Assembly (NCBI RefSeq): GCF_029714405.1
Contig: NZ_CP121650.1
Location: 7,259,001 to 7,323,000 of the forward strand
Reading direction: 5' to 3'
DNA from: Bradyrhizobium sp. CB82
GTDB lineage: Bacteria > Pseudomonadota > Alphaproteobacteria > Rhizobiales > Xanthobacteraceae
DNA: 64,000 nt
The first letter of the stretch is position 1. Every line of letters starts with the position of its first letter. The position numbers and the translations under genes were made by a program. Below the pieces are notes generated by a model. It was not told the DNA's origin, searched no databases, and saw nothing but the letters and a program-made list of their open reading frames with translations. Of this stretch, positions 1 to 64,000 are shown one piece after another.

Positions 1-76
1 TCTCCTGGGCAAAAGCTGCTGCGCTGCCAAGCGCGACTACGGCCGCTACGAACAACGCCGGCATCAATCTCGTCAT
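1..76 (-). CDS. N-terminus of a secreted protein (partial)
   Basis: Only the first 25 codons are inside the window; the gene continues past the left edge. The reverse strand has an ATG preceded by a purine-rich GAAGGGA ribosome-binding site. The residues form a typical Sec signal peptide: MTR, then a hydrophobic run rich in Ala, Val and Leu, then a probable AAAFAQ cleavage region. The product should therefore be periplasmic, perhaps a solute-binding protein, but the mature domain is not visible and no function can be given. Confidence 0.6.
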   Translation of the reverse strand, partial: MTRLMPALFVAAVVALGSAAAFAQE

Positions 77-231
77 GTCAGATCCCTTCTCTGCTCAAGG
101 CTTCTGGTTGAACCTGGCGGAGCTTCGCCGCCCTGATCCTGCACACGCGCTTGTGACGCACTCGTCTTGACTTCGGCCGCAGCGCATGATTTATATGACC
201 TATACGGTGTATTTTATTAAGGAGACGCGGA

Positions 232-432
232 ATGTCAACACTGCTGTTTGCGTTGATGCGCGAAAATCCGTTGCCCGGCCTCGCCGCCGCATCGCTGAAC
301 GTCATTGTCGCCTTGTTCCTCGTGGCCCTGAGCCTGCTGCTTGGCGTCGCGATCGCGATGATCGCGTGGGCTCATACGCTCGCCACACGCCAACCCAGCA
401 CCGTCCGGCTGGAGCGGAGGACGGTCGCATGA
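232..432 (+). CDS. Small single-span membrane protein
   Basis: This 66-residue protein has a good AAGGAGACGCGGA ribosome-binding site in front of its ATG. Residues about 20-46 form one strongly hydrophobic segment (VIVALFLVALSLLLGVAIAMI), and the tail is basic. Its stop codon overlaps the start of the next small gene (ATGA), so the two are probably translationally coupled. I do not recognise the family. It is the first of a plus-strand run of small genes ending at the PepSY protein. Confidence 0.55.
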   Translation: MSTLLFALMRENPLPGLAAASLNVIVALFLVALSLLLGVAIAMIAWAHTLATRQPSTVRLERRTVA

Positions 433-584
433 CACCGGCCCTGCTGATCGCCCGCGACTGCATCATCTACTGGGTCAACGTCTGGATCGCGCCGGTCGAA
501 TGCGTGTTCGACGTGATCGAGTCCGAACTCGCGCGCAGACGCATTGCGCCTGATGAAATCAACCGCCTCACGCACACGGCGTGA
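429..584 (+). CDS. 51-residue hypothetical protein
   Basis: The ATG overlaps the stop of the preceding small membrane protein by four bases (ATGA), the usual arrangement for coupled translation. The product has an N-terminal aromatic, moderately hydrophobic stretch (CIIYWVNVWIAPVECVF) and a charged C-terminal half. It has no recognisable domain. Support comes from the tight spacing and the operon context rather than from a known family. Confidence 0.45.
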   Translation: MTPALLIARDCIIYWVNVWIAPVECVFDVIESELARRRIAPDEINRLTHTA

Positions 585-604
585 GGAAAGACTTGGGAAC
601 CGAG

Positions 605-823
605 ATGCTGAACTTCATCGAAGTCTTTGACGGAATGGAAGTGGACCCGACCAGCGGCGAGGTCGTGTGGACTGGTGTGACCGGAACACGGTCAGCGCTC
701 CAGCGTGACGGGCTCATGATCGATCCGAAGGCCGCAGCCTATTGTCCAACCGAATGGCTCGACGAGCGCGGTTATCTCGACGCCGAACGTGCGCGCCGGC
801 ATCCGCGCCCGTGGAGTATCTGA
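605..823 (+). CDS. 72-residue hypothetical protein
   Basis: A short acidic, soluble protein beginning MLNFIEVFDG. An in-frame GTG at 581 overlaps the previous stop (GTGA) and would add eight residues. I chose the ATG at 605 because a GGGA lies six bases before it. There is no signal peptide, membrane segment or known motif. It continues the same-direction series of small genes. Confidence 0.4.
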   Translation: MLNFIEVFDGMEVDPTSGEVVWTGVTGTRSALQRDGLMIDPKAAAYCPTEWLDERGYLDAERARRHPRPWSI

Positions 824-863
824 CGATGCGACAGAGTGATGCCGTTGTCGGGAGCCGCGTGCC

Positions 864-1163
864 GTGAGCCGACGATCCGTCATGTCAATGCGCACGAGCC
901 GATCGACCGACACCGCCCTTCCCTTGCGCGGCTATTTTCTGTCGGTCGGCGCCGCCCTGCTCTGCTTGCTTTGGGCAACCGGTTGGGTGCTCCCGGCCCA
1001 ACTGCCAAGCCGCTTCGCGGAGCCGGATCCTGCGCGGCCTCCGATCCGCATTCACTCCGACGTGAAGGCACCGGAGCGCGTCGTGATCGATACCAATCAG
1101 TCGCTGCCCACGCCCTCCGACAAGGAGATCGTCGTCGCTCACACGCCCGTCGCAGGCGATTGA
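864..1163 (+). CDS. Membrane-anchored small protein, paralogue of the gene at 42572
   Basis: This 99-residue protein has one hydrophobic segment (about residues 22-46) followed by a Pro-rich periplasmic-looking tail. The tail holds a motif of the form RIHSDxKxPERVVxDT. A clearly related motif (RIRSDHKWPERVVFDT), also after an N-terminal membrane segment, occurs in the gene at 42572-42967, so the two are paralogues. The conserved block is presumably the functional core. I know of no assigned function. It lies 23 bases upstream of a PepSY-domain gene and could be cotranscribed with it. Confidence 0.55.
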   Translation: MSRRSVMSMRTSRSTDTALPLRGYFLSVGAALLCLLWATGWVLPAQLPSRFAEPDPARPPIRIHSDVKAPERVVIDTNQSLPTPSDKEIVVAHTPVAGD

Positions 1164-1186
1164 CCAACCACACCGAGATTGATCCG

Positions 1187-1786
1187 ATGTCGAAGCAGCA
1201 TTTGTTTGCCCTGATCATGTGGTCCGCCACGCTCGCCGCGACCGGCGCCGTCGCTGACGTACAAAAATCTGCAGATGCAGACAGCCGAAGCGCGAGCGCG
1301 CAAAGCCAGGTCGAAGAGGCCGCTATCCAACGCGTGCTTTCGGAATTTCGCACCATACGCGTCCCGCTCAGCCGGGCGATGGCGATCGCGGAGCGCCTGC
1401 ATGACGGTTCGAAGACCGCCGACATCAGCTTCGAGATCGACGGCCCGCCCGTCTACCGCGTTCGCACGATCCGGAATGAGCACGTGTGGGAGAACGCCAT
1501 CGACGCAAATACCGGAAGCATCACCGGCAAGGAGATGACGTCGTCGCTGAAGGAGCTCGATCGGGAAGACCTCGCCAACATCGTCGCCTTGAAATGGATC
1601 AAGCCGGAATTGTCGGATGCCGTGCAGGTCGCCGAGAAAGCGGCGGCCGGCAGCGCGCTGGCCGGTGGACTGATCCGACAGGACGGCAAACTCAACTTCG
1701 TGATCGTCGTCGCCTCCGGGGACCATTTGAAGGAGGTGCTGCTCGAGCCTCCCAAGGTCGGAAAGCAAGACACGAGCCGCCATTAA
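1187..1786 (+). CDS. Secreted PepSY-domain protein
   Basis: This 199-residue protein starts with a Sec signal peptide (SKQHLFALIMWSATLAATGA, then ADV). Its middle, about residues 60-115, looks like a PepSY domain: a helix (SRAMAIAERL), then strands including ADISFEIDGPPVYRVRT and a NAIDANTGSI turn. PepSY domains are usually periplasmic modulators or inhibitors of peptidases or sensors. The C-terminal half resembles a degenerate second repeat (LSDAVQVAEKAA then a strand region). The ATG at 1187 was chosen because it starts the signal peptide. Confidence 0.6.
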   Translation: MSKQHLFALIMWSATLAATGAVADVQKSADADSRSASAQSQVEEAAIQRVLSEFRTIRVPLSRAMAIAERLHDGSKTADISFEIDGPPVYRVRTIRNEHVWENAIDANTGSITGKEMTSSLKELDREDLANIVALKWIKPELSDAVQVAEKAAAGSALAGGLIRQDGKLNFVIVVASGDHLKEVLLEPPKVGKQDTSRH

Positions 1787-1825
1787 CACGAGCATGTTCA
1801 TCAGCACTCAAAGAGCACACACGCC

Positions 1826-2998
1826 ATGAACTTCCAGCCTCGATCACAGCTCTCATCCGCACAACGGCAGCTTCCGTTCGACTGCATCGCGCTGCTGTTG
1901 CAAGGCGGCGGTGCGCTTGGCGCGTACCAGGCGGGCGTGTACGAAGCCTTGGCCGAAGCCAGCATTCATCCCGACTGGGTTGCTGGCATCTCGATCGGAG
2001 CCATCAATGCCGCCATCATCGCTGGCAATCCGCCCGAGTCCCGTGTCAACCGCCTGCGCGATTTCTGGACCCAGGTGACCTCGACGGCCCCCTGGGATTG
2101 GTCCGGCAATCCTTTCCTGGATTGGGCGCGGAGCGACAATACGCGCAACCTCATCAACCAGATGAGCGCAGGTCTGGCGGCCACGTGTGGCGCCACCGGA
2201 TTCTTCTCCGCCCGTCCCGTCCTGCCCTGGCTGCAGCCCGGCGGAGCCAGCGATGCGACCAGCATCTATGACACACGCGCGCTCAAGACCACGCTGGAGC
2301 GCTTGGTCGATTTCGATCGTATCAATGCCGGGATGACGCGCTTCAGCGCCGGCGCGGTCAACGTCCGAACCGGCAATTTCGTCTATTTCGACAACACGAC
2401 CCATACGATCCGGCCGGAGCACATCATGGCGAGCGGCGCGCTGCCGCCGGGCTTTCCGGCGGTGGAGATCGAGGGCGAGCACTATTGGGATGGCGGTCTC
2501 GTCTCCAACACGCCGCTGCAGTGGGTGATCGAATCTGATGCCCCGCAGGACATGCTCGCATTCCAGGTCGACCTCTGGAGCGCGCGCGGTCAACTTCCCC
2601 GCAACATGGCTGAGGTCGTCACGCGGCACAAGGAAATCCAGTATTCGAGCCGCACGCGCGCCAGCACCGACCAGTTCAAGCACGTGCAGCGCCTGCGGCG
2701 CGCACTCACCGATCTATTGGGGAGGCTGCCCGACGATCTCAGTCAGCATGAAACCGTGAAACTGCTCAGCACGGCGGTCTCGCGTAACGTCTATAACATC
2801 GTCCACTTGATCTATCGCGCGCGCAATCACGAGGGGCATTCCAAGGACTACGAGTTCTCGCGGCTGTCCATGCAGGACCATTGGCTTGCCGGCTATCACG
2901 ACGCATTGCGCACCTTGCGCCATCCCGAGGTGCTCGCTCGGCCTTCGAGTCCTGACGGGGTCTTCACCTTCGATCTCGAACACGACGGCCGCGAGTAA
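1826..2998 (+). CDS. Patatin-like phospholipase
   Basis: A 390-residue patatin family serine hydrolase. The oxyanion-hole motif is [11 protein letters not shown] (about residues 29-39), the nucleophile elbow is GISIG (Ser near residue 57) and the catalytic Asp is in WDGGL (about residue 217), forming the usual Ser-Asp dyad. The C-terminal third is typical of the longer bacterial patatin-like proteins. No signal peptide is seen, so it is probably cytosolic. It lies 29 bases upstream of an acetoacetate decarboxylase gene in the same direction. I recall this pairing from other Bradyrhizobium-like genomes in a ketone-body or polyhydroxybutyrate setting. Confidence 0.85.
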
Positions 2999-3027
2999 CC
3001 GAACCTCATCGCCTGGAGATAACGCAA

Positions 3028-3819
3028 ATGCGCGAGACTGATGTGAAACAACGGGCCTTCGCCATGCCACTGACCAACCCGGCCTATTCGCCCGGGCCCT
3101 ACCGGTTCGTCGATCGCGAGTACCTGATCATCACCTATCATACTGATCCGACAAAGCTCCGGGCCGTGGTTCCGGGTCCACTCGAGGTCGACGAGCGAGA
3201 AGCTCTCGTCAAATACGAGTTCATCCGCATGCCCGATTCCAACGGCTTTGGCGACTACACGGAAAGCGGACAGGTCATCCCCGTCTCCTTCCGCGGGCGC
3301 AAGGGCAGCTACACCCATTGCATGTTCCTCAACGACGAAGGACCCATTGCGGGCGGGCGCGAGCTATGGGGCTTCCCGAAAAAGCTCGCACAGCCGACGT
3401 TGCGGACCGAGATCGACACCCTGATCGGCACGCTGGATTACGGCCCGCTCCGTGTCGCCACGGGGACGATGGGCTACAAGCACCGCGAAGCCGACCTGGC
3501 GAAGGTCAAGGCCACGCTTAGCGAGCCGAACTTCCTGCTCAAGATCATCCCGCACGTCGACGGCAGCCCACGCATCTGCGAGCTCGTTCAATATCATCTC
3601 GAGGACATCGTGCTGAAAGGTGCATGGACCGGACCGGCGGCCCTGGCCCTTACCCCACACGCCTTGGCGCCTGTCGCCGAACTGCCGGTCCTGGAGATCG
3701 TCTCAGCCGTCCACATCCGCGCCGACCTCACGCTCGGCCTCGGCAAGGTGGTGCACGACTATCTGCAACAGCCGGCGCGCGACGCTATTCAAGCACGTGG
3801 CAAAGCTCTGGTCTTTTAG
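3028..3819 (+). CDS. adc: Acetoacetate decarboxylase
   Basis: A 263-residue acetoacetate decarboxylase, the normal family length. It converts acetoacetate to acetone and CO2 through a Schiff base on lysine; the conserved active-site segment [13 protein letters not shown] is present near residue 115. The N-terminal [16 protein letters not shown] and the [18 protein letters not shown] segments are also characteristic. The ribosome-binding GGAG sits nine bases upstream of the ATG. Its position after the patatin-like lipase suggests a small ketone-body or PHB-related unit. No 3-hydroxybutyrate dehydrogenase is adjacent. Confidence 0.88.
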
Positions 3820-3828
3820 CTTCAGCAG

Positions 3829-4125
3829 ATGAAATCCGATGCATCAGAGGCGGAAGCACGCCTGCAGAATCTGAAGCAAGCTGGCAGCGAGTCATGGTCC
3901 GTCCTAAGCGCAGCGCTCGCGGAATCCCGCAAGTCGTTCGATCAAGCCAATCAGGCAGCCTGGAATGCGCTGAAGGGCTCCGGTTCGAAGACACGTCGTC
4001 TGCGAGGATTCGCGGCGATCGCGCTACGTCTCCGCAGCCGTTGGCACCGCTACGACGCCAGGAAAGCATCGATGCGCCCGCACGCGTCACCCTCCTCCGA
4101 GACGTCGGCAGCAATCCGCTCATAG
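3829..4125 (+). pseudogene. Remnant of a small coiled-coil protein
   Basis: The first ~50 codons (LQNLKQAGSESWSVLSAA, then SFDQANQAAWNALKG) resemble the C-terminal half of small alphaproteobacterial coiled-coil proteins of roughly 90-100 residues. The expected N-terminal coiled coil is absent because the adc gene ends ten bases upstream. After about 3985 the reading frame becomes Arg/Ser-rich and runs into the 3' end of the convergent oxidoreductase gene, so the tail looks like read-through. I therefore treat it as a truncated remnant. It could still be expressed as a short protein. Confidence 0.4.
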
Positions 4126-4892
4126 AGACCGGCCGCACCCTTGTAGATCAGCGCTTCCGGGAACTCCCCGCCGATGAACTCGGAGATCGCGTGCATCTCC
4201 TCGACCCAGCGATAGGCTTTCGGGTACATGTCCGGCAGCGTCTTGGCGAAGCGGGCCAACAGTTGCGGCTGGCTCGCCGCCAGTTCCGCCTTCAGCGCAG
4301 AGCTTGCTCCCGCGCGTTCGGCAGCCAGCACCATCGCGGTCGCGATCGCCACCAGCCCCTTGGTAATGCCCGCGTAGGACAGCTTCAATGCCGAGGCCGC
4401 ACCAATTGGACCGTCGACGATGCGGACGTCGAGACCATACTTCGTCAACTCCTTGAGTTCCGGCGCCGCATCGCCCGAAAAATAAAAGGCGGGTCCCGGA
4501 TCATCGCCTTTCGGCGGAAAGCCGATGATTGCGCCGTCAACGAGGCGCGCGCCAGCGCGCCGGAACAGACGGTCGATGCCTGTCATCGTCGAGACGCCGA
4601 CGGCGTTGCAATCGACGAAGAGCGGCGCATGAACGGCGCGCCCAAGTCTCACGGCGAAGCGCTGGGCAAGCGCATTCGCCTCGCTTGGCGGCACGATCGA
4701 GAAGATCACGCCGGCTTCGTCCACCAGGCGCTGATCCTCGGCATGCTGCATGCCCGCCGCCTCCGCCCGTGCCCTGCTCTTGGAGCCGCGGCCCTCGAGG
4801 GACGTGAGGACCTTCACGCCCTGCCGGTTCAGGCGTGCCGCGATGGCGCTTCCCATTGCACCAGGTGCGATGATCGCAATTGTCGGTGTCAT
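4050..4892 (-). CDS. NAD(P)-binding 6-phosphogluconate/hydroxyisobutyrate dehydrogenase-like protein
   Basis: A 280-residue protein. An N-terminal Rossmann fold (IAIIAPGAMGSAIAARL, a Gly-rich loop) binds NAD(P). The C-terminal helical part resembles DUF1932 proteins of the beta-hydroxyacid dehydrogenase superfamily, with the GPIGAASALKLSYAGITKG segment carrying the Lys that matches the catalytic lysine region. It probably oxidises or reduces a small hydroxy acid. The start at 4892 gives the Rossmann strand directly. It is the last gene of the minus-strand run after the AEC carrier (25 bases apart). Confidence 0.72.
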   Translation of the reverse strand: MTPTIAIIAPGAMGSAIAARLNRQGVKVLTSLEGRGSKSRARAEAAGMQHAEDQRLVDEAGVIFSIVPPSEANALAQRFAVRLGRAVHAPLFVDCNAVGVSTMTGIDRLFRRAGARLVDGAIIGFPPKGDDPGPAFYFSGDAAPELKELTKYGLDVRIVDGPIGAASALKLSYAGITKGLVAIATAMVLAAERAGASSALKAELAASQPQLLARFAKTLPDMYPKAYRWVEEMHAISEFIGGEFPEALIYKGAAGLYERIAADVSEEGDACGRIDAFLAS

Positions 4893-4917
4893 GCGTGCTC
4901 TCCCTTCGTGACTGGAC

Positions 4918-5832
4918 TCAGCGCCAGGCGATCGCCTGGACGACAATGGAAATGCTGACGGCCGACAGCGTCGTCGCCAGCGCGAACGAGCGCGCGGCGT
5001 CCTCGGCATGGCGACCAAAATGCGACGCCAGGACATAGACGTTGATGCCGGGTGGCAGCGCCGCGGTCATCGTTGCGATCAGGATCTGCTCCTTGGGCAA
5101 ACCCATCGCATGCGCAATCGACCAGATCAGCAGCGGGTGAATGACGAGCTTGAGCACGACCGCCGCGACTGGCGCCGCGAAATTGGTCGGCAGCGGCACG
5201 CGCGCCACGGTCGCCCCCAGTGCAATCAACGACAATGCCGGCGCCGCGGCCGCCAGCATGCCGATGACGTGATCGATCGGCTCCGGAACAGCGAGCCCGG
5301 TGCGGCGCCAGACGAGGCCGGCGGCCAGAGCGACTGTCATCGGGTTGCTGATTGCGGACATCAGCGCTTTCGAGCCTCCCCTTGCGCTGTTGCCGAATGC
5401 CAGCAACAGCGTAGCGAGCGGAATCAGGACGAGCGTGTGAATGGCGATGATCTGGCTCAGCAGTGCGACGCCCTGGTTCCCGAGCAAAGCCTGGGCAATC
5501 GGAACACCGATCAGCGAGGAGTTCGAATAGATCACGCCCATCCCGAACACGACGCATTCGGCCAGACTCAAGCCGAGCGCAAGACGCCCGTAAATGAAGG
5601 CGATGACGAGCAGTGCCGCACAGCCGAGCAGATAGATCAACGCTATCTCGCCGTCGCCAGCCGCCGGCGCGCCTCCCGCGAGCGATCGAAAGAGGAGCGC
5701 CGGAATTGCGAAGCAGGCAACCAGCTTGAGAAGCCCGCCATTGGCCTCTGCCGTGAGCAGCCCGCTCCGGGCGGCGGCAAAGCCCAGAGCGAGCATCGCG
5801 AAAATCGGCACGAGGACGGTCAAGGTCATCAT
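4918..5832 (-). CDS. AEC-family membrane carrier
   Basis: A 304-residue protein of the auxin efflux carrier (AEC) family with about ten hydrophobic segments. It shows family landmarks such as the NSSLIGVPIAQALLG segment and the C-terminal TMTAALPPGINVYVLA segment. AEC members often move organic acids such as malate or malonate, but the substrate cannot be read from sequence. I chose the ATG at 5832, which has a GAGAG just upstream; a TTG nine bases earlier is possible. It sits between the BKACE gene and the oxidoreductase, suggesting export or import of the pathway acid. Confidence 0.75.
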   Translation of the reverse strand: MMTLTVLVPIFAMLALGFAAARSGLLTAEANGGLLKLVACFAIPALLFRSLAGGAPAAGDGEIALIYLLGCAALLVIAFIYGRLALGLSLAECVVFGMGVIYSNSSLIGVPIAQALLGNQGVALLSQIIAIHTLVLIPLATLLLAFGNSARGGSKALMSAISNPMTVALAAGLVWRRTGLAVPEPIDHVIGMLAAAAPALSLIALGATVARVPLPTNFAAPVAAVVLKLVIHPLLIWSIAHAMGLPKEQILIATMTAALPPGINVYVLASHFGRHAEDAARSFALATTLSAVSISIVVQAIAWR

Positions 5833-5890
5833 GACTCTCAACGGATTTGCACTGTCGGAATCGCGCCGGCCCGGCCCGGCGCAATGCTGA

Positions 5891-7105
5891 TCATGCGGCT
5901 GCGCGCATCAACGGAGCCCGCCGCTCGGTGATATCGGAGGGATCGGTCTGCACCGTGACGCCGTGACGATCCAGCATGTCGGCAGCCACGGTGCACAGCT
6001 CGACATTGGTGGTCGGCCTGATCTTGCCGTCGTGGCCGAGCAGGAACGGTGTGTCTTCCATGCCGACGCGCACGACATCCACCTCGCTGTCATCCTGCGC
6101 GGCATAGCCGATCACCCTGCGCATGGCGTCGAGCGGATGGCCTGCCAACCGCCCCACGTCCATCACCCGAACCTCGCGCGCGGCATGATGCGGCAGGATC
6201 GCGGCTCCGACCGTGATCGAGACCTTTCGTTTGCGCACCCCTTCGGGGGTATCGCGCTCGAGCGATTTGGCCACGGAGACGACGGACCGGAATTGATCGT
6301 AGGTCTCCGGGAACGGCAGCTTCGGCGAGAAGCCGAACAGCAGGGTGACATTGAGCTGGTCGGCTCCGGCCAGCCTGATGTCATGCCGCGCGATCGCCAT
6401 GCGCGACATCGCATAGCTGCGGATGGTCTGGACCCACTCGATCTCGTCGAGAAGATGCAGCCGCCGGCGTGCTGCCACCGCCTGTCCATAGGCGGTCAGC
6501 TGCACCGCGGGCGATGACCGGCCGTAATTGTTGCCGTTCGCCGTCGAGTTGGTGTTCATCTTCACCTCCTCCTGACGGGTCGATGGCTGATAACGCTCGA
6601 CCTCGCGCAGGAATAAGTCGCTGTCGACAAGCTCGCGGGTCAGCGGACCGATGCGATCTTCGAGGTCGCAGACGATCTGCAGCTCGATGGCGGCCTGCAT
6701 TGTGATGAAATGTGCGCCGCCCGCGCCGAGCGACAGGCCGGCGTGGCTGACCCGCTCCCACTCGCCATGCGCGCTGATCCGCTGGATCACCTCCCGGCCG
6801 TTCCGGCTGGCCCCGAAGCTTATCAACATGTCGGGCGACAGGCGCTGTACCAGCAGGCTGACCCTGCGATATATGTCGTTGTCCGTGGTCTGTTCGCGAG
6901 TCAACGGATTGCGGCCATGATAGTGATAATAGCGGCAGCCGAGATTGGTCAGCTCCTCCACCTCGCGCGCGATCTCCTCTTCGGTGACGGCGATGTCGAC
7001 GCCGGTGCAGATGCGATCGAGCACGGCATCGCCGGACAGATGGTGATTCAGAGGCGTATATTTTGCACCGGTCGAGCAGCATCCAAGTATCAGGGTCTTC
7101 GGCAT
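5891..7105 (-). CDS. BKACE-family beta-keto acid cleavage enzyme
   Basis: A 404-residue protein of the beta-keto acid cleavage (Kce/DUF849) family. These enzymes use acetyl-CoA to split a beta-keto acid into acetoacetate and a CoA ester. The zinc-binding HxH is visible in YYHYHGRNP, and the downstream RVGMEDTPFLLG segment matches the family's substrate-pocket Glu-Asp region. It is longer than the ~300 residues I expect, with an insert around residues 150-190 (TREEV, NSTANGNNYG). It follows the cytochrome c gene by 125 bases and precedes the AEC carrier, so it probably acts on a keto acid formed by the upstream dehydrogenase. Confidence 0.78.
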   Translation of the reverse strand: MPKTLILGCCSTGAKYTPLNHHLSGDAVLDRICTGVDIAVTEEEIAREVEELTNLGCRYYHYHGRNPLTREQTTDNDIYRRVSLLVQRLSPDMLISFGASRNGREVIQRISAHGEWERVSHAGLSLGAGGAHFITMQAAIELQIVCDLEDRIGPLTRELVDSDLFLREVERYQPSTRQEEVKMNTNSTANGNNYGRSSPAVQLTAYGQAVAARRRLHLLDEIEWVQTIRSYAMSRMAIARHDIRLAGADQLNVTLLFGFSPKLPFPETYDQFRSVVSVAKSLERDTPEGVRKRKVSITVGAAILPHHAAREVRVMDVGRLAGHPLDAMRRVIGYAAQDDSEVDVVRVGMEDTPFLLGHDGKIRPTTNVELCTVAADMLDRHGVTVQTDPSDITERRAPLMRAAA

Positions 7106-7230
7106 TCTCGTCCTCTTGCTTATTGGAAAGGGAATCTGATCGTTGCTTGGTCCGGCTTCAGGCAAAGGGGTGGCGTGTCCGGCGCAGGGATATGCGCCGG
7201 ATGTGCATTCGATCGGTCTTTCGCGATGGG

Positions 7231-7611
7231 TTACTTCAGGCTTTCCAGGTAGCTCACGACGTCCTTGCTCTCCTCGGGCGTGGCGAGCCCCCCGAAAGGC
7301 ATGCGATTGCCGGGAACGACATCCTGGGGATCGGACAGGTATCGCGCCAGCGTCTCCTCGCTCCACACGATCCCGCTACGCTGCATCGCGCGCGAGTAGC
7401 GGAAATTCTGCATCTGGCCGGCCTTGCGACCGACAACGCCATGCAGCGACGGGCCCTGTTCGGTGCCATCGCCGGTCGCGCCGTGGCAGGCCGCGCATTG
7501 TTCGAACAGCGCCTTGCCGGCGACGATATCGGCCACGGCGATCGGGGCGTTGGCAGTCGCTGCGAACAGCAGCGTGGCAAGACCCAGTCCAGGCATCCAG
7601 AGTATCGTCAC
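7231..7611 (-). CDS. Periplasmic cytochrome c
   Basis: A 126-residue mono-haem cytochrome c. An N-terminal hydrophobic signal (LWMPGLGLATLLFAATANA) is followed by the haem-binding motif CAACH. The distal Met ligand is probably in GNRMPFGG, and the C-terminal VVSYLESLK helix is typical. The GTG start overlaps the stop of the GMC dehydrogenase gene (GTGA), which indicates translational coupling; an ATG at 7596 is the alternative. It should accept electrons from the FAD subunit, as in three-subunit gluconate- or glucose-type dehydrogenases. Confidence 0.85.
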   Translation of the reverse strand: MTILWMPGLGLATLLFAATANAPIAVADIVAGKALFEQCAACHGATGDGTEQGPSLHGVVGRKAGQMQNFRYSRAMQRSGIVWSEETLARYLSDPQDVVPGNRMPFGGLATPEESKDVVSYLESLK

Positions 7612-9377
7612 AGCTGCACCATTGGCGAAGGGGATTTCAGATAGGTCTTGACCAGCGCATCCGCGCACCAATAGGCCGTGGCCGCCGCCGCTGCAGTCGG
7701 ATTGTAGCCGGCGTTCTGCGGAAAGACCGATGATCCCAGCACGAACAGATTGTGCGCGTCCCAGCTCTGCAGATAGCGGTTCACCACACTGTCCGCGGGC
7801 GTGCGCCCCATGATCGTGCCGCCGGTGTTGTGGCTCGATTGGTAGGAGACGACGTTGAAATCGCCCTTGCGCGGCTGCGGCGCGACGATGGTCGCATTCA
7901 TCGCGCGACCGATTTCCGCAGCCTTCCCGAGCAGATAATCGGCCATCGCGCGATCGTTCTGCGTGAAATTGAACGTCATCCGCAGCAGCGGCTGACCGAA
8001 CATGTCGCGATAGGTCGGATCGAGATCGATCGAGTTGGCGCGCGATGCGTAGTTCATGCCCTCGCACAGCACCAACGCGGTCTTGCGGTACCATTTCGCG
8101 GTTTCCCGTTTCCAGGCCGCGCCCCATGCGGGCGTTCCGGGTGGAGTTGGGCGGAACGAAATCGGTCGGCCATTGGTGCTGTTCAACGAGATGTAACCGC
8201 CGCCGAGGAAGCCGAGATCGGCGTGATCGAAATTGTCGCCGTTGAAGTCGTCTACCACCATGCCGAGACCGCCGGCGCCCATGAACGGGTTCAGTTCCTC
8301 GTCCTTGAAGAACAGCTGCACCGTCGGCTGGATCTGGTAGCAGTAGTTCTTGCCGACGACGCCGGTGCCGGCGCGGGGATCGTAGGGCTGGCCGATCCCC
8401 GATAACAGCATCAGGCGGGTATTGCCGAACACCCAGGCCGAGAGAATGACGATCTCCGCCGGCAGATCGTAAGTCTCGCCGGACCTCAGGTCGATGTAGC
8501 GGACCCCCGTCGCGCGTCGGGTCTGCGCATCGTAAAGCACGCGCGTCGCGTAGGCATTGGTCACCTTGCGAAAGCCGGGCGCCTTGCCGAGCGCAGGCGC
8601 GAGCGTGCTCAGCGGCGTGGCCTTGGCGTTCGCTTCACATCCGAAGCGATCGCAATGGCCGCAGTACTGGCAGGCCCCGAGCTGGGCCCCTTCCGGATTG
8701 CGATAGGGTGCGCTGGAGTTGGAGGCCGGTGCCGGAAACGGATGCAAACCGAGCTCGGTCGCCGCGCGCCGGAACAGCTCGTTGGCATGAGACGATACCA
8801 GCGGCGCATTCGGATATTCGCCGCTGCGGGGCCCTTCGAAAGGATTGCCGCCCGCCTGAATCCTGCCCCCGATATTGCCGGCCTTGCCCGATACGCCGCA
8901 GAGGGCTTCGAACCGCGCATAATGCGGCTCCAGCTCATCATAGGTGACGCCCCAGTCCTGGATCGTCATGTCGTCGGGAATGCGCGCACGACCATAACGC
9001 TCGGTGAGATGCGTTCTGAGATTGTGGTCGGAGGGAAGGAAGCGGAATGTATTGCCGTTCCAGTGCGTGCCCATGCCGCCGACGCCGTCACCAGGCAGAA
9101 AGGCGCCGAACCGCCGAACCGGCCTCGCCTTGTCGTCGAGGCGGTGGCGGAGCGTGACCGTTTCCATCTTCGGGTCCTGCATCAGCTCCTGGCGAACCGA
9201 GTAGCGTAGCTCGTCGCGGATCGCCGGCAATGCGAAGTCAGCAGCGGGGTCACGATCCGGTCCCCGCTCCAGCGCCACCACGTCGAGGCCGGCGCGGGTG
9301 AGCTCGCGCGCCATGATCGCGCCCGTCCATCCGAGGCCGACAATCACGGCATCCGTCGCCTTCAAGACCTTTGCCAT
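7608..9377 (-). CDS. FAD-dependent GMC dehydrogenase, large subunit
   Basis: A 589-residue GMC oxidoreductase like the catalytic subunits of gluconate 2-dehydrogenase and FAD-glucose dehydrogenase. The FAD-binding VIVGLGWTGAIMARELTRAG is at the N-terminus, and GDGVGGMGTHWNG is the second flavin-contact motif. A Cys-rich stretch CQYCGHCDRFGC near residue 240 is what members with a 3Fe-4S cluster carry. The C-terminal active-site part has SSHNTGG and the GSSVFPQNAGYNPTAA signature. It acts with the small Tat subunit upstream and the cytochrome c downstream. Its alcohol or sugar-acid substrate is unknown. Confidence 0.85.
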   Translation of the reverse strand: MAKVLKATDAVIVGLGWTGAIMARELTRAGLDVVALERGPDRDPAADFALPAIRDELRYSVRQELMQDPKMETVTLRHRLDDKARPVRRFGAFLPGDGVGGMGTHWNGNTFRFLPSDHNLRTHLTERYGRARIPDDMTIQDWGVTYDELEPHYARFEALCGVSGKAGNIGGRIQAGGNPFEGPRSGEYPNAPLVSSHANELFRRAATELGLHPFPAPASNSSAPYRNPEGAQLGACQYCGHCDRFGCEANAKATPLSTLAPALGKAPGFRKVTNAYATRVLYDAQTRRATGVRYIDLRSGETYDLPAEIVILSAWVFGNTRLMLLSGIGQPYDPRAGTGVVGKNYCYQIQPTVQLFFKDEELNPFMGAGGLGMVVDDFNGDNFDHADLGFLGGGYISLNSTNGRPISFRPTPPGTPAWGAAWKRETAKWYRKTALVLCEGMNYASRANSIDLDPTYRDMFGQPLLRMTFNFTQNDRAMADYLLGKAAEIGRAMNATIVAPQPRKGDFNVVSYQSSHNTGGTIMGRTPADSVVNRYLQSWDAHNLFVLGSSVFPQNAGYNPTAAAAATAYWCADALVKTYLKSPSPMVQL

Positions 9378-9401
9378 GACGCGCTCCTGTTCACCAATCG
9401 G

Positions 9402-10109
9402 TCAGAGGAAATCTGCAATCGATCGAGGTTCGGCCTCATAGCGCCGCCCCCGATGATTCTTGATTGCCTTTGCATAGGTCGCGGGCAGCCCTGGATAGCC
9501 GATCATCCGCCACGATGCCTTCCCGCGGTTGCCGCCATAGATCGGATCCGAGAAGAAGCCCTCCATCGAAAGTTGCAGCAGCGCGGCCAAGAATGCGCGC
9601 GCATCGATGCGCGGAAAAGCGACCTTGCCTGCTTCGACGTCCCGCAGCAGCGCCTCCAGCATCGGTGGCGACAGCTGGCTGACCCGGGCGCCGCACTGCG
9701 CGGCCGCCCACGCGTCGAGCTCGGCGATGCCGAGGCGGATGAAAGCCAGCGGCGCCAGCGGAGACTGCGATCCGAACTGCGGCTGTCCGTTGCTCGGCTG
9801 AAAAGGGCCCTCCTGATAGAGCCGCGCGCCCGCGCCGTAAGCGCCAGCGAGCTGCCGATCGATGAAGGCGACCACACCGCATTCGGAACCTGATGGCGAC
9901 AGGTCGTCGGCTGGAATGAAGGCATCCACAACGGCCGCCAGAAACTCTGCTTCGCGCGGCGTCAGGGCGTAAAGAGGTTCGACGGTCGCATCAATAGTCG
10001 CGGCGGGATTGTCCTTCGTGACCACGTCCGCCGTGGGCGCGGCTGCGGCTCCGCCGGGGACAAGCGCGAGAACACCACCTGATGCGATGAAGCCACGTCG
10101 GTCGAGCAT
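9402..10109 (-). CDS. Gluconate 2-dehydrogenase subunit 3-like, Tat-exported
   Basis: A 235-residue small (gamma) subunit. The N-terminus MLDRRGFIASGG, followed by a hydrophobic stretch, is a twin-arginine signal that would carry the folded FAD subunit out with it. The mature part has the family landmarks LTPREAEFLAAVVDAFIPADD and SDPIYGGNRGKASWRMIGYPG. The gene lies 24 bases upstream of the large subunit and is first in the operon, which is the usual order. Its promoter region holds an 11-bp inverted repeat and a LysR-type box. Confidence 0.85.
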   Translation of the reverse strand: MLDRRGFIASGGVLALVPGGAAAAPTADVVTKDNPAATIDATVEPLYALTPREAEFLAAVVDAFIPADDLSPSGSECGVVAFIDRQLAGAYGAGARLYQEGPFQPSNGQPQFGSQSPLAPLAFIRLGIAELDAWAAAQCGARVSQLSPPMLEALLRDVEAGKVAFPRIDARAFLAALLQLSMEGFFSDPIYGGNRGKASWRMIGYPGLPATYAKAIKNHRGRRYEAEPRSIADFL

Positions 10110-10136
10110 CGCGTCAGCCCCTTTGCTGCGATTGCG

Positions 10137-10195
10137 ATGGTCGAATTATTGCGGCGCGAAATGATTTGTCCAATTCCGAAGACGAATTCGACCAT
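10137..10195. promoter_or_regulatory. Inverted repeat and LysR-type box upstream of the dehydrogenase operon
   Basis: ATGGTCGAATT at 10137-10147 is repeated perfectly inverted as AATTCGACCAT at 10185-10195. Inside the right part, AATTC-N7-GAATT (10172-10188) is a symmetric T-N11-A site of the kind LysR proteins bind. It ends about 28-86 bases upstream of the ATG at 10109. The LysR gene is the next gene upstream, so it is the obvious candidate to bind here. Binding is inference. Confidence 0.5.
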
Positions 10196-10372
10196 GACAA
10201 CTTCGCATCATGCCGATATCCGCTCATATCGGCGGCACGAGCCGGTGCAATCTGCCGTCATAACAAGCAGACGTTGAGACAAACGATGCAGCCGTAAGCC
10301 GTGGTCACCTGCCGACAACCACAAAGCGTTAACCAAGCATTCGATTGAAGGTACAGGAGCAGCCTCGCCGGC

Positions 10373-11392
10373 TTACTGACGAAGCGTCTGCACGTCCTCG
10401 GTGTGAATCGTCGTGGCGATGTCAGGAGGGAAAGCAGCGGGCCCCAGCAGAGCTCCCAGTCCTTCGGTCGTCAACCGGGACCAGAGCTCCTCGGCCTTCT
10501 TCGCCAGCCGCTGCGCAGGACGATAGAGCCGAACATCGAGATCGATGGCGAGTAGCGGATCGCCGGTTCGCACCAACTTGCCGCGAATGATGTCGTTATG
10601 CGTGGTCGTCAGCGGCAGCCACGCAACACCCAGGCCTGCAAGCGCCATGGTCCGCAGGCCATCGGCCAGAGAGTTGTCGTAGAGACTATGGAGCTGCACC
10701 AGATCGGGCCGGCGCGCGATGAGGTCTTCGACCGCCCAGCCGAGCGAGCATTCCCGGCTATAGGCGAGATAGGATGTTGAGAGCCGCGGGTTGAGGTCGA
10801 GCCGATGCAGCGGCTTGCCGTCGGCGGCGGGGGCCGAGAGCGGAATGAGCCGCTCCTTGCCGATCGAGATCGATGCGCAGCGCTCGATGGCCAATGGCCG
10901 GCCCGCACCGCGCAGAATCGCTCCTTCCGCATCGACAAGACAGACGACGAAATCGACCGCGCCATCTTCAAACAGGCTGGCGCAGCCCGGCAGATTGTCC
11001 GAGGTGACTGACAGTCGGGTGGAGCCGAGCTTCGCCTGGATGGCGAGCAGCCAGCGCGGAAAGAACGTGACCGACAGAATATGCGGGGCCGCGAAGCGGA
11101 TGCTTCGCAGGCGTTCGTTCTGGTCCTCACGAATCGTGCGGCGAATGCCGTTCAGGCGACCGAGCGCCTCGTTGGCGACATCCACCAGCTTGTGACCGGC
11201 CTCGGTGAGTTCGAGCGGTGAGTGGCGGCGGTCGATCAGGGGCGCGCCGGCCCAATTCTCCAGCGACTGGATGCGGCGGCTCAGGCCGGACTGAGTGACG
11301 TTGCGCAATTCGGCGGCCTTGGTGATGTTGCGCGTCTCGGCGACGACGATGAAGTCTTCAAGCCAGCGTATGTCGAGCATCGCACCACTCAT
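10373..11392 (-). CDS. LysR-family transcriptional regulator
   Basis: A 339-residue LysR regulator. The N-terminal winged helix-turn-helix is clear (DIRWLEDFIVVAETRNITKA, then NVTQSGLSRRIQSLENWAG), followed by the usual linker helix and an effector-binding domain starting near residue 95. Two ATGs, at 11392 and 11380, could start it; the first lies at the edge of a 12-bp palindrome, so the second may be the real one. It is encoded between the dehydrogenase operon (same strand) and a divergent amino-acid ABC transporter, and it probably controls one or both. Confidence 0.85.
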   Translation of the reverse strand: MSGAMLDIRWLEDFIVVAETRNITKAAELRNVTQSGLSRRIQSLENWAGAPLIDRRHSPLELTEAGHKLVDVANEALGRLNGIRRTIREDQNERLRSIRFAAPHILSVTFFPRWLLAIQAKLGSTRLSVTSDNLPGCASLFEDGAVDFVVCLVDAEGAILRGAGRPLAIERCASISIGKERLIPLSAPAADGKPLHRLDLNPRLSTSYLAYSRECSLGWAVEDLIARRPDLVQLHSLYDNSLADGLRTMALAGLGVAWLPLTTTHNDIIRGKLVRTGDPLLAIDLDVRLYRPAQRLAKKAEELWSRLTTEGLGALLGPAAFPPDIATTIHTEDVQTLRQ

Positions 11393-11420
11393 GCCAAGGC
11401 GGCCCTGACCGCCTTGGCAT
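11391..11420. promoter_or_regulatory. Perfect 12-bp palindrome at the lysR start
   Basis: ATGCCAAGGCGG (11391-11402) and CCGCCTTGGCAT (11409-11420) form a perfect inverted repeat with a six-base loop, directly at the 5' end of the LysR gene and 240 bases before the ABC transporter gene. It could be an operator for autoregulation or a hairpin in the lysR leader that masks its start codon. The sequence shows the symmetry only. Confidence 0.6.
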
Positions 11421-11659
11421 GATGATGACACGTCACACTCGCGGCGCATCATGCGAATTTCGCATCGCAGACCGAGCGATCGGCATTGGCCGAGCCGCTT
11501 TGCCACGGTTAATCTTCCTTGATCCCGGCGCTGTCGATTTCGGCCGAGCCGGGTGTTGACCTCATCTGGGACATCTCTTGGGACTCCCCGATCGCCCGCC
11601 GGCTGTGCTGCCGCCGCGGCGAGCGGTGACGTACGGCCATCATTCTTGAGGAGACCTCC

Positions 11660-12547
11660 ATGCAAGGGCGAAGCTTTTGGTGTTACTCGATTGCCGGCCT
11701 GTGGGGCGCGATCGCCCTGGCGGCCCAGGCCCACGCGGCCGGTCCTGGCGACAGTCCGATCCTGAAACGGATCGCCGCGCGCAATGCGATTACCATCGGG
11801 CATCGCGAAGCGTCCGCCCCCTACTCGTTCATCGACCGTGACCAGAAAGTCGAAGGCTATTCCATCGACCTCTGCATGAAGGTCGTCGAGGCCGTGAAGG
11901 CCCGGCTCGAGATGCCGAGCCTCGAGGTCAAATATGTGCCGATCAACACCACGAACCGCATTGCGCTGGTCGCCAACGGCACCATCGACCTGGAATGCGG
12001 GACGACCACCAACACCCTGTCGCGGCAGGAGCAGGTGGAATTCTCGCCGATCTTCTACATCACGGGCACGCAGGTCCTGGTCAAGACCGACAACGGCGCC
12101 AGGGAGGTCGAAGATCTCAAGGGCAAGCGGGTTGCCGTGCTTCAGGGATCGAGCAACGAGCAGTCCCTGCGGATGCTGAACGATACCGAGAAGCTCGGCA
12201 TCGAGCTCGTCTATGCCAAGGATCTCGGCGAAGGCGCGCTGCTCGTGGCCAGCGGCCGGGTGGACGGCTTTGCGGCCGATGGCGGTCAGATCAAGGTCTA
12301 CGCCGCGACCAAGGCGCAGCCGAAGGGAGCGCTCAAGGTGATCGGGCGCCTGCTCACTTACGATCCCTATTCGGCCATGATGCAGCGCGGGGACCTGGAA
12401 TTCGCCCTGCTCGTGAAGCGCGCCTTCGCCGATACGTTCCGCTCGCCCGAGGCCGAGAAGCTCTACGCGAAATGGTTCGGCCCGCTCGGAATCGAGATCG
12501 AGCCCGAGCTCAAGACGGCCTTCGCGATCCAGGCTCTGCCGCAATGA
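11660..12547 (+). CDS. ABC transporter solute-binding protein, glutamate/aspartate type
   Basis: A 295-residue periplasmic binding protein of the polar amino-acid (SBP_bac_3) family. A signal peptide (IAGLWGAIALAAQAHAA) precedes the mature domain, which has the typical ITIGHREASAPYSFID start, GYSIDLCMKVVEAV, and TIDLECGTTTNTLSRQ, a segment seen in glutamate/aspartate GltI-type proteins. A GAGGAGACCTCC ribosome-binding site precedes the ATG. It is the first gene of a four-gene operon with overlapping stops and starts. It probably binds an acidic amino acid or analogue. Confidence 0.85.
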   Translation: MQGRSFWCYSIAGLWGAIALAAQAHAAGPGDSPILKRIAARNAITIGHREASAPYSFIDRDQKVEGYSIDLCMKVVEAVKARLEMPSLEVKYVPINTTNRIALVANGTIDLECGTTTNTLSRQEQVEFSPIFYITGTQVLVKTDNGAREVEDLKGKRVAVLQGSSNEQSLRMLNDTEKLGIELVYAKDLGEGALLVASGRVDGFAADGGQIKVYAATKAQPKGALKVIGRLLTYDPYSAMMQRGDLEFALLVKRAFADTFRSPEAEKLYAKWFGPLGIEIEPELKTAFAIQALPQ

Positions 12548-13260
12548 CCTATCGCTGGGACTGGAGCGTGCTGGTCTCGGAGCCCTATCTCGGCTGGCTG
12601 CTGGCAGGGCTGGGATGGACCCTGCTGGTTGCGGGCGCGGCCTGGGTGCTGGCCCTCGCCGTCGGGGTGACGGTCGGTATGCTCCGGACTTTGCCCAACC
12701 GTGCTGCGCGAACGTTCGGCACGGCCTATGTCGAAACCTTCCGCAACATCCCGCTGCTGCTGCAATTGTTCGTCTCGTATTTCGTGCTCCCGGAACTGCT
12801 GCCGGCTCCGATCGGCAACTGGATCAAGCGCGACCTGCCGCTGCCGGAATACTGGACCGCCGTCATCGGCCTCGGCCTGTTCACGGCGGCGCGCGTTGCC
12901 GAGCAGACTCGCGCCGGCATCCAGGCGATCGGGCCCGGCCAGGCGATGGCCGCGGCGGCCAGCGGCCTGACCCTTGCGCAGAGCTATCGTTACATCCTGC
13001 TGCCGATCGCTGCGCGGAACGTCCTGCCGCCGCTGACGTCCGAATTTCTCAACGTGGTCAAGAATTCCTCGCTCGCGCTGACGATCGGCCTGCTCGAGCT
13101 CACCGGTCAGAGCCGCCAGATCGAAAGCGCGACGTTTCATGGCATCGAGGCGTTCACCGCCGCGACGCTGACCTATGTCGTCCTGACGACGGTGGTGATC
13201 GTCGCGCTGCGTGCCGTCGAGCGGCTGGTTGCGATTCCCGGTTTGATGGCGCGGGCCTGA
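12544..13260 (+). CDS. ABC transporter permease, GltJ-type
   Basis: A 238-residue inner-membrane permease with about five membrane segments. The HisMQ-family EAA-like loop is visible: GQAMAAAASGLTLAQSYRYI followed by LLPIAARNVLPPL. The YVETFRNIPLLLQLFV segment is also typical. Its ATG overlaps the stop of the binding-protein gene (ATGA). It pairs with the second permease directly downstream to form the membrane pore. Confidence 0.85.
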   Translation: MTYRWDWSVLVSEPYLGWLLAGLGWTLLVAGAAWVLALAVGVTVGMLRTLPNRAARTFGTAYVETFRNIPLLLQLFVSYFVLPELLPAPIGNWIKRDLPLPEYWTAVIGLGLFTAARVAEQTRAGIQAIGPGQAMAAAASGLTLAQSYRYILLPIAARNVLPPLTSEFLNVVKNSSLALTIGLLELTGQSRQIESATFHGIEAFTAATLTYVVLTTVVIVALRAVERLVAIPGLMARA

Positions 13261-13263
13261 TCC

Positions 13264-13919
13264 ATGAGCGATTTCGATCCCGATCTCCTCAAGGCCGTGG
13301 CGCCGTTTCTCTGGGACGGCCTGCTGACGAGCTTCGGCCTGTTGCTGTTGGCGATGGCCGGCGGCGGGCTGCTCGGCACCCTCCTCGCCGTGATGCGCAT
13401 CGCCGGGCCACGACCGATCGCCGCCCTGGCGGCCGGCTATGTCAACGGGCTGCGCTCCGTGCCCCTGATCATGGTGATCTTCTGGTTCTATCTCCTGGTG
13501 CCGCTGGTGATCGGCCGTCCGATCGGCGCGTTCACATCGGCGCTGGTCGCTTTCGTCATTTTCGAGGCCGCCTATTATGCCGAGATCATACGCGCCGGCA
13601 TCCAGAGCGTACCGAAGCAGCAGCTCGCGGCCGCCCTCGCATCCGGGCTGGGCCCGCTGCAAGCCTATCGCTTCGTGATCCTGCCGCAGGCGGTCCGGAA
13701 GATGCTGCCGATCCTGTTGTCGCAGAGCATCGCGTTGTTTCAGGACACCTCGCTCGTCTATGTCGTCGGCCTGCACGACTTCATGACGGCGGTCTCCGTG
13801 ACGGCGAACCGGGAAGGACATCTGGTCGAGTTCTATCTGTTCGCCGTCGTCATCTACTTCACGCTCTGCTTCGCCGCCTCCCAATCGATCCAGCTCCTCA
13901 ACAGGCAGTCGGTAAGTCC

Positions 13920-13923
<4 letters not shown>
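13264..13923 (+). CDS. ABC transporter permease, GltK-type
   Basis: A 219-residue permease partner. It has the VNGLRSVPLIMVIFWFY segment, the EIIRAGIQSVPKQQLAAA motif and the ALASGLGPLQAYRFVILPQA coupling loop that contacts the ATPase. It starts three bases after the first permease stop and its own stop overlaps the ATPase start, so the operon is tightly coupled. Confidence 0.85.
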
Positions 13924-14711
<788 letters not shown>

Positions 14712-14882
14712 GATTCCCATCATGATCCGGAGACGCACGCGGCGGTTTTCCCTCGCAACAGGCGCTACAGGCGTCTGCGCGGAGACCATGCTCGAACAAT
14801 GATCCGGAGCCGATGACGATTTCGATCTCATCACTCCGGCGGCGGTCGCAAATGACTCGCCGGAACGACACCAAGGAGAGAA

Positions 14883-16118
14883 ATGACCATGCGCATCGCC
14901 CCTTCCCGCGACCATTTCGACGCAGCCGCGTTTCGCGCCGACACGCCCGGCACTGCAACGGTTGTTCATCTGAACGCGGCCGGCGCCGGACTGCCACCGC
15001 GCATCGTGACCGAGACGGTCATGCGTCACCTCGCCGAGGAAGCCGGCGTCGGCCCGCACTGGGCAGCCGCGCGGGCACGGGATGACCTCCATGGCGTCCG
15101 TGCCGCCGCCGCCGAACTCCTGCAATGCCGCCCGCACAATGTTGCATTCGGCGGCAGCGCCGGCACGATGTGGGCCATGGCGTTCCTGGCCATGCCGGTG
15201 AAGCGGCGTTCGCGCGTCCTGGTCGCACGGTCGGAATGGGCCGGCAATGTCCTCAACCTGATGAAGCGGCGTCTGGTCGACGCCATCACGATCGACATCA
15301 TGCCGGTCGACGAGCGGACCGGCCGCATTGACGTGAAGCGTGTTGCCGATCTGATCGATGAGCGGACAGTCGCGATCTGCCTTCCGGTGGCGGCGAGCGG
15401 ATTTGGCGTGAGGCAACCCGTGGAGCTCCTCGCCGCGCTGCCGCGGCCGGAGGGATGCCTAGTCCTTGTCGACGGCGCCCAGGCAGTTGGACAATTTCCC
15501 GTCGGGATGGCGAATACGGGCGCCGACCTGCTGGTCGCGCCAAGCCGCAAATGGCTGCGCGGTCCTCGCGGCGAGGCCATCATGGCGCTCTCGGATCGTG
15601 CCCTGGAGCGGCTCGGCGATCCTCCCGTTTTGAGCCAGGTCGGTTCGAGCTGGACAGCGATCGACAGCTACGCCACGCGCGCCGATGCGCGACGCTTCGA
15701 AACCTACGAATTTTCGGTCGCCGGCAGGCTCGGGCTGGGTGCGGCCATCACGCACATGCTGCAGCACGGGATCGAGAATATTCGTGACCTGATCCGCGCG
15801 CGCCTCGTCCGTATCCATGCGGGGCTGACGGCCATTCCGGGCGTGACCGTGTTCGAAGACGACGCGGCCGAGTCCGCGTTCCTTACATTCACGACCGACG
15901 CTCTCGCGCCGGCCGAGCTGAACGATTATCTCGCCGAAGCTAACATCGCCGCGGCGGTGGTCGATCGCGACTATGCGCGGGCGGATCTCGAGGCACGAGG
16001 CCTCGAGGCCGTCAATCGCGTCGCACCTCACGCCTACACCAGCGAGGAGGATATCGACCGCTTTCTCGATGCCATCTCCGTTGCTTCGCGTCGGACATGC
16101 TGGCGTAATGCAAGTTGA
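14883..16118 (+). CDS. Class V PLP aminotransferase
   Basis: A 411-residue fold-type I, class V aminotransferase. VHLNAAGAGLPP near the N-terminus is the substrate and cofactor loop. The cofactor aspartate is in LVDGAQAVGQ and the Schiff-base lysine in APSRKWLRGPRGEAI. The overall look resembles EgtE-like and cysteine desulfurase-like members, which may lyse C-S bonds or transaminate; the substrate is unknown. An AAGGAGAG precedes the ATG. It follows the amino-acid ABC operon by 171 bases in the same direction, so it may process the imported compound. Confidence 0.8.
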   Translation: MTMRIAPSRDHFDAAAFRADTPGTATVVHLNAAGAGLPPRIVTETVMRHLAEEAGVGPHWAAARARDDLHGVRAAAAELLQCRPHNVAFGGSAGTMWAMAFLAMPVKRRSRVLVARSEWAGNVLNLMKRRLVDAITIDIMPVDERTGRIDVKRVADLIDERTVAICLPVAASGFGVRQPVELLAALPRPEGCLVLVDGAQAVGQFPVGMANTGADLLVAPSRKWLRGPRGEAIMALSDRALERLGDPPVLSQVGSSWTAIDSYATRADARRFETYEFSVAGRLGLGAAITHMLQHGIENIRDLIRARLVRIHAGLTAIPGVTVFEDDAAESAFLTFTTDALAPAELNDYLAEANIAAAVVDRDYARADLEARGLEAVNRVAPHAYTSEEDIDRFLDAISVASRRTCWRNAS

Positions 16119-17270
16119 CGTGAGGTCGTGTCCCCAAGGTGTGGTGTCGCTGGCAGCGGGTCACCGCGCTCGCCGACCAATTCCGACCTCTCTTGACGGC
16201 GGATTGAGAATGACCTGCTTGAGATCATAGCCGGACAACAGAATAAAATGGGCATTCGTCGCACGATCATAGTGATTGCACTGCCTGATCCGAACCCGCG
16301 CTACTCGGACTTTACCGGTTCAACTGCGACTACGAGGCCATCGATCGATAGGTTCAAATCGGGAAGCGCAACCACCGATACCGACATTCCGTTCAGGTGG
16401 CGACCGACCGAGGGCGTTCCCTGCGTCCCGAACGTAGTGAACATTGTCTCTAAGTTGTTGATTTTTCTTGCTGTGGCGGCCACTTCCGTCCCGCTTTGTT
16501 CACGGTCATTTCACCCAATTCGTTGCGATTTCGTTGCGCGTTCTCAGGCATGGTCGGTTGACCGAATAGTCCGTTAGGTTCGCGCTGGCTTCCGCGAATG
16601 GAATAGCTCGTCGACGGACTGCTTCGGGTCCTTGATCCGGGAGCGATCCTTGCGATCGTTCTTCTGTGCCTCGAGCTTCTGCAGGAAGCGGAAACGGGGC
16701 GACCGGGTTGCGTGCCCCGATCGGCCGTGCTTGGTCATGCCGAAACCCTTTTGGCCACCATGCGTCATTTGATCACTAACGAAAGCTGGGCACCTAATCT
16801 CTCGCACGCGGGAAGCCGCCAACGGTACGGGGCCCGCTTCGTGCGGTTCGCCGAAACTAGGATCAAGTGAGGAAAGAATAGCCCTGATCGCCCAAAGGCG
16901 CGAGGTGGAGACGGAGAACAGTATGCTGCAGTGCGGCGTACCTACTATCCAACATGTCGGGGCCGCCGTCAGGCGTTGGGGGTGCGAGTCACTGGAGCGC
17001 TACCTACGTTCCCCCCGACAGGATCTGCCCGAGTTTGTTGTCACTGTCGCTGAACGTTCCGCCGTGGGAAGATTTACATGAACTCTCTCGGGAGGAATTG
17101 CGAGCGACTAATCTCATCACTACCGACAAAGTTGCTCAGCTGGGCAGCCCCAACGCAGCGGCGGTCGAGCTGGCGCCCAAATCGCTACAGAGTCTCTCTT
17201 CGTGAGCACTGCGGTGGCGGCCTCCGCTGGGCAAGAGCAGCGAGTTAGCAGATCGACCGCATGCGCCTGC
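16119..17270. other. Gene-poor stretch with possible remnants
   Basis: About 1.15 kb with no convincing large gene. One small reverse-strand frame (16574-16738) is listed separately. Near 17060-17150 the plus strand reads VPPWEDLHELSREELRATNL, then ITTDK. That vaguely recalls the C-terminal part of periplasmic Clp-like (COG3904-type) proteins, but it has no start and I cannot confirm it. The remainder shows nothing I can name. Confidence 0.4.
16574..16738 (-). CDS. Possible 54-residue basic protein
   Basis: The frame starts MTKHGRSGHATRSPRFRFLQ and continues with a highly charged helix (EAQKNDRKDRSRIKDP) and an SVDELF ending. Such short basic proteins occur in Bradyrhizobium-like genomes, as far as I recall. 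There is only a weak ribosome-binding site and no neighbour to support it. It may be chance. Confidence 0.3.
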   Translation of the reverse strand: MTKHGRSGHATRSPRFRFLQKLEAQKNDRKDRSRIKDPKQSVDELFHSRKPART

Positions 17271-17996
17271 CTAAGTGCGGTGGTGGCCGGCAGCCTGCCC
17301 TCCATCGACATGGAGAATCTCACCTGTTACAAACCCTGCGCCATCGAGGTACAGCACCGCATCGACAACGTCGGATATGTCTCCCATCCGGCCCATGGGG
17401 TGGAGTGCGGCCAACGCTTGATGCGCCTGCGGTGGATGCATCGGCGTTTTGATGATGCCGGGTGAGACGGCGTTGACGCGGACACCAGTGCTCGCATACT
17501 CGATCGCGAGCGCCCTGGTGGCCGCATTCAAGGCGCCTTTGGTAAGCGACGCCAGGGCGGCCGGGACGCTGTTCATCGGCTGGTCGACGAGACTCGTCGT
17601 GATCGTGACGACATGGCCGCGCCCCTGCTCGCCCATGATGTCGAGCGCACGTTGGGTCATGTGAAAGAACCCTTCAACGTTCGTCGAGACGTAGGCCTCA
17701 TAATCGGCCAGCGTGTAAGCGGTGAACGGCTTCGCCATGAACATGCCGGCATTGTTGACCAGCGTGTCGACCCGGCCGAAACGCTCGAGCGCCGCGCTGA
17801 ACGCCCGCTGCGCCGTTTGGGGATCGCCGACGTCGCCCGGCACGACCAGCATGTCGGCATCAGCGCCTGACTTGATTGATCGCGATGTCGCGACGACCCT
17901 GTAGTTTCGCTGCCGAAAGGCCTCGGCAATCCCCGCGCCGATCCCCTGGGATGCTCCCGTGACGACGGCGACTTTCCGTTCTGTGCCCATGGCCAT
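17271..17996 (-). CDS. SDR-family oxidoreductase without the usual catalytic Tyr
   Basis: A 241-residue short-chain dehydrogenase. The cofactor loop VVTGASQGIGAGIAEAF and the NNAG motif are intact, and the catalytic-region Ser is in TITTSLVDQP. The position four residues before the conserved Lys (LASLTKGALN) is Ala, not Tyr. This TTSLVDQP-type subfamily seems to lack the classic YxxxK proton donor. The start is one of two ATGs (17996 or 17990) just after a GAGGGAG. The upstream acyl-CoA dehydrogenase ends six bases away, so the two are cotranscribed. Confidence 0.75.
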   Translation of the reverse strand: MAMGTERKVAVVTGASQGIGAGIAEAFRQRNYRVVATSRSIKSGADADMLVVPGDVGDPQTAQRAFSAALERFGRVDTLVNNAGMFMAKPFTAYTLADYEAYVSTNVEGFFHMTQRALDIMGEQGRGHVVTITTSLVDQPMNSVPAALASLTKGALNAATRALAIEYASTGVRVNAVSPGIIKTPMHPPQAHQALAALHPMGRMGDISDVVDAVLYLDGAGFVTGEILHVDGGQAAGHHRT

Positions 17997-18001
17997 CTCC
18001 C

Positions 18002-19252
18002 TCAAGCTGCGCCGCTTGCCGCAAGCGGATCGTAGCTGCCTTGCCGAAACATCATGTGCAGTTGCCGTCGCCTCACGCCCATATTGCCGCCGTCGAAGAT
18101 TGGGAGTGCCAGCGCGTCCTGGAGCAGACGAGCGAACGGCGCTTCGTGATCGTAGCTGTCGACGCCCACCACCCGCATGAGATCGGTGATCACGCGCACC
18201 GCGGCTTCCGAGCCAAAGATCTTGGCCTCGATGGCAAGCTCATCGGCCCCCGGGGACTGGGTATCGACCGCGTGACAGGCGCGCCAGCTGAGGTAGCGCG
18301 CGGCCTCGATCGTGGTCTTGGCATCGGCCAGCGCGTATCCGACCGCCTGATGCTCGATGATCGGGTGAACGCCGCCGCGCTTTTCGGTCTGGGCAAAATG
18401 CAGCGCGAACTCGAAGGCCGCGCGCATCAACGCCACGCCGAAGATGCCGACGAGCGCCGCGGTCCCCGTGAAGGCGGCCGCCGTAAGCGCGAGACCTGCC
18501 CCCTCCTGGCCCAACAGATTGCGGCGCGGTGTCGCAACATTCTGCAATCCGAACTGCGGCACCAAATGCGCGCGGTGGCCGATCGTGTCGATGGCGCGCT
18601 CGAATATCAGTCCTTTGACCGGTCCCTCGACGGCGATGATCGAGATCCCTTCATTGGGTGGCGCCGCTGCATCCGTCCGGCACACGACGCACAGGACATC
18701 GGCGCCTTCGCGGTTCCATCCCGTTGCCGAGGACACCCATTTCTTGCGGCCGTTGATCACCCAAGTGTCCCCTTCCCGCCGTGCGGTGGTGCGGACACCT
18801 TCGCCGGGCGGAGGCGAGCCGGAATTGGCGCTGCCGCCCGGCTCGCTGGAGCAGAAGCCTGCGAGCGGCGCTCCACCCGTCTTCAGGAATGGCACCAGCA
18901 GGCGCTTGCACTGGTCCGGCGTGCCGCCGAGCAGAATCGGCAAGAGACCGAGCACGGTGCCGAGCACCGTCAGCGTCACACTGGCGTTCACGCTATAGAA
19001 TTCCTCGGCCAGGATCGCCATGTCGATCAAGCCAGCATTCTCGCCACCCGCCGTGGCCGGAATGCACTTGCGCAAATTGCCGGCCGCGACCATCGCCTCA
19101 TAGGCGGGCCTGGTCGCGAGAAAGCGTTCTTCCGGTGTTGCCAGCAGCTCGGCGCGCCGGGCCTCGCTGAGCACCTCCTTGGCGAACTTGCGCGACGCGC
19201 GCTGAAGGTCCCGCTGTTGGGTCGTGAGGGTGAAATCGATCGCCATGGCCAT
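18002..19252 (-). CDS. Acyl-CoA dehydrogenase-like flavoprotein
   Basis: A 416-residue member of the acyl-CoA dehydrogenase superfamily. The flavin-contact parts FCSSEPGGSANSGSPP and WVINGRKKWVSSATGW are in the middle domain, and the C-terminal helical domain ends LPIFDGGNMGVRRRQLHMMF. The typical YEGT catalytic segment is replaced by FDGGN. This form occurs in nitroalkane-oxidase-like and other atypical members, so the substrate may not be an ordinary acyl-CoA. The start is 19252 or the second ATG at 19246. It is followed immediately by the SDR gene. Confidence 0.72.
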   Translation of the reverse strand: MAMAIDFTLTTQQRDLQRASRKFAKEVLSEARRAELLATPEERFLATRPAYEAMVAAGNLRKCIPATAGGENAGLIDMAILAEEFYSVNASVTLTVLGTVLGLLPILLGGTPDQCKRLLVPFLKTGGAPLAGFCSSEPGGSANSGSPPPGEGVRTTARREGDTWVINGRKKWVSSATGWNREGADVLCVVCRTDAAAPPNEGISIIAVEGPVKGLIFERAIDTIGHRAHLVPQFGLQNVATPRRNLLGQEGAGLALTAAAFTGTAALVGIFGVALMRAAFEFALHFAQTEKRGGVHPIIEHQAVGYALADAKTTIEAARYLSWRACHAVDTQSPGADELAIEAKIFGSEAAVRVITDLMRVVGVDSYDHEAPFARLLQDALALPIFDGGNMGVRRRQLHMMFRQGSYDPLAASGAA

Positions 19253-19358
19253 GTCCTCTGATCCCGGATGTCAGCCGTCGGGGCATGGCTATCCCGGGAT
19301 CAGAAGATAATCTTGGACGGCACCGTCCGATTTCTTGGCGTGGAGTGAACCGGATCAG

Positions 19359-20297
19359 TCAGCGTGCGCTGCTCGCGCGACGGAACTCGCGGGGAGCCAA
19401 ACCATGGCTGCGCTTGAACAGACGGTTGAAATGCGAGATGTCGCGAAAGCCCGCGCCAAAGGCGATTTCGGCTATGGTTCTGTGAGCGGACTTGGGATCA
19501 ACCAGCACGCGCGTGCAGGCCGCAATCCGCCGGTCATTGACGTGTTCGCTGACAGAGCGATCCGTCATGGCAAACAGACGATGGACGTAGCGCTCGGAGC
19601 AACGAAACTTCGCGGCAAGCGCCGCCGCGCCAAGTTCGGAATCCTCGCTGTGACGCTCGATATGATCGATCATCATCGACAGCAGAACGGGGACGTGCAC
19701 GCGCTCGGCGGACAGATCGCTCAGCACGTCGGGCGCGTGTGCGATCAGATCGACCACATGCGAACCGATCAGGGCCGAGGCCCTCAAACGCTGATGATCG
19801 GCGAGGCAGATTTCGGCATAGCCGCAAAGAGTTTTGGAGAGAGCCCGGCCCGTCTCCGTGCGAGACAGGTTGAGCTGCGGACGATCGAGCAGTTGCTTCG
19901 GCAGCAGCCTTCGCGGGACGGCGAAGCAGAAGAGCTTGAAATTGTGACAGTTGGCGATCTCGAACGGCTCCGTCGTATCGGCGACGGCGAGATCGCCGGG
20001 CGCACAGGTCTGCTCGTGGTCGCGTTGGCTGGTGCGCCCGAGCCCTTCGATCTGGAGGTTGACGAAACAAAGATCGTCGGTGCTCCCGGAAATATGTGAG
20101 GCAAGACGAACTACCGTATGCCGCGTCGCCGTCACCAGGGAGACCTGGATTGGCGCAGCGTCAGCTCTGGAAATGGCGCCTTCAAACGGCTCGTCCGCAA
20201 GCCTGCGCGGCTCAAGACGAACAAATGCCGCGGCAAGGTCGTCCGCCCAGCTTCCAAAGGGTTGGTCCGCGCGTCGCGGCTTGGTCGACCATTCCAT
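19359..20297 (-). CDS. AraC-family transcriptional regulator
   Basis: A 312-residue regulator. The N-terminal ~200 residues form an AraC-binding-like sensory domain (LQIEGLGRTSQRDHEQTCAP, then GDLAVADTTEPFEI). The C-terminus has two helix-turn-helix motifs: ALAAKFRCSERYVHRLFAM, and IAEIAFGAGFRDISHFNRLF with KRSHGLAPREFR. It starts at the ATG at 20297; a TTG 15 bases upstream is also in frame. It lies 106 bases upstream of the acyl-CoA dehydrogenase/SDR pair on the same strand and probably controls it. Confidence 0.82.
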   Translation of the reverse strand: MEWSTKPRRADQPFGSWADDLAAAFVRLEPRRLADEPFEGAISRADAAPIQVSLVTATRHTVVRLASHISGSTDDLCFVNLQIEGLGRTSQRDHEQTCAPGDLAVADTTEPFEIANCHNFKLFCFAVPRRLLPKQLLDRPQLNLSRTETGRALSKTLCGYAEICLADHQRLRASALIGSHVVDLIAHAPDVLSDLSAERVHVPVLLSMMIDHIERHSEDSELGAAALAAKFRCSERYVHRLFAMTDRSVSEHVNDRRIAACTRVLVDPKSAHRTIAEIAFGAGFRDISHFNRLFKRSHGLAPREFRRASSAR

Positions 20298-21185
20298 GAG
20301 CACCCCATACAAATTGCAAGGGCCCCTGCCGGCATAGGATATCGCCCGCGCAATATGCGGTCAAATTCCGGGCAAATGGCAAGCTCGCGTTCACACCGAA
20401 AGGGGGGCAAGCCTCCAAGTGCTTGGCGCGCTGGGCACCGGCACCGACAAAGGCCTCTGACAGCGCCAGGCACAAACGTCGCGATCCTCACCACCAAGGA
20501 GTACGACACCCGGGATGCGCCTCACGGGAACGGGACAAGGTGCTGCAAGCGGCCGTTTCCGAACAAGGCCTGGAAGATCGTCGCAGCCGATGGGAAGGAT
20601 CAGCGGAGTTGGCGCCTAGACCCGTTGTGAGGAGGACAAACCCGAGCAACCCGGGCGGTCTTGTCAACAAGCAGGTCGCTTTCGATCCCGAGAGCAGCGA
20701 GGTGGCGGTAAAGCTCTGTCGCGCCAACGTCATGCGGAAGACGCAGGCTGCCTCGATCAGCAGACTCATTCGCATCTGGGAGACGCTACCGATCTCCCCT
20801 GGACGAGACCCCGAGCGGTTGGTGAGTACGGGGAGAGCGCAGCTCTACGCTCATAGAGAAATATCGAACGAGGGCTGCCGATCAGGCGCAAGCGATCTCG
20901 TCGAAGCAGCCGGTGTCGCGCGACTCACTCGATCGCGGCCATAGCAAAACCGCCGGATACGTGGAACAGCAGTGCGGCGGAGAGAGTGTCAGTCACCCCC
21001 CATTGAAAGATAAGGCATTTTGGCCTTCTTAGACCGAAACCACCATTCGAGCTACGGCCGAAAACTGGCGGTTCGCCTCCGCATTTGGATGAAATCGTTG
21101 CCGCCCACCGCCTCGAGCTTCCCAAGTTGTCGTAATCGCTTTGTCAATCAGCCCGCAAACTTTGGGCGCCGATCCCCTAGCTGGC
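20298..21185. other. Gene-poor stretch
   Basis: About 890 bases with only shadow-like open frames that lack ribosome-binding sites and recognisable motifs. It separates the AraC gene from the end of the large amide operon. I see no RNA gene, repeat or mobile-element end in it. Confidence 0.5.
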
Positions 21186-21818
21186 TTAGGGGGCAATATT
21201 GCAGGCCAAATGACACCGTGTCTTCCGACACTCCAACACTTCGCGGATCAAAGGCAGACGATCATTGCCAAAATACATATCGGTTCTGTCAATGAAGACT
21301 GTCGGCGATCCGAAGCCGCCGCGTGCGATTACCTCGTCTGTGTTGAGTCTGAGCTGATTCTTGACCGCCTCTTCGTTGATACTTCGGAAAAATTCCGCAG
21401 GATCGATGCTCACCTTCTTGCAAATGTTCGTCAGCACAGAATCCTGGGAGATGTCCTTGTCCTCACCCCAATAGGCTTCGAACACGGCAGTTGCGAACGG
21501 GACCATCCCGTCGCTGCCGAGCCAGACGCAGCCGCGCATCGCCCTTACGCTGTTCACCGGAAAGACCGTCGGTGGCATCTTGATCACAAGACCGGCCGAA
21601 CGAGCCCAATCGGCGAGATCTTTCAGCATGTACTGCGCTTTCGGCACGATCGGATTTTCGCGCGAGGCATAAACGCCCGGATTGACCGCATTAAAAATGC
21701 CGCCAGCCAGCACGGGCCGCCACGAAAGCGACTCGCCAAACTCCTTCGCCAATTTTTGAATGTTGTGGAAGGCGAGATAGGTCCACGGACTTGAGCAGTC
21801 GAAGAAAAACTCGATCAT
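21186..21818 (-). CDS. DsbA-like 2-hydroxychromene-2-carboxylate isomerase family protein
   Basis: A 210-residue thioredoxin-fold protein of the kappa-GST/HCCA isomerase group. It starts IEFFFDCSSPWTYLAF, where the Ser takes the place of the DsbA active-site Cys. FGSPTVFIDRTDMYFGNDRL near the C-terminus is the family glutathione-binding end. These enzymes use glutathione for isomerisation or detoxification. It is the last gene of the long amide operon, after a GST, with 85 bases between. A related gene is at 55070-55708. Confidence 0.75.
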   Translation of the reverse strand: MIEFFFDCSSPWTYLAFHNIQKLAKEFGESLSWRPVLAGGIFNAVNPGVYASRENPIVPKAQYMLKDLADWARSAGLVIKMPPTVFPVNSVRAMRGCVWLGSDGMVPFATAVFEAYWGEDKDISQDSVLTNICKKVSIDPAEFFRSINEEAVKNQLRLNTDEVIARGGFGSPTVFIDRTDMYFGNDRLPLIREVLECRKTRCHLACNIAP

Positions 21819-21903
21819 CGATCGTTACACTCACCATCTCTCCGGTACGCGATGCTGCGAGCCAGCATTTCGATCTTCACTCGCCAGAGGCCTCCATCGC
21901 CGT

Positions 21904-22599
21904 TCATTCCGTGACGACCCCGGATGCGCCGAACATGATTCGCTTTGCCTCGTCGGAGAACGGCTCTTTCACGAATTTGCCGACCGCAAGGCCGGCCTGC
22001 ACTTGCGGCCGTTCGCGAACTTCCGCATACCAGCGCTTTACGTTCGGGTAGTCGTCGAGTGTGAAACCTTGCGCCTTATGGGTCATCGTCCACGGGAAAC
22101 AGGCCATGTCGGCTATCGTGTATTCGTTGCCAGCGACAAAGCGCCCGGTCTTGCCCAATTGAGCGTCAAGCACACCATATAATCGCGTCGCCTCACGCTG
22201 ATAACGGTCAATCGCATACGGGATCTTCTCCGGCGCATAGAGACGGAAATGACCGTGCTGACCAAGCATCGGTCCAAGACCGCCCATCTGCCACATCACC
22301 CATTGGACAACCCGGGTACGGCCGCGCACATCCACTGGCAGAAAGCGTCCCGTCTTCTCTGCCAGGTAGATCAGGATAGCACCCGTCTCGAATACGGAGA
22401 TAGGCTCGCCACGGTCGGCCGGCGCGCGATCAACAATCGCTGGAATACGATTGTTCGGGCTGATGGCGAGAAACTCGGGCCTGAACTGCTCACCGGCGCG
22501 AATATCGATAGGAACGACAGTATACGGCAGCCCCAGTTCCTCAAGCAGAATCGAGATCTTCCAACCGTTAGGGGTCGGCGCGTAGTGCAAGTCAATCAT
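21904..22599 (-). CDS. Nu-class-like glutathione S-transferase
   Basis: A 231-residue GST close to the YfcG/Ure2p group. The N-terminal thioredoxin-like half has DLHYAPTPNGWKISILLEEL and SPNNRIPAIVDR, and the C-terminal helical half has NEYTIADMACFPW. YfcG-type enzymes act as glutathione-dependent disulfide reductases. The gene is transcribed with the dimethylformamidase genes, 106 bases after the first beta-subunit gene. It may protect against an electrophilic product such as formaldehyde or an amide oxidation product (inference). Confidence 0.78.
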   Translation of the reverse strand: MIDLHYAPTPNGWKISILLEELGLPYTVVPIDIRAGEQFRPEFLAISPNNRIPAIVDRAPADRGEPISVFETGAILIYLAEKTGRFLPVDVRGRTRVVQWVMWQMGGLGPMLGQHGHFRLYAPEKIPYAIDRYQREATRLYGVLDAQLGKTGRFVAGNEYTIADMACFPWTMTHKAQGFTLDDYPNVKRWYAEVRERPQVQAGLAVGKFVKEPFSDEAKRIMFGASGVVTE

Positions 22600-22705
22600 T
22601 CCGGACCTTCCTCGAAATCACAATCGACCCAATTGCGCGCGCTCTGCTTGTCATCTCTGGACCCTGGACTCGACACCTCGCCACGTGAGCTGGATTTGGC
22701 TCGAT

Positions 22706-25045
22706 CTAGGGATCAACTCGCTCAAATCTTCCTATATTCTCCCTAGGCCTGTTCGACGAACCGGGCAACGGACCCGGCTTGACGAACGCGTTCACCACGT
22801 TGCTCAGGAGCTGCGAGACGTTGTTCTCGAAGCCGTTGATGGGAAGGGCACTTCCGAATGCGATGGATCCGGTTGCAAACACTGCACCGTTGTTCGGCGC
22901 CTCGAAGTACACCATATCGGCCCGCAGGATGTAGTTGTGCGTTCCGCTGAAACCCTGATGCGCGTGCGCACCCTCCTCGTCGTGGGCAATGTAGTTGTCG
23001 GGGTGACCACCCGAGGATGCGATGATCTTCGTGTTAGGCGGCGTGCCGAACCCCAGCTTGTAGCAGTCGATCTCAATGCCCGCCGCCCCGCCGTTGCCCA
23101 GGCCGAAATCACCGATGATCTCGCCTTCGATTCCTTCGGTGATCCAGGCGAGCGCAGGATCGTAGCTGTCGGGCATCCGCCGGTAGGGCTGGCTATGGGC
23201 GAAGCCCTCGCCGGCGAACGTATTGCCGACCAGCTTCTGCCCCCAGCGCTGAAAGCCGGTCCAGATTCCACCCATCTGCCCCGTCGTGGCAAGGTAGTAT
23301 TCGCCCGGCCGTGCTGCCCAGGCGATCCAGTGTCCACCGGTCTTGCGGCACTCCATAATCCACGGCTCGTCATCGCGAAACGCCACATTGCAGCAGAAGC
23401 TGTTCGCGCCCATGCAGATGAAGCGCCCACCGCCGGCGATGTAATCCTCGTGCGCATTGAGCATGCGCTCGGAATGATATTCCGGATGGGTGGAATTGAG
23501 GATGCATGCATAGGGGGCCATTGCGGCGACACCCTCCAGATGAACATCTTCATCGGTCAGGACGTCGTAGTCGTATCCCTTGTGCTCAAGCCACGCCAGG
23601 ATCGAGAGATCAGCCGGAAAATTCCAGGGCAGGTCGAAGGCGGAGATCCGGTATTTCGGCCGCATGTTCACCAGCGGGCGGCGATAGCTCGAATAGCAGA
23701 TGCCTGCGCCATCTGCATGCGAGTCGTAGCAGCCCCCGCCGAACTCCGGATTTTCATATATTTCAATGTCGACCTCGGAGATTGTCGGCGGTTGACCGGC
23801 CATTGGCTGCACGATCTGGCCGTCGGTCGCGAAACGTTCATTGGCATAAGCGATATAGGTTGCCGTGGAAAACAGCAGAGCGATGCGCCCGGTCGGCACG
23901 CGGGGCCGGACGAAAAAAACGATGTACTCCTCGGCGAGGCCCTTGCCGTCGCCGGCGCGTAACCTCATGGCGTAGGCGCCGCTGCGCAGTATTTCGGGCA
24001 GCTCGAACGTCTTTGTGACTTTCCAGTTGCTGTCGATCATCGCGTCGGCATGGAATTCGATGCCGCCGTATTCATGCGGGGCGAGGCGGAAGCAGTCGTT
24101 GCGGCCGTTCCAGTTGTAGCCGGTCTGCGCACGTACCGGCCTGTTGTAGCCGTTCGCGTCAAGGCGGTTTGGTCCAATGTCGACCACGACATCGCCGATG
24201 CCGTGGTCGGTGTAACCCTTCGTGGTGTCCCAATATGCCACCATGCCGTATGATGGAGGCTGTCCGCCCGCGCGGATCGCGTCGAGTTCCTCGCGACCCA
24301 ACGGGCGATCGAACACACCGCAACGATCGATCTTTCCGCAGTAGAGCTGCGATACGAAGTGACCGCGCAGTGCGTGCCAGTCGCGCGAGCCGGCCACGAG
24401 GAACGGCGTATCGACCAGGTTGTTCTGTCTGAACCGAAACACCTCCGACACATGCGATCGGTAGTCGACCGGCGCGACCTTGCTGAGCAGGCTGTTGTAG
24501 CGGTTCACGACGCCTTCCTGGTACAGCGTGGCGCGACCGCTTCGCGCATCGAAAGTGGCCGCGACGAAATACCAGGCCTGCTTCTGCAACGGCAGCTCAG
24601 CCTGGAGATAGTCGATCTCGTTTCCGCAACCGACCCAGAACTCCAGCCTACCGCTCGGATTGATCCCGAGGCCGTAGCCGTGATTCTTGTCATTGTCCCA
24701 GCGGCCGAGCAGGCATTGTCGATGCCCGACATCCGGCCATGTCGGCCAGATGAATGCACAGAGCGTGATGCTGCTATCCAGCGCGAGCTTGCGATTGGGG
24801 TCGGTCACCTCGAGGAAGGCACCAACCTGCGTGAACTGCTTCTCGACCTGCCAGGTGCCGTTGGCGACGCAGTCGATTTCTTCCTCGATGAATCCCGGAC
24901 CATGCGGATGCTCGTCGCCATGGATCAGGCGCACGAGATGAGCTTCAGCGGTCGACGTGCCGTCGGCACTGACATGAAATTGTATGGTATCGCCCGGCTT
25001 CGCCGAGATCTTGTCTGCGTAACCGAATATCTTGATCTGCGCCAT
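22706..25045 (-). CDS. dmfA2: N,N-dimethylformamidase beta (large) subunit-like, copy A
   Basis: A 779-residue protein matching the dimethylformamidase large subunit in length and layout. Residues about 85-250 form a lectin/LamG-like domain (CLLGRWDNDKNHGYGLGI, AWYFVAATFDARSG). About 335-760 form the catalytic C-terminal domain. The family uses a mononuclear iron held by two Tyr and one Glu (Tyr399, Tyr440 and Glu521 in the Paracoccus enzyme, as I recall it). Here Tyr400 (TYIAYANE), Tyr440 (GGCYDSHADG) and Glu522 (THPEYHSER) fall at matching positions. It hydrolyses an N-alkyl formamide or similar amide with a small alpha subunit, encoded 59 bases upstream. Confidence 0.82.
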   Translation of the reverse strand: MAQIKIFGYADKISAKPGDTIQFHVSADGTSTAEAHLVRLIHGDEHPHGPGFIEEEIDCVANGTWQVEKQFTQVGAFLEVTDPNRKLALDSSITLCAFIWPTWPDVGHRQCLLGRWDNDKNHGYGLGINPSGRLEFWVGCGNEIDYLQAELPLQKQAWYFVAATFDARSGRATLYQEGVVNRYNSLLSKVAPVDYRSHVSEVFRFRQNNLVDTPFLVAGSRDWHALRGHFVSQLYCGKIDRCGVFDRPLGREELDAIRAGGQPPSYGMVAYWDTTKGYTDHGIGDVVVDIGPNRLDANGYNRPVRAQTGYNWNGRNDCFRLAPHEYGGIEFHADAMIDSNWKVTKTFELPEILRSGAYAMRLRAGDGKGLAEEYIVFFVRPRVPTGRIALLFSTATYIAYANERFATDGQIVQPMAGQPPTISEVDIEIYENPEFGGGCYDSHADGAGICYSSYRRPLVNMRPKYRISAFDLPWNFPADLSILAWLEHKGYDYDVLTDEDVHLEGVAAMAPYACILNSTHPEYHSERMLNAHEDYIAGGGRFICMGANSFCCNVAFRDDEPWIMECRKTGGHWIAWAARPGEYYLATTGQMGGIWTGFQRWGQKLVGNTFAGEGFAHSQPYRRMPDSYDPALAWITEGIEGEIIGDFGLGNGGAAGIEIDCYKLGFGTPPNTKIIASSGGHPDNYIAHDEEGAHAHQGFSGTHNYILRADMVYFEAPNNGAVFATGSIAFGSALPINGFENNVSQLLSNVVNAFVKPGPLPGSSNRPRENIGRFERVDP

Positions 25046-25104
25046 GGTGCGGAGTTTCCCATCGAGAAGCCGGACAAGGTGCCCTGCCCGGCGGGCGTGT
25101 TGCG

Positions 25105-25470
25105 CTAGGTTTCGAGAAGGTCGCGGATGCAGCGCAGGAACAGGCCGTGACGGGCCTCGTTCGCGGATGTGTAGATGCCCGTATCAATCACACGCGGTGG
25201 AACTCCCCGACGCCCCGACAGCTTGACCACCTGATAACGGCGGAACGGCTCGATTGCTCTGACCGCATATCTTTCGTCGAGCGGTCGTTGACGGAAATAG
25301 ATCAACAGTCGCTCGAGCCTTTCGCTGTGCTGTCCCAGAGGCGACCGCCGGTGCTCTTCGATCACCTCGGGAGTCACGAGTGTCCGCAAAAACTCGCGGC
25401 GGCAGCCGTCGAACCGATCCCGGACGATGATGTCACGGTCCTGGGACCTGTCATACTCGAGAGGCAACAT
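25105..25470 (-). CDS. dmfA1: N,N-dimethylformamidase alpha (small) subunit-like
   Basis: A 121-residue protein resembling the dimethylformamidase small subunit (about 130 residues in known enzymes). It shows LVTPEVIEEHRRSPLGQHSE, RLLIYFRQRP, and LSGRRGVPPRVIDTGIY, then NEARHGLFLRCI. A strong GGAGAGTTGAGA ribosome-binding site lies before the ATG at 25470. The same block, with exactly the same length, forms the C-terminal end of the permease encoded at 27937-29586. It lies just upstream of beta-subunit copy A, the expected alpha-beta order. Confidence 0.82.
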   Translation of the reverse strand: MLPLEYDRSQDRDIIVRDRFDGCRREFLRTLVTPEVIEEHRRSPLGQHSERLERLLIYFRQRPLDERYAVRAIEPFRRYQVVKLSGRRGVPPRVIDTGIYTSANEARHGLFLRCIRDLLET

Positions 25471-25551
25471 TCTCAACTCTCCAGAACTGCAAATGCCTGA
25501 CGCGAAGCATGTCGGCCGGGCGTACCGGCACGCCATTCTGCGACGGCTGTT

Positions 25552-27873
25552 TCATGCCCACTGCTTTTCCTCATTGACCCATGCGAACCCGGGTAATCTG
25601 CCGGCCCCCGCGAATGCCTCCACGACATTCGCCAGCACTCGGGATGCGCTGTTCCTGAAAGTGTTGATCGGCAGCGATTGCGCGAATGCGACCGAGCCAC
25701 ATGCAAACACGGCGCCGCCATGGGGGGCCGTGAAGTAGGTCATGTCGGCATGAACCCGCCAGTCGTACGACCCATAGAGCCCAAGGTAGGAATAGAGGAC
25801 GAGTTGCTGGTTCACGACATAGCTGTCCGTGTGGCCCCCTGACGAGGCGATGATCTTGGTGTGCGGCGGCGTGCCCAGAGCGCGGTCATAATAGTCGAGC
25901 GCCAGCCCCGCGGCGCCGTCATTGGCAAGACCGGCGTCACCGATGATCTCGCCATCGACACCTTTGGTGATCCAGGATACGGTGCGGTGATAGCTGTCCG
26001 GCATCCTCCGGTATGGTTCGCTTCGTCCACCGCCCGAGCTGCTCAGGCCTATGGCAACCAGCTTCTGGGTCGCCCGTCCGAGCACCTTCCAGGGACCACC
26101 ACGCATCCCGTCCGTTGCCATGTAGTGCTCGCCGTAACGTGACACCCACGGCTTGTACCCATCATCGCGACGTCGACATTCCATGATCCATGGTTCGCCG
26201 TCGCGAATGCCGGCCGTGGCGTTGAACCCGTTGCCGCCTGCATAGATGTAACGACCGCCGCCGGCGATATAATCCTCGGTCGCATCCAGCATTCGCTCGG
26301 TGTAGTATTCCGGGCGCGAGCCGCTGATAACGCATGCGTACGGCGACAACGCCTCCGACCCGTCGCGATGGAGGTCCTCGTCGGTCAGGACCTCGTACTC
26401 GAAGCCGCTCTGGTCCAGCCATGCGATGATCGATAGGTCCGCAGCCAATCCCGAAGCCACATCGAGGCTCGGCATCCTGTACCTCGGCCGCATGTTCATG
26501 ACCGGACGGTGATAGGAGCTGTAGCACACGCCAATGCCATCGGCGTGCATGTCGTATGTCGACAGCCCGAAATCGGCTCGCATATACATCTCGATGTCGA
26601 TATCGGACAGCACAGCCGGCTGTCCCGTCAAAGCTTCGCGCTCCGGGTGATCGAAGCTCAGGCGCTCGTTCGCAAAGGCAAGGTAGGTGAGTGTCGGAAA
26701 CAGGAATGCAATACGCGCCCGCGGCCTTCCCGGCCGCACGAAGAAGACGACATGCTCCTCGCTCACGCTCTTTCCCCAGCCAGATCGCAGCCTCATGGCA
26801 TAACAGCCGCTTTTGAGGCCGAGCGGCAGGGCGACGGTCTTGGTCGCCTTCCAATTGCAATCCGTCAGCGCGTCGGCATGAAACTCGATCCCCCCGAACT
26901 CTTGCGGAGCCAGACGGAAACAATCGGTGAAGCCGTCCCAGTTCCAGCCGGTCTGGCCGCGAACGGGCCGATTGTATCCTCGGGCATTCAGCTTGTGCCG
27001 GCCGACGTCGACCACGAGATCACCGATGCCGCGGTCGGTGTATCCAGCGCTCGTATCCCAGTACGCGACCAGGCTGTCCATCGCGGGTACGAGCCCGCTC
27101 CTGATCGTGTCGAGCTCGGCGGGCTGTAGGGCCTGGTCAAACGCGCCGCACCGGTCGATCTTGCCCCAATAGAGCTCCGACACGCACGTACGCTGTTGCG
27201 CGTCGCGGCTACGCGAACCTGCCATGAGAAACGGAGTTGAGTCCAGGCTGCCGGGCCTGCTCCGGAAGCCCGCAGATTTGCGGGATTCGTAGTCCACCAG
27301 CGCAACCTTGCCTAACAGGCCGTTGTACCTGTTGCCGACACCGACCTGGTGCAAGGTCGCACGCCGGGTCTCGGCATCGAAGGTCGCGGCCACGAAATAC
27401 CACATCTGCACCTGCAGCGGCACGTTGGCCGTCAGGCGCTCGATCTCTTCGCCGCGTCCGATCCAAAACTGCAGATAGCCTTTCTCGTCGATGCCGATCC
27501 CGTAGCCCTGCTTTCGATCGCCGTCCCATCGGCCGATTATGGTCTGCCGCTTTCCGGATGCTGGCCAAGTCGGGTGAACGAAGGCGAACAGAGTGAAGCT
27601 GTTTGCGAACGCCAGCCGCCCCTCGGGATCATCGACCTCGAGAAACGATCCTACCTGGGTGAACTGCGGCTCGACCCGCCACCTGCCGTTCGCGGCACAC
27701 GCCACCTGTTCCTCGACGAAGCCTGGTCCTGCTGGGTTCTGATCGCCATGGATCAGGCGCACCAGTTGCGCCTCAGCGGTATCCGTCCCCTCGGCGCTGA
27801 CATGAAACTGAATGGTCTCGCCCGGCTTGACCGAGATCCTGTCCGTGTAGCCAAAAAGTCTGACCGGTGTCAC
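25552..27873 (-). CDS. dmfA2: N,N-dimethylformamidase beta (large) subunit-like, copy B
   Basis: A 773-residue second beta subunit, clearly homologous to copy A along its whole length: LamG-like part TIIGRWDGDRKQGYGIGI, WYFVAATFDAETRR; catalytic domain from about residue 335. With the GTG start at 27873 the putative iron ligands align as Tyr440 (STYDMHADG) and Glu522 (RPEYYTER). The residue matching Tyr400 of copy A is Phe (TYLAFANE); a Tyr three residues earlier is kept. The start may also be GTG 27876 or TTG 27879; GGGAG precedes all three. Its alpha partner is most likely the domain fused to the permease encoded 63 bases upstream. Confidence 0.8.
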   Translation of the reverse strand: MTPVRLFGYTDRISVKPGETIQFHVSAEGTDTAEAQLVRLIHGDQNPAGPGFVEEQVACAANGRWRVEPQFTQVGSFLEVDDPEGRLAFANSFTLFAFVHPTWPASGKRQTIIGRWDGDRKQGYGIGIDEKGYLQFWIGRGEEIERLTANVPLQVQMWYFVAATFDAETRRATLHQVGVGNRYNGLLGKVALVDYESRKSAGFRSRPGSLDSTPFLMAGSRSRDAQQRTCVSELYWGKIDRCGAFDQALQPAELDTIRSGLVPAMDSLVAYWDTSAGYTDRGIGDLVVDVGRHKLNARGYNRPVRGQTGWNWDGFTDCFRLAPQEFGGIEFHADALTDCNWKATKTVALPLGLKSGCYAMRLRSGWGKSVSEEHVVFFVRPGRPRARIAFLFPTLTYLAFANERLSFDHPEREALTGQPAVLSDIDIEMYMRADFGLSTYDMHADGIGVCYSSYHRPVMNMRPRYRMPSLDVASGLAADLSIIAWLDQSGFEYEVLTDEDLHRDGSEALSPYACVISGSRPEYYTERMLDATEDYIAGGGRYIYAGGNGFNATAGIRDGEPWIMECRRRDDGYKPWVSRYGEHYMATDGMRGGPWKVLGRATQKLVAIGLSSSGGGRSEPYRRMPDSYHRTVSWITKGVDGEIIGDAGLANDGAAGLALDYYDRALGTPPHTKIIASSGGHTDSYVVNQQLVLYSYLGLYGSYDWRVHADMTYFTAPHGGAVFACGSVAFAQSLPINTFRNSASRVLANVVEAFAGAGRLPGFAWVNEEKQWA

Positions 27874-27936
27874 CACCAACTCCCTCGTTTACGAGCCCAA
27901 CGTCCGCCGCGCAGGACGGACACGCTTCATCCGTGA

Positions 27937-29586
27937 TCAGGACTCCAGCAGATCCTGAACGCGCCGCATGAAGACGCCGTGGCAGGCCTCATCCGGCGTC
28001 GCGTAGATCCGGTCCTCGACTACACGCGGCGCCACGCCGCGATGTCCGGATAGAGCGACGATGCGATAGCCTTCGAAGCGTTCCACGGCCATGATGGCGT
28101 ACTTCTCCACCTGAGGACGAGTGCGGAAGTAGATCAGCAGCCGTTCCAGCGCCTCACTGTGCTGCCCGTTGAGGGAATGGCGATGCTCCTCGATGATCTC
28201 CGGCGACACCAGCGTCTTGAGATGGTCGCGGGTCATCTTGTCGTGGCGCCGCTGGTAGATGACGCTCTTGTCGTCGGCCTCGGTCGCCTCCTCGGGTAGC
28301 ATCTCGCCGCCCTTCTCCGCTCGGGTCGATCGCCGCTCGCTCTTCTTCTTGTCGCGCCAGGCACGGAACTGCGCTTTGATCCCGAACAGCCCGTTGCGGA
28401 GGTAAAGCACGACCAGGAGCATGATGAGCCCGATGATCATGAAACGAGCCGGTCCCCACGTATTCAGCACCTGGTCGAAGAATACAACGATGAGGGTGCC
28501 GACCACCGCCCCTTCCGCACGTCCAACGCCACCGATCACCAGCATGGCGAGGCCGAGCAGCACGGTATCGAAGTTGAAGATCGAGAACGCCACGCCGCCG
28601 AAATTCGAGGTGTAGAATCCGCCGATGAAGCCCAGCGCCGCAGATGAGATGAGGAACACCCAGACGCGCGCCTGGCGAAAGTTGACTCCCGTCGCCTCGG
28701 CGAAGGCCTCGCGCTTTTCGGGCGCCATGCGAAGGATTCGTCCAAGCCTGCGGCCGTTGACGAACCGGTAGAGCAGCAACGCGAGCAGCATCAGGCCGAA
28801 GCAGGCGTAATACGCCAGGAGCAGCTGACCGAGCTGCGACCAGTCTTCCGGTATATAGGTCCTGGCGCCATACAGGCCGCCATTCGCGGACCCGAACTCC
28901 TTCGACGTCACGAAGTAGACCCGGCAGAGCTCGTTGAGCCCAAGGGTGAGAAGCGCATAATAGAATCCGTCGAGCCGCGTGGCCGGCAGCGCGATGATCC
29001 CGCCGAAGACCAGCCCTACCAGCGCGCCGATCGGCGGCAACAACCACCAGGGTAATGCGAACTTGACCGCAAGCAATGCCGTGACGAACGCGGCCGTCCC
29101 GACGACTGCATAGGTGGCGAGCGAAAAGACGCCCGCAGTGCCCATGATGAGCATCCAGCACAGACTGATGGCGGAATAGATGCCGAAGGTGGCTCCCGCC
29201 GTCAGCAGCGTGTTCTGCAGATCGCCGGGCGTGAACAGGGGAGCGATCGCCAGCGCAAGAAGCCCCAACATCCACCAGATCGGCCGCTTGTCGACGATCG
29301 TCTTCTCCGCGCGCAAGGTCTTTGGGTTATACTCCCCGCGCAGGCGAAGCACGCGGCGACGCGTCGGCCAGTAGCGAAGACGATTCCACATCGTTCCGCC
29401 GTGGCCTGGCCATTTGTAGTAGTAGCGAAGACGGCCGACGGCATTCAGCTTCGTCGCCGATCGACGAGTTCTTTCCCAGACCTCCTGGTGGCTGCGGAAC
29501 GGAATGGTCGGAAGCTCTTCGACGTCACGCTTGCCGCCCCAGACGAAGAGCGGATTGCGCCACTTGACGCCGCTATCAATTGACAT
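27937..29586 (-). CDS. LivM-type ABC permease fused to a dimethylformamidase alpha subunit
   Basis: One uninterrupted 549-residue frame. Residues 1-105 are a soluble, basic extension. About 105-410 are a LivM-like branched-chain-type permease (CWMLIMGTAGVFSLATYA, DGFYYALLTLGLNELCRVYF, MAPEKREAFAEATGVN). A Lys/Arg-rich linker (about 411-428) leads into residues 429-549, a complete dimethylformamidase alpha subunit (LVSPEIIEEHRHSLNGQHSE, RLLIYFRTRP, CHGVFMRRVQ). An internal ATG at 28302, after GGAGAAGGGCGGCGAG, could also yield the free 121-residue subunit. LivM members usually end near residue 330-420, so the fusion is real in sequence. The following gene is the matching beta subunit. Confidence 0.85.
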   Translation of the reverse strand: MSIDSGVKWRNPLFVWGGKRDVEELPTIPFRSHQEVWERTRRSATKLNAVGRLRYYYKWPGHGGTMWNRLRYWPTRRRVLRLRGEYNPKTLRAEKTIVDKRPIWWMLGLLALAIAPLFTPGDLQNTLLTAGATFGIYSAISLCWMLIMGTAGVFSLATYAVVGTAAFVTALLAVKFALPWWLLPPIGALVGLVFGGIIALPATRLDGFYYALLTLGLNELCRVYFVTSKEFGSANGGLYGARTYIPEDWSQLGQLLLAYYACFGLMLLALLLYRFVNGRRLGRILRMAPEKREAFAEATGVNFRQARVWVFLISSAALGFIGGFYTSNFGGVAFSIFNFDTVLLGLAMLVIGGVGRAEGAVVGTLIVVFFDQVLNTWGPARFMIIGLIMLLVVLYLRNGLFGIKAQFRAWRDKKKSERRSTRAEKGGEMLPEEATEADDKSVIYQRRHDKMTRDHLKTLVSPEIIEEHRHSLNGQHSEALERLLIYFRTRPQVEKYAIMAVERFEGYRIVALSGHRGVAPRVVEDRIYATPDEACHGVFMRRVQDLLES

Positions 29587-29589
29587 TGC

Positions 29590-30471
29590 TCAGGCCTCCC
29601 TCGCCTTGTCGAGCAGCCCGGCGATGCCGCGCGGACGGACCAAGAGGATGACGATGATCACAACGAACTGGGTGATGAGAACGTAGCGGCCGCCGATCGA
29701 TATGCCCGTCAGCGCCTCGTTCAGGCCGAGCACGATCGCCGCGATAACGGCGCCGCGCACGCTGCCCAGCCCGCCGCAAAGCGCAATGCTGACGCCCTTG
29801 ATCATCGGCATCAGTCCGCCGAACGGCGAAATATAGTAGGTTTGGGAGAGGAGAACGGCCGCGAGGCCCGCCAACCCGCCCGTGATGCCCATGACGTAAA
29901 ACGAGGTTCGCCGAACGCCGATGCCGACGATGGATGCCGCATGCGGATTCATCATCATGGCGCGGATTTCGAGGCCGCGGCGGCTCGACTGCATCCACCT
30001 CAGAACGACCGCCAATATCAGGACGGATGTCGCCACGTTCCCGACCTTGTCCGCGGTGAAGACCACACCCGGCAAGGACACCGACCAGTTGCCGAAGATT
30101 TCAGGCAGGCTCTTCGATCGCGGGCCGAACCACCAGAGCAGGAATTGCGTGCCGATCAGATTGATCGCGAGCGTCGCAATCAGACCCCGAATGGTGAAGT
30201 TTGGTTTGTCGTGGATCGGTATGAACCCAACCGCACAGATGACCACTCCCCCGAGCGCGCCTGCGAGGATACCCGCGGCCAGTACTGCAGGCCCCGATGT
30301 GGAGACATGCTGGGCAAACAGCCAGGCGCCATAGCCCGCGAATGCAAATATGAAGCCGTAGGCGAGGTTGAGCAGGCCGAGGCTCGACCACGTGATCGAA
30401 ATTCCGATCGCAAGCGTGCCGTAAATGCACGCAAGGACGATGGTGTTGCTGACGATGAACCAGATATCCAC
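29590..30471 (-). CDS. LivH-type ABC permease
   Basis: A 293-residue branched-chain amino-acid-type permease with about eight membrane segments. The features are SNTIVLACIYGTLAIGISIT at the N-terminus, the LRWMQSSRRGLEIRAMMMNP loop, and VSIALCGGLGSVRGAVIAAI near the C-terminus. It starts three bases from the ATPase stop, and the fused LivM gene follows three bases after its own stop. It pairs with the LivM part to form the membrane channel, probably for an amide or urea-like compound (inference from the neighbours). Confidence 0.87.
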   Translation of the reverse strand: MDIWFIVSNTIVLACIYGTLAIGISITWSSLGLLNLAYGFIFAFAGYGAWLFAQHVSTSGPAVLAAGILAGALGGVVICAVGFIPIHDKPNFTIRGLIATLAINLIGTQFLLWWFGPRSKSLPEIFGNWSVSLPGVVFTADKVGNVATSVLILAVVLRWMQSSRRGLEIRAMMMNPHAASIVGIGVRRTSFYVMGITGGLAGLAAVLLSQTYYISPFGGLMPMIKGVSIALCGGLGSVRGAVIAAIVLGLNEALTGISIGGRYVLITQFVVIIVILLVRPRGIAGLLDKAREA

Positions 30472-30474
30472 GTT

Positions 30475-31242
30475 TTACGCCTTTCGATAAACGTTCAACG
30501 CGAGTGCCGCCGAAGCCTCACCCTTGAGCTTTCCGACATGCATGCCGATGACGCGATCGACCCGTCCCTCGAGCAGCGCAACGTTCTGCTCCGCAATGAT
30601 CATCGCGGCATTCCCGAGCTTGACAGCCATCAGTGCGTTGATCACGCTCTTGCCGATCTTGGGTGCCAGCCCGAGCGATGGCTCGTCGACGAGGAAGAGC
30701 GACGCATCCGTCATCAGGCCGCGGCCGATCGACACCATGCGCCGTTCGCCGCCCGACAGGCGCCCCACGGGTACGCCCATCAGCTTCCGCAACGGTGGAA
30801 ATATCTCCAGGATGCGGAGCTTGCGCGCAGCGCGATCGCGCCAGGCCGCCGCGGTGTAGGCCCCGGAATCGAGATGCTCCTCGACGGTCAGGCCATGGAA
30901 GATCTCGTCGCCTTGAGGAATCAACGCCAATCCTGCGCGCACGATCTCGTGGGTGTAGCGCCCCGGCCCCTGGCTTCGCGTGCGACCGACCTCCCTGCCG
31001 TTCAGCTTGATCGAGCCGCGCTGCCAGCCGGTAAGTCCGGCGATTGCATAGAACAGGGTCGACTTGCCATGGCCATTCAAGCCGACGATGCCGATCCGCT
31101 CCCCACACTGAACGACGAGGTCGAGATCGTGGATGACGCGAACCGGCCCATAGCCTGCGGACAGTCGCTTGACGTTCAGGACCTCGCGCTGCGGCTGACG
31201 CGCCGGAGCGCCCGGCAAATGGTTGCTCACGGAGATATTCAT
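30475..31242 (-). CDS. LivF-type ABC ATPase
   Basis: A 255-residue ATPase. Walker A is GLNGHGKST, with His where Ala or Gly is commoner. The Q-loop is in ALIPQGDEIFHGLTVEEHL, the signature is LSGGERRMVSIGRGL, and Walker B is LFLVDEPSLGLAP. The LivF class is recognised by EEHL and PSLGLAP. Its ATG overlaps the stop of the LivG-type gene (ATGA). It works as a heterodimer with that protein. Confidence 0.88.
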   Translation of the reverse strand: MNISVSNHLPGAPARQPQREVLNVKRLSAGYGPVRVIHDLDLVVQCGERIGIVGLNGHGKSTLFYAIAGLTGWQRGSIKLNGREVGRTRSQGPGRYTHEIVRAGLALIPQGDEIFHGLTVEEHLDSGAYTAAAWRDRAARKLRILEIFPPLRKLMGVPVGRLSGGERRMVSIGRGLMTDASLFLVDEPSLGLAPKIGKSVINALMAVKLGNAAMIIAEQNVALLEGRVDRVIGMHVGKLKGEASAALALNVYRKA

Positions 31243-32015
31243 GCATCGGCCTCTTCGCTGAAATCCTCGAAGTAGGCCGCGTGGACCTTCGGGTCCGCCA
31301 TGACGTCGTCCATCAGCCCCTCGGAAATGACCTCCCCGGCATCCATTACCAGAATGCGGTCCGCGATCGTCCCGAGGAGCTCGATGCGGTGCTCGACGAT
31401 GAGGATCGCAATGTTCATTTCCTTGGCGAGGATCCGCAGCAGAGTATCGATCTCGTCGACCTCCGAATTGATCAGGCCGGCCGCCGGCTCATCCAGCAGC
31501 AGCAACGAGGGCCGGCGCATCAGCAGGCAGGCCAGCAGCAATTTGCGCCGGTTGAAGGTCTCGAGCTGCGTCGCCGGCGTATCGTCACTGATCTTCAGAC
31601 CGACGAGATCGGCGCCATATTCAGCATCGAACCTGGTGAGAAACGGACGATGAGCCTGACGCGCCGCCTTGAACGTCTCGCCGACGGTCAGTTCGTCAGG
31701 GACCACCGGCGTCTGGAACGTGCGGCCGATCCCCAGGCGCGAGCGGGAATACAACGGCAAGCCCGTAACATTCTCGCCCTTGAACCACACTGAGCCGCTC
31801 TTTGGCGGCATACGGCCAGAGAGGATTTCAAACAGACTGGTCTTGCCCGCGCCGTTCGGTCCGATGATGCCCAGCACTTCCCCGGCCTCAACATGCAGGT
31901 TGATATCGCGGAGGATCTCGCGACCGCCGAGATCGAGCGAGATGCCGCTGCAGGAGAACAGGGCGGCCTTTCCGCCCTGTTCAGCCGTACCGTTTCGTGA
32001 GAGTTGTCTGAGCAT
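31239..32015 (-). CDS. LivG-type ABC ATPase
   Basis: A 258-residue ATPase. Walker A is GPNGAGKTS, followed by LFEILSGRMPPKSG and the LivG-type QTPVVPDELTVGETF. The signature region is degenerate (LETFNRRKLLLACLLMRRP in place of a normal LSGGQ), while Walker B is intact (LLLLDEPAAGL). The ATG at 32015 overlaps the stop of the binding-protein gene (TGATG). GTGs at 32024 and 32027 are alternatives. The missing LSGGQ may weaken one ATP site of the LivFG pair. Confidence 0.85.
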   Translation of the reverse strand: MLRQLSRNGTAEQGGKAALFSCSGISLDLGGREILRDINLHVEAGEVLGIIGPNGAGKTSLFEILSGRMPPKSGSVWFKGENVTGLPLYSRSRLGIGRTFQTPVVPDELTVGETFKAARQAHRPFLTRFDAEYGADLVGLKISDDTPATQLETFNRRKLLLACLLMRRPSLLLLDEPAAGLINSEVDEIDTLLRILAKEMNIAILIVEHRIELLGTIADRILVMDAGEVISEGLMDDVMADPKVHAAYFEDFSEEADA

Positions 32016-33298
32016 CAGCTCCACCACGGCGCAGAGCTCAGCTTCGTTTCCGAGACCGGACCGGGATAGACGATCTTGTGCTCGCCACCCTGGATCTGGA
32101 CATAGAGCTGCGCGACGCCGGCCTCGAGCTTGCGCGCCTGCAATTCGTCCCCCCCATTGTCTGGGAAATGGAGCGCTTCCTGATATGGGTTGCCCATATC
32201 GACGTAGCCGCAGACGCCGCGTTGCGGGTTGGCCCGGATCCAGTCGCAGACCTCCCTGAACTTCCGGGGATCGCCGACCGCTTCCCAGGCCTTCTTGAGG
32301 TAGTAGGTCTGATCGTAGGCAATGCCGGTGTAGGCAAGCCCGGCAATGCCGGGGAAACGCTTCTTGTACTTCTGCCTGTAGGCGAGCCCCCTCTCGTCAC
32401 CATAGATGCCCATGGTCGTGCCCCAGACGAAGCCGTTCGCCGCCGAACCGGCAAGCTCGAGGAATTCCGGCTGCGAGGGGCCGTACTGAAGATAGACGAG
32501 CGAATCGCGCACCGGGCTTGCCACAAACTGTTTGCAGAAAGCGGCGTATTCAGCAGCCACCCAATGGTCCACCATGATCGCGGCGGCATCGACCTCCTTC
32601 ATCTCGCGAATGACCGGTGCCCAGTCCTGCACGGGATACTGGATATCCGTAATGCGGGCGACTTCGAACTTGCCGCGCCGCTTGATCGCTTCCTGGGCCG
32701 CACGCGATATCGTTTGGCAGTAACCGATCTGCTCCTGAATGATATGAACCTTGCGGTTCTTTGGTTTCCAGACGCCCCCCTGCTCCTGGTCTTCCAGCCA
32801 GAGAGCGTAGCTCCATCCATAGTTCACCTCAGACGGACAAAACTGGAAGATGTGGCTGTATTTATCCGGTTGCTCTTTCACGGCAGAGGTGCCGGCGCGT
32901 TGTGCGTTTCCGTTGATGTAGGGACATTTGTACTTCACGGTCGCGTCCATCGCCGGCAACGGGACGAGCGTAAAAGCAAAGGAGATCGCGTCGACCTTGG
33001 CGTCCACGCAGGCGGCAAGCGCCTGCTTGGAGGATTCCGGCGAAAGAACGTTCATGTCGGTTGTGAACAGCTTTAGCGGCCTCCCGAGGATGCCGCCTGC
33101 AGCATTGATCTCTTCCATCGCCAGCGTCGTGCCATTCAGGAAATCCTGATGATCCGCAACACCGGCAGCGGCCGTCTGACAGTAGGGAACGCCGAGAACG
33201 ATCGGCTGCGCCGCAAGCGCCGGCCGTCCAACGAATGGCGCAGCGATAGCCGCGCCGATGCCCGCAGTCACTGAACGCCTGGTGAGTCCCAAAACCAT
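32015..33298 (-). CDS. Liv/urea-type ABC solute-binding protein
   Basis: A 427-residue periplasmic binding protein with a twin-arginine-like signal (LTRRSVTAGIGAAIAAPFVG, cleavage near ALA). The mature protein has the type I two-domain fold: VLGVPYCQTAAAGVADHQ, then EEINAAGGILGRPLKLFTTD. It is nearer to the amide/urea-binding AmiC and UrtA-like group than to LivJ in overall look. A strong AGGAGG lies eight bases before the ATG at 33298. It is first in the operon that carries the permeases and the dimethylformamidase genes, so its ligand is probably the amide substrate (inference). Confidence 0.83.
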   Translation of the reverse strand: MVLGLTRRSVTAGIGAAIAAPFVGRPALAAQPIVLGVPYCQTAAAGVADHQDFLNGTTLAMEEINAAGGILGRPLKLFTTDMNVLSPESSKQALAACVDAKVDAISFAFTLVPLPAMDATVKYKCPYINGNAQRAGTSAVKEQPDKYSHIFQFCPSEVNYGWSYALWLEDQEQGGVWKPKNRKVHIIQEQIGYCQTISRAAQEAIKRRGKFEVARITDIQYPVQDWAPVIREMKEVDAAAIMVDHWVAAEYAAFCKQFVASPVRDSLVYLQYGPSQPEFLELAGSAANGFVWGTTMGIYGDERGLAYRQKYKKRFPGIAGLAYTGIAYDQTYYLKKAWEAVGDPRKFREVCDWIRANPQRGVCGYVDMGNPYQEALHFPDNGGDELQARKLEAGVAQLYVQIQGGEHKIVYPGPVSETKLSSAPWWS

Positions 33299-33493
33299 CT
33301 GAGTGACCTCCTGCAATCGCGCGCGTGGGTTCTCGGCATCGCAACCGAGACCGGCCGGATTTCATGTGAATGACGACGGCGCATCCATGCGACCGCCGGG
33401 TGATTGCGGCCCTGGACCTGCATCCGGATGACCGGACTGGTGAAGTACAGTCGAACCGCGCAATCGAAGCTTCGGTTTCCCGGCGATTTTCAG

Positions 33494-33515
33494 CAATACG
33501 TCAGCTGACCGATTT
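33494..33515 (+). promoter_or_regulatory. Conserved island element, copy 1 (perfect GTCAGCTGAC palindrome)
   Basis: This is the first of three copies of an element reading CAATACGTCAGYTGACCGAT. This copy has a perfect ten-base palindrome GTCAGCTGAC. It lies 196 bases upstream of the binding-protein ATG in the divergent region with the LuxR gene. The other copies precede the copper amine oxidase and the acyl-CoA ligase. The shared position in three promoters suggests an operator for one regulator. Confidence 0.7.
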
Positions 33516-33857
33516 TGGAGCCGGTCGGGACGGGCCAGGAGGTGATCCAGAACCTACGCTGCGGGCGCGAACAGGGCTTGGGGTGATAACTTGCGCAGCA
33601 AGCCAAGCCCAGATTTTCATCAGTCGACGGCGTTGCAGCCCTTTTGCGTCAGAATTGCTGGCCCTGATTGTGACACTGCTTTGACTAAAGGAATGACCGC
33701 CTCTAACATGCAATTGCAGCTTTCGCCTCCGCTTGTGGCTTCGATCCAGGACGGTCGAGATCGGCGGAGCGAATGGCCACTGTAGCGATGTGGCACCTCG
33801 AATTGGTTGGCGCGGTCCTTGCTCTTAGACCGCGGAGGTCTCCGCAATCCCGCCGGG

Positions 33858-33874
33858 GCTAACGGATAGTTAGC
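33858..33874. promoter_or_regulatory. GCTAAC-N5-GTTAGC palindrome upstream of luxR
   Basis: GCTAAC and GTTAGC flank GGATA in a perfect six-base inverted repeat, 63 bases before the LuxR start. The part CGGATAGTTAG recurs exactly at 38493-38503, upstream of the copper amine oxidase. It may be a second operator type for autoregulation; this is inference. Confidence 0.45.
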
Positions 33875-33936
33875 GGCCAAGAAGAAGATTCGATCACGAA
33901 CCGTCGGCAAGATCTTTCACGAGCTGGAGGCTCACC

Positions 33937-34972
33937 GTGAAATCGGCAGCGATCGACCATACGATGACAGCAGCAATACGGCTCGATACACCGGCGGCAG
34001 CCCTGAATGATCAGATCATTGATCAGGCAACGCAGGTAACCCGTCTGTTGCGCGAGTTCGTGAGGAGCGAGGCGATCGCCCTGGTCGCGATGGATCCGAT
34101 ATCCCGAACCCATCGCTTTCTGGCCGTCGACGGGTATACGGACAGAACGATGTCCTACGTGCTCGACGGATTCCCTAACTCATGCCCGGCTTACGCCATC
34201 GCGCGCGAGAAGGACACGCACTCACTGCGGTGGCGAGACTACAAGCGTGACTGGAATCTCAATTTGCCAGATACATTCACCGCTCAGGAATACCTGATGC
34301 CGGATGGATTCAGGGAAGGCTCGACGATGTGCCTGCGCGTCGCGGATGGCCGCTACATCGGGGCCATCCACATGAGCTGGTCCAAGGAGGCGCACGCCAA
34401 GGACGAGCACCGCGAGATGACGGAGCGCTTCCGCCCGATTCTGCTGAACATCTGCGATCAGCTCAGGACACCACAGCTTCTGGCCGATGAGCTGGCGCCA
34501 GGCGCCTACGCGATCGCGGTCTCGCCGAACGGTTTTGCATTTCACTTACCCAACCGCAGTCCGGGACCCCATCTCATCGAGGGCGGAGAGCTTCGTCGGC
34601 TCGTGCTGGAGAAGGCGAAGTCCGCCAGAGCTCAACGTTTCGTCTGGCCGGACGAGGCCGGCCGCTGCCACCAGGTCACGATCACGCCCTGCCGCGGAAA
34701 TATCCTCCTTATCACTGAGCAATGCATTCGCTGGCCGTATAATCTCTCGCTTCGGGAGATTCAGATCCTGCATCTCGTGACCAGTGGCGCTTCAAATCCC
34801 AACATCGCCGAGCAACTCTTCGTGTCGCCCCGCACGGTTTCCACGCATATCGAGCACATCCTCGAAGATGAGCTGCGACTCGCGCACGCGACTCGCGGCA
34901 CTTGCGGTGTCCGAAGGACTGCTGCTGGCGGAGTCCCCTTCCCGGCGGTCTCGGAACCTCGCCGGCCATTGA
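33937..34972 (+). pseudogene. LuxR-family regulator with a frameshift in the DNA-binding domain
   Basis: Residues 1 to about 260 form a GAF/autoinducer-like sensory part. The C-terminal LuxR helix-turn-helix is normal through LSLREIQILHLVTSGASNPN, IAEQLFVSPRTVSTHIEHIL. Immediately after (about 34862-34868) the frame goes off family. Translation in the next frame restores the expected last helix and tail (KMSCDSRTRLAALAVSEGLL, ending NLAGH at 34972). So two bases are missing, or one added. Read without correction the frame runs to 35214, across the end of the convergent MFS gene. A LuxR-type activator is known, as I recall, for dimethylformamidase genes in other degraders. The defect might be a sequencing error. 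Confidence 0.75.
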
Positions 34973-34987
34973 CGGGCCGCGACCACG

Positions 34988-36157
34988 TCAGCCGGATGGC
35001 GCGTCTTGCGCGGGCGCATCCCTCAGAAGCACCACGAGCCCCGCGGCCACGAGGCAGGCAAGGCCAACGCAGGCGAATCCGACCGCATAGGCTGCGAGAC
35101 CAAGGGCTCCGACCCCGGCAGAGGCAATCGTGGCTCCTGCCAGGTGTGCGACCGTCATCCAGCCCATCGCTCTGCCGACGCGGCACATGCCGAGATTTCC
35201 GGACATCAGCCTGATGAGCGCAGGAAACGTCAGTGCCGCATCGAGGCCATAGAGCGCGCCGAACCGGGCCAATTCGACAACGCTGAAGCCGGTAAACGGA
35301 AGCCAAAGCAAGAGGAGCGCGCGGAGCACGAAATAGACCGCCAGCAGCGTTTGCGCGGGATAACGATCCGCGAGATATCCGCTCACCGTGCTTCCGATCG
35401 CGCCGCCGATCACAACGATGGCCATTACGTCGGCGCTCGACGAGAGGCTGAGGCCCGCGCCCATGCAGAGCATACCGAGCCGGCCGTCGATCAAGCCAGA
35501 TGTCGACGCGCCGCAGATGCAGAAGACCGTTGCCAGGGCCCAGAACCGCCAGTTCTTCCCCGTTGGACACGGTGACGCGTATCGGTTGGGCTTGGGCTTC
35601 TGTGGAGTGGCTCCTCGTCCGGATGCAGGGACAAGAGCGACTGCGAAGGCCGTGGCCAGCACGCCGACGGCGGCGGCCTGGAACACGAAGCACCAATCGA
35701 GCGCACTGACCGCGCGCGATGCCACCAGCAGTCCCGCCGCCGATCCCAGCAACTGCATCGACGCCAGGAGACCGGAGCGTGTGCCGCAATGCGACGCGTC
35801 GCCACGACTCCCGACTATCGCGCCTAGAAGGGAGGCGCTCAAAGAGCCACTGAATCCAACGCCCAGTCCCCAGGCCACAGCGAGGTGCCATGGCGACGTC
35901 GCGCGCGTCGTCGATGCAAGCGATAGCGCAAGGAGAACCAGGCTGGCGACCAGCGGCGATCGAACGCCCCATCGTTCGAGGCCATGCGCCGCGAACGGCG
36001 ATGCGCATGCGGAGACTGCGACGCCGAGCGTAATCGGCCAGGCCACGTCGGAGGTTTGCCACCCCAGGTCCTGCTGGATGGGGACGGCCAGCAACGCGGG
36101 GAGGACGCGCGCGGCCGAGCCTGCAAAGATCGCGAAAGCGAAGATTGCAGAGGTCAT
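34988..36157 (-). CDS. Major facilitator superfamily transporter
   Basis: A 389-residue MFS protein with about 12 hydrophobic segments, starting MTSAIFAFAIFAGSAARV. PITLGVAVSACASPFAAHGL leads into the first cytoplasmic loop, and GGAIGSTVSGYLADRYP is the equivalent loop of the second half. Longer in-frame starts exist up to 36340, but they add a non-hydrophobic Arg-rich stretch and were not used. The ribosome-binding site is weak. It is convergent with the LuxR gene and 100 bases downstream of the amine oxidase gene on the same strand. It may carry an amine or an acid of the pathway. Confidence 0.75.
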   Translation of the reverse strand: MTSAIFAFAIFAGSAARVLPALLAVPIQQDLGWQTSDVAWPITLGVAVSACASPFAAHGLERWGVRSPLVASLVLLALSLASTTRATSPWHLAVAWGLGVGFSGSLSASLLGAIVGSRGDASHCGTRSGLLASMQLLGSAAGLLVASRAVSALDWCFVFQAAAVGVLATAFAVALVPASGRGATPQKPKPNRYASPCPTGKNWRFWALATVFCICGASTSGLIDGRLGMLCMGAGLSLSSSADVMAIVVIGGAIGSTVSGYLADRYPAQTLLAVYFVLRALLLLWLPFTGFSVVELARFGALYGLDAALTFPALIRLMSGNLGMCRVGRAMGWMTVAHLAGATIASAGVGALGLAAYAVGFACVGLACLVAAGLVVLLRDAPAQDAPSG

Positions 36158-36257
36158 CGACTTAGAGCGCGCTGCCCATCCAACCGACGAGAGGCGACCG
36201 GCCCGCGATGCCGGTCGGACGAGCTGCGATGCAACAGATCCGGTAGCGAGCCGTGCC

Positions 36258-38216
36258 CTACTCAGCGGCCTGCGCATGACAACTCGCGGCGTTCCTGTCA
36301 GGCGCGAGATCGATGCCGGGATTGCGATCGAAAAAGCCACTGGGCATCAGCTTGAAGCCGGTGAAGATGCAGGGTTGAACGGGAAAGTCTTCGGGACGGA
36401 CCTGATGGTGAAGACCGAAGACGTGCCAGAGCACGATATCAGTGTTCTCGATATTCCGGTTTTTCCTGACGAAATCAGCGACGCCACCACTTCCGTCCGA
36501 GTGGTTCATGTGTTCGCCAGCCGGATATCGCTCTTCGGGATCGAAGGCCGTGACCCAGAGCTGGTTCTTGATGAAGGTCGACCGCCTGCCCGACGGCGAC
36601 TCCGGATGGATGAATGGTGTCACCGGATGGCTGGCCTCGAGCTTGTAGCCCGTCGGCGTGCCGACCCAATTCTTGCGATTGGGGTTGATAACCTTCCAGG
36701 CCCGATGCGTCGCCGGGTTCGCCTGACGGCACCCGCCCAGCTCCGTCTTCAGAACCGTTTCCTCTTCATAGAAGCCGTTGCCATAGACATTGTCGGGTCC
36801 CCAGGGATCAGCCTGGGTGTTGAGCTCGACGACGCTGTTGTCTTCGCCATCGACGTTCATGTCCAGCCGCGCGCAAAAGATGTGCTGGTGGATGTGGCCC
36901 ACGACGCCGGGGGCGACTTCCTTGCCATACTTGCCGGGCTGGCCCGGATGGCATGCGGCGGTGTTGATGATGCCGGTCGCCTTGAGCTCGAACTGGATCG
37001 AGCCGTCCGTGTGGAAGTACCAGAACAGGCCATACTCGTAGTTGGCGACCGTCGCGATGCAAGAGATGACCAGCCTGCGGGCACGCCTCGACTCGACGTT
37101 GTTGGAGCGAAAGTCCCAATGCTTCCACAGCAGGCCAGCGTCCTCCTCATGGATGCAGATGGCGTTTTCGATGGTGACCACCCTGCCGTCCATCGTCGCG
37201 AGATGTGCGTCGAGATAAGCGATCGCGCCGAGGCAGTCGCAGCCGAGCTTCAACGAATTGGCGAGCTTGCCGATGCCGTACTCGCCGATGTCGAAAACAT
37301 TCTTCCGGAAATGTCCCTTGTCTGTGGTGCCATACGGGACGACCATTTCCACCAGCGACGCGCGATGCGCGATCGGCCGCCCGTCGTAGCTGATGTCATG
37401 CAGAGTCAGGCCTTCGCGCGAATTGAAACCGACAAGCACGGACCAGCGATCCCATTCCAGCCGATGTCCATCGAGCCTGAACGAAACGCCCTCGGGCTGT
37501 ACGATATTGAGCGGCTTGTAGGGGGCGCGCGGGTTCTTGATGAACTCCGCCTCGTAATTCACCTCTGCCTCAGGAATCGGGATGATCTCATGGTCGTCGA
37601 CGCGGATGATTTCGTAGGTCTTGATATCGACGACGGCGTTCAGGCCACCGATCGGGTGCGCATAGAGATTGTCGTTCTCCCGCAGACGCAGCCAGGCGAA
37701 GACGTGCGCGAGATATCGGCCATCCTCACCCGGAATGTCGAAATTACCCGCCGACCACGGATCGATGCAGACAAGCGACATGTCATCGATGCCGCGCTTC
37801 TTGCAGGCGGCAATGAACTCGGGAGCCGCCCGCACGGCGTCTTCGATGGCCGTGAACTGTTCGAGCTGGATCATCGGCTTGGCGGTTCGCAAATATTTCG
37901 ACGTGAGAACTTTTCCTTGCGCAAGCGAAACCGTCAGACGCCAGATGCCATCCTCCCTGACCTCGAACAGATTGACCCGCGCCACTCTTTTTATGGGATC
38001 TCCGGGCCTGTACTGACGTACGAGTGATTTCTCAGGTTCGAGAAGTTCGATCGTCTCGAAGAGAAATTCGGCGCCGTACTGTAGATCATTGCGGACGATC
38101 CGGATCACCGCAGCGATTTCGGCGGCCGTCAAGGGATCGAGAGGATGCTTTACGGCATCCGTGTTAGGCGTGTCCGGGATGCACGTGCAGGACGACGAGG
38201 CGGTGGCAGTGTCCAT
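36258..38216 (-). CDS. Copper-containing primary amine oxidase
   Basis: A 652-residue copper/topaquinone amine oxidase, the normal family size. The topaquinone precursor Tyr is in the consensus TVANYEYG. The copper ligands are HIHQH and the later His in FGLHHQVRPEDFPV. The catalytic base Asp is in AIAYLDAHLA. No signal peptide is seen, so it is probably cytosolic. It oxidises a primary amine to an aldehyde, ammonia and hydrogen peroxide. Its promoter region carries copy 2 of the shared island element. It could act on an amine released from an amide, though dimethylamine itself would first need N-demethylation. Confidence 0.9.
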   Translation of the reverse strand: MDTATASSSCTCIPDTPNTDAVKHPLDPLTAAEIAAVIRIVRNDLQYGAEFLFETIELLEPEKSLVRQYRPGDPIKRVARVNLFEVREDGIWRLTVSLAQGKVLTSKYLRTAKPMIQLEQFTAIEDAVRAAPEFIAACKKRGIDDMSLVCIDPWSAGNFDIPGEDGRYLAHVFAWLRLRENDNLYAHPIGGLNAVVDIKTYEIIRVDDHEIIPIPEAEVNYEAEFIKNPRAPYKPLNIVQPEGVSFRLDGHRLEWDRWSVLVGFNSREGLTLHDISYDGRPIAHRASLVEMVVPYGTTDKGHFRKNVFDIGEYGIGKLANSLKLGCDCLGAIAYLDAHLATMDGRVVTIENAICIHEEDAGLLWKHWDFRSNNVESRRARRLVISCIATVANYEYGLFWYFHTDGSIQFELKATGIINTAACHPGQPGKYGKEVAPGVVGHIHQHIFCARLDMNVDGEDNSVVELNTQADPWGPDNVYGNGFYEEETVLKTELGGCRQANPATHRAWKVINPNRKNWVGTPTGYKLEASHPVTPFIHPESPSGRRSTFIKNQLWVTAFDPEERYPAGEHMNHSDGSGGVADFVRKNRNIENTDIVLWHVFGLHHQVRPEDFPVQPCIFTGFKLMPSGFFDRNPGIDLAPDRNAASCHAQAAE

Positions 38217-38446
38217 AGGTTAGCTCCTTGCATAGGCGACTGGGTGCAGACGAGCGCAGCGACGGAATGCGCACGCACACGTGCATCCATTTTGAGCAAT
38301 ACCGCTGCGACACCGGCCGTACGCGACGGCCGCCGGGCATTCCGAATGCAGATCACACCTCGACGGATCGTTTCTCATCGGACGAACGCCTGGCCCGGTT
38401 TTCTCGCTACAGACAGCCGAATTTTCTTCCGCGCACCGCCATTCGA

Positions 38447-38468
38447 CAATACGTCAGTTGACCGATTT
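38447..38468 (+). promoter_or_regulatory. Conserved island element, copy 2
   Basis: CAATACGTCAGTTGACCGAT, differing from copy 1 by one base in the core palindrome. It lies 231 bases upstream of the copper amine oxidase start. A CGGATAGTTAG 11-mer shared with the luxR promoter follows at 38493-38503. The rest of 38217-38674 shows no gene. Confidence 0.7.
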
Positions 38469-38674
38469 CGATAATCCGTTCGCCGAACACTGCGGATAGT
38501 TAGGAGTTTAATGCTTCGAGTGCCGGAAGGTACGAATGGACATTCGAAGCGCTCATGACCAGCATCTCGCGAGCGTTCCCTACCTGGGCCACGCACCCAA
38601 CGTTTTCGCGCGGACAACATTACAATGCGAGCGGTGAAATTTTCTTATGTGCGCCTCACGACAGAAGCTATTTG

Positions 38675-38863
38675 TCAGGCGGCCTGAACCCTGCGGAGCA
38701 ACCATCTACGATCGTTCTGCTCGCGGCATTTAAACTGCTCGCGGCACTTCTTTGAACAGAGGGCAGTTCGCCAACTGTAGTACCGGACGAGACCAAACTT
38801 TCCGTTACAGATCGCACAGCGCTTTGCTGCTCTATTCCGAAGATGTTGCGAGCTGTTGGGCAT
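38675..38863 (-). CDS. Small four-Cys zinc-ribbon-like protein
   Basis: A 62-residue basic protein with CAIC and CSKKC pairs (RCAICNGKFGLVRYYSWRTA, LCSKKCREQF), a likely zinc-binding site. An AGGAGGAGCAA ribosome-binding site precedes the ATG. I recall similar short proteins as common in Bradyrhizobium genomes, without a known function. It lies alone between the amine oxidase and the acyl-CoA ligase. Confidence 0.65.
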   Translation of the reverse strand: MPNSSQHLRNRAAKRCAICNGKFGLVRYYSWRTALCSKKCREQFKCREQNDRRWLLRRVQAA

Positions 38864-38984
38864 TTGCTCCTCCTGTAGATTTTCTCCCGTCGAGTTCGCT
38901 CGAATAGTCCTTCGAGCTTTGTCATTTGAATTGCGAAAACGGCCGGATGGTATGGTTGAGTCTGCGTTGCGCATCGGATTGCTG

Positions 38985-39006
38985 CAATACGTTAGTTGAC
39001 CGATTC
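38985..39006 (+). promoter_or_regulatory. Conserved island element, copy 3
   Basis: CAATACGTTAGTTGACCGAT, 95 bases upstream of the acyl-CoA ligase start. It keeps the flanks of the other two copies and has one change in the left half-site (GTTA for GTCA). TTGACC could also act as a -35 box, so it may be promoter plus operator. Confidence 0.68.
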
Positions 39007-39100
39007 TGCGGCTGCAGGCGCGATGCTAAGACGGCGCCCGGTTGGCTCGCGACCAAGCCGTTCGGAACGCCAGCCCAATGTTCGTGCAACAGGAGGAGAC

Positions 39101-40741
39101 ATGCTGGACCCCTACAACATTGGCCTGGACAAGAACCCGGCCAATTTCCAACCGCTGACGCCGCTGAGTTTCCTCGCGCGCACGGCCACCGTGTATCCGC
39201 ACCTCACGAGCACTATCTATGAGGACCACAGCTTCACGTGGGCCGAGACTTACGATCGGTGTCGGCGGCTGGCCTCCTATCTCACCGCGCTCGGCGTCGG
39301 TGGGGGCGACACCGTCGCGGCCATGCTACCAAACGTGCCGGCCATGCATGAGCTTCACTTTGCCGTACCGATGGCGGGAGCGGTGCTGAACACACTAAAC
39401 CTGCGGCTCGATGCTGCTTCAATCGCGTTTCAGTTGGACCATGGCAGCGCAAGGGTCGTCTTCGTCGACCCGGAATTCTCTGACCTGATCGCGGAGGCAA
39501 CCACACTGATGACCGCGCCGAAGCCGTTTATCTTCGACGTCGACGATGTTGCATTCAAGGACAGCAAACGGATCGGCGAGGTCGAATATGAATCGGCAAT
39601 CATCCAGGGCGATTCGCAGTTCCTGCCCCGCTATCCCGAAGACGAGTGGGATGCCATCGCGCTCAGCTACACATCTGGCACCACGGGGGATCCCAAGGGC
39701 GTCGTCACCTGTCACCGCGGTGCCTATCTCAACGCAGTCAGCAATGTGCTGGCAGCCAACCTGGGCACGCACCCGGTCTATCTGTGGACGCTTCCGATGT
39801 TCCACTGCAATGGCTGGTGTTTTCCCTGGACCATTGCGGTTACCGCCGGCATCAACGTCTGCCTGCGCAAGGTCGACCCCGCCAAGATCTTCGACCTGAT
39901 TGCCCGACATGGCGTCACCCACATGAGCGGCGCGCCGATCGTCTACAACGCGCTCATCAATGCGCCGGGCGCGCCTCGTGGCAACGCGGCCAAATCCGTC
40001 CACGGCTTGATCGCCGGCGCAGCCCCGCCGGTCGCCGTGCTCGCCGGCGCCGAGAGCATCGGCATCAAACTCACTCATGTGTATGGCCTGACCGAGGTTT
40101 ATGGCCCAGCGGCGTTCTGCGCGGTCCAGCCTGGTTGGGACGACCTTTCGACCGATGACCGCGCGCAGCTCACCCGCCGGCAGGGTGTGCCTTACCCGCT
40201 GCAGGAGGCTGTCACCGTCATCGATCCCGATACCATGCAGCCGGTGCCGCGTGACGGTGAGACCATCGGCGAGGTTATGTTCCGCGGCAACATCGTAATG
40301 AAGGGCTACCTCAAGAACGCCAACGCCACGCGCGATGCCTTCGCCGGCGGCTGGTTCCATACCGGTGACCTCGGCGTGGTCGACAAAGACGGCTATGTCA
40401 TCATCAAGGACCGCTCCAAGGACATCATTATCTCCGGCGGTGAGAACATCTCCTCGGTCGAGGTCGAGGACGTGCTCTACAAGCATCCGTCGGTGCTGTT
40501 CGCTGCCGTGGTCGCCAAGCCGGATCCAAAGTGGGGCGAGGTACCTTGCGCCTTCGTCGAGCTGAAGCCGGACGCGACCGCCACCGAAGCCGACATGCTC
40601 GGCTACTGCCGCGAGCACCTACCGGGGTTCAAGTCGCCGAAGGCCGTCGTGTTCGGAGAGTTGCCAAAGACGTCCACCGGCAAGATCCAGAAGTTCGTTC
40701 TACGCGACAGGGTCGGATCGGCCAAGGCGATCTCGACCTGA
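39101..40741 (+). CDS. AMP-forming acyl-CoA synthetase
   Basis: A 546-residue adenylate-forming ligase. The AMP-binding P-loop is LSYTSGTTGDPKGVV, the adenine-binding region is HVYGLTEVYG, the hinge region is WFHTGDLGVVDKDGY, IIKDRSKDIIISGGENIS, and the C-terminal catalytic Lys is in LPKTSTGKIQK. Such enzymes activate short or medium acids to CoA esters; the substrate is not clear. A strong AGGAGGAGAC precedes the ATG. The promoter carries copy 3 of the shared island element, so it probably belongs to the amide island. Confidence 0.87.
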   Translation: MLDPYNIGLDKNPANFQPLTPLSFLARTATVYPHLTSTIYEDHSFTWAETYDRCRRLASYLTALGVGGGDTVAAMLPNVPAMHELHFAVPMAGAVLNTLNLRLDAASIAFQLDHGSARVVFVDPEFSDLIAEATTLMTAPKPFIFDVDDVAFKDSKRIGEVEYESAIIQGDSQFLPRYPEDEWDAIALSYTSGTTGDPKGVVTCHRGAYLNAVSNVLAANLGTHPVYLWTLPMFHCNGWCFPWTIAVTAGINVCLRKVDPAKIFDLIARHGVTHMSGAPIVYNALINAPGAPRGNAAKSVHGLIAGAAPPVAVLAGAESIGIKLTHVYGLTEVYGPAAFCAVQPGWDDLSTDDRAQLTRRQGVPYPLQEAVTVIDPDTMQPVPRDGETIGEVMFRGNIVMKGYLKNANATRDAFAGGWFHTGDLGVVDKDGYVIIKDRSKDIIISGGENISSVEVEDVLYKHPSVLFAAVVAKPDPKWGEVPCAFVELKPDATATEADMLGYCREHLPGFKSPKAVVFGELPKTSTGKIQKFVLRDRVGSAKAIST

Positions 40742-41575
40742 CCAGCCTTCGGAGCAGCTTGGAGTTCGCTTGCTGGACTCGCCACCCGACCACACTGCCA
40801 ATTGCATCGAGGCTCGTAAAGGCACCAACAACGGCCTCGTCGGAGTTGTGCGTTCCCGACGGATGGAAATTCCCACGCCAGCGCGGGCTGCCGTACAAGC
40901 CGCTTCCGCGCTGCCGACGGTGAGCCGCGTATGCACCGGCGCGGCTATGGTCGCCTTGCCCTTGAGGAATGTCCAGACATCGGGTGGCGAGAAGCAGGGA
41001 TAGCTGATGCAATCATGTCCGGCCAAATCTTCAGGCGTACGCGGCGTTCCGCGCGCCGCCAGATAGGCGGGACTGGCGCACACCACCCGGCGCGTCCTGC
41101 CGAGCCGCAGCGCGACCAGGCTCGAATCCGGCAACTCGCCGATGCGCACCGCGACATCGATTTGCTCCTGGGCCAGGTTCAGCTTCTGATCGATGGGGAT
41201 CATCCTCACCTTGATATCCGGATAGGTCTTGAGGAAGTCCGCGATGATCGGCATCAGAATGATGCGCCCAAGGCCCAGCGGGGTCGTCACGGCCAGCTCT
41301 CCCGTCGGCGTGGTATACTCACCGGAGGCGGTACGCTCCGCTTCGAGCACATCAGTGAGGATGCGCTTACAAGCCGCAACGTAGGACGTACCTGCATCCG
41401 TCAGCACCAGCTGCCGGCTCGATCGGTTGAAGAGCTTCGTCCGCAGGTGAGCCTCGAGCTCGGATACGTTGCGACTGACTGTTGTGAGTGGCGTTTTCAA
41501 TCGCCTCGCCGCCGCGGACAAGCTACCCTGCTCGACCACGGTCAGAAAGGTCGACATCGCTTCCAGGCGATCCAT
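40700..41575 (-). pseudogene. LysR-family regulator with a broken C-terminus
   Basis: The start (MDRLEAMSTFLTVVEQGSLS) and the helix-turn-helix (RRLKTPLTTVSRNVSELEAH) are normal, as is the effector domain up to CTAARAGVGIS. Past that point, at about residue 230, the expected final strands are missing. The frame runs through an Arg/Ser-rich tail into the 3' end of the acyl-CoA ligase gene. The break is at about 40880. GGAAGGGATCCG is a good ribosome-binding site. It resembles one-component LysR proteins with a CrgA/PecT-type layout. Probably inactive. Confidence 0.7.
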
Positions 41576-41735
41576 CGGATCCCTTCCATAATCCGGGAGG
41601 ATACCTTCCGATTTTGCCATATCGCCCCGGACTTCGGAAGACGGCTTCGCTTGGGAGGATCGCTGGCCCATATCGAGCGAACCTTCAGCTGCCTGGAAGG
41701 ACCCTTTCCGCGTACGGCCCTTTCTCAGGCTGGGC

Positions 41736-42425
41736 GCGTTTGGCGGCGGATTCTCGATTGTGGGCATTCCGCTATTGTCGCTCGTGATGGATCCGGTCAC
41801 CGCCGGCGGCCTTCTCGCGCCATTGTTCATCGCGATGGACTTGTTCGTCCTACGCTACTGGAAGCCTTCGACATGGTCGAAGCCAGATCTTCTACTGCTG
41901 TTACCGGGTCTCGTGACCGGAATTGGATTCGGGTATCTGCTGTTTCGTTTCCTGGACCACCGCGCAATCGCGATCGCGATGGCCGCGATCACCTTGATCT
42001 TTGTCGCTCTGTGGCTTGTTGCGGGCGCGGAGGTGACGGCAAGTCCACGCTCAACACCGAAGGCGATCACCGCCGGCATCGCCTCGGGAGTCACGACAAT
42101 GGTAGCGCATTCGGGCGGGCCGCCGCTTGCGATGTATCTATTGCCCCTCGGCCTCAGCAAGGAGGTCTACGCAGGAACAACCAGTCTGTTCTTCACCGCG
42201 GGCAACGCGACCAAGGCCGTGCCCTGGCTCTTGCTGGTGAAGCCGACAGGAAACGTCTGGACGTTGATGGCGATTTGCCTGCTCGCCATTCCCGCTGGCG
42301 TGTGGGCGGGTTGGCGGCTTCACGGAAGCTTGGACCAGCGCCAGATCTATCGGGTCTGCTACGGATTGTTGGTCGTGACGGCGCTGAAATTGTTATGGGA
42401 TGGAGTCGCTGGTTATCTCGTGTGA
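41736..42425 (+). pseudogene. TauE/SafE-family exporter lacking its N-terminus
   Basis: The frame reads AFGGGFSIVGIPLLSLVMDP, a conserved TSUP segment that normally sits about 25 residues into the protein, and then continues normally through VAHSGGPPLAMYLLPLGL and GTTSLFFTAGNATKAVPWLL to a normal end. Upstream of 41736 the in-frame sequence is not a membrane segment, so the first helix is missing. A GTG at 41760 could start a 221-residue product. TSUP proteins move sulfite, sulfoacetate or other organic anions. It lies next to the damaged LysR gene. Confidence 0.65.
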
Positions 42426-42436
42426 AGCCGAATGGC

Positions 42437-42514
42437 GTGATCCCAGCAACAAATGACAAAACCATAGCAGCGGGCGCAAAGCCCGCGGCCCGTGATTCAA
42501 CTATCTCCGCATAA
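42437..42514 (+). pseudogene. C-terminal tail fragment of the 42572 gene family
   Basis: In one frame this stretch reads VIPATNDKT, then AKPAARDSTISA and a stop. It matches the tail of the gene at 42572-42967 (PTATNDKT, AKPRPRGS). At DNA level an 18-base string AGCAACAAATGACAAAAC at 42445-42462 is repeated exactly at 42883-42900. The rest of the parental gene is absent because the TauE-like gene ends twelve bases earlier. It is a decayed tandem copy. Confidence 0.55.
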
Positions 42515-42571
42515 GGCAAACTCGCCGTCGCGCCTAACGGCGGTTGCCCGGCCACGACGGGACTGACTGCT

Positions 42572-42967
42572 ATGCCGATACGTCAGTATTTTGTGTGGGT
42601 GGGAAGCGCCCTCCTCGTCGCGCTGCTTGCCGCCGATTGGTGGCTGCCAGATTCCCCTGCGCATTTGCATTCGGCCCCTCCTCCCGACGAGAGGATCAGT
42701 CTGCGCATCCGTTCGGACCACAAATGGCCGGAACGGGTAGTGTTCGATACCACGCATTCGGGAATGCCACTCCCGGCTGAATCTGCGACCAAGCTGGACG
42801 TCGTTTCAAACCAAGACCTCGACCAGTCCAAGCGGCGCGATCCACGCGACGCGTTCGCGCCAATGGAAGCAATCGCGCCGACAGCAACAAATGACAAAAC
42901 ATCGACAATCCGAGCAAAGCCGCGGCCGCGCGGAAGTCGTATGACCACCATAGCCGAATTCGACTGA
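42572..42967 (+). CDS. Membrane-anchored small protein, paralogue of the gene at 864
   Basis: A 131-residue protein with one N-terminal membrane segment (VWVGSALLVALLAADWWL) and a periplasmic-looking tail. It shares RIRSDHKWPERVVFDT with the RIHSDVKAPERVVIDT block of the protein encoded at 864-1163. It has a longer, basic C-terminal extension (NDKTSTIRAKPRPRGSR) which is also present as a gene fragment just upstream. Function unknown. It is followed after 12 bases by another small membrane gene. Confidence 0.6.
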   Translation: MPIRQYFVWVGSALLVALLAADWWLPDSPAHLHSAPPPDERISLRIRSDHKWPERVVFDTTHSGMPLPAESATKLDVVSNQDLDQSKRRDPRDAFAPMEAIAPTATNDKTSTIRAKPRPRGSRMTTIAEFD

Positions 42968-42979
42968 TCAGGTGCAGAC

Positions 42980-43174
42980 ATGAAAGACGTTTTTACCCTC
43001 GCCGTGTTCGCCGCCAAAGTGCTCTGCCTCTTCGTGTTCGTATCCGTCCTGAAGCCGGATGGCTGCATCGGCGCCGTCCGGACAACGGCGGATCCCACCG
43101 GCTGCATCAAGGTGTCCGGAAATGCAGGCATGTGGACCGGCGTTCTTCCCAGCCGCTTCGTAAGCCAACGATAG
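42980..43174 (+). CDS. 64-residue hypothetical membrane protein
   Basis: It starts MKDVFTLAVFAAKVLCLFVF, a membrane or signal segment, followed by a short exported tail with two Cys residues (GCIGAVRTTADPTGC). It follows the previous gene closely and is probably cotranscribed. I do not recognise the family. Confidence 0.5.
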   Translation: MKDVFTLAVFAAKVLCLFVFVSVLKPDGCIGAVRTTADPTGCIKVSGNAGMWTGVLPSRFVSQR

Positions 43175-43310
43175 GCCATGCTTTGCATGGCCCACCGGCA
43201 TGCACCGCCGAAACAGCAATAAGCGAATACCCTGATTGCCATGACGTCGGAACACACACGCCGCCGCAACATGGTCAATCAAACGCGATAGCTCACCGAG
43301 GTAACGTCTG

Positions 43311-43634
43311 ATGCGCACTCACCGGACCAGCTATCGATCCTGGTTGTCGCTCGGCACCACCGCCGGTTACATCGTGTGGATTTTGTTGGTGGTCATGAGG
43401 GGCGATGCGGCGCCCGCCAGAGCCACCCTCGAAGAACGCAAACTACCGATGAGGTTCAGCTGGGTTGCTTGTCAGCCAAATTGTCGAGGCTGGGTCAGCG
43501 ATTTGCCAACGCGTCTGCTCCTTTTCAGCATAACGGTCAACGCGGCATTGAGGGTCGGCCGCCTGACGCTTCGCCCTGAACGCTTCTGCCCGCGCCCCGC
43601 TCCCTCCGCTGCGCCATCATATCCTTCCGACTGA
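43311..43634 (+). pseudogene. N-terminal fragment of a periplasmic Clp-like protein
   Basis: The first ~60 codons have a membrane or signal segment (LGTTAGYIVWILLVVM) and then FSWVACQPNCRGWVS. That recalls the start of COG3904-type periplasmic proteins (a signal followed by a CxPNC motif and a Clp-protease-like domain). After about 43500 the sequence no longer fits and becomes Pro/Arg-rich, reading antisense to the HxlR remnant. GAGG precedes the ATG. Probably a truncated gene. Confidence 0.45.
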
Positions 43635-43947
43635 GGAGACTGCCGCAGGATTCGCAGGTCGGACCGAGGCCCGCCGACTTACCGGAGATCAGGTGGGTAT
43701 CGTTCACCGCGCGAGTTTCCCTTTGCGGCTTGATCCAGGTCTCTGCGCAGGCCCGAAGTGCCAGGATCACCGGATGAAACACTTCACCCTTCTCGGTGAG
43801 AAGGTATTCGTAGCGTAGCGGGCGCTTGCTGTAGACCCGCCGCTTCACCAGACCGGCAGCCTCCAAGTTCTTCAGCCGCGCCGCGGTCATTCGCGCCCGA
43901 TTCACACACGAAATTTTCGCCGCTTCTGTAGCAGTAATCTGCCACAT
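43537..43947 (-). pseudogene. HxlR-family regulator fragment
   Basis: The middle part (MTAARLKNLEAAGLVKRRVY, KRPLRYEYLLTEKGEVFHPV) is the wing and C-terminal half of an HxlR winged helix. The last part has the CESCG found near the C-terminus of many members. The N-terminal half, with the conserved Cys and first helices, is missing or replaced by MWQITATEAAKIS. So it is a 5'-truncated copy. It lies beyond the last gene of the beta-oxidation operon, which has an intact HxlR gene at its other end. Confidence 0.6.
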
Positions 43948-43973
43948 CCTGCCGGCAACGAAGCGCTTCTCGG

Positions 43974-44675
43974 CTACCAGCTTTCTCCGAACGGCCGCAA
44001 TTCAACATTGAACGACCATGCGCTTCGATCCTGGTGGGCGACGTGCCAGATCTCCTCGGCGATAGCGCGCGGTTTGATGAAGAAATCGTCCGGCCGATCT
44101 GGCCAGCGTTTCCGTGTCCACTCGAGGTCGATCACGGCATCGACCACGACGTAAGCGACGTGAACGCCCTGTGGCCCGAGATCACGCGCCATCGCTTCGG
44201 CGAGGATTCGCTGCGCCGCCTTGGTCGGCGCGAAGCCGGCGAAACCGGCTTTGCCGCGCAGGGCCGAGGTGTTGCCTGTGGCAACGATCGCACCCTTTCC
44301 CGCCGTCACCATCGCGGGGACGAACCGCCGCGCCAGATACAACAGTCCCATGGTATTGACCTGGAAGTTGCGATTCAGGATCGACGGATCGATCTCGCGG
44401 AATGTGCCGAACGCACCACCGACGGCGTTGTGGATGACCACGGCGGGATTGCCGAGATCGCGCTCCACGGCCGACCCTACCGCGTCGATCTGCTCGGGAT
44501 CGGAAACATCGCAGCGGAATCCTTTCGCGCCCGGCAGTTCCTTCTGAAGGGCCGCGAGGCGCTCCTCGTTCCTGGCGAGCAGAGCGACGCGATAGCCACC
44601 CTCGGCAAACCGCCTGGCGAGAGCGGAACCTGTGCCAGGGCCGACACCGGATATCAGGCAGACAGGCGTGGTCAT
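43974..44675 (-). CDS. SDR-family oxidoreductase, Phe in place of catalytic Tyr
   Basis: A 233-residue short-chain dehydrogenase-like protein. The N-terminal cofactor loop is CLISGVGPGTGSALARRFAE. The Ser region is ATGNTSALRG, and in FAGFAPTKAAQ the position four before the Lys is Phe instead of Tyr. It ends with ELRPFGESW, nearly as the SDR encoded at 52679-53416 (EIRPFGEKW), so the two are paralogues of a Tyr-less group. Last intact gene of the minus-strand operon. Confidence 0.75.
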   Translation of the reverse strand: MTTPVCLISGVGPGTGSALARRFAEGGYRVALLARNEERLAALQKELPGAKGFRCDVSDPEQIDAVGSAVERDLGNPAVVIHNAVGGAFGTFREIDPSILNRNFQVNTMGLLYLARRFVPAMVTAGKGAIVATGNTSALRGKAGFAGFAPTKAAQRILAEAMARDLGPQGVHVAYVVVDAVIDLEWTRKRWPDRPDDFFIKPRAIAEEIWHVAHQDRSAWSFNVELRPFGESW

Positions 44676-44710
44676 GCGATTAGTCTAGTCCTCCAGGTTC
44701 GGCCGGCAGG

Positions 44711-45517
44711 TCAGTTGCCAGCCTTCGCCAACAGCTTTTCGACGTATGGCTTCAGATCAGGCTGGAAATGCACGTGCTCTACGAGACGAGCGAAATGAGC
44801 AAAGGTCCGCGGATATTCATCCCGCACCGCCGGATGCAGGATCCTGTCCAGCCCGAGCTTGTGCAACTGGTCGGCCCGCGCATGCTCGTTCATGAACAGC
44901 GCAAGTTCGGCCGCAAAGCAGATATCAGGCAACGTGATCCCGTTTCCCACCAGTGTATCCCGCCGCGGCGACAAGGCCTGTTCGAGCCCCGACATGTAGA
45001 TCGCGAACGCCTCCTTCGCGCGGGCGTGAATGCTCGCATCGACTGTGCCACCCGACAGCGCAAGAAGATAGATCTGCGTATCCCTCGCAAATACCAGGCT
45101 GACATCGAGAAAGCCGTCGATCCTGGAGGCTTCATAGGCGTCTCGACCGTAGAGCCGGTACGTCGCTTCCCCCAGACGCGCCACTGCCCGCATGATGCTG
45201 TTGGACTCGAAGATCCCAACCTCGCCGCCGGGCCCGAAGGCGGCCGGCACATTGCCGAACGGCTGCGCCGCCAGAAAGGCATCGGTCTTAAAGAGCTGCG
45301 CGCCGGTCAGCCCGACCCGCCCGGTGCGCGCGAGGGATGACAGCGATTGGCGCTCCTCCTCGGCCAGAGGACGGGCGTCGTAATCCCACAGCCAGCCTCT
45401 CAGTTCCTTGGCGGCCGCGCCCCTGACCTCGACATCCACGCTGCAGAACCGTGCAGCGATGGTTGCCTTCCACACACGCGGGTTCGGCAGATATGAGAAG
45501 ATGCGCAAATCGGCCAT
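44711..45517 (-). CDS. Glutathione S-transferase family protein
   Basis: A 268-residue GST-like protein. The first ~85 residues contain an unusual thioredoxin-like part (LRIFSYLPNPRVWKATIAAR), with GIFESNSIMRAVARLG as the usual glutathione-binding ESxxI motif. An all-helical C-terminal domain follows, resembling the eEF1B-gamma-like group (GITLPDICFAAELALFMN). A 35-residue insert separates the first two strands from the rest. It is within the acyl-CoA operon. Function unknown. Confidence 0.7.
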   Translation of the reverse strand: MADLRIFSYLPNPRVWKATIAARFCSVDVEVRGAAAKELRGWLWDYDARPLAEEERQSLSSLARTGRVGLTGAQLFKTDAFLAAQPFGNVPAAFGPGGEVGIFESNSIMRAVARLGEATYRLYGRDAYEASRIDGFLDVSLVFARDTQIYLLALSGGTVDASIHARAKEAFAIYMSGLEQALSPRRDTLVGNGITLPDICFAAELALFMNEHARADQLHKLGLDRILHPAVRDEYPRTFAHFARLVEHVHFQPDLKPYVEKLLAKAGN

Positions 45518-45565
45518 CGTGGATTTCTCCTGATGAACTCGCAGGTAAGCGCCGGAGCAGAACCG

Positions 45566-46765
45566 CTACTCCGAGCTTGCGTCCAGAATGTCGCCGAACG
45601 GCTCCCAGCGGGAGCCGTTCCAGCGCTGAAGCTGAAGCTGCGTCCAGATCATGTTGTTGCTGTCGCTGGTGTTGATCTTGATGCCGGGCAGCGCGGTCGG
45701 CAGATCAAAGTTCTTCAGCGACTTTGCCTGCTTGATGATGTTCTCGCGCGAAAGATCGTCGCCGCATTGCTTGAGGATCTGTTCGAGCACCATGCCCTGC
45801 TGGTACCCGGTCAGGTAACTGGTGTTTGTGATGTCGGAGCCGGCCAGATATCGCTCGAAGAAGGCGCGATAGGCCTTGACCGCCTCATCGTCCGTCCATT
45901 TCTGGTCGTTCGGGTCCTTGTTCGGGGTGCCGACAATGACACCGACCGAATTTTCGAGGCCTGCGGGCCTCAGCGTGCCGGCGACCGACGACGACGGGAA
46001 GTTGATCAGGACCGTCGCTTTCCATCCGGTCTCGGCTGCACGACGGATCGCCTGTGCCGCGAATTTCGGCGTGCCCGCGACGAACAGCGCCTGCGCGCCG
46101 GAGCTCTTGAGCGCAACGACCTGCGAGTCGACCGTCGGCTCCGTGACCTCGTAGCTGGCGGTGACCACACGCTTGTCGAAATCGGCGCCAAGCACCGCCT
46201 TGAAGGCGTTGACGTAGTCGCGGCCGAGATCATCGTTCTGGTAGAGGATTGCGTATTTCGCCGCGGGCAGCGCCCGCGTCAGGTATTTTGCGTAGATCTT
46301 GCCTTCGGTGTCGTAGCTGACGAGACCGGTGGTCGTCAGCGGATAGTCCTTGACGTTGGTGAACTTGCTCGCGCCGGTGACAATCGCAATAGACGGCACG
46401 CGCTTCGCAGCGAGATATTTGGCGACAGCCGAGTTGCCCGCTGTGCCGAGCTGGCTGAACATGAACGCGACCTCGTCGCTTTCCACCAGCCTTCGCGCGT
46501 GCTCGAAAGCCTTGGGGGGACTATAGGCATCGTCGAGCATGACATATTCGATCTTGCGGCCGTTGATGCCGCCGCGATCGTTGATCGATTGCACATAGGC
46601 CTGCACGCCCTGCCCGACCTGACCGATCGAGGAGGCGGGTCCACTCAGGGGAAAGATGCCGCCGATCTTGATTTTCGTCGCTGTGACGCCGGGCGCATCC
46701 CCCGCCCAACAGGGCGCGGACATCGTAATCACCAGTGCGCAAACCAGTCTCATGCCCCAGGACAT
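45566..46765 (-). CDS. Liv-type ABC solute-binding protein (orphan)
   Basis: A 399-residue periplasmic binding protein. A signal peptide (MRLVCALVITMSAPCWA) precedes the type I binding fold: IKIGGIFPLSGPASSIGQV, YVQSINDRGGINGRKIEYVM and LTTTGLVSYDTEGK. GGAGGG lies eight bases before the ATG at 46765. No permease or ATPase genes accompany it, so it must share a transporter encoded elsewhere. It probably binds the substrate of the surrounding catabolic operon. Confidence 0.82.
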   Translation of the reverse strand: MSWGMRLVCALVITMSAPCWAGDAPGVTATKIKIGGIFPLSGPASSIGQVGQGVQAYVQSINDRGGINGRKIEYVMLDDAYSPPKAFEHARRLVESDEVAFMFSQLGTAGNSAVAKYLAAKRVPSIAIVTGASKFTNVKDYPLTTTGLVSYDTEGKIYAKYLTRALPAAKYAILYQNDDLGRDYVNAFKAVLGADFDKRVVTASYEVTEPTVDSQVVALKSSGAQALFVAGTPKFAAQAIRRAAETGWKATVLINFPSSSVAGTLRPAGLENSVGVIVGTPNKDPNDQKWTDDEAVKAYRAFFERYLAGSDITNTSYLTGYQQGMVLEQILKQCGDDLSRENIIKQAKSLKNFDLPTALPGIKINTSDSNNMIWTQLQLQRWNGSRWEPFGDILDASSE

Positions 46766-46837
46766 CGCAGATTCCCTCCATTGTTGTTTACGCACGCCCT
46801 GCCTGCGGCAAGGCGTGACAGACTTCCGGTGGCCGCG

Positions 46838-47998
46838 TCAGGCGGCCAGCTTGAGGATCTTGACGATGTCGCCGGGCTCACGGATCGGCTGAGGGTTCGC
46901 CCGCGTGAAGATCGAGAGCATTGCGTTCTTGCCGATCAACTCGAAATGGTCCTCGGCAACGCCGACGTCCGCGAGCCTCCGCGGCAAGCCGAGCTCCGCG
47001 ACGAACGTCGCGAAAGCGTCGCTGGCATCCAGTTCCGGTGCGCCAAGCGCCGCTGCGACCAACCTCTGTGCGGCTTCCGTGGCGGGGCGATTGTATCGGA
47101 GCACGCTTGGCATCATCACCGCCGTGCAGAAATAATGCGGCACGTCGCAGGTCCCGCCAAGGACATGGCCGATGGCATGGCTGGCGCCCATCGGAACGCG
47201 CGACTGCAAGCCGAAGGCCGACATCCAGGACCCCAACTGGCAGCTCAGCCGCGCCGCTTCATCGTTCGGATTATCCCTGGTGCGACGGAGCCCGTCGGAC
47301 AGATAACGCAATCCCTGCTGGCACACGGCGTCGACGAGCACATTGGGACGGCTGGAGCAGATCGCCTCGATGCCGTGATCCATTGCGCGCGTGCCAGATC
47401 CCAGCCAAAGCTTCTCGGGCGTGTATCTGGTGATCGCCGAATCAAGGATGATGCTACGCGGCATCATCATCGGGTGATTGAAAATCTGCTTCAGCTTGCG
47501 GCTGGTGTCGGTGACCAGCGCGCCCGAATTGTATTCGCCGCCGGAGAGCGTGCTCGGGATGGCGATCATCCGCACCTTCGGGGTCCGGAATGGCCCGAAG
47601 CGGCGGTCCGGCGTGGTTTCGAAGCCATCGAGCCCCATTGGCTCAAAAATCTCGTGCTCCATGCACATCAGCACGATCTTTGCCGCATCGACCACCGAAC
47701 CGCCGCCAATCGCGACGACGAGGTCAGCCTGGGCGTCCTTGGCCTGCCGAGCGATCTGCGTCACCACGTCCCGGGTCGTGTGCTGCGGCACCCCGTCAAA
47801 GGTCGCGGCATGGCGCGCGCCGAGCGCCGTCCGGATCCTCTCGATCTCGTCGGTCGTGGTGTTGAGCGTGCGGCTCGCGATCAGATAGACGCGCTTGGCG
47901 CCCAGCCGCTCTGCCTCCTCCCGCAACGCCTCCGCCGCGGGCTTGCCGTAGATCACGGTTTCCATGGTGGGATATTGATGGCTACCGACGACGGGCAT
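46838..47998 (-). CDS. Iron-containing alcohol dehydrogenase / maleylacetate reductase-like
   Basis: A 386-residue group III dehydrogenase. The NAD-binding segment is DLVVAIGGGSVVDAAKIVL. Metal-binding positions include the Asp/His of GSGTRAMDHGIEAI and the His residues in PMGASHAIGHVLGGTCDVPH. It resembles maleylacetate reductases and Fe-ADHs. GGGAGGAAGAGC precedes the ATG. It may reduce a keto or aldehyde intermediate of the operon pathway. Confidence 0.82.
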   Translation of the reverse strand: MPVVGSHQYPTMETVIYGKPAAEALREEAERLGAKRVYLIASRTLNTTTDEIERIRTALGARHAATFDGVPQHTTRDVVTQIARQAKDAQADLVVAIGGGSVVDAAKIVLMCMEHEIFEPMGLDGFETTPDRRFGPFRTPKVRMIAIPSTLSGGEYNSGALVTDTSRKLKQIFNHPMMMPRSIILDSAITRYTPEKLWLGSGTRAMDHGIEAICSSRPNVLVDAVCQQGLRYLSDGLRRTRDNPNDEAARLSCQLGSWMSAFGLQSRVPMGASHAIGHVLGGTCDVPHYFCTAVMMPSVLRYNRPATEAAQRLVAAALGAPELDASDAFATFVAELGLPRRLADVGVAEDHFELIGKNAMLSIFTRANPQPIREPGDIVKILKLAA

Positions 47999-48098
47999 GC
48001 TCTTCCTCCCTGGTGTACTTTTCTCTGCACCGCTGCGGCGTCAGCGTCGCGAAGCCGTCAGCTATCCCAGTGTTGACGTGCTCGTATCTCATCCTTCG

Positions 48099-49109
48099 TC
48101 AGGCGACCGCGCGCACCCGCTGCGTCTCGACCCTGCCGTCAAGGAAGCCGGTCAACCGCTGGCGGATGATCGCTTCCGCCTCTGCCATGATGCGGTCGAT
48201 CAACTCCTTGACCGTCGGGATGTCGTGGATCAGCCCGACCACCATGCCGCAACTCCACGCACCCGCATCCATCTCACCATCGACCATCACCTTCGGATAG
48301 ACGCCGGCCACCTGGTCGAGGATATCGTCGATCTTCAGATTTGCGCCCTTCTCGCGCTCGATCTCGAGCAGCTCGTCGACGCCCTTGTTCTTCAGCACGC
48401 GCTCGGTATTGCGAAGCGCGCGCATCACGAGGACCGTGTCGAGCTCGGTCGCCTTGACCAGCGCCTGCTTCACGTTGTCGTGGACCGGCGCTTCCTTGGT
48501 GGCGACGAAGCGGGTGCCCATGTTCATGCCGGCCGCGCCCATCGCGAGCGCACCAACTAGGCTGCGCCCGTCCGCCATGCCGCCGGAGGCCACGAACGGG
48601 ATCTTCAGCTCATCCGCCGCCCGCGGCAGCAGGATCATGTTGGGGATGTCGTCCTCGCCGGGATGACCGCCGCACTCGAAACCGTCGACACTGACGGCGT
48701 CGCAGCCGATCTTCTCGGCCTTCAGCGAATGCCGCACCGAGGTGCATTTGTGGATCACCCTGATGCCGGCGGCCTTCAGCGCCGGCATGTAGGCCTCTGG
48801 GCTCCGGCCCGCTGTCTCGACCGCCTTGATGCCGCCTTCGCGGATGGCTGCAATGTACTCCGGATAGGGCGGAGCCGACAGTGTCGGCAGGAAGGTCAGG
48901 TTCACGCCGAACGGCTTGTCGGTCATGTCACGGCAGCGCGCGATCTCCTTGGCGAGGAGCTCCGGCGTTTTCTGCGTCAGGCCAGTGATGATGCCGAGAC
49001 CGCCGGCATTCGACACGGCCGCGGCCATCTCGGCGAAGCCGACATAGTGCATGCCGCCCTGGATGATCGGATGCTGGATGCCGAACAGTTCGGTGATTGC
49101 TGTCTTCAC
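48099..49109 (-). CDS. Nitronate monooxygenase-family flavoprotein
   Basis: A 336-residue FMN TIM-barrel protein of the 2-nitropropane dioxygenase family. It has IQHPIIQGGMHYVGFAEMAA, GGLGIITGLTQKTP, VDGFECGGHPGEDD and the phosphate-binding SGGMADGRSLVGALAMGA. Members of this ECGGHPGE group occur in acyl-CoA catabolic operons, including the steroid-degrading IpdC group, where the role is hydroxylation and not nitronate oxidation (family knowledge). GTG start with GGAG upstream. It is next to a thiolase and two acyl-CoA dehydrogenases, which favours such a role. Confidence 0.8.
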   Translation of the reverse strand: MKTAITELFGIQHPIIQGGMHYVGFAEMAAAVSNAGGLGIITGLTQKTPELLAKEIARCRDMTDKPFGVNLTFLPTLSAPPYPEYIAAIREGGIKAVETAGRSPEAYMPALKAAGIRVIHKCTSVRHSLKAEKIGCDAVSVDGFECGGHPGEDDIPNMILLPRAADELKIPFVASGGMADGRSLVGALAMGAAGMNMGTRFVATKEAPVHDNVKQALVKATELDTVLVMRALRNTERVLKNKGVDELLEIEREKGANLKIDDILDQVAGVYPKVMVDGEMDAGAWSCGMVVGLIHDIPTVKELIDRIMAEAEAIIRQRLTGFLDGRVETQRVRAVA

Positions 49110-49128
49110 GTGAAAACTCCGTTTCCGA

Positions 49129-50316
49129 TCAGTGGACGATTTCGAACAGACCGGCCGCGCCCATACCGCCGCCGATGCACATGGTCACCACGCCGTACTT
49201 CGCCTTGCGCCGCCGGCCTTCGAGCAGGATATGCCCCGTAAGCCGCGCGCCGGTCATGCCATAGGGATGACCGATCGCGATCGAGCCGCCGTTGACGTTC
49301 AGCTTATTCGGATCGATCCCGAGCTTGTCGCGGCAATAGATCACCTGAACCGCATAAGCCTCGTTGAGCTCCCAGAGATCGATGTCATCGATCTTGAGGT
49401 TGTGACGCTTGAGGAGCCGCGGGATCGCAGCAACCGGGCCGACGCCCATTTCGTCCGGCTCGACGCCGGCGGCGACGAAGCCGCGGAAGATGCCGAGCGG
49501 CTTCAAGCCCTTCTGCGCGGCGATTCTGTCGCTCATGATCACGCAAGCGGAGGCGCCATCCGAGAGCTGGCTGGCATTGCCTGCGCTGATGGTCTTGCCC
49601 TCGAACACCGGCTTGATCTTTGCAAGGCCCTCGGCGGTCGTGTCAGGACGCGGGCCCTCGTCCTTCGACAAGGTCACCTGCTGATACGTCACTTCCTTGG
49701 TGTCCTTGTTGACGACGGCCATCTTGGTCGTGATCGGCACGATCTCGTCATTGAAGCGGCCGCCCTGAAGCGCGGCACCGACACGGCGCTGGCATTCGAG
49801 GCTGTACTCGTCCTGCTGGTCGCGTCCGATCTTGTAACGATCGGCAACCACTTCAGCCGTCTCCAGCATCGACATGTACATCTCTGGCTTCATCGCCATC
49901 AGTTCGTCGTCGATGGCGTGGAAGCGATTCATGTGATCGTTCTGCACCAGGCTGATCGATTCGATGCCGCCGCCGATCGCGATCTCGACGCCGTCGAGCA
50001 TCACCGAACGCGCAGCCACCGCGATCGCCTGCAAACCGGAAGCACACTGGCGGTCGATCGTGGTGCCGGCCACCGTGACAGGCAGGCCGGCGCGGATTGC
50101 GCCCTTGCGGGCGACATTCATCACCATGGTGCCCTGCTGCATCGCGCAGCCCGTCACCACGTCTTCGACTTCGCCGGGCGCGATCCCTGCGCGCTTCACG
50201 GCCTCCGCCATCACATGCCCGGCCAGGGTTGGACCGTCAGTGTTGTTGAGCGCGCCCCGATAGGCCTTGCCGACCCCGGTACGCGCGGTGGAAACGATCA
50301 CTGCTTCAGTCGTCAT
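49129..50316 (-). CDS. Acetyl-CoA acetyltransferase (thiolase)
   Basis: A 395-residue thiolase. The nucleophilic Cys is in TIDRQCASGLQAI, the His is in NGGSIAIGHPYGMTGARL and the second Cys is in VVTMCIGGGMGAAGLFE. The NEAYAVQ segment is typical (NEAFA in most). It cleaves a 3-ketoacyl-CoA into acetyl-CoA and a shorter acyl-CoA. Start at ATG 50316. It lies 13 bases after the acyl-CoA dehydrogenase gene. Confidence 0.9.
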   Translation of the reverse strand: MTTEAVIVSTARTGVGKAYRGALNNTDGPTLAGHVMAEAVKRAGIAPGEVEDVVTGCAMQQGTMVMNVARKGAIRAGLPVTVAGTTIDRQCASGLQAIAVAARSVMLDGVEIAIGGGIESISLVQNDHMNRFHAIDDELMAMKPEMYMSMLETAEVVADRYKIGRDQQDEYSLECQRRVGAALQGGRFNDEIVPITTKMAVVNKDTKEVTYQQVTLSKDEGPRPDTTAEGLAKIKPVFEGKTISAGNASQLSDGASACVIMSDRIAAQKGLKPLGIFRGFVAAGVEPDEMGVGPVAAIPRLLKRHNLKIDDIDLWELNEAYAVQVIYCRDKLGIDPNKLNVNGGSIAIGHPYGMTGARLTGHILLEGRRRKAKYGVVTMCIGGGMGAAGLFEIVH

Positions 50317-50329
50317 GTGTGCCTCTCTG

Positions 50330-51460
50330 CTAGGCGGCCGCATCGAGCTGCGCGTAGCGCAACAGGTGAAAGGCGGGATCGCCGAATTGGATGTTGATGG
50401 AGGAAATCCGCTTGAAATAATGTCCGACGTTCAATTCTTCGGTCATGCCCATACCGCCGTGCAGCTGCACCGCCTGGTCGGAGATGAATCTGCCGGCATA
50501 GCCGATCTTCGACTTGGAGCCCGACGCGAGACGCGAGACACCGGGCTCGCCTGCATCCAGGCTGAGCGTGAGGTGCTGCATCAATGAGAGCGCTTCCTGA
50601 TGGGCGATGAACATATCGACCATCCGATGCTGCAGCACCTGGAACGAGCCGATCGTCGTGCCGAACTGTTTGCGGGTCTTGGAATAGTCCAGCGTCGCGG
50701 CATTCAATTCAGCCATCGCACCGACGGCCTCGGCGCAGAGCGCGCCCATGGCACGGTCGCGGCAGGCTTCCAGCGCGGCCACCCCCTTGCCCTCCTCACC
50801 CAGCAGTTGGCCGGCGACGCCACGCAGGCTGATCTCCGCCGCGCGGCGGCCATCAATCGTCTTGAAACTCTGTAGAGCCAAATTGGCGGCCCGGCGATCA
50901 ACCACGAAGAGACTGACGCCGCCGCGATCGCGCTGTTGACCAGAAGTGCGCGCCGAAACGATCAGAAAGTCCGCCCAGGGCGCGCCGATGACCGCGGTCT
51001 TCCCGCCGGTCAACACATAGTCGTTTCCCTGGCGCCGTGCCGTGGTGGTGACGTTGGCGAGATCGAAGCGCGAGTTCTTTTCGGTCCAGGCCAGCGCCCA
51101 GGTCCTGGTGCCAGCGATGATGCCCGGAATGAACGCCTGTTTCTGTTCGGCGGATCCGACGCGCTCGAGCAGGCCGCCCGCGAGCACAACGGTCTCGACG
51201 AAGGGCTCGACCACGAGATGACGGCCGAACTCCTGCATGACGATCATGGTCGACAGCGCGCCGCCGCCGAGACCGCCGACGTCCTCGGAGAACGGCGCCG
51301 CCAGCAGGCCTAGCTCGGCAAATGACTGCCATTGACTGCGGCTGTACCCCTCTTCGCTCGCGACGGTCTTACGGCGCGCATCGAAACCATACTGGTCGCG
51401 CAGCAGGCGCTGGACGCTGGATCGAAGCAGCTCCTGCTCTTCCGTGAACTGGATATCCAT
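50330..51460 (-). CDS. Acyl-CoA dehydrogenase, beta-type subunit candidate
   Basis: A 376-residue acyl-CoA dehydrogenase. It has QLLRSSVQRLLRDQYGFDA-like N-terminal helices (starting MDIQFTEEQELLRSS), DYVLTGGKTAVIGAPWADFL in the beta-domain and the ending QLHGGMGMTEELNVGHYFKR. The middle-domain flavin motif is degenerate and the catalytic-base segment differs from YEGT. Adjacent to another acyl-CoA dehydrogenase gene, it may form a heteromeric enzyme as described for steroid side-chain dehydrogenases. GGGAGGAATCGG precedes the ATG. Confidence 0.8.
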   Translation of the reverse strand: MDIQFTEEQELLRSSVQRLLRDQYGFDARRKTVASEEGYSRSQWQSFAELGLLAAPFSEDVGGLGGGALSTMIVMQEFGRHLVVEPFVETVVLAGGLLERVGSAEQKQAFIPGIIAGTRTWALAWTEKNSRFDLANVTTTARRQGNDYVLTGGKTAVIGAPWADFLIVSARTSGQQRDRGGVSLFVVDRRAANLALQSFKTIDGRRAAEISLRGVAGQLLGEEGKGVAALEACRDRAMGALCAEAVGAMAELNAATLDYSKTRKQFGTTIGSFQVLQHRMVDMFIAHQEALSLMQHLTLSLDAGEPGVSRLASGSKSKIGYAGRFISDQAVQLHGGMGMTEELNVGHYFKRISSINIQFGDPAFHLLRYAQLDAAA

Positions 51461-51485
51461 CCGATTCCTCCCGTGCCGCCGTTCG

Positions 51486-52667
<1,182 letters not shown>

Positions 52668-52678
52668 CGGCGTGCTCT

Positions 52679-53416
52679 CTACCACTTCTCGCCGAAGGGA
52701 CGGATCTCGAGCTCGAACGTCCAGGCGCTCTTGGGCTGCTGGTAGAGCTGCCAATAGGACGCGGCCACCGACGCCGGCGGCATCAGCAGGTCCGGATTGT
52801 CGAGCGCATTGGGGCCGAGCGCTTCGAGCCGGCGCTGCCGCACCCATTCGGTATCGACGCCGGAGTCGATGATGAGGTGCGCGACATGAATGTTCTTCGG
52901 CCCGAGCTCTCGCGCCATCGCCTGTGCGACGGCTCGCAGGCCGAACTTGGCGCTGGCAAAGGCGGTATAGCCGGAGCCGCCGCGCAAGCTCGCAGTCGCG
53001 CCGGTGAAGAAGATGTTGCCTTCGCCACGCGGTAGCATCAACCGCGCCGCCTCGCGCCCCGCAAGGAAGCCGGAATAGCAGGCCATCTCCCAGACCTTTC
53101 GGAACACCCGTTCGGTGGTGTCGAGGATCGGGAAATTGACGTTGGCGCCGATGTTGAAGATGCAGACTTCGAGCGGCGCGTGCTTGTCGGCGTCGTTCAG
53201 GAAGGAGATGATTTCCTCCTCCTTGCGCGCGTCCAGTGAGCGCGCGTGGATCTCGCCGCCTGCGGCCTCGATGTCCTTGACCAGTGGCGCGAGCTTGTCG
53301 CCATTGCGGCGGCCAGCGAAGACCGTGAAGCCTTCGGCGGCGAATTTCTTGGCAATCTCGCCGCCGATGAAGTCACCGGCGCCAATCACCGCAACCGTCC
53401 TGTTTCTCTTCTGCAT
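52679..53416 (-). CDS. SDR-family oxidoreductase, Phe in place of catalytic Tyr
   Basis: A 245-residue protein with AVIGAGDFIGGEIAKKFAAE as cofactor loop, FNIGANVNFP in place of NNAG and GATASLRGGSGYTAFASAKF, where the residue four before the Lys is Phe. It ends EIRPFGEKW. It is a paralogue of the SDR at 43974. It may be a non-classical reductase or a structural component. It starts with GGAGAAG upstream of the ATG and is in the middle of the acyl-CoA operon. Confidence 0.75.
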   Translation of the reverse strand: MQKRNRTVAVIGAGDFIGGEIAKKFAAEGFTVFAGRRNGDKLAPLVKDIEAAGGEIHARSLDARKEEEIISFLNDADKHAPLEVCIFNIGANVNFPILDTTERVFRKVWEMACYSGFLAGREAARLMLPRGEGNIFFTGATASLRGGSGYTAFASAKFGLRAVAQAMARELGPKNIHVAHLIIDSGVDTEWVRQRRLEALGPNALDNPDLLMPPASVAASYWQLYQQPKSAWTFELEIRPFGEKW

Positions 53417-53461
53417 ATGACTTCTCCAGCTTCGTGAAATGTTGAGGCGATCTCGCCCGCT

Positions 53462-55015
53462 TCAGTTGCGCAGCGATTCCGCCAGCTTGCGTTTCAGCAA
53501 CTTGCCGGTCGACGTGGCCGGCAGCGCGTCCATGAGGATGATCTCGGACGGTCGCTTGTAGGAGGTGAGCTCAGGCGCGACATGCGCCATCACGTCCTGC
53601 GCGGTTGCCGAGGAGCCTTTGAGTAGCTGCACGAAGGCTACGATCTCTTCATTGCCTGGGACCTGCCGCCCGACCACGGCGCATTGCACCACGTCTGGAT
53701 GCGTGCTCAGCACCGCCTCGATCTCGGCCGGATAGACGTTGAAGCCGGAGCGAATGATCATCTCCTTGGTGCGGCCAACGATGAACATCGCATCGCCCTC
53801 GAAGCGCGCCAGGTCGCCGGTGTTGAACCAGCCGTCCGGATCGATCGCTTTCGCCGTGAGGTCGGGGGCGCGGTAATAGCCGCGCATCACGTTCGGTCCG
53901 CGGACGTGCAGTTCGCCGATCTCGCCGTTGGTCACGATGGTGCCGTCACGCGCGACGATTCGAGCCTCGATGCCCGGCACGAGAGTGCCGACCGAATTGT
54001 CGCTGCGCGGCGCCTCCGCCCGAACGCCGGAAATGCCGGGCGAACATTCGGTGATGCCAAAGGCGTTGCCAAGCGGAAGACCGAGCTCCTTCTCGACCCT
54101 TGCCTTGAGCTCGAGGTCGAGCGGCGCGCCGGCGACGCTCATCAGGCGCAGCGCACCGCGCTCCAGCTTCGGCAGGCCTGCCATCTGCTTGTATTCCAGC
54201 AGCCGCTGGTAGGTGGCGGGCACGCCGTTCAGGAGCGTGATGCCCTCCTCTGCCAATGCCTTGGCAAGCGCGGCGGGGTTGTATTTGGTGACCAGCCGGG
54301 TGACCGCACCGACCATCAGCGTCATCGTCAGAAGCGAGATGCCGACAATGTGCGAGATCGGCAGCACGCAATACTGCACGTCGTCCGCGGTCATGCTGCG
54401 CAAGGTCGCGGTGGTCCGGGCCGAGAACAGCAGGTTCCGGTGCGTGAGCATGACGCCCTTCGGCGTTCCGGTGGTTCCGGACGTGTAGATGAGCACAGCC
54501 ACCTGGCGTGCGCCGTCGGTCTCGACCGGCTCGGCCTTGGTTTCCCGGTTCAGCGCAGACACGCCGATGCCGTTGAGCGGCCCGACATCCTGGAGCGGAG
54601 CCTCATAACGCATCGCGTGTGCGGCCGCCTCTTCCGAGACCTTTGCCGTGAAGAACATGCGCCGAGCGCCGCTGTGATCCCTGATCTGGTCGAGCTCGCG
54701 CGGCGAAAGCCGCGGGTTGGCAACGATCGCCCAGGCATCGAGGCGGCTTGCGGCGAACAGCAGGCAGGCGAGCGCGATCGAATTTTCGCTGACGAGCATG
54801 ATGCGGTCACCGGCGCGGATGTCGAGCGCGCGCAGCGCGTCCGCGGTCGCACCGACCGCCCGGTCGAGCTCGCAATAGGTCAATTTGGCGTTGTCATCGA
54901 TCAGCGCTGTCCGATCGGGCGTGGCGGCAACATACGGGTCCATCACCTCATGGATGCGCTGCGGCAATGCATTCGTGATTTCGGCTGCAACCTGCTGCCA
55001 GTTCGCCAATGACAC
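53462..55015 (-). CDS. Acyl-CoA ligase (FadD-like)
   Basis: A 517-residue AMP-forming ligase. The P-loop is LIYTSGTTGTPKGVMLTHRN, the central motif is GNAFGITECSPG, the hinge is WFNTGDLARFEGDAMFIVG and the catalytic Lys is in LPATSTGKLLKRKLA. It activates a carboxylic acid to acyl-CoA to start beta-oxidation. The GTG at 55015 is just after GGGAG, so a TTG at 55009 with better spacing is possible. It precedes the SDR and acyl-CoA dehydrogenase genes. Confidence 0.87.
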   Translation of the reverse strand: MSLANWQQVAAEITNALPQRIHEVMDPYVAATPDRTALIDDNAKLTYCELDRAVGATADALRALDIRAGDRIMLVSENSIALACLLFAASRLDAWAIVANPRLSPRELDQIRDHSGARRMFFTAKVSEEAAAHAMRYEAPLQDVGPLNGIGVSALNRETKAEPVETDGARQVAVLIYTSGTTGTPKGVMLTHRNLLFSARTTATLRSMTADDVQYCVLPISHIVGISLLTMTLMVGAVTRLVTKYNPAALAKALAEEGITLLNGVPATYQRLLEYKQMAGLPKLERGALRLMSVAGAPLDLELKARVEKELGLPLGNAFGITECSPGISGVRAEAPRSDNSVGTLVPGIEARIVARDGTIVTNGEIGELHVRGPNVMRGYYRAPDLTAKAIDPDGWFNTGDLARFEGDAMFIVGRTKEMIIRSGFNVYPAEIEAVLSTHPDVVQCAVVGRQVPGNEEIVAFVQLLKGSSATAQDVMAHVAPELTSYKRPSEIILMDALPATSTGKLLKRKLAESLRN

Positions 55016-55069
55016 CTCCCATTGAAGAGGCCCTTTGCGGGCTCGGTTCTTTCTGATACCTCCGCGCCG

Positions 55070-55708
55070 TCAGGCGCTCTTGCGCCGCTCCGAGTTCAAT
55101 TGCGCGAGGATTTCGTCCTCGACGTCGCGCAAGCTGTCCTTGCCAAAATAGATCTCGTTGCCAACGAAGAACGTGGGAGAGCCGAACGTACCGCGCGCCA
55201 CAGCGTTGCTTGTATTCTCGATCAACCTTTTCTTGACGTCGTCGTCCTGGGCGCGGGCGCTAATGCGATCGATATCCAGCCCGGATGAAAGGAAGGCTTC
55301 GCGAAAGACCTGCGGATCGTCCATCTTCTTGGGCTCCACCCACATGTGGTGATAGGCCGCGCGGAAGTAGGGCTCGAACGCCCCCTCGAACTCCGCGGCA
55401 ACAGCGCCGCGCATCAGCGCAAGCGTGTTCACCGGGAAGAACGGGTTCATCGTGAACTTCGTGATGTTGTGTCGGCGCAGGAAGCGTTGGGTCTCGAGCG
55501 CATTGTATTCCGGCTTGTTCCTGATCCCGCGCAGCGACTCGGCGGGCGACATGTTGCCGGTCGCCTTGTAGACGCCACCGAGCAGCACCGGCACGTAGTC
55601 GAATTTGGCTCCCGTTCGCTGCTCGATGCCAGGCAGCGCGAGCTCGGCGAGGTAAGCGTTGGGACTGCCGAAATCGAAATGAAACTCGATCTTGAGCGGA
55701 GCAGCCAT
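55070..55708 (-). CDS. DsbA-like HCCA isomerase family protein
   Basis: A 212-residue kappa-GST/2-hydroxychromene-2-carboxylate isomerase family protein. It starts IEFHFDFGSPNAYLAELAL and ends with ARGTFGSPTFFVGNEIYFGK, with Ser in place of the active-site Cys (FGSP). Same family as the gene at 21186. First gene of the acyl-CoA operon, diverging from the HxlR gene across a 204-base region with two palindromes. Confidence 0.75.
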   Translation of the reverse strand: MAAPLKIEFHFDFGSPNAYLAELALPGIEQRTGAKFDYVPVLLGGVYKATGNMSPAESLRGIRNKPEYNALETQRFLRRHNITKFTMNPFFPVNTLALMRGAVAAEFEGAFEPYFRAAYHHMWVEPKKMDDPQVFREAFLSSGLDIDRISARAQDDDVKKRLIENTSNAVARGTFGSPTFFVGNEIYFGKDSLRDVEDEILAQLNSERRKSA

Positions 55709-55771
55709 GGAACGCCCTTCCCTTGGACGGCGGCGTTGTTCGCCACCCGATTGATCGTGCTGCACCGATAA

Positions 55772-55875
55772 AGTTCTATTTTAGAACTGTCAATATGATG
55801 TTTATCATACAATGCGCATAACGATGCGCGAATGCGCGCATCTCATTGATTTTCCGTGAGTTCTGATTTAGAATT
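55772..55875. promoter_or_regulatory. Two near-identical palindromes between the operon and hxlR
   Basis: AGTTCTA-TTT-TAGAACT at 55772-55788 is a perfect seven-base inverted repeat. AGTTCTGATTTAGAATT at 55859-55875 matches it at 14 of 17 positions. Between them TATGAT-GTTT-ATCATA (55794-55809) is another perfect inverted repeat, and ATGCGC occurs three times (55812-55840). The region is AT-rich, unlike its neighbours. One site lies 64 bases from the operon start and the other 38 bases from the HxlR start, as expected for an HxlR dimer that controls both sides. Confidence 0.7.
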
Positions 55876-55912
55876 TATTTGCAGTGCCGCTACGGATTCG
55901 CTGGAGACGTCA

Positions 55913-56410
55913 ATGAAATGGGATACCCTTGAGGAGGAGCCATGCTCTCTCGCCCGTACCGTGGCGGTGATCGGTGACCGCTGGAGTCTCCTCATCCTGC
56001 GCGAATGTTTCTTGCGCATCCGCAGATTTGATGACTTCCAGACGTCGCTCGGAATCACCCGCCATCTCCTGGCCGATCGGCTGAAGAAATTTGTCCGCTT
56101 TGGCGTACTGCGAAAGATTCCGTATCAAGAAGCGCCGAAGCGCTACGAGTACATCCTGACGCAAAAAGGTCTCGATCTCTATCCAATCATCATGTCGATT
56201 GTGCACTGGGGCAACGTCCACATGGTCGACTCGCGCGGACGACCGCTGCTGCATGAACACAAGAACTGCCACAAGATGTTTGATCCTGTCATGATCTGCT
56301 CCGAATGCGGTGAGCCGCTGACGGCGAAGGCAGTCCATGTTCATCCGGGCCCCGGCGCGAGACGGTCTACGCCGACAAGCATCGGCGCTTCGGCGAAGAA
56401 CGCTGGTTGA
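55913..56410 (+). CDS. HxlR-family transcriptional regulator
   Basis: A 165-residue HxlR winged-helix regulator. The conserved Cys and first helix are in EEEPCSLARTVAVIGDRWSL, LILRECFLRIRRFDDFQTSL is the next helix and ITRHLLADRLKKFVRFGVL is the recognition region, with RYEYILTQKGLDLYP as wing. A CSECG and a PGPGAR tail close the protein. The ATG at 55913 has GGAGACGTCA upstream; an upstream ATG at 55856 overlaps the second palindrome. It is divergent from the acyl-CoA operon and probably regulates it. Confidence 0.85.
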   Translation: MKWDTLEEEPCSLARTVAVIGDRWSLLILRECFLRIRRFDDFQTSLGITRHLLADRLKKFVRFGVLRKIPYQEAPKRYEYILTQKGLDLYPIIMSIVHWGNVHMVDSRGRPLLHEHKNCHKMFDPVMICSECGEPLTAKAVHVHPGPGARRSTPTSIGASAKNAG

Positions 56411-56924
56411 CCTTTCCGCAGCTGCAGGAAGGCAGTTCTGGTGGAACGACTTCAACGGGCCAGTACATCCGCAAATGGCCTTACCGTGGCCTGGCGGCTT
56501 GGCGTTGCGCAATTGGCAAACAGGATTGCAGGGTACCTTAGGGTAGAAAGCCCCGACCCGAACATTCTGGTTGTGACTGCGCGACCAGCATCGCGCCCGC
56601 GGCGACCACTACCCGATCTCTGACGCAATCTCTACGTCGAAGTGAGGACGGTTCGGCGGCGGCTCAAGAACCACCGCTCGCCGCTCCAATCGATCCGGCC
56701 TGCTTGATAGGAGGTGTCGACATTGCCCTCGTCCTGAGGGCGGCGGGCGAAGCTGATCCCGCCACCGACCGGTGATGTGATGAGTACGAGGATGAGGCGT
56801 ATCGGCTGTGTGGGCCCTCGGCACCGTGGAGGCCCGCGAACGTCCGCACCGGCCTAGAAGCCAACACAGAACGCAGTCGCGTCTTGAAACCTAAGCGGTT
56901 TCTTCTTCTCGTCGCACGAAGCGC
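56411..56924. other. Gene-poor stretch
   Basis: About 510 bases after the HxlR gene. In the frame next to the HxlR end, the sequence reads ETVYADKHRRFGEERWLTFP before becoming random. It might be a gene remnant but I cannot name it. No RNA gene or element end is visible. Confidence 0.4.
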
Positions 56925-57128
56925 TCAATCGACCACAGAGAAATCCTTGGACTTCTGCCCTTCATCCGCTTCCAAAAATCCTTCGGCAGCAAGGCCCCGC
57001 TTCAGCAACTCGCGTAGCGCCGACGCTCTGCTCGGCATTCGCTTCCTAAAACGCCACGTATCTACGGCACGGAGTTCCGTTTGCGACAGCATGATTTGGA
57101 GGCGTTCGGCTCTGCTGAGTTCACCCAT
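56925..57128 (-). CDS. Small ribbon-helix-helix-like protein
   Basis: A 67-residue protein (MGELSRAERLQIMLSQTE, LRAVDTWRFRKRMPSRASAL, RELLKRGLAAEGF) whose strand-helix-helix pattern is that of a small RHH DNA-binding protein. AGGAG sits eight bases before the ATG at 57128; ATG 57134 is close by. I recall this type as widespread in Rhizobiales chromosomes. No toxin partner is adjacent, so a toxin-antitoxin role is not supported. Confidence 0.6.
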   Translation of the reverse strand: MGELSRAERLQIMLSQTELRAVDTWRFRKRMPSRASALRELLKRGLAAEGFLEADEGQKSKDFSVVD

Positions 57129-57328
57129 CCGCATCACTCCTAATACGCAAAAGCCTTGGAATGCCCCAATTACTATTTTGGCTAATTAATCGCACTAACA
57201 TAGTTTAAGGGACAAATTGCCAAGACAGGCGAAGCCACCAACAACTGATTGAACTAACAACTGTTTTCTTGATTTCGTATGGTATGGAGCGCAGGCTCGG
57301 GAATGATCAGCCGGCCCACAGGCGAACG

Positions 57329-57547
57329 ATGCCGCTAGATCGCTTACTCGAAAGGCGCGGCATAGGATCGGAACGTTCCGAAACGCTTGGGCAGGCGTTC
57401 AATTTGGCGCTCACGGACCTGTATCTGGTGGATCGCAACGATCCGATTTGCGAGATCGTGGCCCGCAAGATCATCGAGATCGGCCAAGACGGCACTCGCA
57501 ATCCCCAAGAGATAGCCGCTCAAACGATCAAGCAACTTGACCCGTAA
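57329..57547 (+). CDS. Conserved small hypothetical protein
   Basis: A 72-residue protein (MPLDRLLERRGIGSERSETL, YLVDRNDPICEIVARKIIEI) of a type frequent in Bradyrhizobium: a helical protein with a DRxDPIxEIVAxKIIEI core. Function unknown. The start may be extended to 57284. It precedes another small gene by 21 bases. Confidence 0.6.
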   Translation: MPLDRLLERRGIGSERSETLGQAFNLALTDLYLVDRNDPICEIVARKIIEIGQDGTRNPQEIAAQTIKQLDP

Positions 57548-57568
57548 GCTCCGGCGGGAGGTATCCTC

Positions 57569-57754
57569 ATGGGAATAGAACGGATGCGCCCAGCTAGATA
57601 TTGGCGGATGCGAGCGGAAGAGTTCCGCACCAAATCCGATAATGCGGAGCATAGCGAGACGAAAAAGACCTTGCTTACAGTCGCGCAACAATATGACGAC
57701 CTAGCTCGTCGCGCTGAGACAATTCGTACCGTGCAAGACCTAGAAGAAAATTAG
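57569..57754 (+). CDS. Conserved small hypothetical protein
   Basis: A 61-residue helical protein (ARYWRMRAEEFRTKSDNAEH, LLTVAQQYDDLARRAE). The YWRxRAEExR...AxxYxxLAxRAE pattern is a common short Bradyrhizobium family. A good GGGAGGTATCCTC ribosome-binding site precedes the ATG. It ends 44 bases before the insertion element. Confidence 0.65.
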   Translation: MGIERMRPARYWRMRAEEFRTKSDNAEHSETKKTLLTVAQQYDDLARRAETIRTVQDLEEN

Positions 57755-57865
57755 CCGCCTCGCTTGGCGTCTTCATCCTTCCGATGTCGCTGATGGTCCA
57801 GGCTGTGTGAAAAGTCCCATCGATGCTATGATTCTGCGCGTGAATCGGCGAATCGGGAGCGCTGG

Positions 57866-59302
57866 ATGTCAGGCTTCGTGGAGGGGATTGATCGGAGTCA
57901 AAGCAGTTTGTTCCCAGCGGCACTTGAGGACTATGTAGCCGAGGATAATCTGGTTCGCGCGGTTGACGCTTTCGTTGAGGGTCTTGATCTTGGCCAGCTC
58001 GGCTTTGGTCGGTTTGTCCCGCTGGAAAGAGGGCGGCCCTGCTATCATCCGGCGACGCTGCTCAAGATATACATTTATGGCTATCTCAATCGCGTCCCAT
58101 CGAGCCGTCGTTTAGAGCGCGAGTGCCAGCGCAACATCGAGCTGATCTGGTTGACGGGGCATCTGGCACCGGACTTCAAGACCATCGCGGATTTCCGTAA
58201 GGACAATGGCAAGGCCATTCGTGAGGTTTGCCGTGCCTTCGTGGCGCTGTGCCGCGAGCTTGATTTGCTGAGCGAGGCGAGCGTCGCCATTGACGGATCC
58301 AAATTCAAGGCTGTCAATGCGCGCGATAAAAACTTCACCGAAGCCAAGATGAAACGGCGTCTGGAGCGGATTGAGGAGAGCATCGCGCGCTACATAGCGC
58401 AATTGGAGACCGCCGACCGCCGCGGTGATGCAATGCCAGAGGCAAAGGTTGAGCGGTTTAAGGACAAGATCGCGAAACTGAACGAGGAGATCGCGCGGCT
58501 CAGTATAATCAATGCCGAGATGGTGAAGAGTAAAGACAAGCAAATCTCGCTGACCGATCCTGATGCGCGTTCGATGGCAACGAGTGGCAAGGACACCGGG
58601 ATCGTCGGCTACAACGTGCAAGCCGCAGTCGATACTAAGAACCATCTGATTGTGGCCCACGAGGTGACGAACGTTGGCACGGATCGCCATCAACTGTCGA
58701 ATATGGCGGAGCAGGCGCGAACTGAGATGGGCGTTGAGAGGCTCGATGCTGTGGCGGATCGCGGCTATTACGCGAGCGAAGAGATTCGCGCCTGCGAAGA
58801 GGCCGGCATCGCCGTCACGCTACCAAAGCCTATGACCTCGAACGCGAAGGCGGCAGGGGGTTTCGGCAAGCAGGACTTCCGGTACGTGGCGGCGGAAGAC
58901 GTGTACATTTGTCCTGCCGGACAAAAGCTTACCTACTTCTTTACGACCGCGGACAAAGGTTTGGTGTTACGACGCTACCGGACCGACGCCTGTCAGAGTT
59001 GCGCTATCAAGCATAGCTGCACCACTGGCAAGGAGCGACTGATCTCCCGATGGGAACACGAGGCCGTGCTTGAGACTGTGCAGGCGCGCCTCGATCACCA
59101 TCCAGAGAAAATGACAATGCGTCGTTCGACAGCGGAACATCCGTTCGGCACCATCAAGAGCTGGATGGGAGCAACGCACTTTCTCACGAAACGGCTGCCG
59201 AAGGTGGCAACTGAGATGGCGCTCAATGTGCTCGCCTATAACATAAAGCGCGTGATGGCGATCATCGGCGTGACTGGGCTGCTGGAGGCCTTGGCTACTT
59301 GA
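57866..59302 (+). CDS. IS1182-family transposase
   Basis: A 478-residue transposase with an apparently intact reading frame. The N-terminal part has RGRPCYHPATLLKIYIYGYL and FKTIADFRKDNGKAIREVC, a coiled-coil region follows near residues 165-215, and the DDE catalytic part includes VAIDGSKFKAVNARD, DAVADRGYYASEEI and MRRSTAEHPFGTIKSWMGAT (Glu of the triad in the EHPFGTIK segment). It has a CxxC-containing region (CQSCAIKHSC) typical of the group. The GGGAGCGCTGG before the ATG is an adequate ribosome-binding site. The element ends are at 57798 and 60505. Confidence 0.87.
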   Translation: MSGFVEGIDRSQSSLFPAALEDYVAEDNLVRAVDAFVEGLDLGQLGFGRFVPLERGRPCYHPATLLKIYIYGYLNRVPSSRRLERECQRNIELIWLTGHLAPDFKTIADFRKDNGKAIREVCRAFVALCRELDLLSEASVAIDGSKFKAVNARDKNFTEAKMKRRLERIEESIARYIAQLETADRRGDAMPEAKVERFKDKIAKLNEEIARLSIINAEMVKSKDKQISLTDPDARSMATSGKDTGIVGYNVQAAVDTKNHLIVAHEVTNVGTDRHQLSNMAEQARTEMGVERLDAVADRGYYASEEIRACEEAGIAVTLPKPMTSNAKAAGGFGKQDFRYVAAEDVYICPAGQKLTYFFTTADKGLVLRRYRTDACQSCAIKHSCTTGKERLISRWEHEAVLETVQARLDHHPEKMTMRRSTAEHPFGTIKSWMGATHFLTKRLPKVATEMALNVLAYNIKRVMAIIGVTGLLEALAT

Positions 59303-59370
59303 GCCAAGGACTTGCGCATTCAAATGGACGCCAACAGAAGGCCTAAAGCGGGATGGGGTTAAGTTGAATC

Positions 59371-59389
59371 GATTTGGGATTCCCAAATC
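59371..59389. repeat. Subterminal palindrome of the IS630-like element
   Basis: GATTTGGGA and TCCCAAATC around a single T form a perfect inverted repeat 25 bases inside the left end. It may be a transposase binding site or a hairpin. A second hairpin, CATGCTGG/CCAGCATG (59408-59434), lies just before the transposase start. Confidence 0.6.
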
Positions 59390-59435
59390 AGCTTGTTTCT
59401 GATTCATCATGCTGGCTGGACGGAGGCCAGCATGG

Positions 59436-59864
59436 ATGGGCAAGCCGTATTCTCTGGATCTTCGCAAGCGTGTCGTGGCTGCGATCGAGGGCGGGATGTC
59501 CCGCAATCAGGCGGCCAAACAGTTTGGAGTAGCGATCAGCACGGCTATCGGCTGGATGCAGCGGGTCGAGCAGACCGGCAGCGTTGAACCCGGCCAGATG
59601 GGCGGTCACAAGCCGAAGGCTGTTTCGGGAGACCACGCCGTCTGGCTGTCGCAGCGGATCAAGGACGGCGATTTCACCATACGTGGTCTCGTTACCGAGC
59701 TTGCCGGTCGCGGTCTGAAGGTCGACTACCACTCGGTCTGGGACTTCGTACATGCCGAGAAGCTCAGCTTCAAAAAAAAGCGTGGCGGCTGGCGAACGGG
59801 ATCGACCCGAGGTGGCGCGGCGACGAGCCCAGTGGGCAAAGTATCAAAATCGCGTCGAAGCTGA
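59436..59864 (+). CDS. IS630-like transposase, frame A (DNA-binding part)
   Basis: The first frame gives the N-terminal helix-turn-helix part: SLDLRKRVVAAIEGGMSRNQ, AAKQFGVAISTAIGWMQRVE and a second HTH (TIRGLVTELAGRGLKVDYHS). It runs into a run of eight A at 59773-59780 and then off frame. The DDE domain is continued in the overlapping frame that starts at 59752. The full transposase is probably made by frameshifting at the A-run, as known for several IS630 members. Confidence 0.8.
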   Translation: MGKPYSLDLRKRVVAAIEGGMSRNQAAKQFGVAISTAIGWMQRVEQTGSVEPGQMGGHKPKAVSGDHAVWLSQRIKDGDFTIRGLVTELAGRGLKVDYHSVWDFVHAEKLSFKKKRGGWRTGSTRGGAATSPVGKVSKSRRS

Positions 59865-60375
59865 GCGCCTGGTCTTCATCGACGAGACCTGGACCAGGAC
59901 CGATATGGCACCCTTGCGGGGATGGGCGCCGCGCGGGTGTAGACTTCACGCCAAGGTTCCCCACGGCCGCTGGAAGACTATGACCTTCCTGGCGGCCCTG
60001 CGCCACGACCGGATCGATGCTCCATGGTTCATCGAGGGGCCGATCGACGGCGTGAGCTTTCGCGCCTATGTCGAGAAGGTTCTTCTGCCCGTCCTTCGAC
60101 CCGGCGATATCGTCATCTTGGACAACCTCGGCAGCCACAGGAGCAAAGCAGTTCGCCAGCTCATCCGTTCGGTCGAGGCCAAGCTCTTCTTCCTGCCAAA
60201 ATACTCGCCCGACCTGAACCCGATCGAGCAGGTCTTTGCCAAGCTCAAGCACCTGCTTCGCAAAGCTGCCGCGCGAACTGTCGACGCAGTCTGCGCCGCA
60301 ATCGGCAACGCACTCGATGCCTTTACCTCAGAGGAATGCGCCAACTACCTCAAAAATTCAGGCTATCGAACTTAA
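59752..60375 (+). CDS. IS630-like transposase, frame B (catalytic DDE part)
   Basis: The second frame has the catalytic triad: Asp in RLVFIDETWT, Asp in DIVILDNLGSH and Glu in SPDLNPIEQVFAKLK, all in the IS630 arrangement. The N-terminal residues before the A-run are not native. In-frame continuation of frame A through the eight-A run gives the expected AERDRPEVARRRAQ-like region. The two frames together are about 310 residues, the usual size. Confidence 0.82.
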   Translation: MPRSSASKKSVAAGERDRPEVARRRAQWAKYQNRVEAERLVFIDETWTRTDMAPLRGWAPRGCRLHAKVPHGRWKTMTFLAALRHDRIDAPWFIEGPIDGVSFRAYVEKVLLPVLRPGDIVILDNLGSHRSKAVRQLIRSVEAKLFFLPKYSPDLNPIEQVFAKLKHLLRKAAARTVDAVCAAIGNALDAFTSEECANYLKNSGYRT

Positions 60376-60640
60376 TGCCATCACGCTTTAGGGGGCGCTA
60401 CGCGCGCCCGGAGACGGCTTCCAGGAAGAAATGTGTTCAGCCGGGCAAGTTGCCGGCGGTGCGGTCTGCACACGATGCTGATACGATTTTTTTTACACAG
60501 CCTGGGCCCTTCGGAGACTTTGAGGTTCGGCCAAGTGTCCGTTTTGCGCCAAAACGGCTGCACTAGGGCCGTTGGAATACAGCACTGCGCCACATCGCGC
60601 TGCCATCTGTTGGAAGTTGGTACCAAATTTATGGAAAAGT

Positions 60641-60790
60641 TCAAAAACGCAGAGGCAACTGCGTCGCGCGGTCCCCGCAACTGCAGTGAACCACGGCATT
60701 ATCGGCGTACATTGCAAGCATTGCTGTAATATCGCCATCACGGTAGGCGTCGAGCCAATCGACCGCAGCGGCCATCGGGTCAAAGGACAT
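60641..60790 (-). pseudogene. SnoaL-like (NTF2-like) protein fragment
   Basis: From the ATG at 60790 the reverse strand reads MSFDPMAAAVDWLDAYRDGD, then ITAMLAMYADNAVVHCSCG, the typical N-terminus of a small NTF2/SnoaL-like protein. It then leaves the family pattern and stops after 49 residues, though such proteins have about 110-130. No continuation was found in other frames, so the gene is truncated, close to the insertion sequence end. Confidence 0.55.
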
Positions 60791-61038
60791 ACTCCTACCG
60801 CCGTGCCGTTATCGCCCGCCTAATGAACGCAAGGTGGAGGCGGCCTCAGAAATCGACCCGAAACGGACGCAAGGACCACCTGCGGGTTCCCGAAACCCTC
60901 ATTTGCCAAGGCGTTCGCATGCGGGTCCGGCCGCTGGCCTGCTTCCGACGTGGTCTGAGTTGAAAATCGCAGTGGCCTGATTAGGATCGCCGGTGCTGAA
61001 CCATGCGGATTAGGACCCGCAAGCGGAGGGAGACTTTC

Positions 61039-61278
61039 ATGCAGCATCGCCGTCCATTCAAACCAATCCATTCCCTTGAAGCCCACCTTGCTGAAGAAGC
61101 GAACTACCGCATCATGACAAGCGAAGAGATCAAGGCGGCGAAGCTGGCTTGTGAACGAGCGCGGCGAGCATTCGAGCAGACCCGCGCAGCGCTTGAACAG
61201 TCGCGAGACGTGCTCGAGCAGTCGTTCAAAGTCCTTGGCGTCATTGCAGTGCAAGGGCAGAACAGGGCGCAAGAGTAA
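61039..61278 (+). CDS. Small hypothetical coiled-coil protein
   Basis: A 79-residue protein (MQHRRPFKPIHSLEAHLAEE, CERARRAFEQTRAALEQSRD, VLEQSFKVLG) with a predicted coiled coil of heptad-like Ala/Leu/Glu repeats. GGAGGGAGACTTTC is a strong ribosome-binding site. No function known. Confidence 0.55.
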   Translation: MQHRRPFKPIHSLEAHLAEEANYRIMTSEEIKAAKLACERARRAFEQTRAALEQSRDVLEQSFKVLGVIAVQGQNRAQE

Positions 61279-61519
61279 GGCCGCCTTAGTTGGCGGATCC
61301 TTTCATCGTCATGGTTATTGGCTCGGCGAGGTCGCGTGCTCGTCCACCTGATCGGGCCCTGCCGGGGCAACGCCGTTCGCCGCCTGAATTAAATTTGCGC
61401 CCACAACGGAAATAAGCCGCCATCTAGTGTATCATTCGCGCATCACCGGCAAAGGCTCTGCCGTAGGCGTCGGTGGCTGAGAGACCCGATCGCGCTCCCG
61501 CCTATTGCGAGGAGCCAAG

Positions 61520-61739
61520 ATGGATCGGTCCCGCCAACTTCAACATCTAGAGCAAGCTGAGCGTCACCTGCTGCGTGGCGAGCAGAACGTTTCCGACCAA
61601 GAACATCGTATCGAAGACCTTGAACATCATGGGTACGACGCAACTTTGGCCCCGCACACTCTTGGAAACATTTCTCTGCACGCAAGCGCAATTCATTGCG
61701 CACCGCGATCAAATCCTTCGAGAACTAGATCGTGCTTGA
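61520..61739 (+). pseudogene. Small hypothetical gene with a frameshift
   Basis: The first frame gives MDRSRQLQHLEQAERHLLRG, then EQNVSDQEHRIEDLEHHGYD, like a Bradyrhizobium small-protein family (MDRSxQLxHLxQAExH). After about 61645 the next frame restores the expected helix (TLLETFLCTQAQFIAHRDQI, LRELDRA) and stops at 61739. Read uncorrected, the first frame ends at 61744 with an unrelated tail. A single-base change would restore it. Confidence 0.6.
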
Positions 61740-61920
61740 ACTAGCGCCACATGCGCGGATACGGCCGATCCGGCTACTGAACGGCGAACTCTTATCGCTG
61801 CACCGGCCGTAACACGATCGAGCTCGGCGTACGCTCAGCCATCGCCTTGATTTGCCTCAACCTCTCTTCGCTCATCTTCGCTATTGTGCTCCATGCTGCG
61901 GGCGAACGTGAAGGTTGACC

Positions 61921-62285
61921 ATGGACGATATATCAAGGCGCAAGATTCAGGCATTGCTCGATCAGCACCGCACCATGCGCATCGCGACGCTGCGCCCGGA
62001 CGGCTGGCCCCAGGTAACTACCGTAGGCTACGCCAACGACGGCTTTGCGATCTATTTCCTGTGCGGGAAAGACAGCCAAAAAGCATTCAATCTGACCCGC
62101 GACAACCGCGCATCTCTCGCGATCGACGACGATGCGTCGCAGGTCATGGAAATCACCGGGCTGTCCATGGCGGCGCGGGCCGAAGTCGTGAACGATCCGG
62201 TCGAAGGCGAAAAAGCGCTGCGCCTGCTATTTCAGAGATATCCGGAACAGAAATCCATGCCCGGTCCGCTGCCGACGGACGCTAT
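61921..62285 (+). pseudogene. Pyridoxamine 5'-phosphate oxidase-like protein, C-terminus lost
   Basis: It begins normally for a PNPOx-like flavin split-barrel protein (MDDISRRKIQALLDQHRTMR, IATLRPDGWPQVTTVGYAND, FAIYFLCGKDSQKAFNLTRD). GAAGG precedes the ATG. At about residue 120 (PGPLPTDAI) the last strands are missing. The frame continues in nonsense to 62382, while another frame directly becomes an ATPase gene. The join suggests a deletion or recombination that fused two gene pieces. Confidence 0.65.
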
Positions 62286-64000
62286 CCCGCTCTGGACCTT
62301 AGTCCCGAACAGCGCCGACAGAAGACGCTGGAGGCCCTCGGCATACGGTTGGAAGCCCTGGCGCGCTCCAGCCCCGTGCTGATGATCTTGGAGGACGTGC
62401 ACTGGGCCGACCCCACGAGCCTGGAAGCGTTTGGCCGCACGGTGGATCAGATTGCGAGCCTTCGCGTGCTATTGATCGTGACGTTTCGGCCGGAGTTCGA
62501 GGCGCCATGGATCGGACAGCCGCACGTCACAACTCTTGCCCTCAACCGGCTCGGACAGCGTGACGTCAACACCCTGATCGAGCGCGTCGTCGGTAACAAA
62601 CCGCTGTCGGCGGACATTAGCAAGGACATCATCGAACGCACCGACGGCATCCCCTTGTTCGTCGAGGAGATGACAAAAGCGGTGTTGGAGACCGGGGAAG
62701 AGCTGGAAGCGACGCAGATTGCGGCGGCGGTTCCCTCGCCGGCGCGGGCAGTCCCCGCGAGCTTGCATGCGTCGCTGATGGCTCGGCTCGACCGGATCGG
62801 GACGACCGCGAAAGAGATAGCACAGATCGGTGCCGCAATTGGCCGGGAGTTCTCCTATGAGCTGCTGGTCCTCGTTGCGCACAACAACGAAGAGGCGGTG
62901 AAGAGGTCACTAGGGCGGCTTAGCGATGCCGGGCTCGTGTTCAGCCAAGGCACGCCACCGCAGGCGACCTTCCTATTCAAACACGCGCTGGTGCAGGACG
63001 CCGCCTACGGCACGCTGCTGCGCGGCCCACGTCGGTCGCTGCACGCCCAAATCGCAACTGCGATGGAGGGTCACTTTCCGGAAATAGTGGAAACGCGGCC
63101 CGAGCTGTTGGCTCATCACTTCGCGGAAGCAAAGATGGTGGAGCGGGCGATTCGGTACTGGCTCCGCGGTGGCGAGCGCGCGAGCGAGCGTTCCGCAAAT
63201 ATCGAGGCGATCGCGCATCTCAGCAATGGGCTGAAACTCGTCGAGACCCTGCCCGATACGCCCCAACGTGTCGAGACAGAATTCGCGCTTCAAATGGCGA
63301 TTGGTGGTCCGCTGACCGCAACTAAGGGCTACGCCGCTCCGGAGGTCGAGCGGACCTATCTCCGGGCAAGGGAATTGTGCGAGCGGCTCCGCCGCTCAAG
63401 CGAGCTGTTTCCGGTTCTGCGCGGGTTGTGGAATTGCTATTTCACCCGCGGCGAACTCCTCAGGGCTGGCGATCTCGCCGAACAGCTGGCGGTGCTCGCA
63501 CAGGAACAGGGGCGATCGCTGCAACGCGCTCTTGCCCACCGCAGCTTGGGCTCCACGCGATTCTTCCTCGGCCGCTTCAGCGAGGCGCGTGAACAGCTCG
63601 ATCAAGCCATTTCATTTGACGAAGCGGCGGCTTCGGGAAACCGCCGTGCCTACATCTCGCTCTATGCGGATTCCCCCGGCGTCATTGGCCGCCTTCATCT
63701 CTCCTGTATCCAATGGCTCCTCGGCTTCCCAGAGCGCGCTGTGGCGACGCTCGAGGCGGGGCTGGTTCTCAGCGAAGCACTTGCGACACCAAGCTTCCAT
63801 GCGCTGGCCCTAACCTTTTCCGCAATCGTACGCCAGTGGCGACAGGAGTTTCAGGCGGCACGACGGCAAGCTGAAGCAGCGATCACCGTCGCGCGCGAGC
63901 ATGGCCTTTCTGCGCGACTTGCTATAGGAACCATCTGCCGGGGCGTGGCACTCGCCCACCTCGGCCAACATGAGGAAGGGATCGCGGAGGTTCGCGCGGG
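62286..64000 (+). pseudogene. ATPase/TPR part of an adenylate-cyclase-type regulator, 5'-truncated
   Basis: An open frame from about 62286 to the window end, joined to the PNPOx fragment. It has the family order of class III adenylate cyclase-AAA-TPR proteins but only from the Walker B region on: VLMILEDVHWADPTSLEAFG, RVLLIVTFRPEFEAPWIGQP, GIPLFVEEMTKAVLE, then the LDRIGTTAKEIAQIGAAIGR region. TPR-like helices follow (GDLAEQLAVLAQEQGRSLQR). The N-terminal cyclase domain and Walker A are absent. No start codon is evident. The 3' end is outside the window. Confidence 0.75.

Follow-up and report, generated by a model that had tools for sequence, protein, structure and literature searches.

The dimethylformamidase (DMFase) of Paracoccus (DmfA1/DmfA2; structure 6LVB) is, according to the available text of PMC7686228, an alpha2beta2 enzyme or a dimer of that assembly, in which the large subunit has no activity by itself and the N-terminal helix of the small subunit, alpha, wedges between two large subunits; the mutants H519A and Y440A are inactive as well. 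Alpha is a free protein there, and the main text of that paper makes no mention of a permease, a transporter, a fusion, or a membrane. The operon of Bradyrhizobium sp. CB82 considered here shares with the Paracoccus enzyme the fold of alpha, the family of the large subunit (beta) and, in one of its two large subunits (beta2), the Fe ligands Y399, Y440, and E521 along with H519 and N547 (DMFase numbering), but its alpha is fused to the permease of an importer. The importers to be compared with it are those of the Liv/Urt type, for branched-chain amino acids, urea, or short-chain amides, which have the same gene set and permeases of the BPD_transp_2 family. A Liv-type importer has one LivM-like chain. 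The permease of CB82 differs from these in falling far below the curated NCBIfam cut-offs for LivM (score 55.1 against 366) and UrtC (48.9 against 296.2) and in carrying alpha at its C-terminus and an extension of about 100 residues at its N-terminus. To our knowledge, no ABC importer has been described whose permease incorporates a subunit of the corresponding catabolic enzyme. The earlier note on this DNA considered such a fusion undescribed. No paper on a DMFase-permease fusion was found in the open-access literature searched, yet the databases already contain many such proteins.

The window (the whole stretch of DNA analyzed, 64,000 nucleotides) holds the complete gene set of a HAAT (Liv/Urt-type) importer in one operon, i.e., a pair of BPD_transp_2 permeases, two ATPases, and a Peripla_BP_6 substrate-binding protein (SBP). 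The order of transcription is SBP, two ATPases, LivH-like permease, fusion, beta1, free alpha, beta2, glutathione-transferase-like gene, DsbA-like gene. The features are as follows.

27937..29586, minus strand: Liv/Urt-type permease fused to DMFase alpha (small) subunit, 549 aa
28411..29193, minus strand: permease domain of the fusion, residues 132-392 (Pfam BPD_transp_2, E 4e-25)
28303..28374, minus strand: conserved basic linker, residues 405-428, which appears to carry a former ribosome-binding site (from the alignment)
28300..28317, minus strand: apparently decayed internal initiation site, residues 424-429, GAG AAG GGC GGC GAG ATG
27940..28302, minus strand: fused alpha domain, residues 429-549, 121 aa (sequence and fold match)
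25552..27879, minus strand: beta1, DMFase large-subunit paralogue with a degenerate active site (Y399F, H519R); its TTG start is a mechanical call
25105..25470, minus strand: free alpha subunit gene, 121 aa
22706..25045, minus strand: beta2, DMFase large subunit, five tested active-site residues intact
29590..30471, minus strand: second permease, LivH/UrtB-like
30475..31242, minus strand: ABC ATPase, LivF/UrtE-like
31239..32027, minus strand: ABC ATPase, LivG/UrtD-like
32015..33316, minus strand: periplasmic substrate-binding protein, Peripla_BP_6
33937..34863, plus strand: divergent LuxR-type regulator, the part aligned in relatives; helix-turn-helix interrupted in CB82
21186..22599, minus strand: glutathione-transferase-like and DsbA-like genes, 3' of beta2

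The fusion gene is a single frame of 549 codons with no internal stop. Residues 437-546 match the Paracoccus small subunit (6lvb_B) by sequence (E 1.5e-9), and 6lvb_B is also the best PDB match to the AlphaFold model of the whole chain (E 2e-4, TM 0.78 on the target), a model with a mean pLDDT of 72 in which the linker has low confidence. The fused alpha is exactly as long as the free one, as had been claimed for it. Residues K413, K414, S416, E417, R419, R422, K425, G426, and G427 of the linker are invariant in 38 aligned rows. The N-terminal extension (residues 1-101; 29284-29586, minus strand) is conserved, rich in W, R, and Y, and without a match in Pfam; it may also be part of the docking discussed below.

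A search of proteins with the fusion gave 821 matches, of which the best 120 align over 86-100% of the query. Within these best 120, 117 are 542-565 aa in length and three are 471, 497, and 523 aa; each has PF26354 as a second, precomputed Pfam domain, and those with visible names are named as permeases. In a scan of species genomes, the best 80 of 101 relatives represent 79 distinct loci, all running into alpha. The fusion was found in 2/385 genomes sampled from the class, 3/398 from the phylum, 21/265 from the genus, and 14/296 from the family (the samples overlap, and each count takes in CB82's own genome), so it is rare overall but widespread; it is also present in 2/150 genomes of the family of genome G707. 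Altogether, permease and alpha lie in one frame in 111 loci, from alpha-, beta-, and gammaproteobacteria, of which 14 were dropped as duplicates to leave 97 distinct loci (loci with short flanks were omitted where the same place, judged by coordinates, was present as a longer locus). In L066 and L083 the contig ends inside alpha. The earlier note had suggested looking for a stop or frameshift between the two parts and for the same fusion in other genomes: CB82 has no such interruption, and the frame is open in 97/97 loci, which rules out an assembly artefact or frameshift as the source of the fusion. No split permease and alpha were found among the 97 loci (the best 80 of 101 scan relatives included), with search thresholds that would have passed a close permease lacking alpha. 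Nor was alpha found fused to other types of protein among the best 120 of 305 matches, all of which also had the permease domain, in a search that admitted proteins of about 300-960 aa. To judge from these comparisons of sequence, the permease-alpha fusion is real and a member of a conserved family.

The surroundings of the fusion are conserved too. Homologues of LivH, LivF, LivG, and SBP lie upstream in 96, 92, 91, and 90 of the 97 loci, and a gene for a DMFase large subunit follows in 90/90 loci with readable downstream sequence, in L046 and L146 after about 1.3 kb. In L090 (G707), a frame that by eye looks like an outer-membrane porin comes after the fusion, with beta about 1.3 kb further on (L122). 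We take this frame to resemble FmdC of formamide operons. In L054, the record is labelled Oceanobacillus, and the operon falls inside an alphaproteobacterial clade; the record is probably mislabelled or the assembly contaminated.

The loci may be grouped by their supply of alpha. In 58 of them, the operon shows no alpha besides the fused one (no-free loci, those of Methylopila, Methylocella, and Methylobacillus among them); five loci (none_adj_only) end inside beta or less than 500 bases after it and could have a free alpha further on, and 7/97 loci, whose sequence stops no more than 136 bases from the fusion, were left unclassified. A separate alpha gene (with-free loci) lies between fusion and beta in 15 loci (alpha-between) and after beta in 16 (alpha-after-beta, CB82's group). 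A gene for a LuxR-type regulator (33937-35214, plus strand, in CB82) is near the operon in 16/16 alpha-after-beta loci (E<=1e-8, L120 aside), divergent and upstream in 15 of the 16, and in 0/81 other loci, some of them short. The helix-turn-helix of the CB82 regulator is out of frame near the C-terminus, unlike those of L009, L012, and L014. In Paracoccus, DMFase genes are activated by DmfR, a regulator of the LuxR family, according to the available text of PMC4543880. The glutathione-transferase-like and DsbA-like genes after beta2 are also found in L009, L010, L012, L014, and L075 and perhaps provide a downstream step for the product of the enzyme.

The beta gene next to the fusion had been taken as the matching subunit. 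It proves to be a degenerate paralogue: beta1 lacks one iron ligand and the catalytic His (Y399F and H519R), whereas beta2 keeps all five residues tested, among them the 2-Tyr-1-Glu Fe site and the catalytic His. An alignment of 87 betas contains 72 with all five residues, 12 that are degenerate, two that end before N547, and one too short to read; 11 other full-length betas in a supplementary set are intact. All 12 degenerate betas in that alignment come from operons with two betas, and one intact beta is paired with one degenerate beta in 16/16 two-beta operons (L113-L116 included). The residues affected are not always the same. In CB82-type operons, it is the first beta that is altered, Y399 being replaced by F (or L) and H519 by R, and in L015, L016, L018, and L116, the second beta has C for Y440. 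On a tree of betas (without L113-L116), the degenerate sequences form one clade (SH-aLRT 99) beside an intact clade (96), which argues for one duplication and then different losses.

The linker appears to have a second function, at the level of DNA. Codon 429 or 430 is a start codon in 58/58 no-free loci (ATG in 54, GTG in 4), and the internal product predicted from it is 120-122 aa long in all 58. Where M429 has been replaced in some no-free lineages (Limnohabitans, Rhodocyclaceae, and others), the start lies one codon on, with the purine run kept upstream. The peptide EKGGE-M is written GAG AAA GGA GGC GAR ATG in 14/58 no-free loci and in variants of this in the rest. AGAAAGG occurs in the leader of 38/58 no-free loci, as against 1/32 with-free loci, and the full AGAAAGGAGG occurs in 18/58 no-free loci; the 3' end of 16S rRNA in the CB82 genome is CACCTCCTTTCT, whose CCTTTCT is complementary to AGAAAGG. 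K425 is AAA in 48/52 no-free loci compared with 3/32 with-free loci. AAA makes up 77/435 instances at 8 other conserved Lys sites of no-free loci, Lys 495 alone reaching 31/58, and at most of the other Lys sites it is a scattered minority on the tree, so the pattern at K425 is not plain inheritance. G426 is GGA in 31/58 no-free and 0/32 with-free loci, with a median of 7% over 37 Gly sites. By z-scores that treat rows as independent and serve as ranks only, K425 and G426 take the top two places for synonymous bias among 241 conserved-amino-acid sites, and the Ser sites 477 (far from the start) and 416 (upstream of it) are nearly as strongly biased. The 12-codon stretch of lowest GC3 is 422-433, with 0.51 against a gene mean of 0.84; its value in with-free loci is 0.80. 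Because the top two synonymous biases and the stretch of lowest GC3 coincide at this place, a start by chance is ruled out for the relatives; the site of CB82 itself stands outside this claim.

The pairing energy of the leader separates the groups only on average: the mean is -13.7 kcal/mol in no-free loci and -11.5 and -9.8 kcal/mol in the with-free groups (L120 counted as with-free), but the value is -12.2 kcal/mol or weaker in 26/53 no-free loci and -11.6 in many with-free loci. Synonymous shuffles of single loci gave p<0.05 for the pairing energy in 5/47 loci, and a loose motif (AAAGG, GGAGG, or GGGGG) is present also in 9/15 loci without the start. L120 was counted as with-free in the start, codon, leader-motif, and independent-pairs counts, which brings these to 17 alpha-after-beta and 32 with-free rows; it was excluded from the with-free loci for dN/dS and for the biases at 241 sites and was taken as no-free in the five-gene and Lys-state trees.

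Where a separate alpha gene exists, the internal site is different. No alpha-between locus has the ATG (0/15), residue 429 being Ala in 14 of them, as in genes of the Roseovarius type, and Val (GTG) in L058. The alpha-after-beta loci keep ATG in 13/16 cases (it is lost in L009, L010, and L016), and their codon 425 is AAG in 16/16; in L009 and L010, close sisters of CB82, the start has become ATC and CTG, respectively. CB82 has the ATG, preceded by AAG GGC GGC where relatives have AAA GGA GGC, and its site looks like a decayed form of one that is strong in relatives. The earlier note had proposed that the ATG at 28302, with its purine-rich leader, might yield a free subunit and hence two products from one gene. 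The leader is indeed rich in purines, and two products are likely for the family, considering the starts in 58/58 loci and the codon bias; for CB82, where the site looks decayed, the proposal lacks support in the form in which it was made. Since the internal ribosome site appears decayed and the start is lost in L009 and L010, the free alpha of CB82 would most likely come from 25105-25470.

At E<=1e-6, alpha is found twice in the CB82 genome (10.1 Mb), in the fusion and at 25105-25470; the nearest named relatives of this genome are Bradyrhizobium. Free alphas of other loci are 109-128 aa long, with starts picked by script, and in several free alpha genes the first residue corresponds to that of the internal start (MLPLEY in CB82, MLPED in L057). 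The fused alpha is the sole alpha at E<=1e-6 in 18/30 distinct no-free genomes searched whole (13/16 and 6/15 in two sets with one genome in common, some assemblies being incomplete). The other 12 hold further alpha-like sequence, mostly distant (39-60 bits); the genome of L024 has a further alpha scoring 120 bits, G852 has a second fusion gene, and L120 has a remnant of a fusion. This last locus at first sight contradicts the rule, as it has a free alpha along with an intact internal site, but what passes for a "free alpha" there is all that remains, at the 3' end, of another fusion gene, with a fragment of beta after it. The intact fusion operon of L120 (G784) adjoins the remnant, and the sequence before the remnant looks by eye like a tRNA gene, which suggests the remnant of a mobile island.

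How often separate alpha genes arose bears on what their correlation with the start can say. A permease tree calls for two changes in the presence of free alpha, one of them L120. A five-gene tree calls for two without L120, although the AU test does not reject a single clade (p 0.161, L017 and L066 being placed in the group); the beta tree separates the two with-free groups. Many independent losses are unsupported by these trees, with their approximately two changes, and the correlation between start and free alpha therefore rests on few events; a test by independent pairs finds two pairs only. A separate gene does not seem to have released the fused copy. Although dS is often near saturation in the pairs compared, the median dN/dS of the fused alpha is 0.18 in alpha-between (66 pairs), 0.11 in alpha-after-beta (94), and 0.12 in no-free loci (237), and that of the permease is 0.19, 0.08, and 0.18, in the same order. 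These values indicate that the fused alpha is kept under purifying selection where a free alpha gene exists.

In our view, the large subunits are likely to associate with alpha of both kinds, tethered and free, so that the enzyme is docked on the importer to which it belongs; in relatives, the free alpha would be supplied by the internal start. The operon would then couple a Liv/Urt-type small-molecule ABC importer physically to an iron amidohydrolase of the DMFase kind, one alpha being attached, through the conserved linker, to the C-terminus of the LivM-like permease. A second, free alpha would be needed because the enzyme is alpha2beta2 and the transporter carries one LivM; with one LivM per importer, an enzyme supplied with tethered alpha only would either have an empty second half or bridge two importers. 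Most relatives would make free alpha by internal initiation at codon 429 or 430, using a ribosome-binding site embedded in the codons of the linker. The supply would have passed to a separate alpha gene in two groups, where the internal site would have decayed or lost its start. In CB82, the gene at 25105-25470 would provide free alpha, and the large subunits would have split into the intact beta2 and the degenerate beta1. The tether to the importer, proposed already in the earlier note, is the likely role of the fused alpha, and one enzyme dimer would likely sit under one importer, so placed that an imported amide could be channelled to it and cut on arrival. The substrate may be a DMF-like amide, to judge by the enzyme family and by the methylotrophs among the hosts (from record titles). 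A tentative and somewhat unlikely elaboration is that the built-in enzyme is asymmetric, one alpha2beta2 per transporter with one half tethered and one free, in which, within CB82's group, beta1 docks, senses, or gates while beta2 cuts, the alphas coming from one dual-coding gene and later from two genes.

Perhaps only the long fused protein is made, and the codons that resemble a ribosome site slow the ribosome during insertion into the membrane, or are a relic. The linker peptide KKKSERRSxRxEKGGE is largely kept even in loci without the internal start, and an amino-acid constraint must therefore be real there; the single-locus shuffles are also weak. A pause, however, needs no start codon, yet one is present in every no-free locus, and in some lineages the start has moved by a codon together with the upstream purine run. 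The signal moreover fades in loci with a free alpha gene, and an alpha2beta2 enzyme built from fused alpha alone would presumably bridge two transporters, all of which makes this reading quite improbable. Still harder to believe is the converse, that only free alpha matters and the permease reads into alpha by overlap of genes, leaving the fused copy functionless. The internal start is well conserved, two groups have free alpha genes, and in CB82's group the fused alpha has diverged faster relative to the permease (ratio 1.68, against 0.90 in no-free loci), as one might expect of such a copy. But it is under purifying selection just where the free gene is present and the internal start lost (0.18 and 0.11), the linker remains conserved, and not one of the 97 loci, which take in the best 80 of 101 scan relatives, has permease and alpha split.

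Alternatively, the enzyme on the importer, or just the half with the degenerate beta1, might gate the importer or sense for it rather than receive its substrate. The retention of an intact and a degenerate beta in 16/16 two-beta operons, inactivated differently in two subgroups, would suit such a function, and in MthK, regulation of the pore is ascribed to the RCK domains, fused and free (PMC2920069, in its available text). Single-beta operons, on the other hand, keep every readable catalytic residue, so catalysis is the common feature, and we regard gating as unlikely. The docking of an active enzyme by tethered and free alpha together is the reading we prefer.

If that reading is true, the family would offer a natural importer-enzyme complex that draws tethered and free subunits from one gene by way of a ribosome site hidden in coding sequence, and also a model for the rise of paired active and degenerate subunits after duplication. 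Parts of this arrangement are found elsewhere. Aspartokinase LysC of Bacillus and Corynebacterium obtains two subunits from one gene through an internal in-frame start, but LysC is a soluble enzyme and involves no transporter. Small subunits of the Cas11 type have separate genes in CRISPR subtypes other than that of Cas11b. Cas11b is itself a small subunit translated from an internal in-frame start inside cas8b, the gene of a larger subunit (PMC11899642, available text), in this case for a soluble CRISPR complex with no membrane protein. Closest in logic is MthK, a membrane protein with a fused C-terminal domain and a free copy of it from the same frame: the proposal in the available text of PMC2920069 is that translation from an internal Met yields a free RCK domain, which assembles with the fused RCK domains, and contrary results for Kch are cited alongside. 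MthK, however, is an archaeal channel and the domain is regulatory, whereas here a subunit of an enzyme is carried on an ABC importer, and the fusion family has in addition a ribosome site apparent at the level of DNA and, in some lineages, separate genes for the free subunit.
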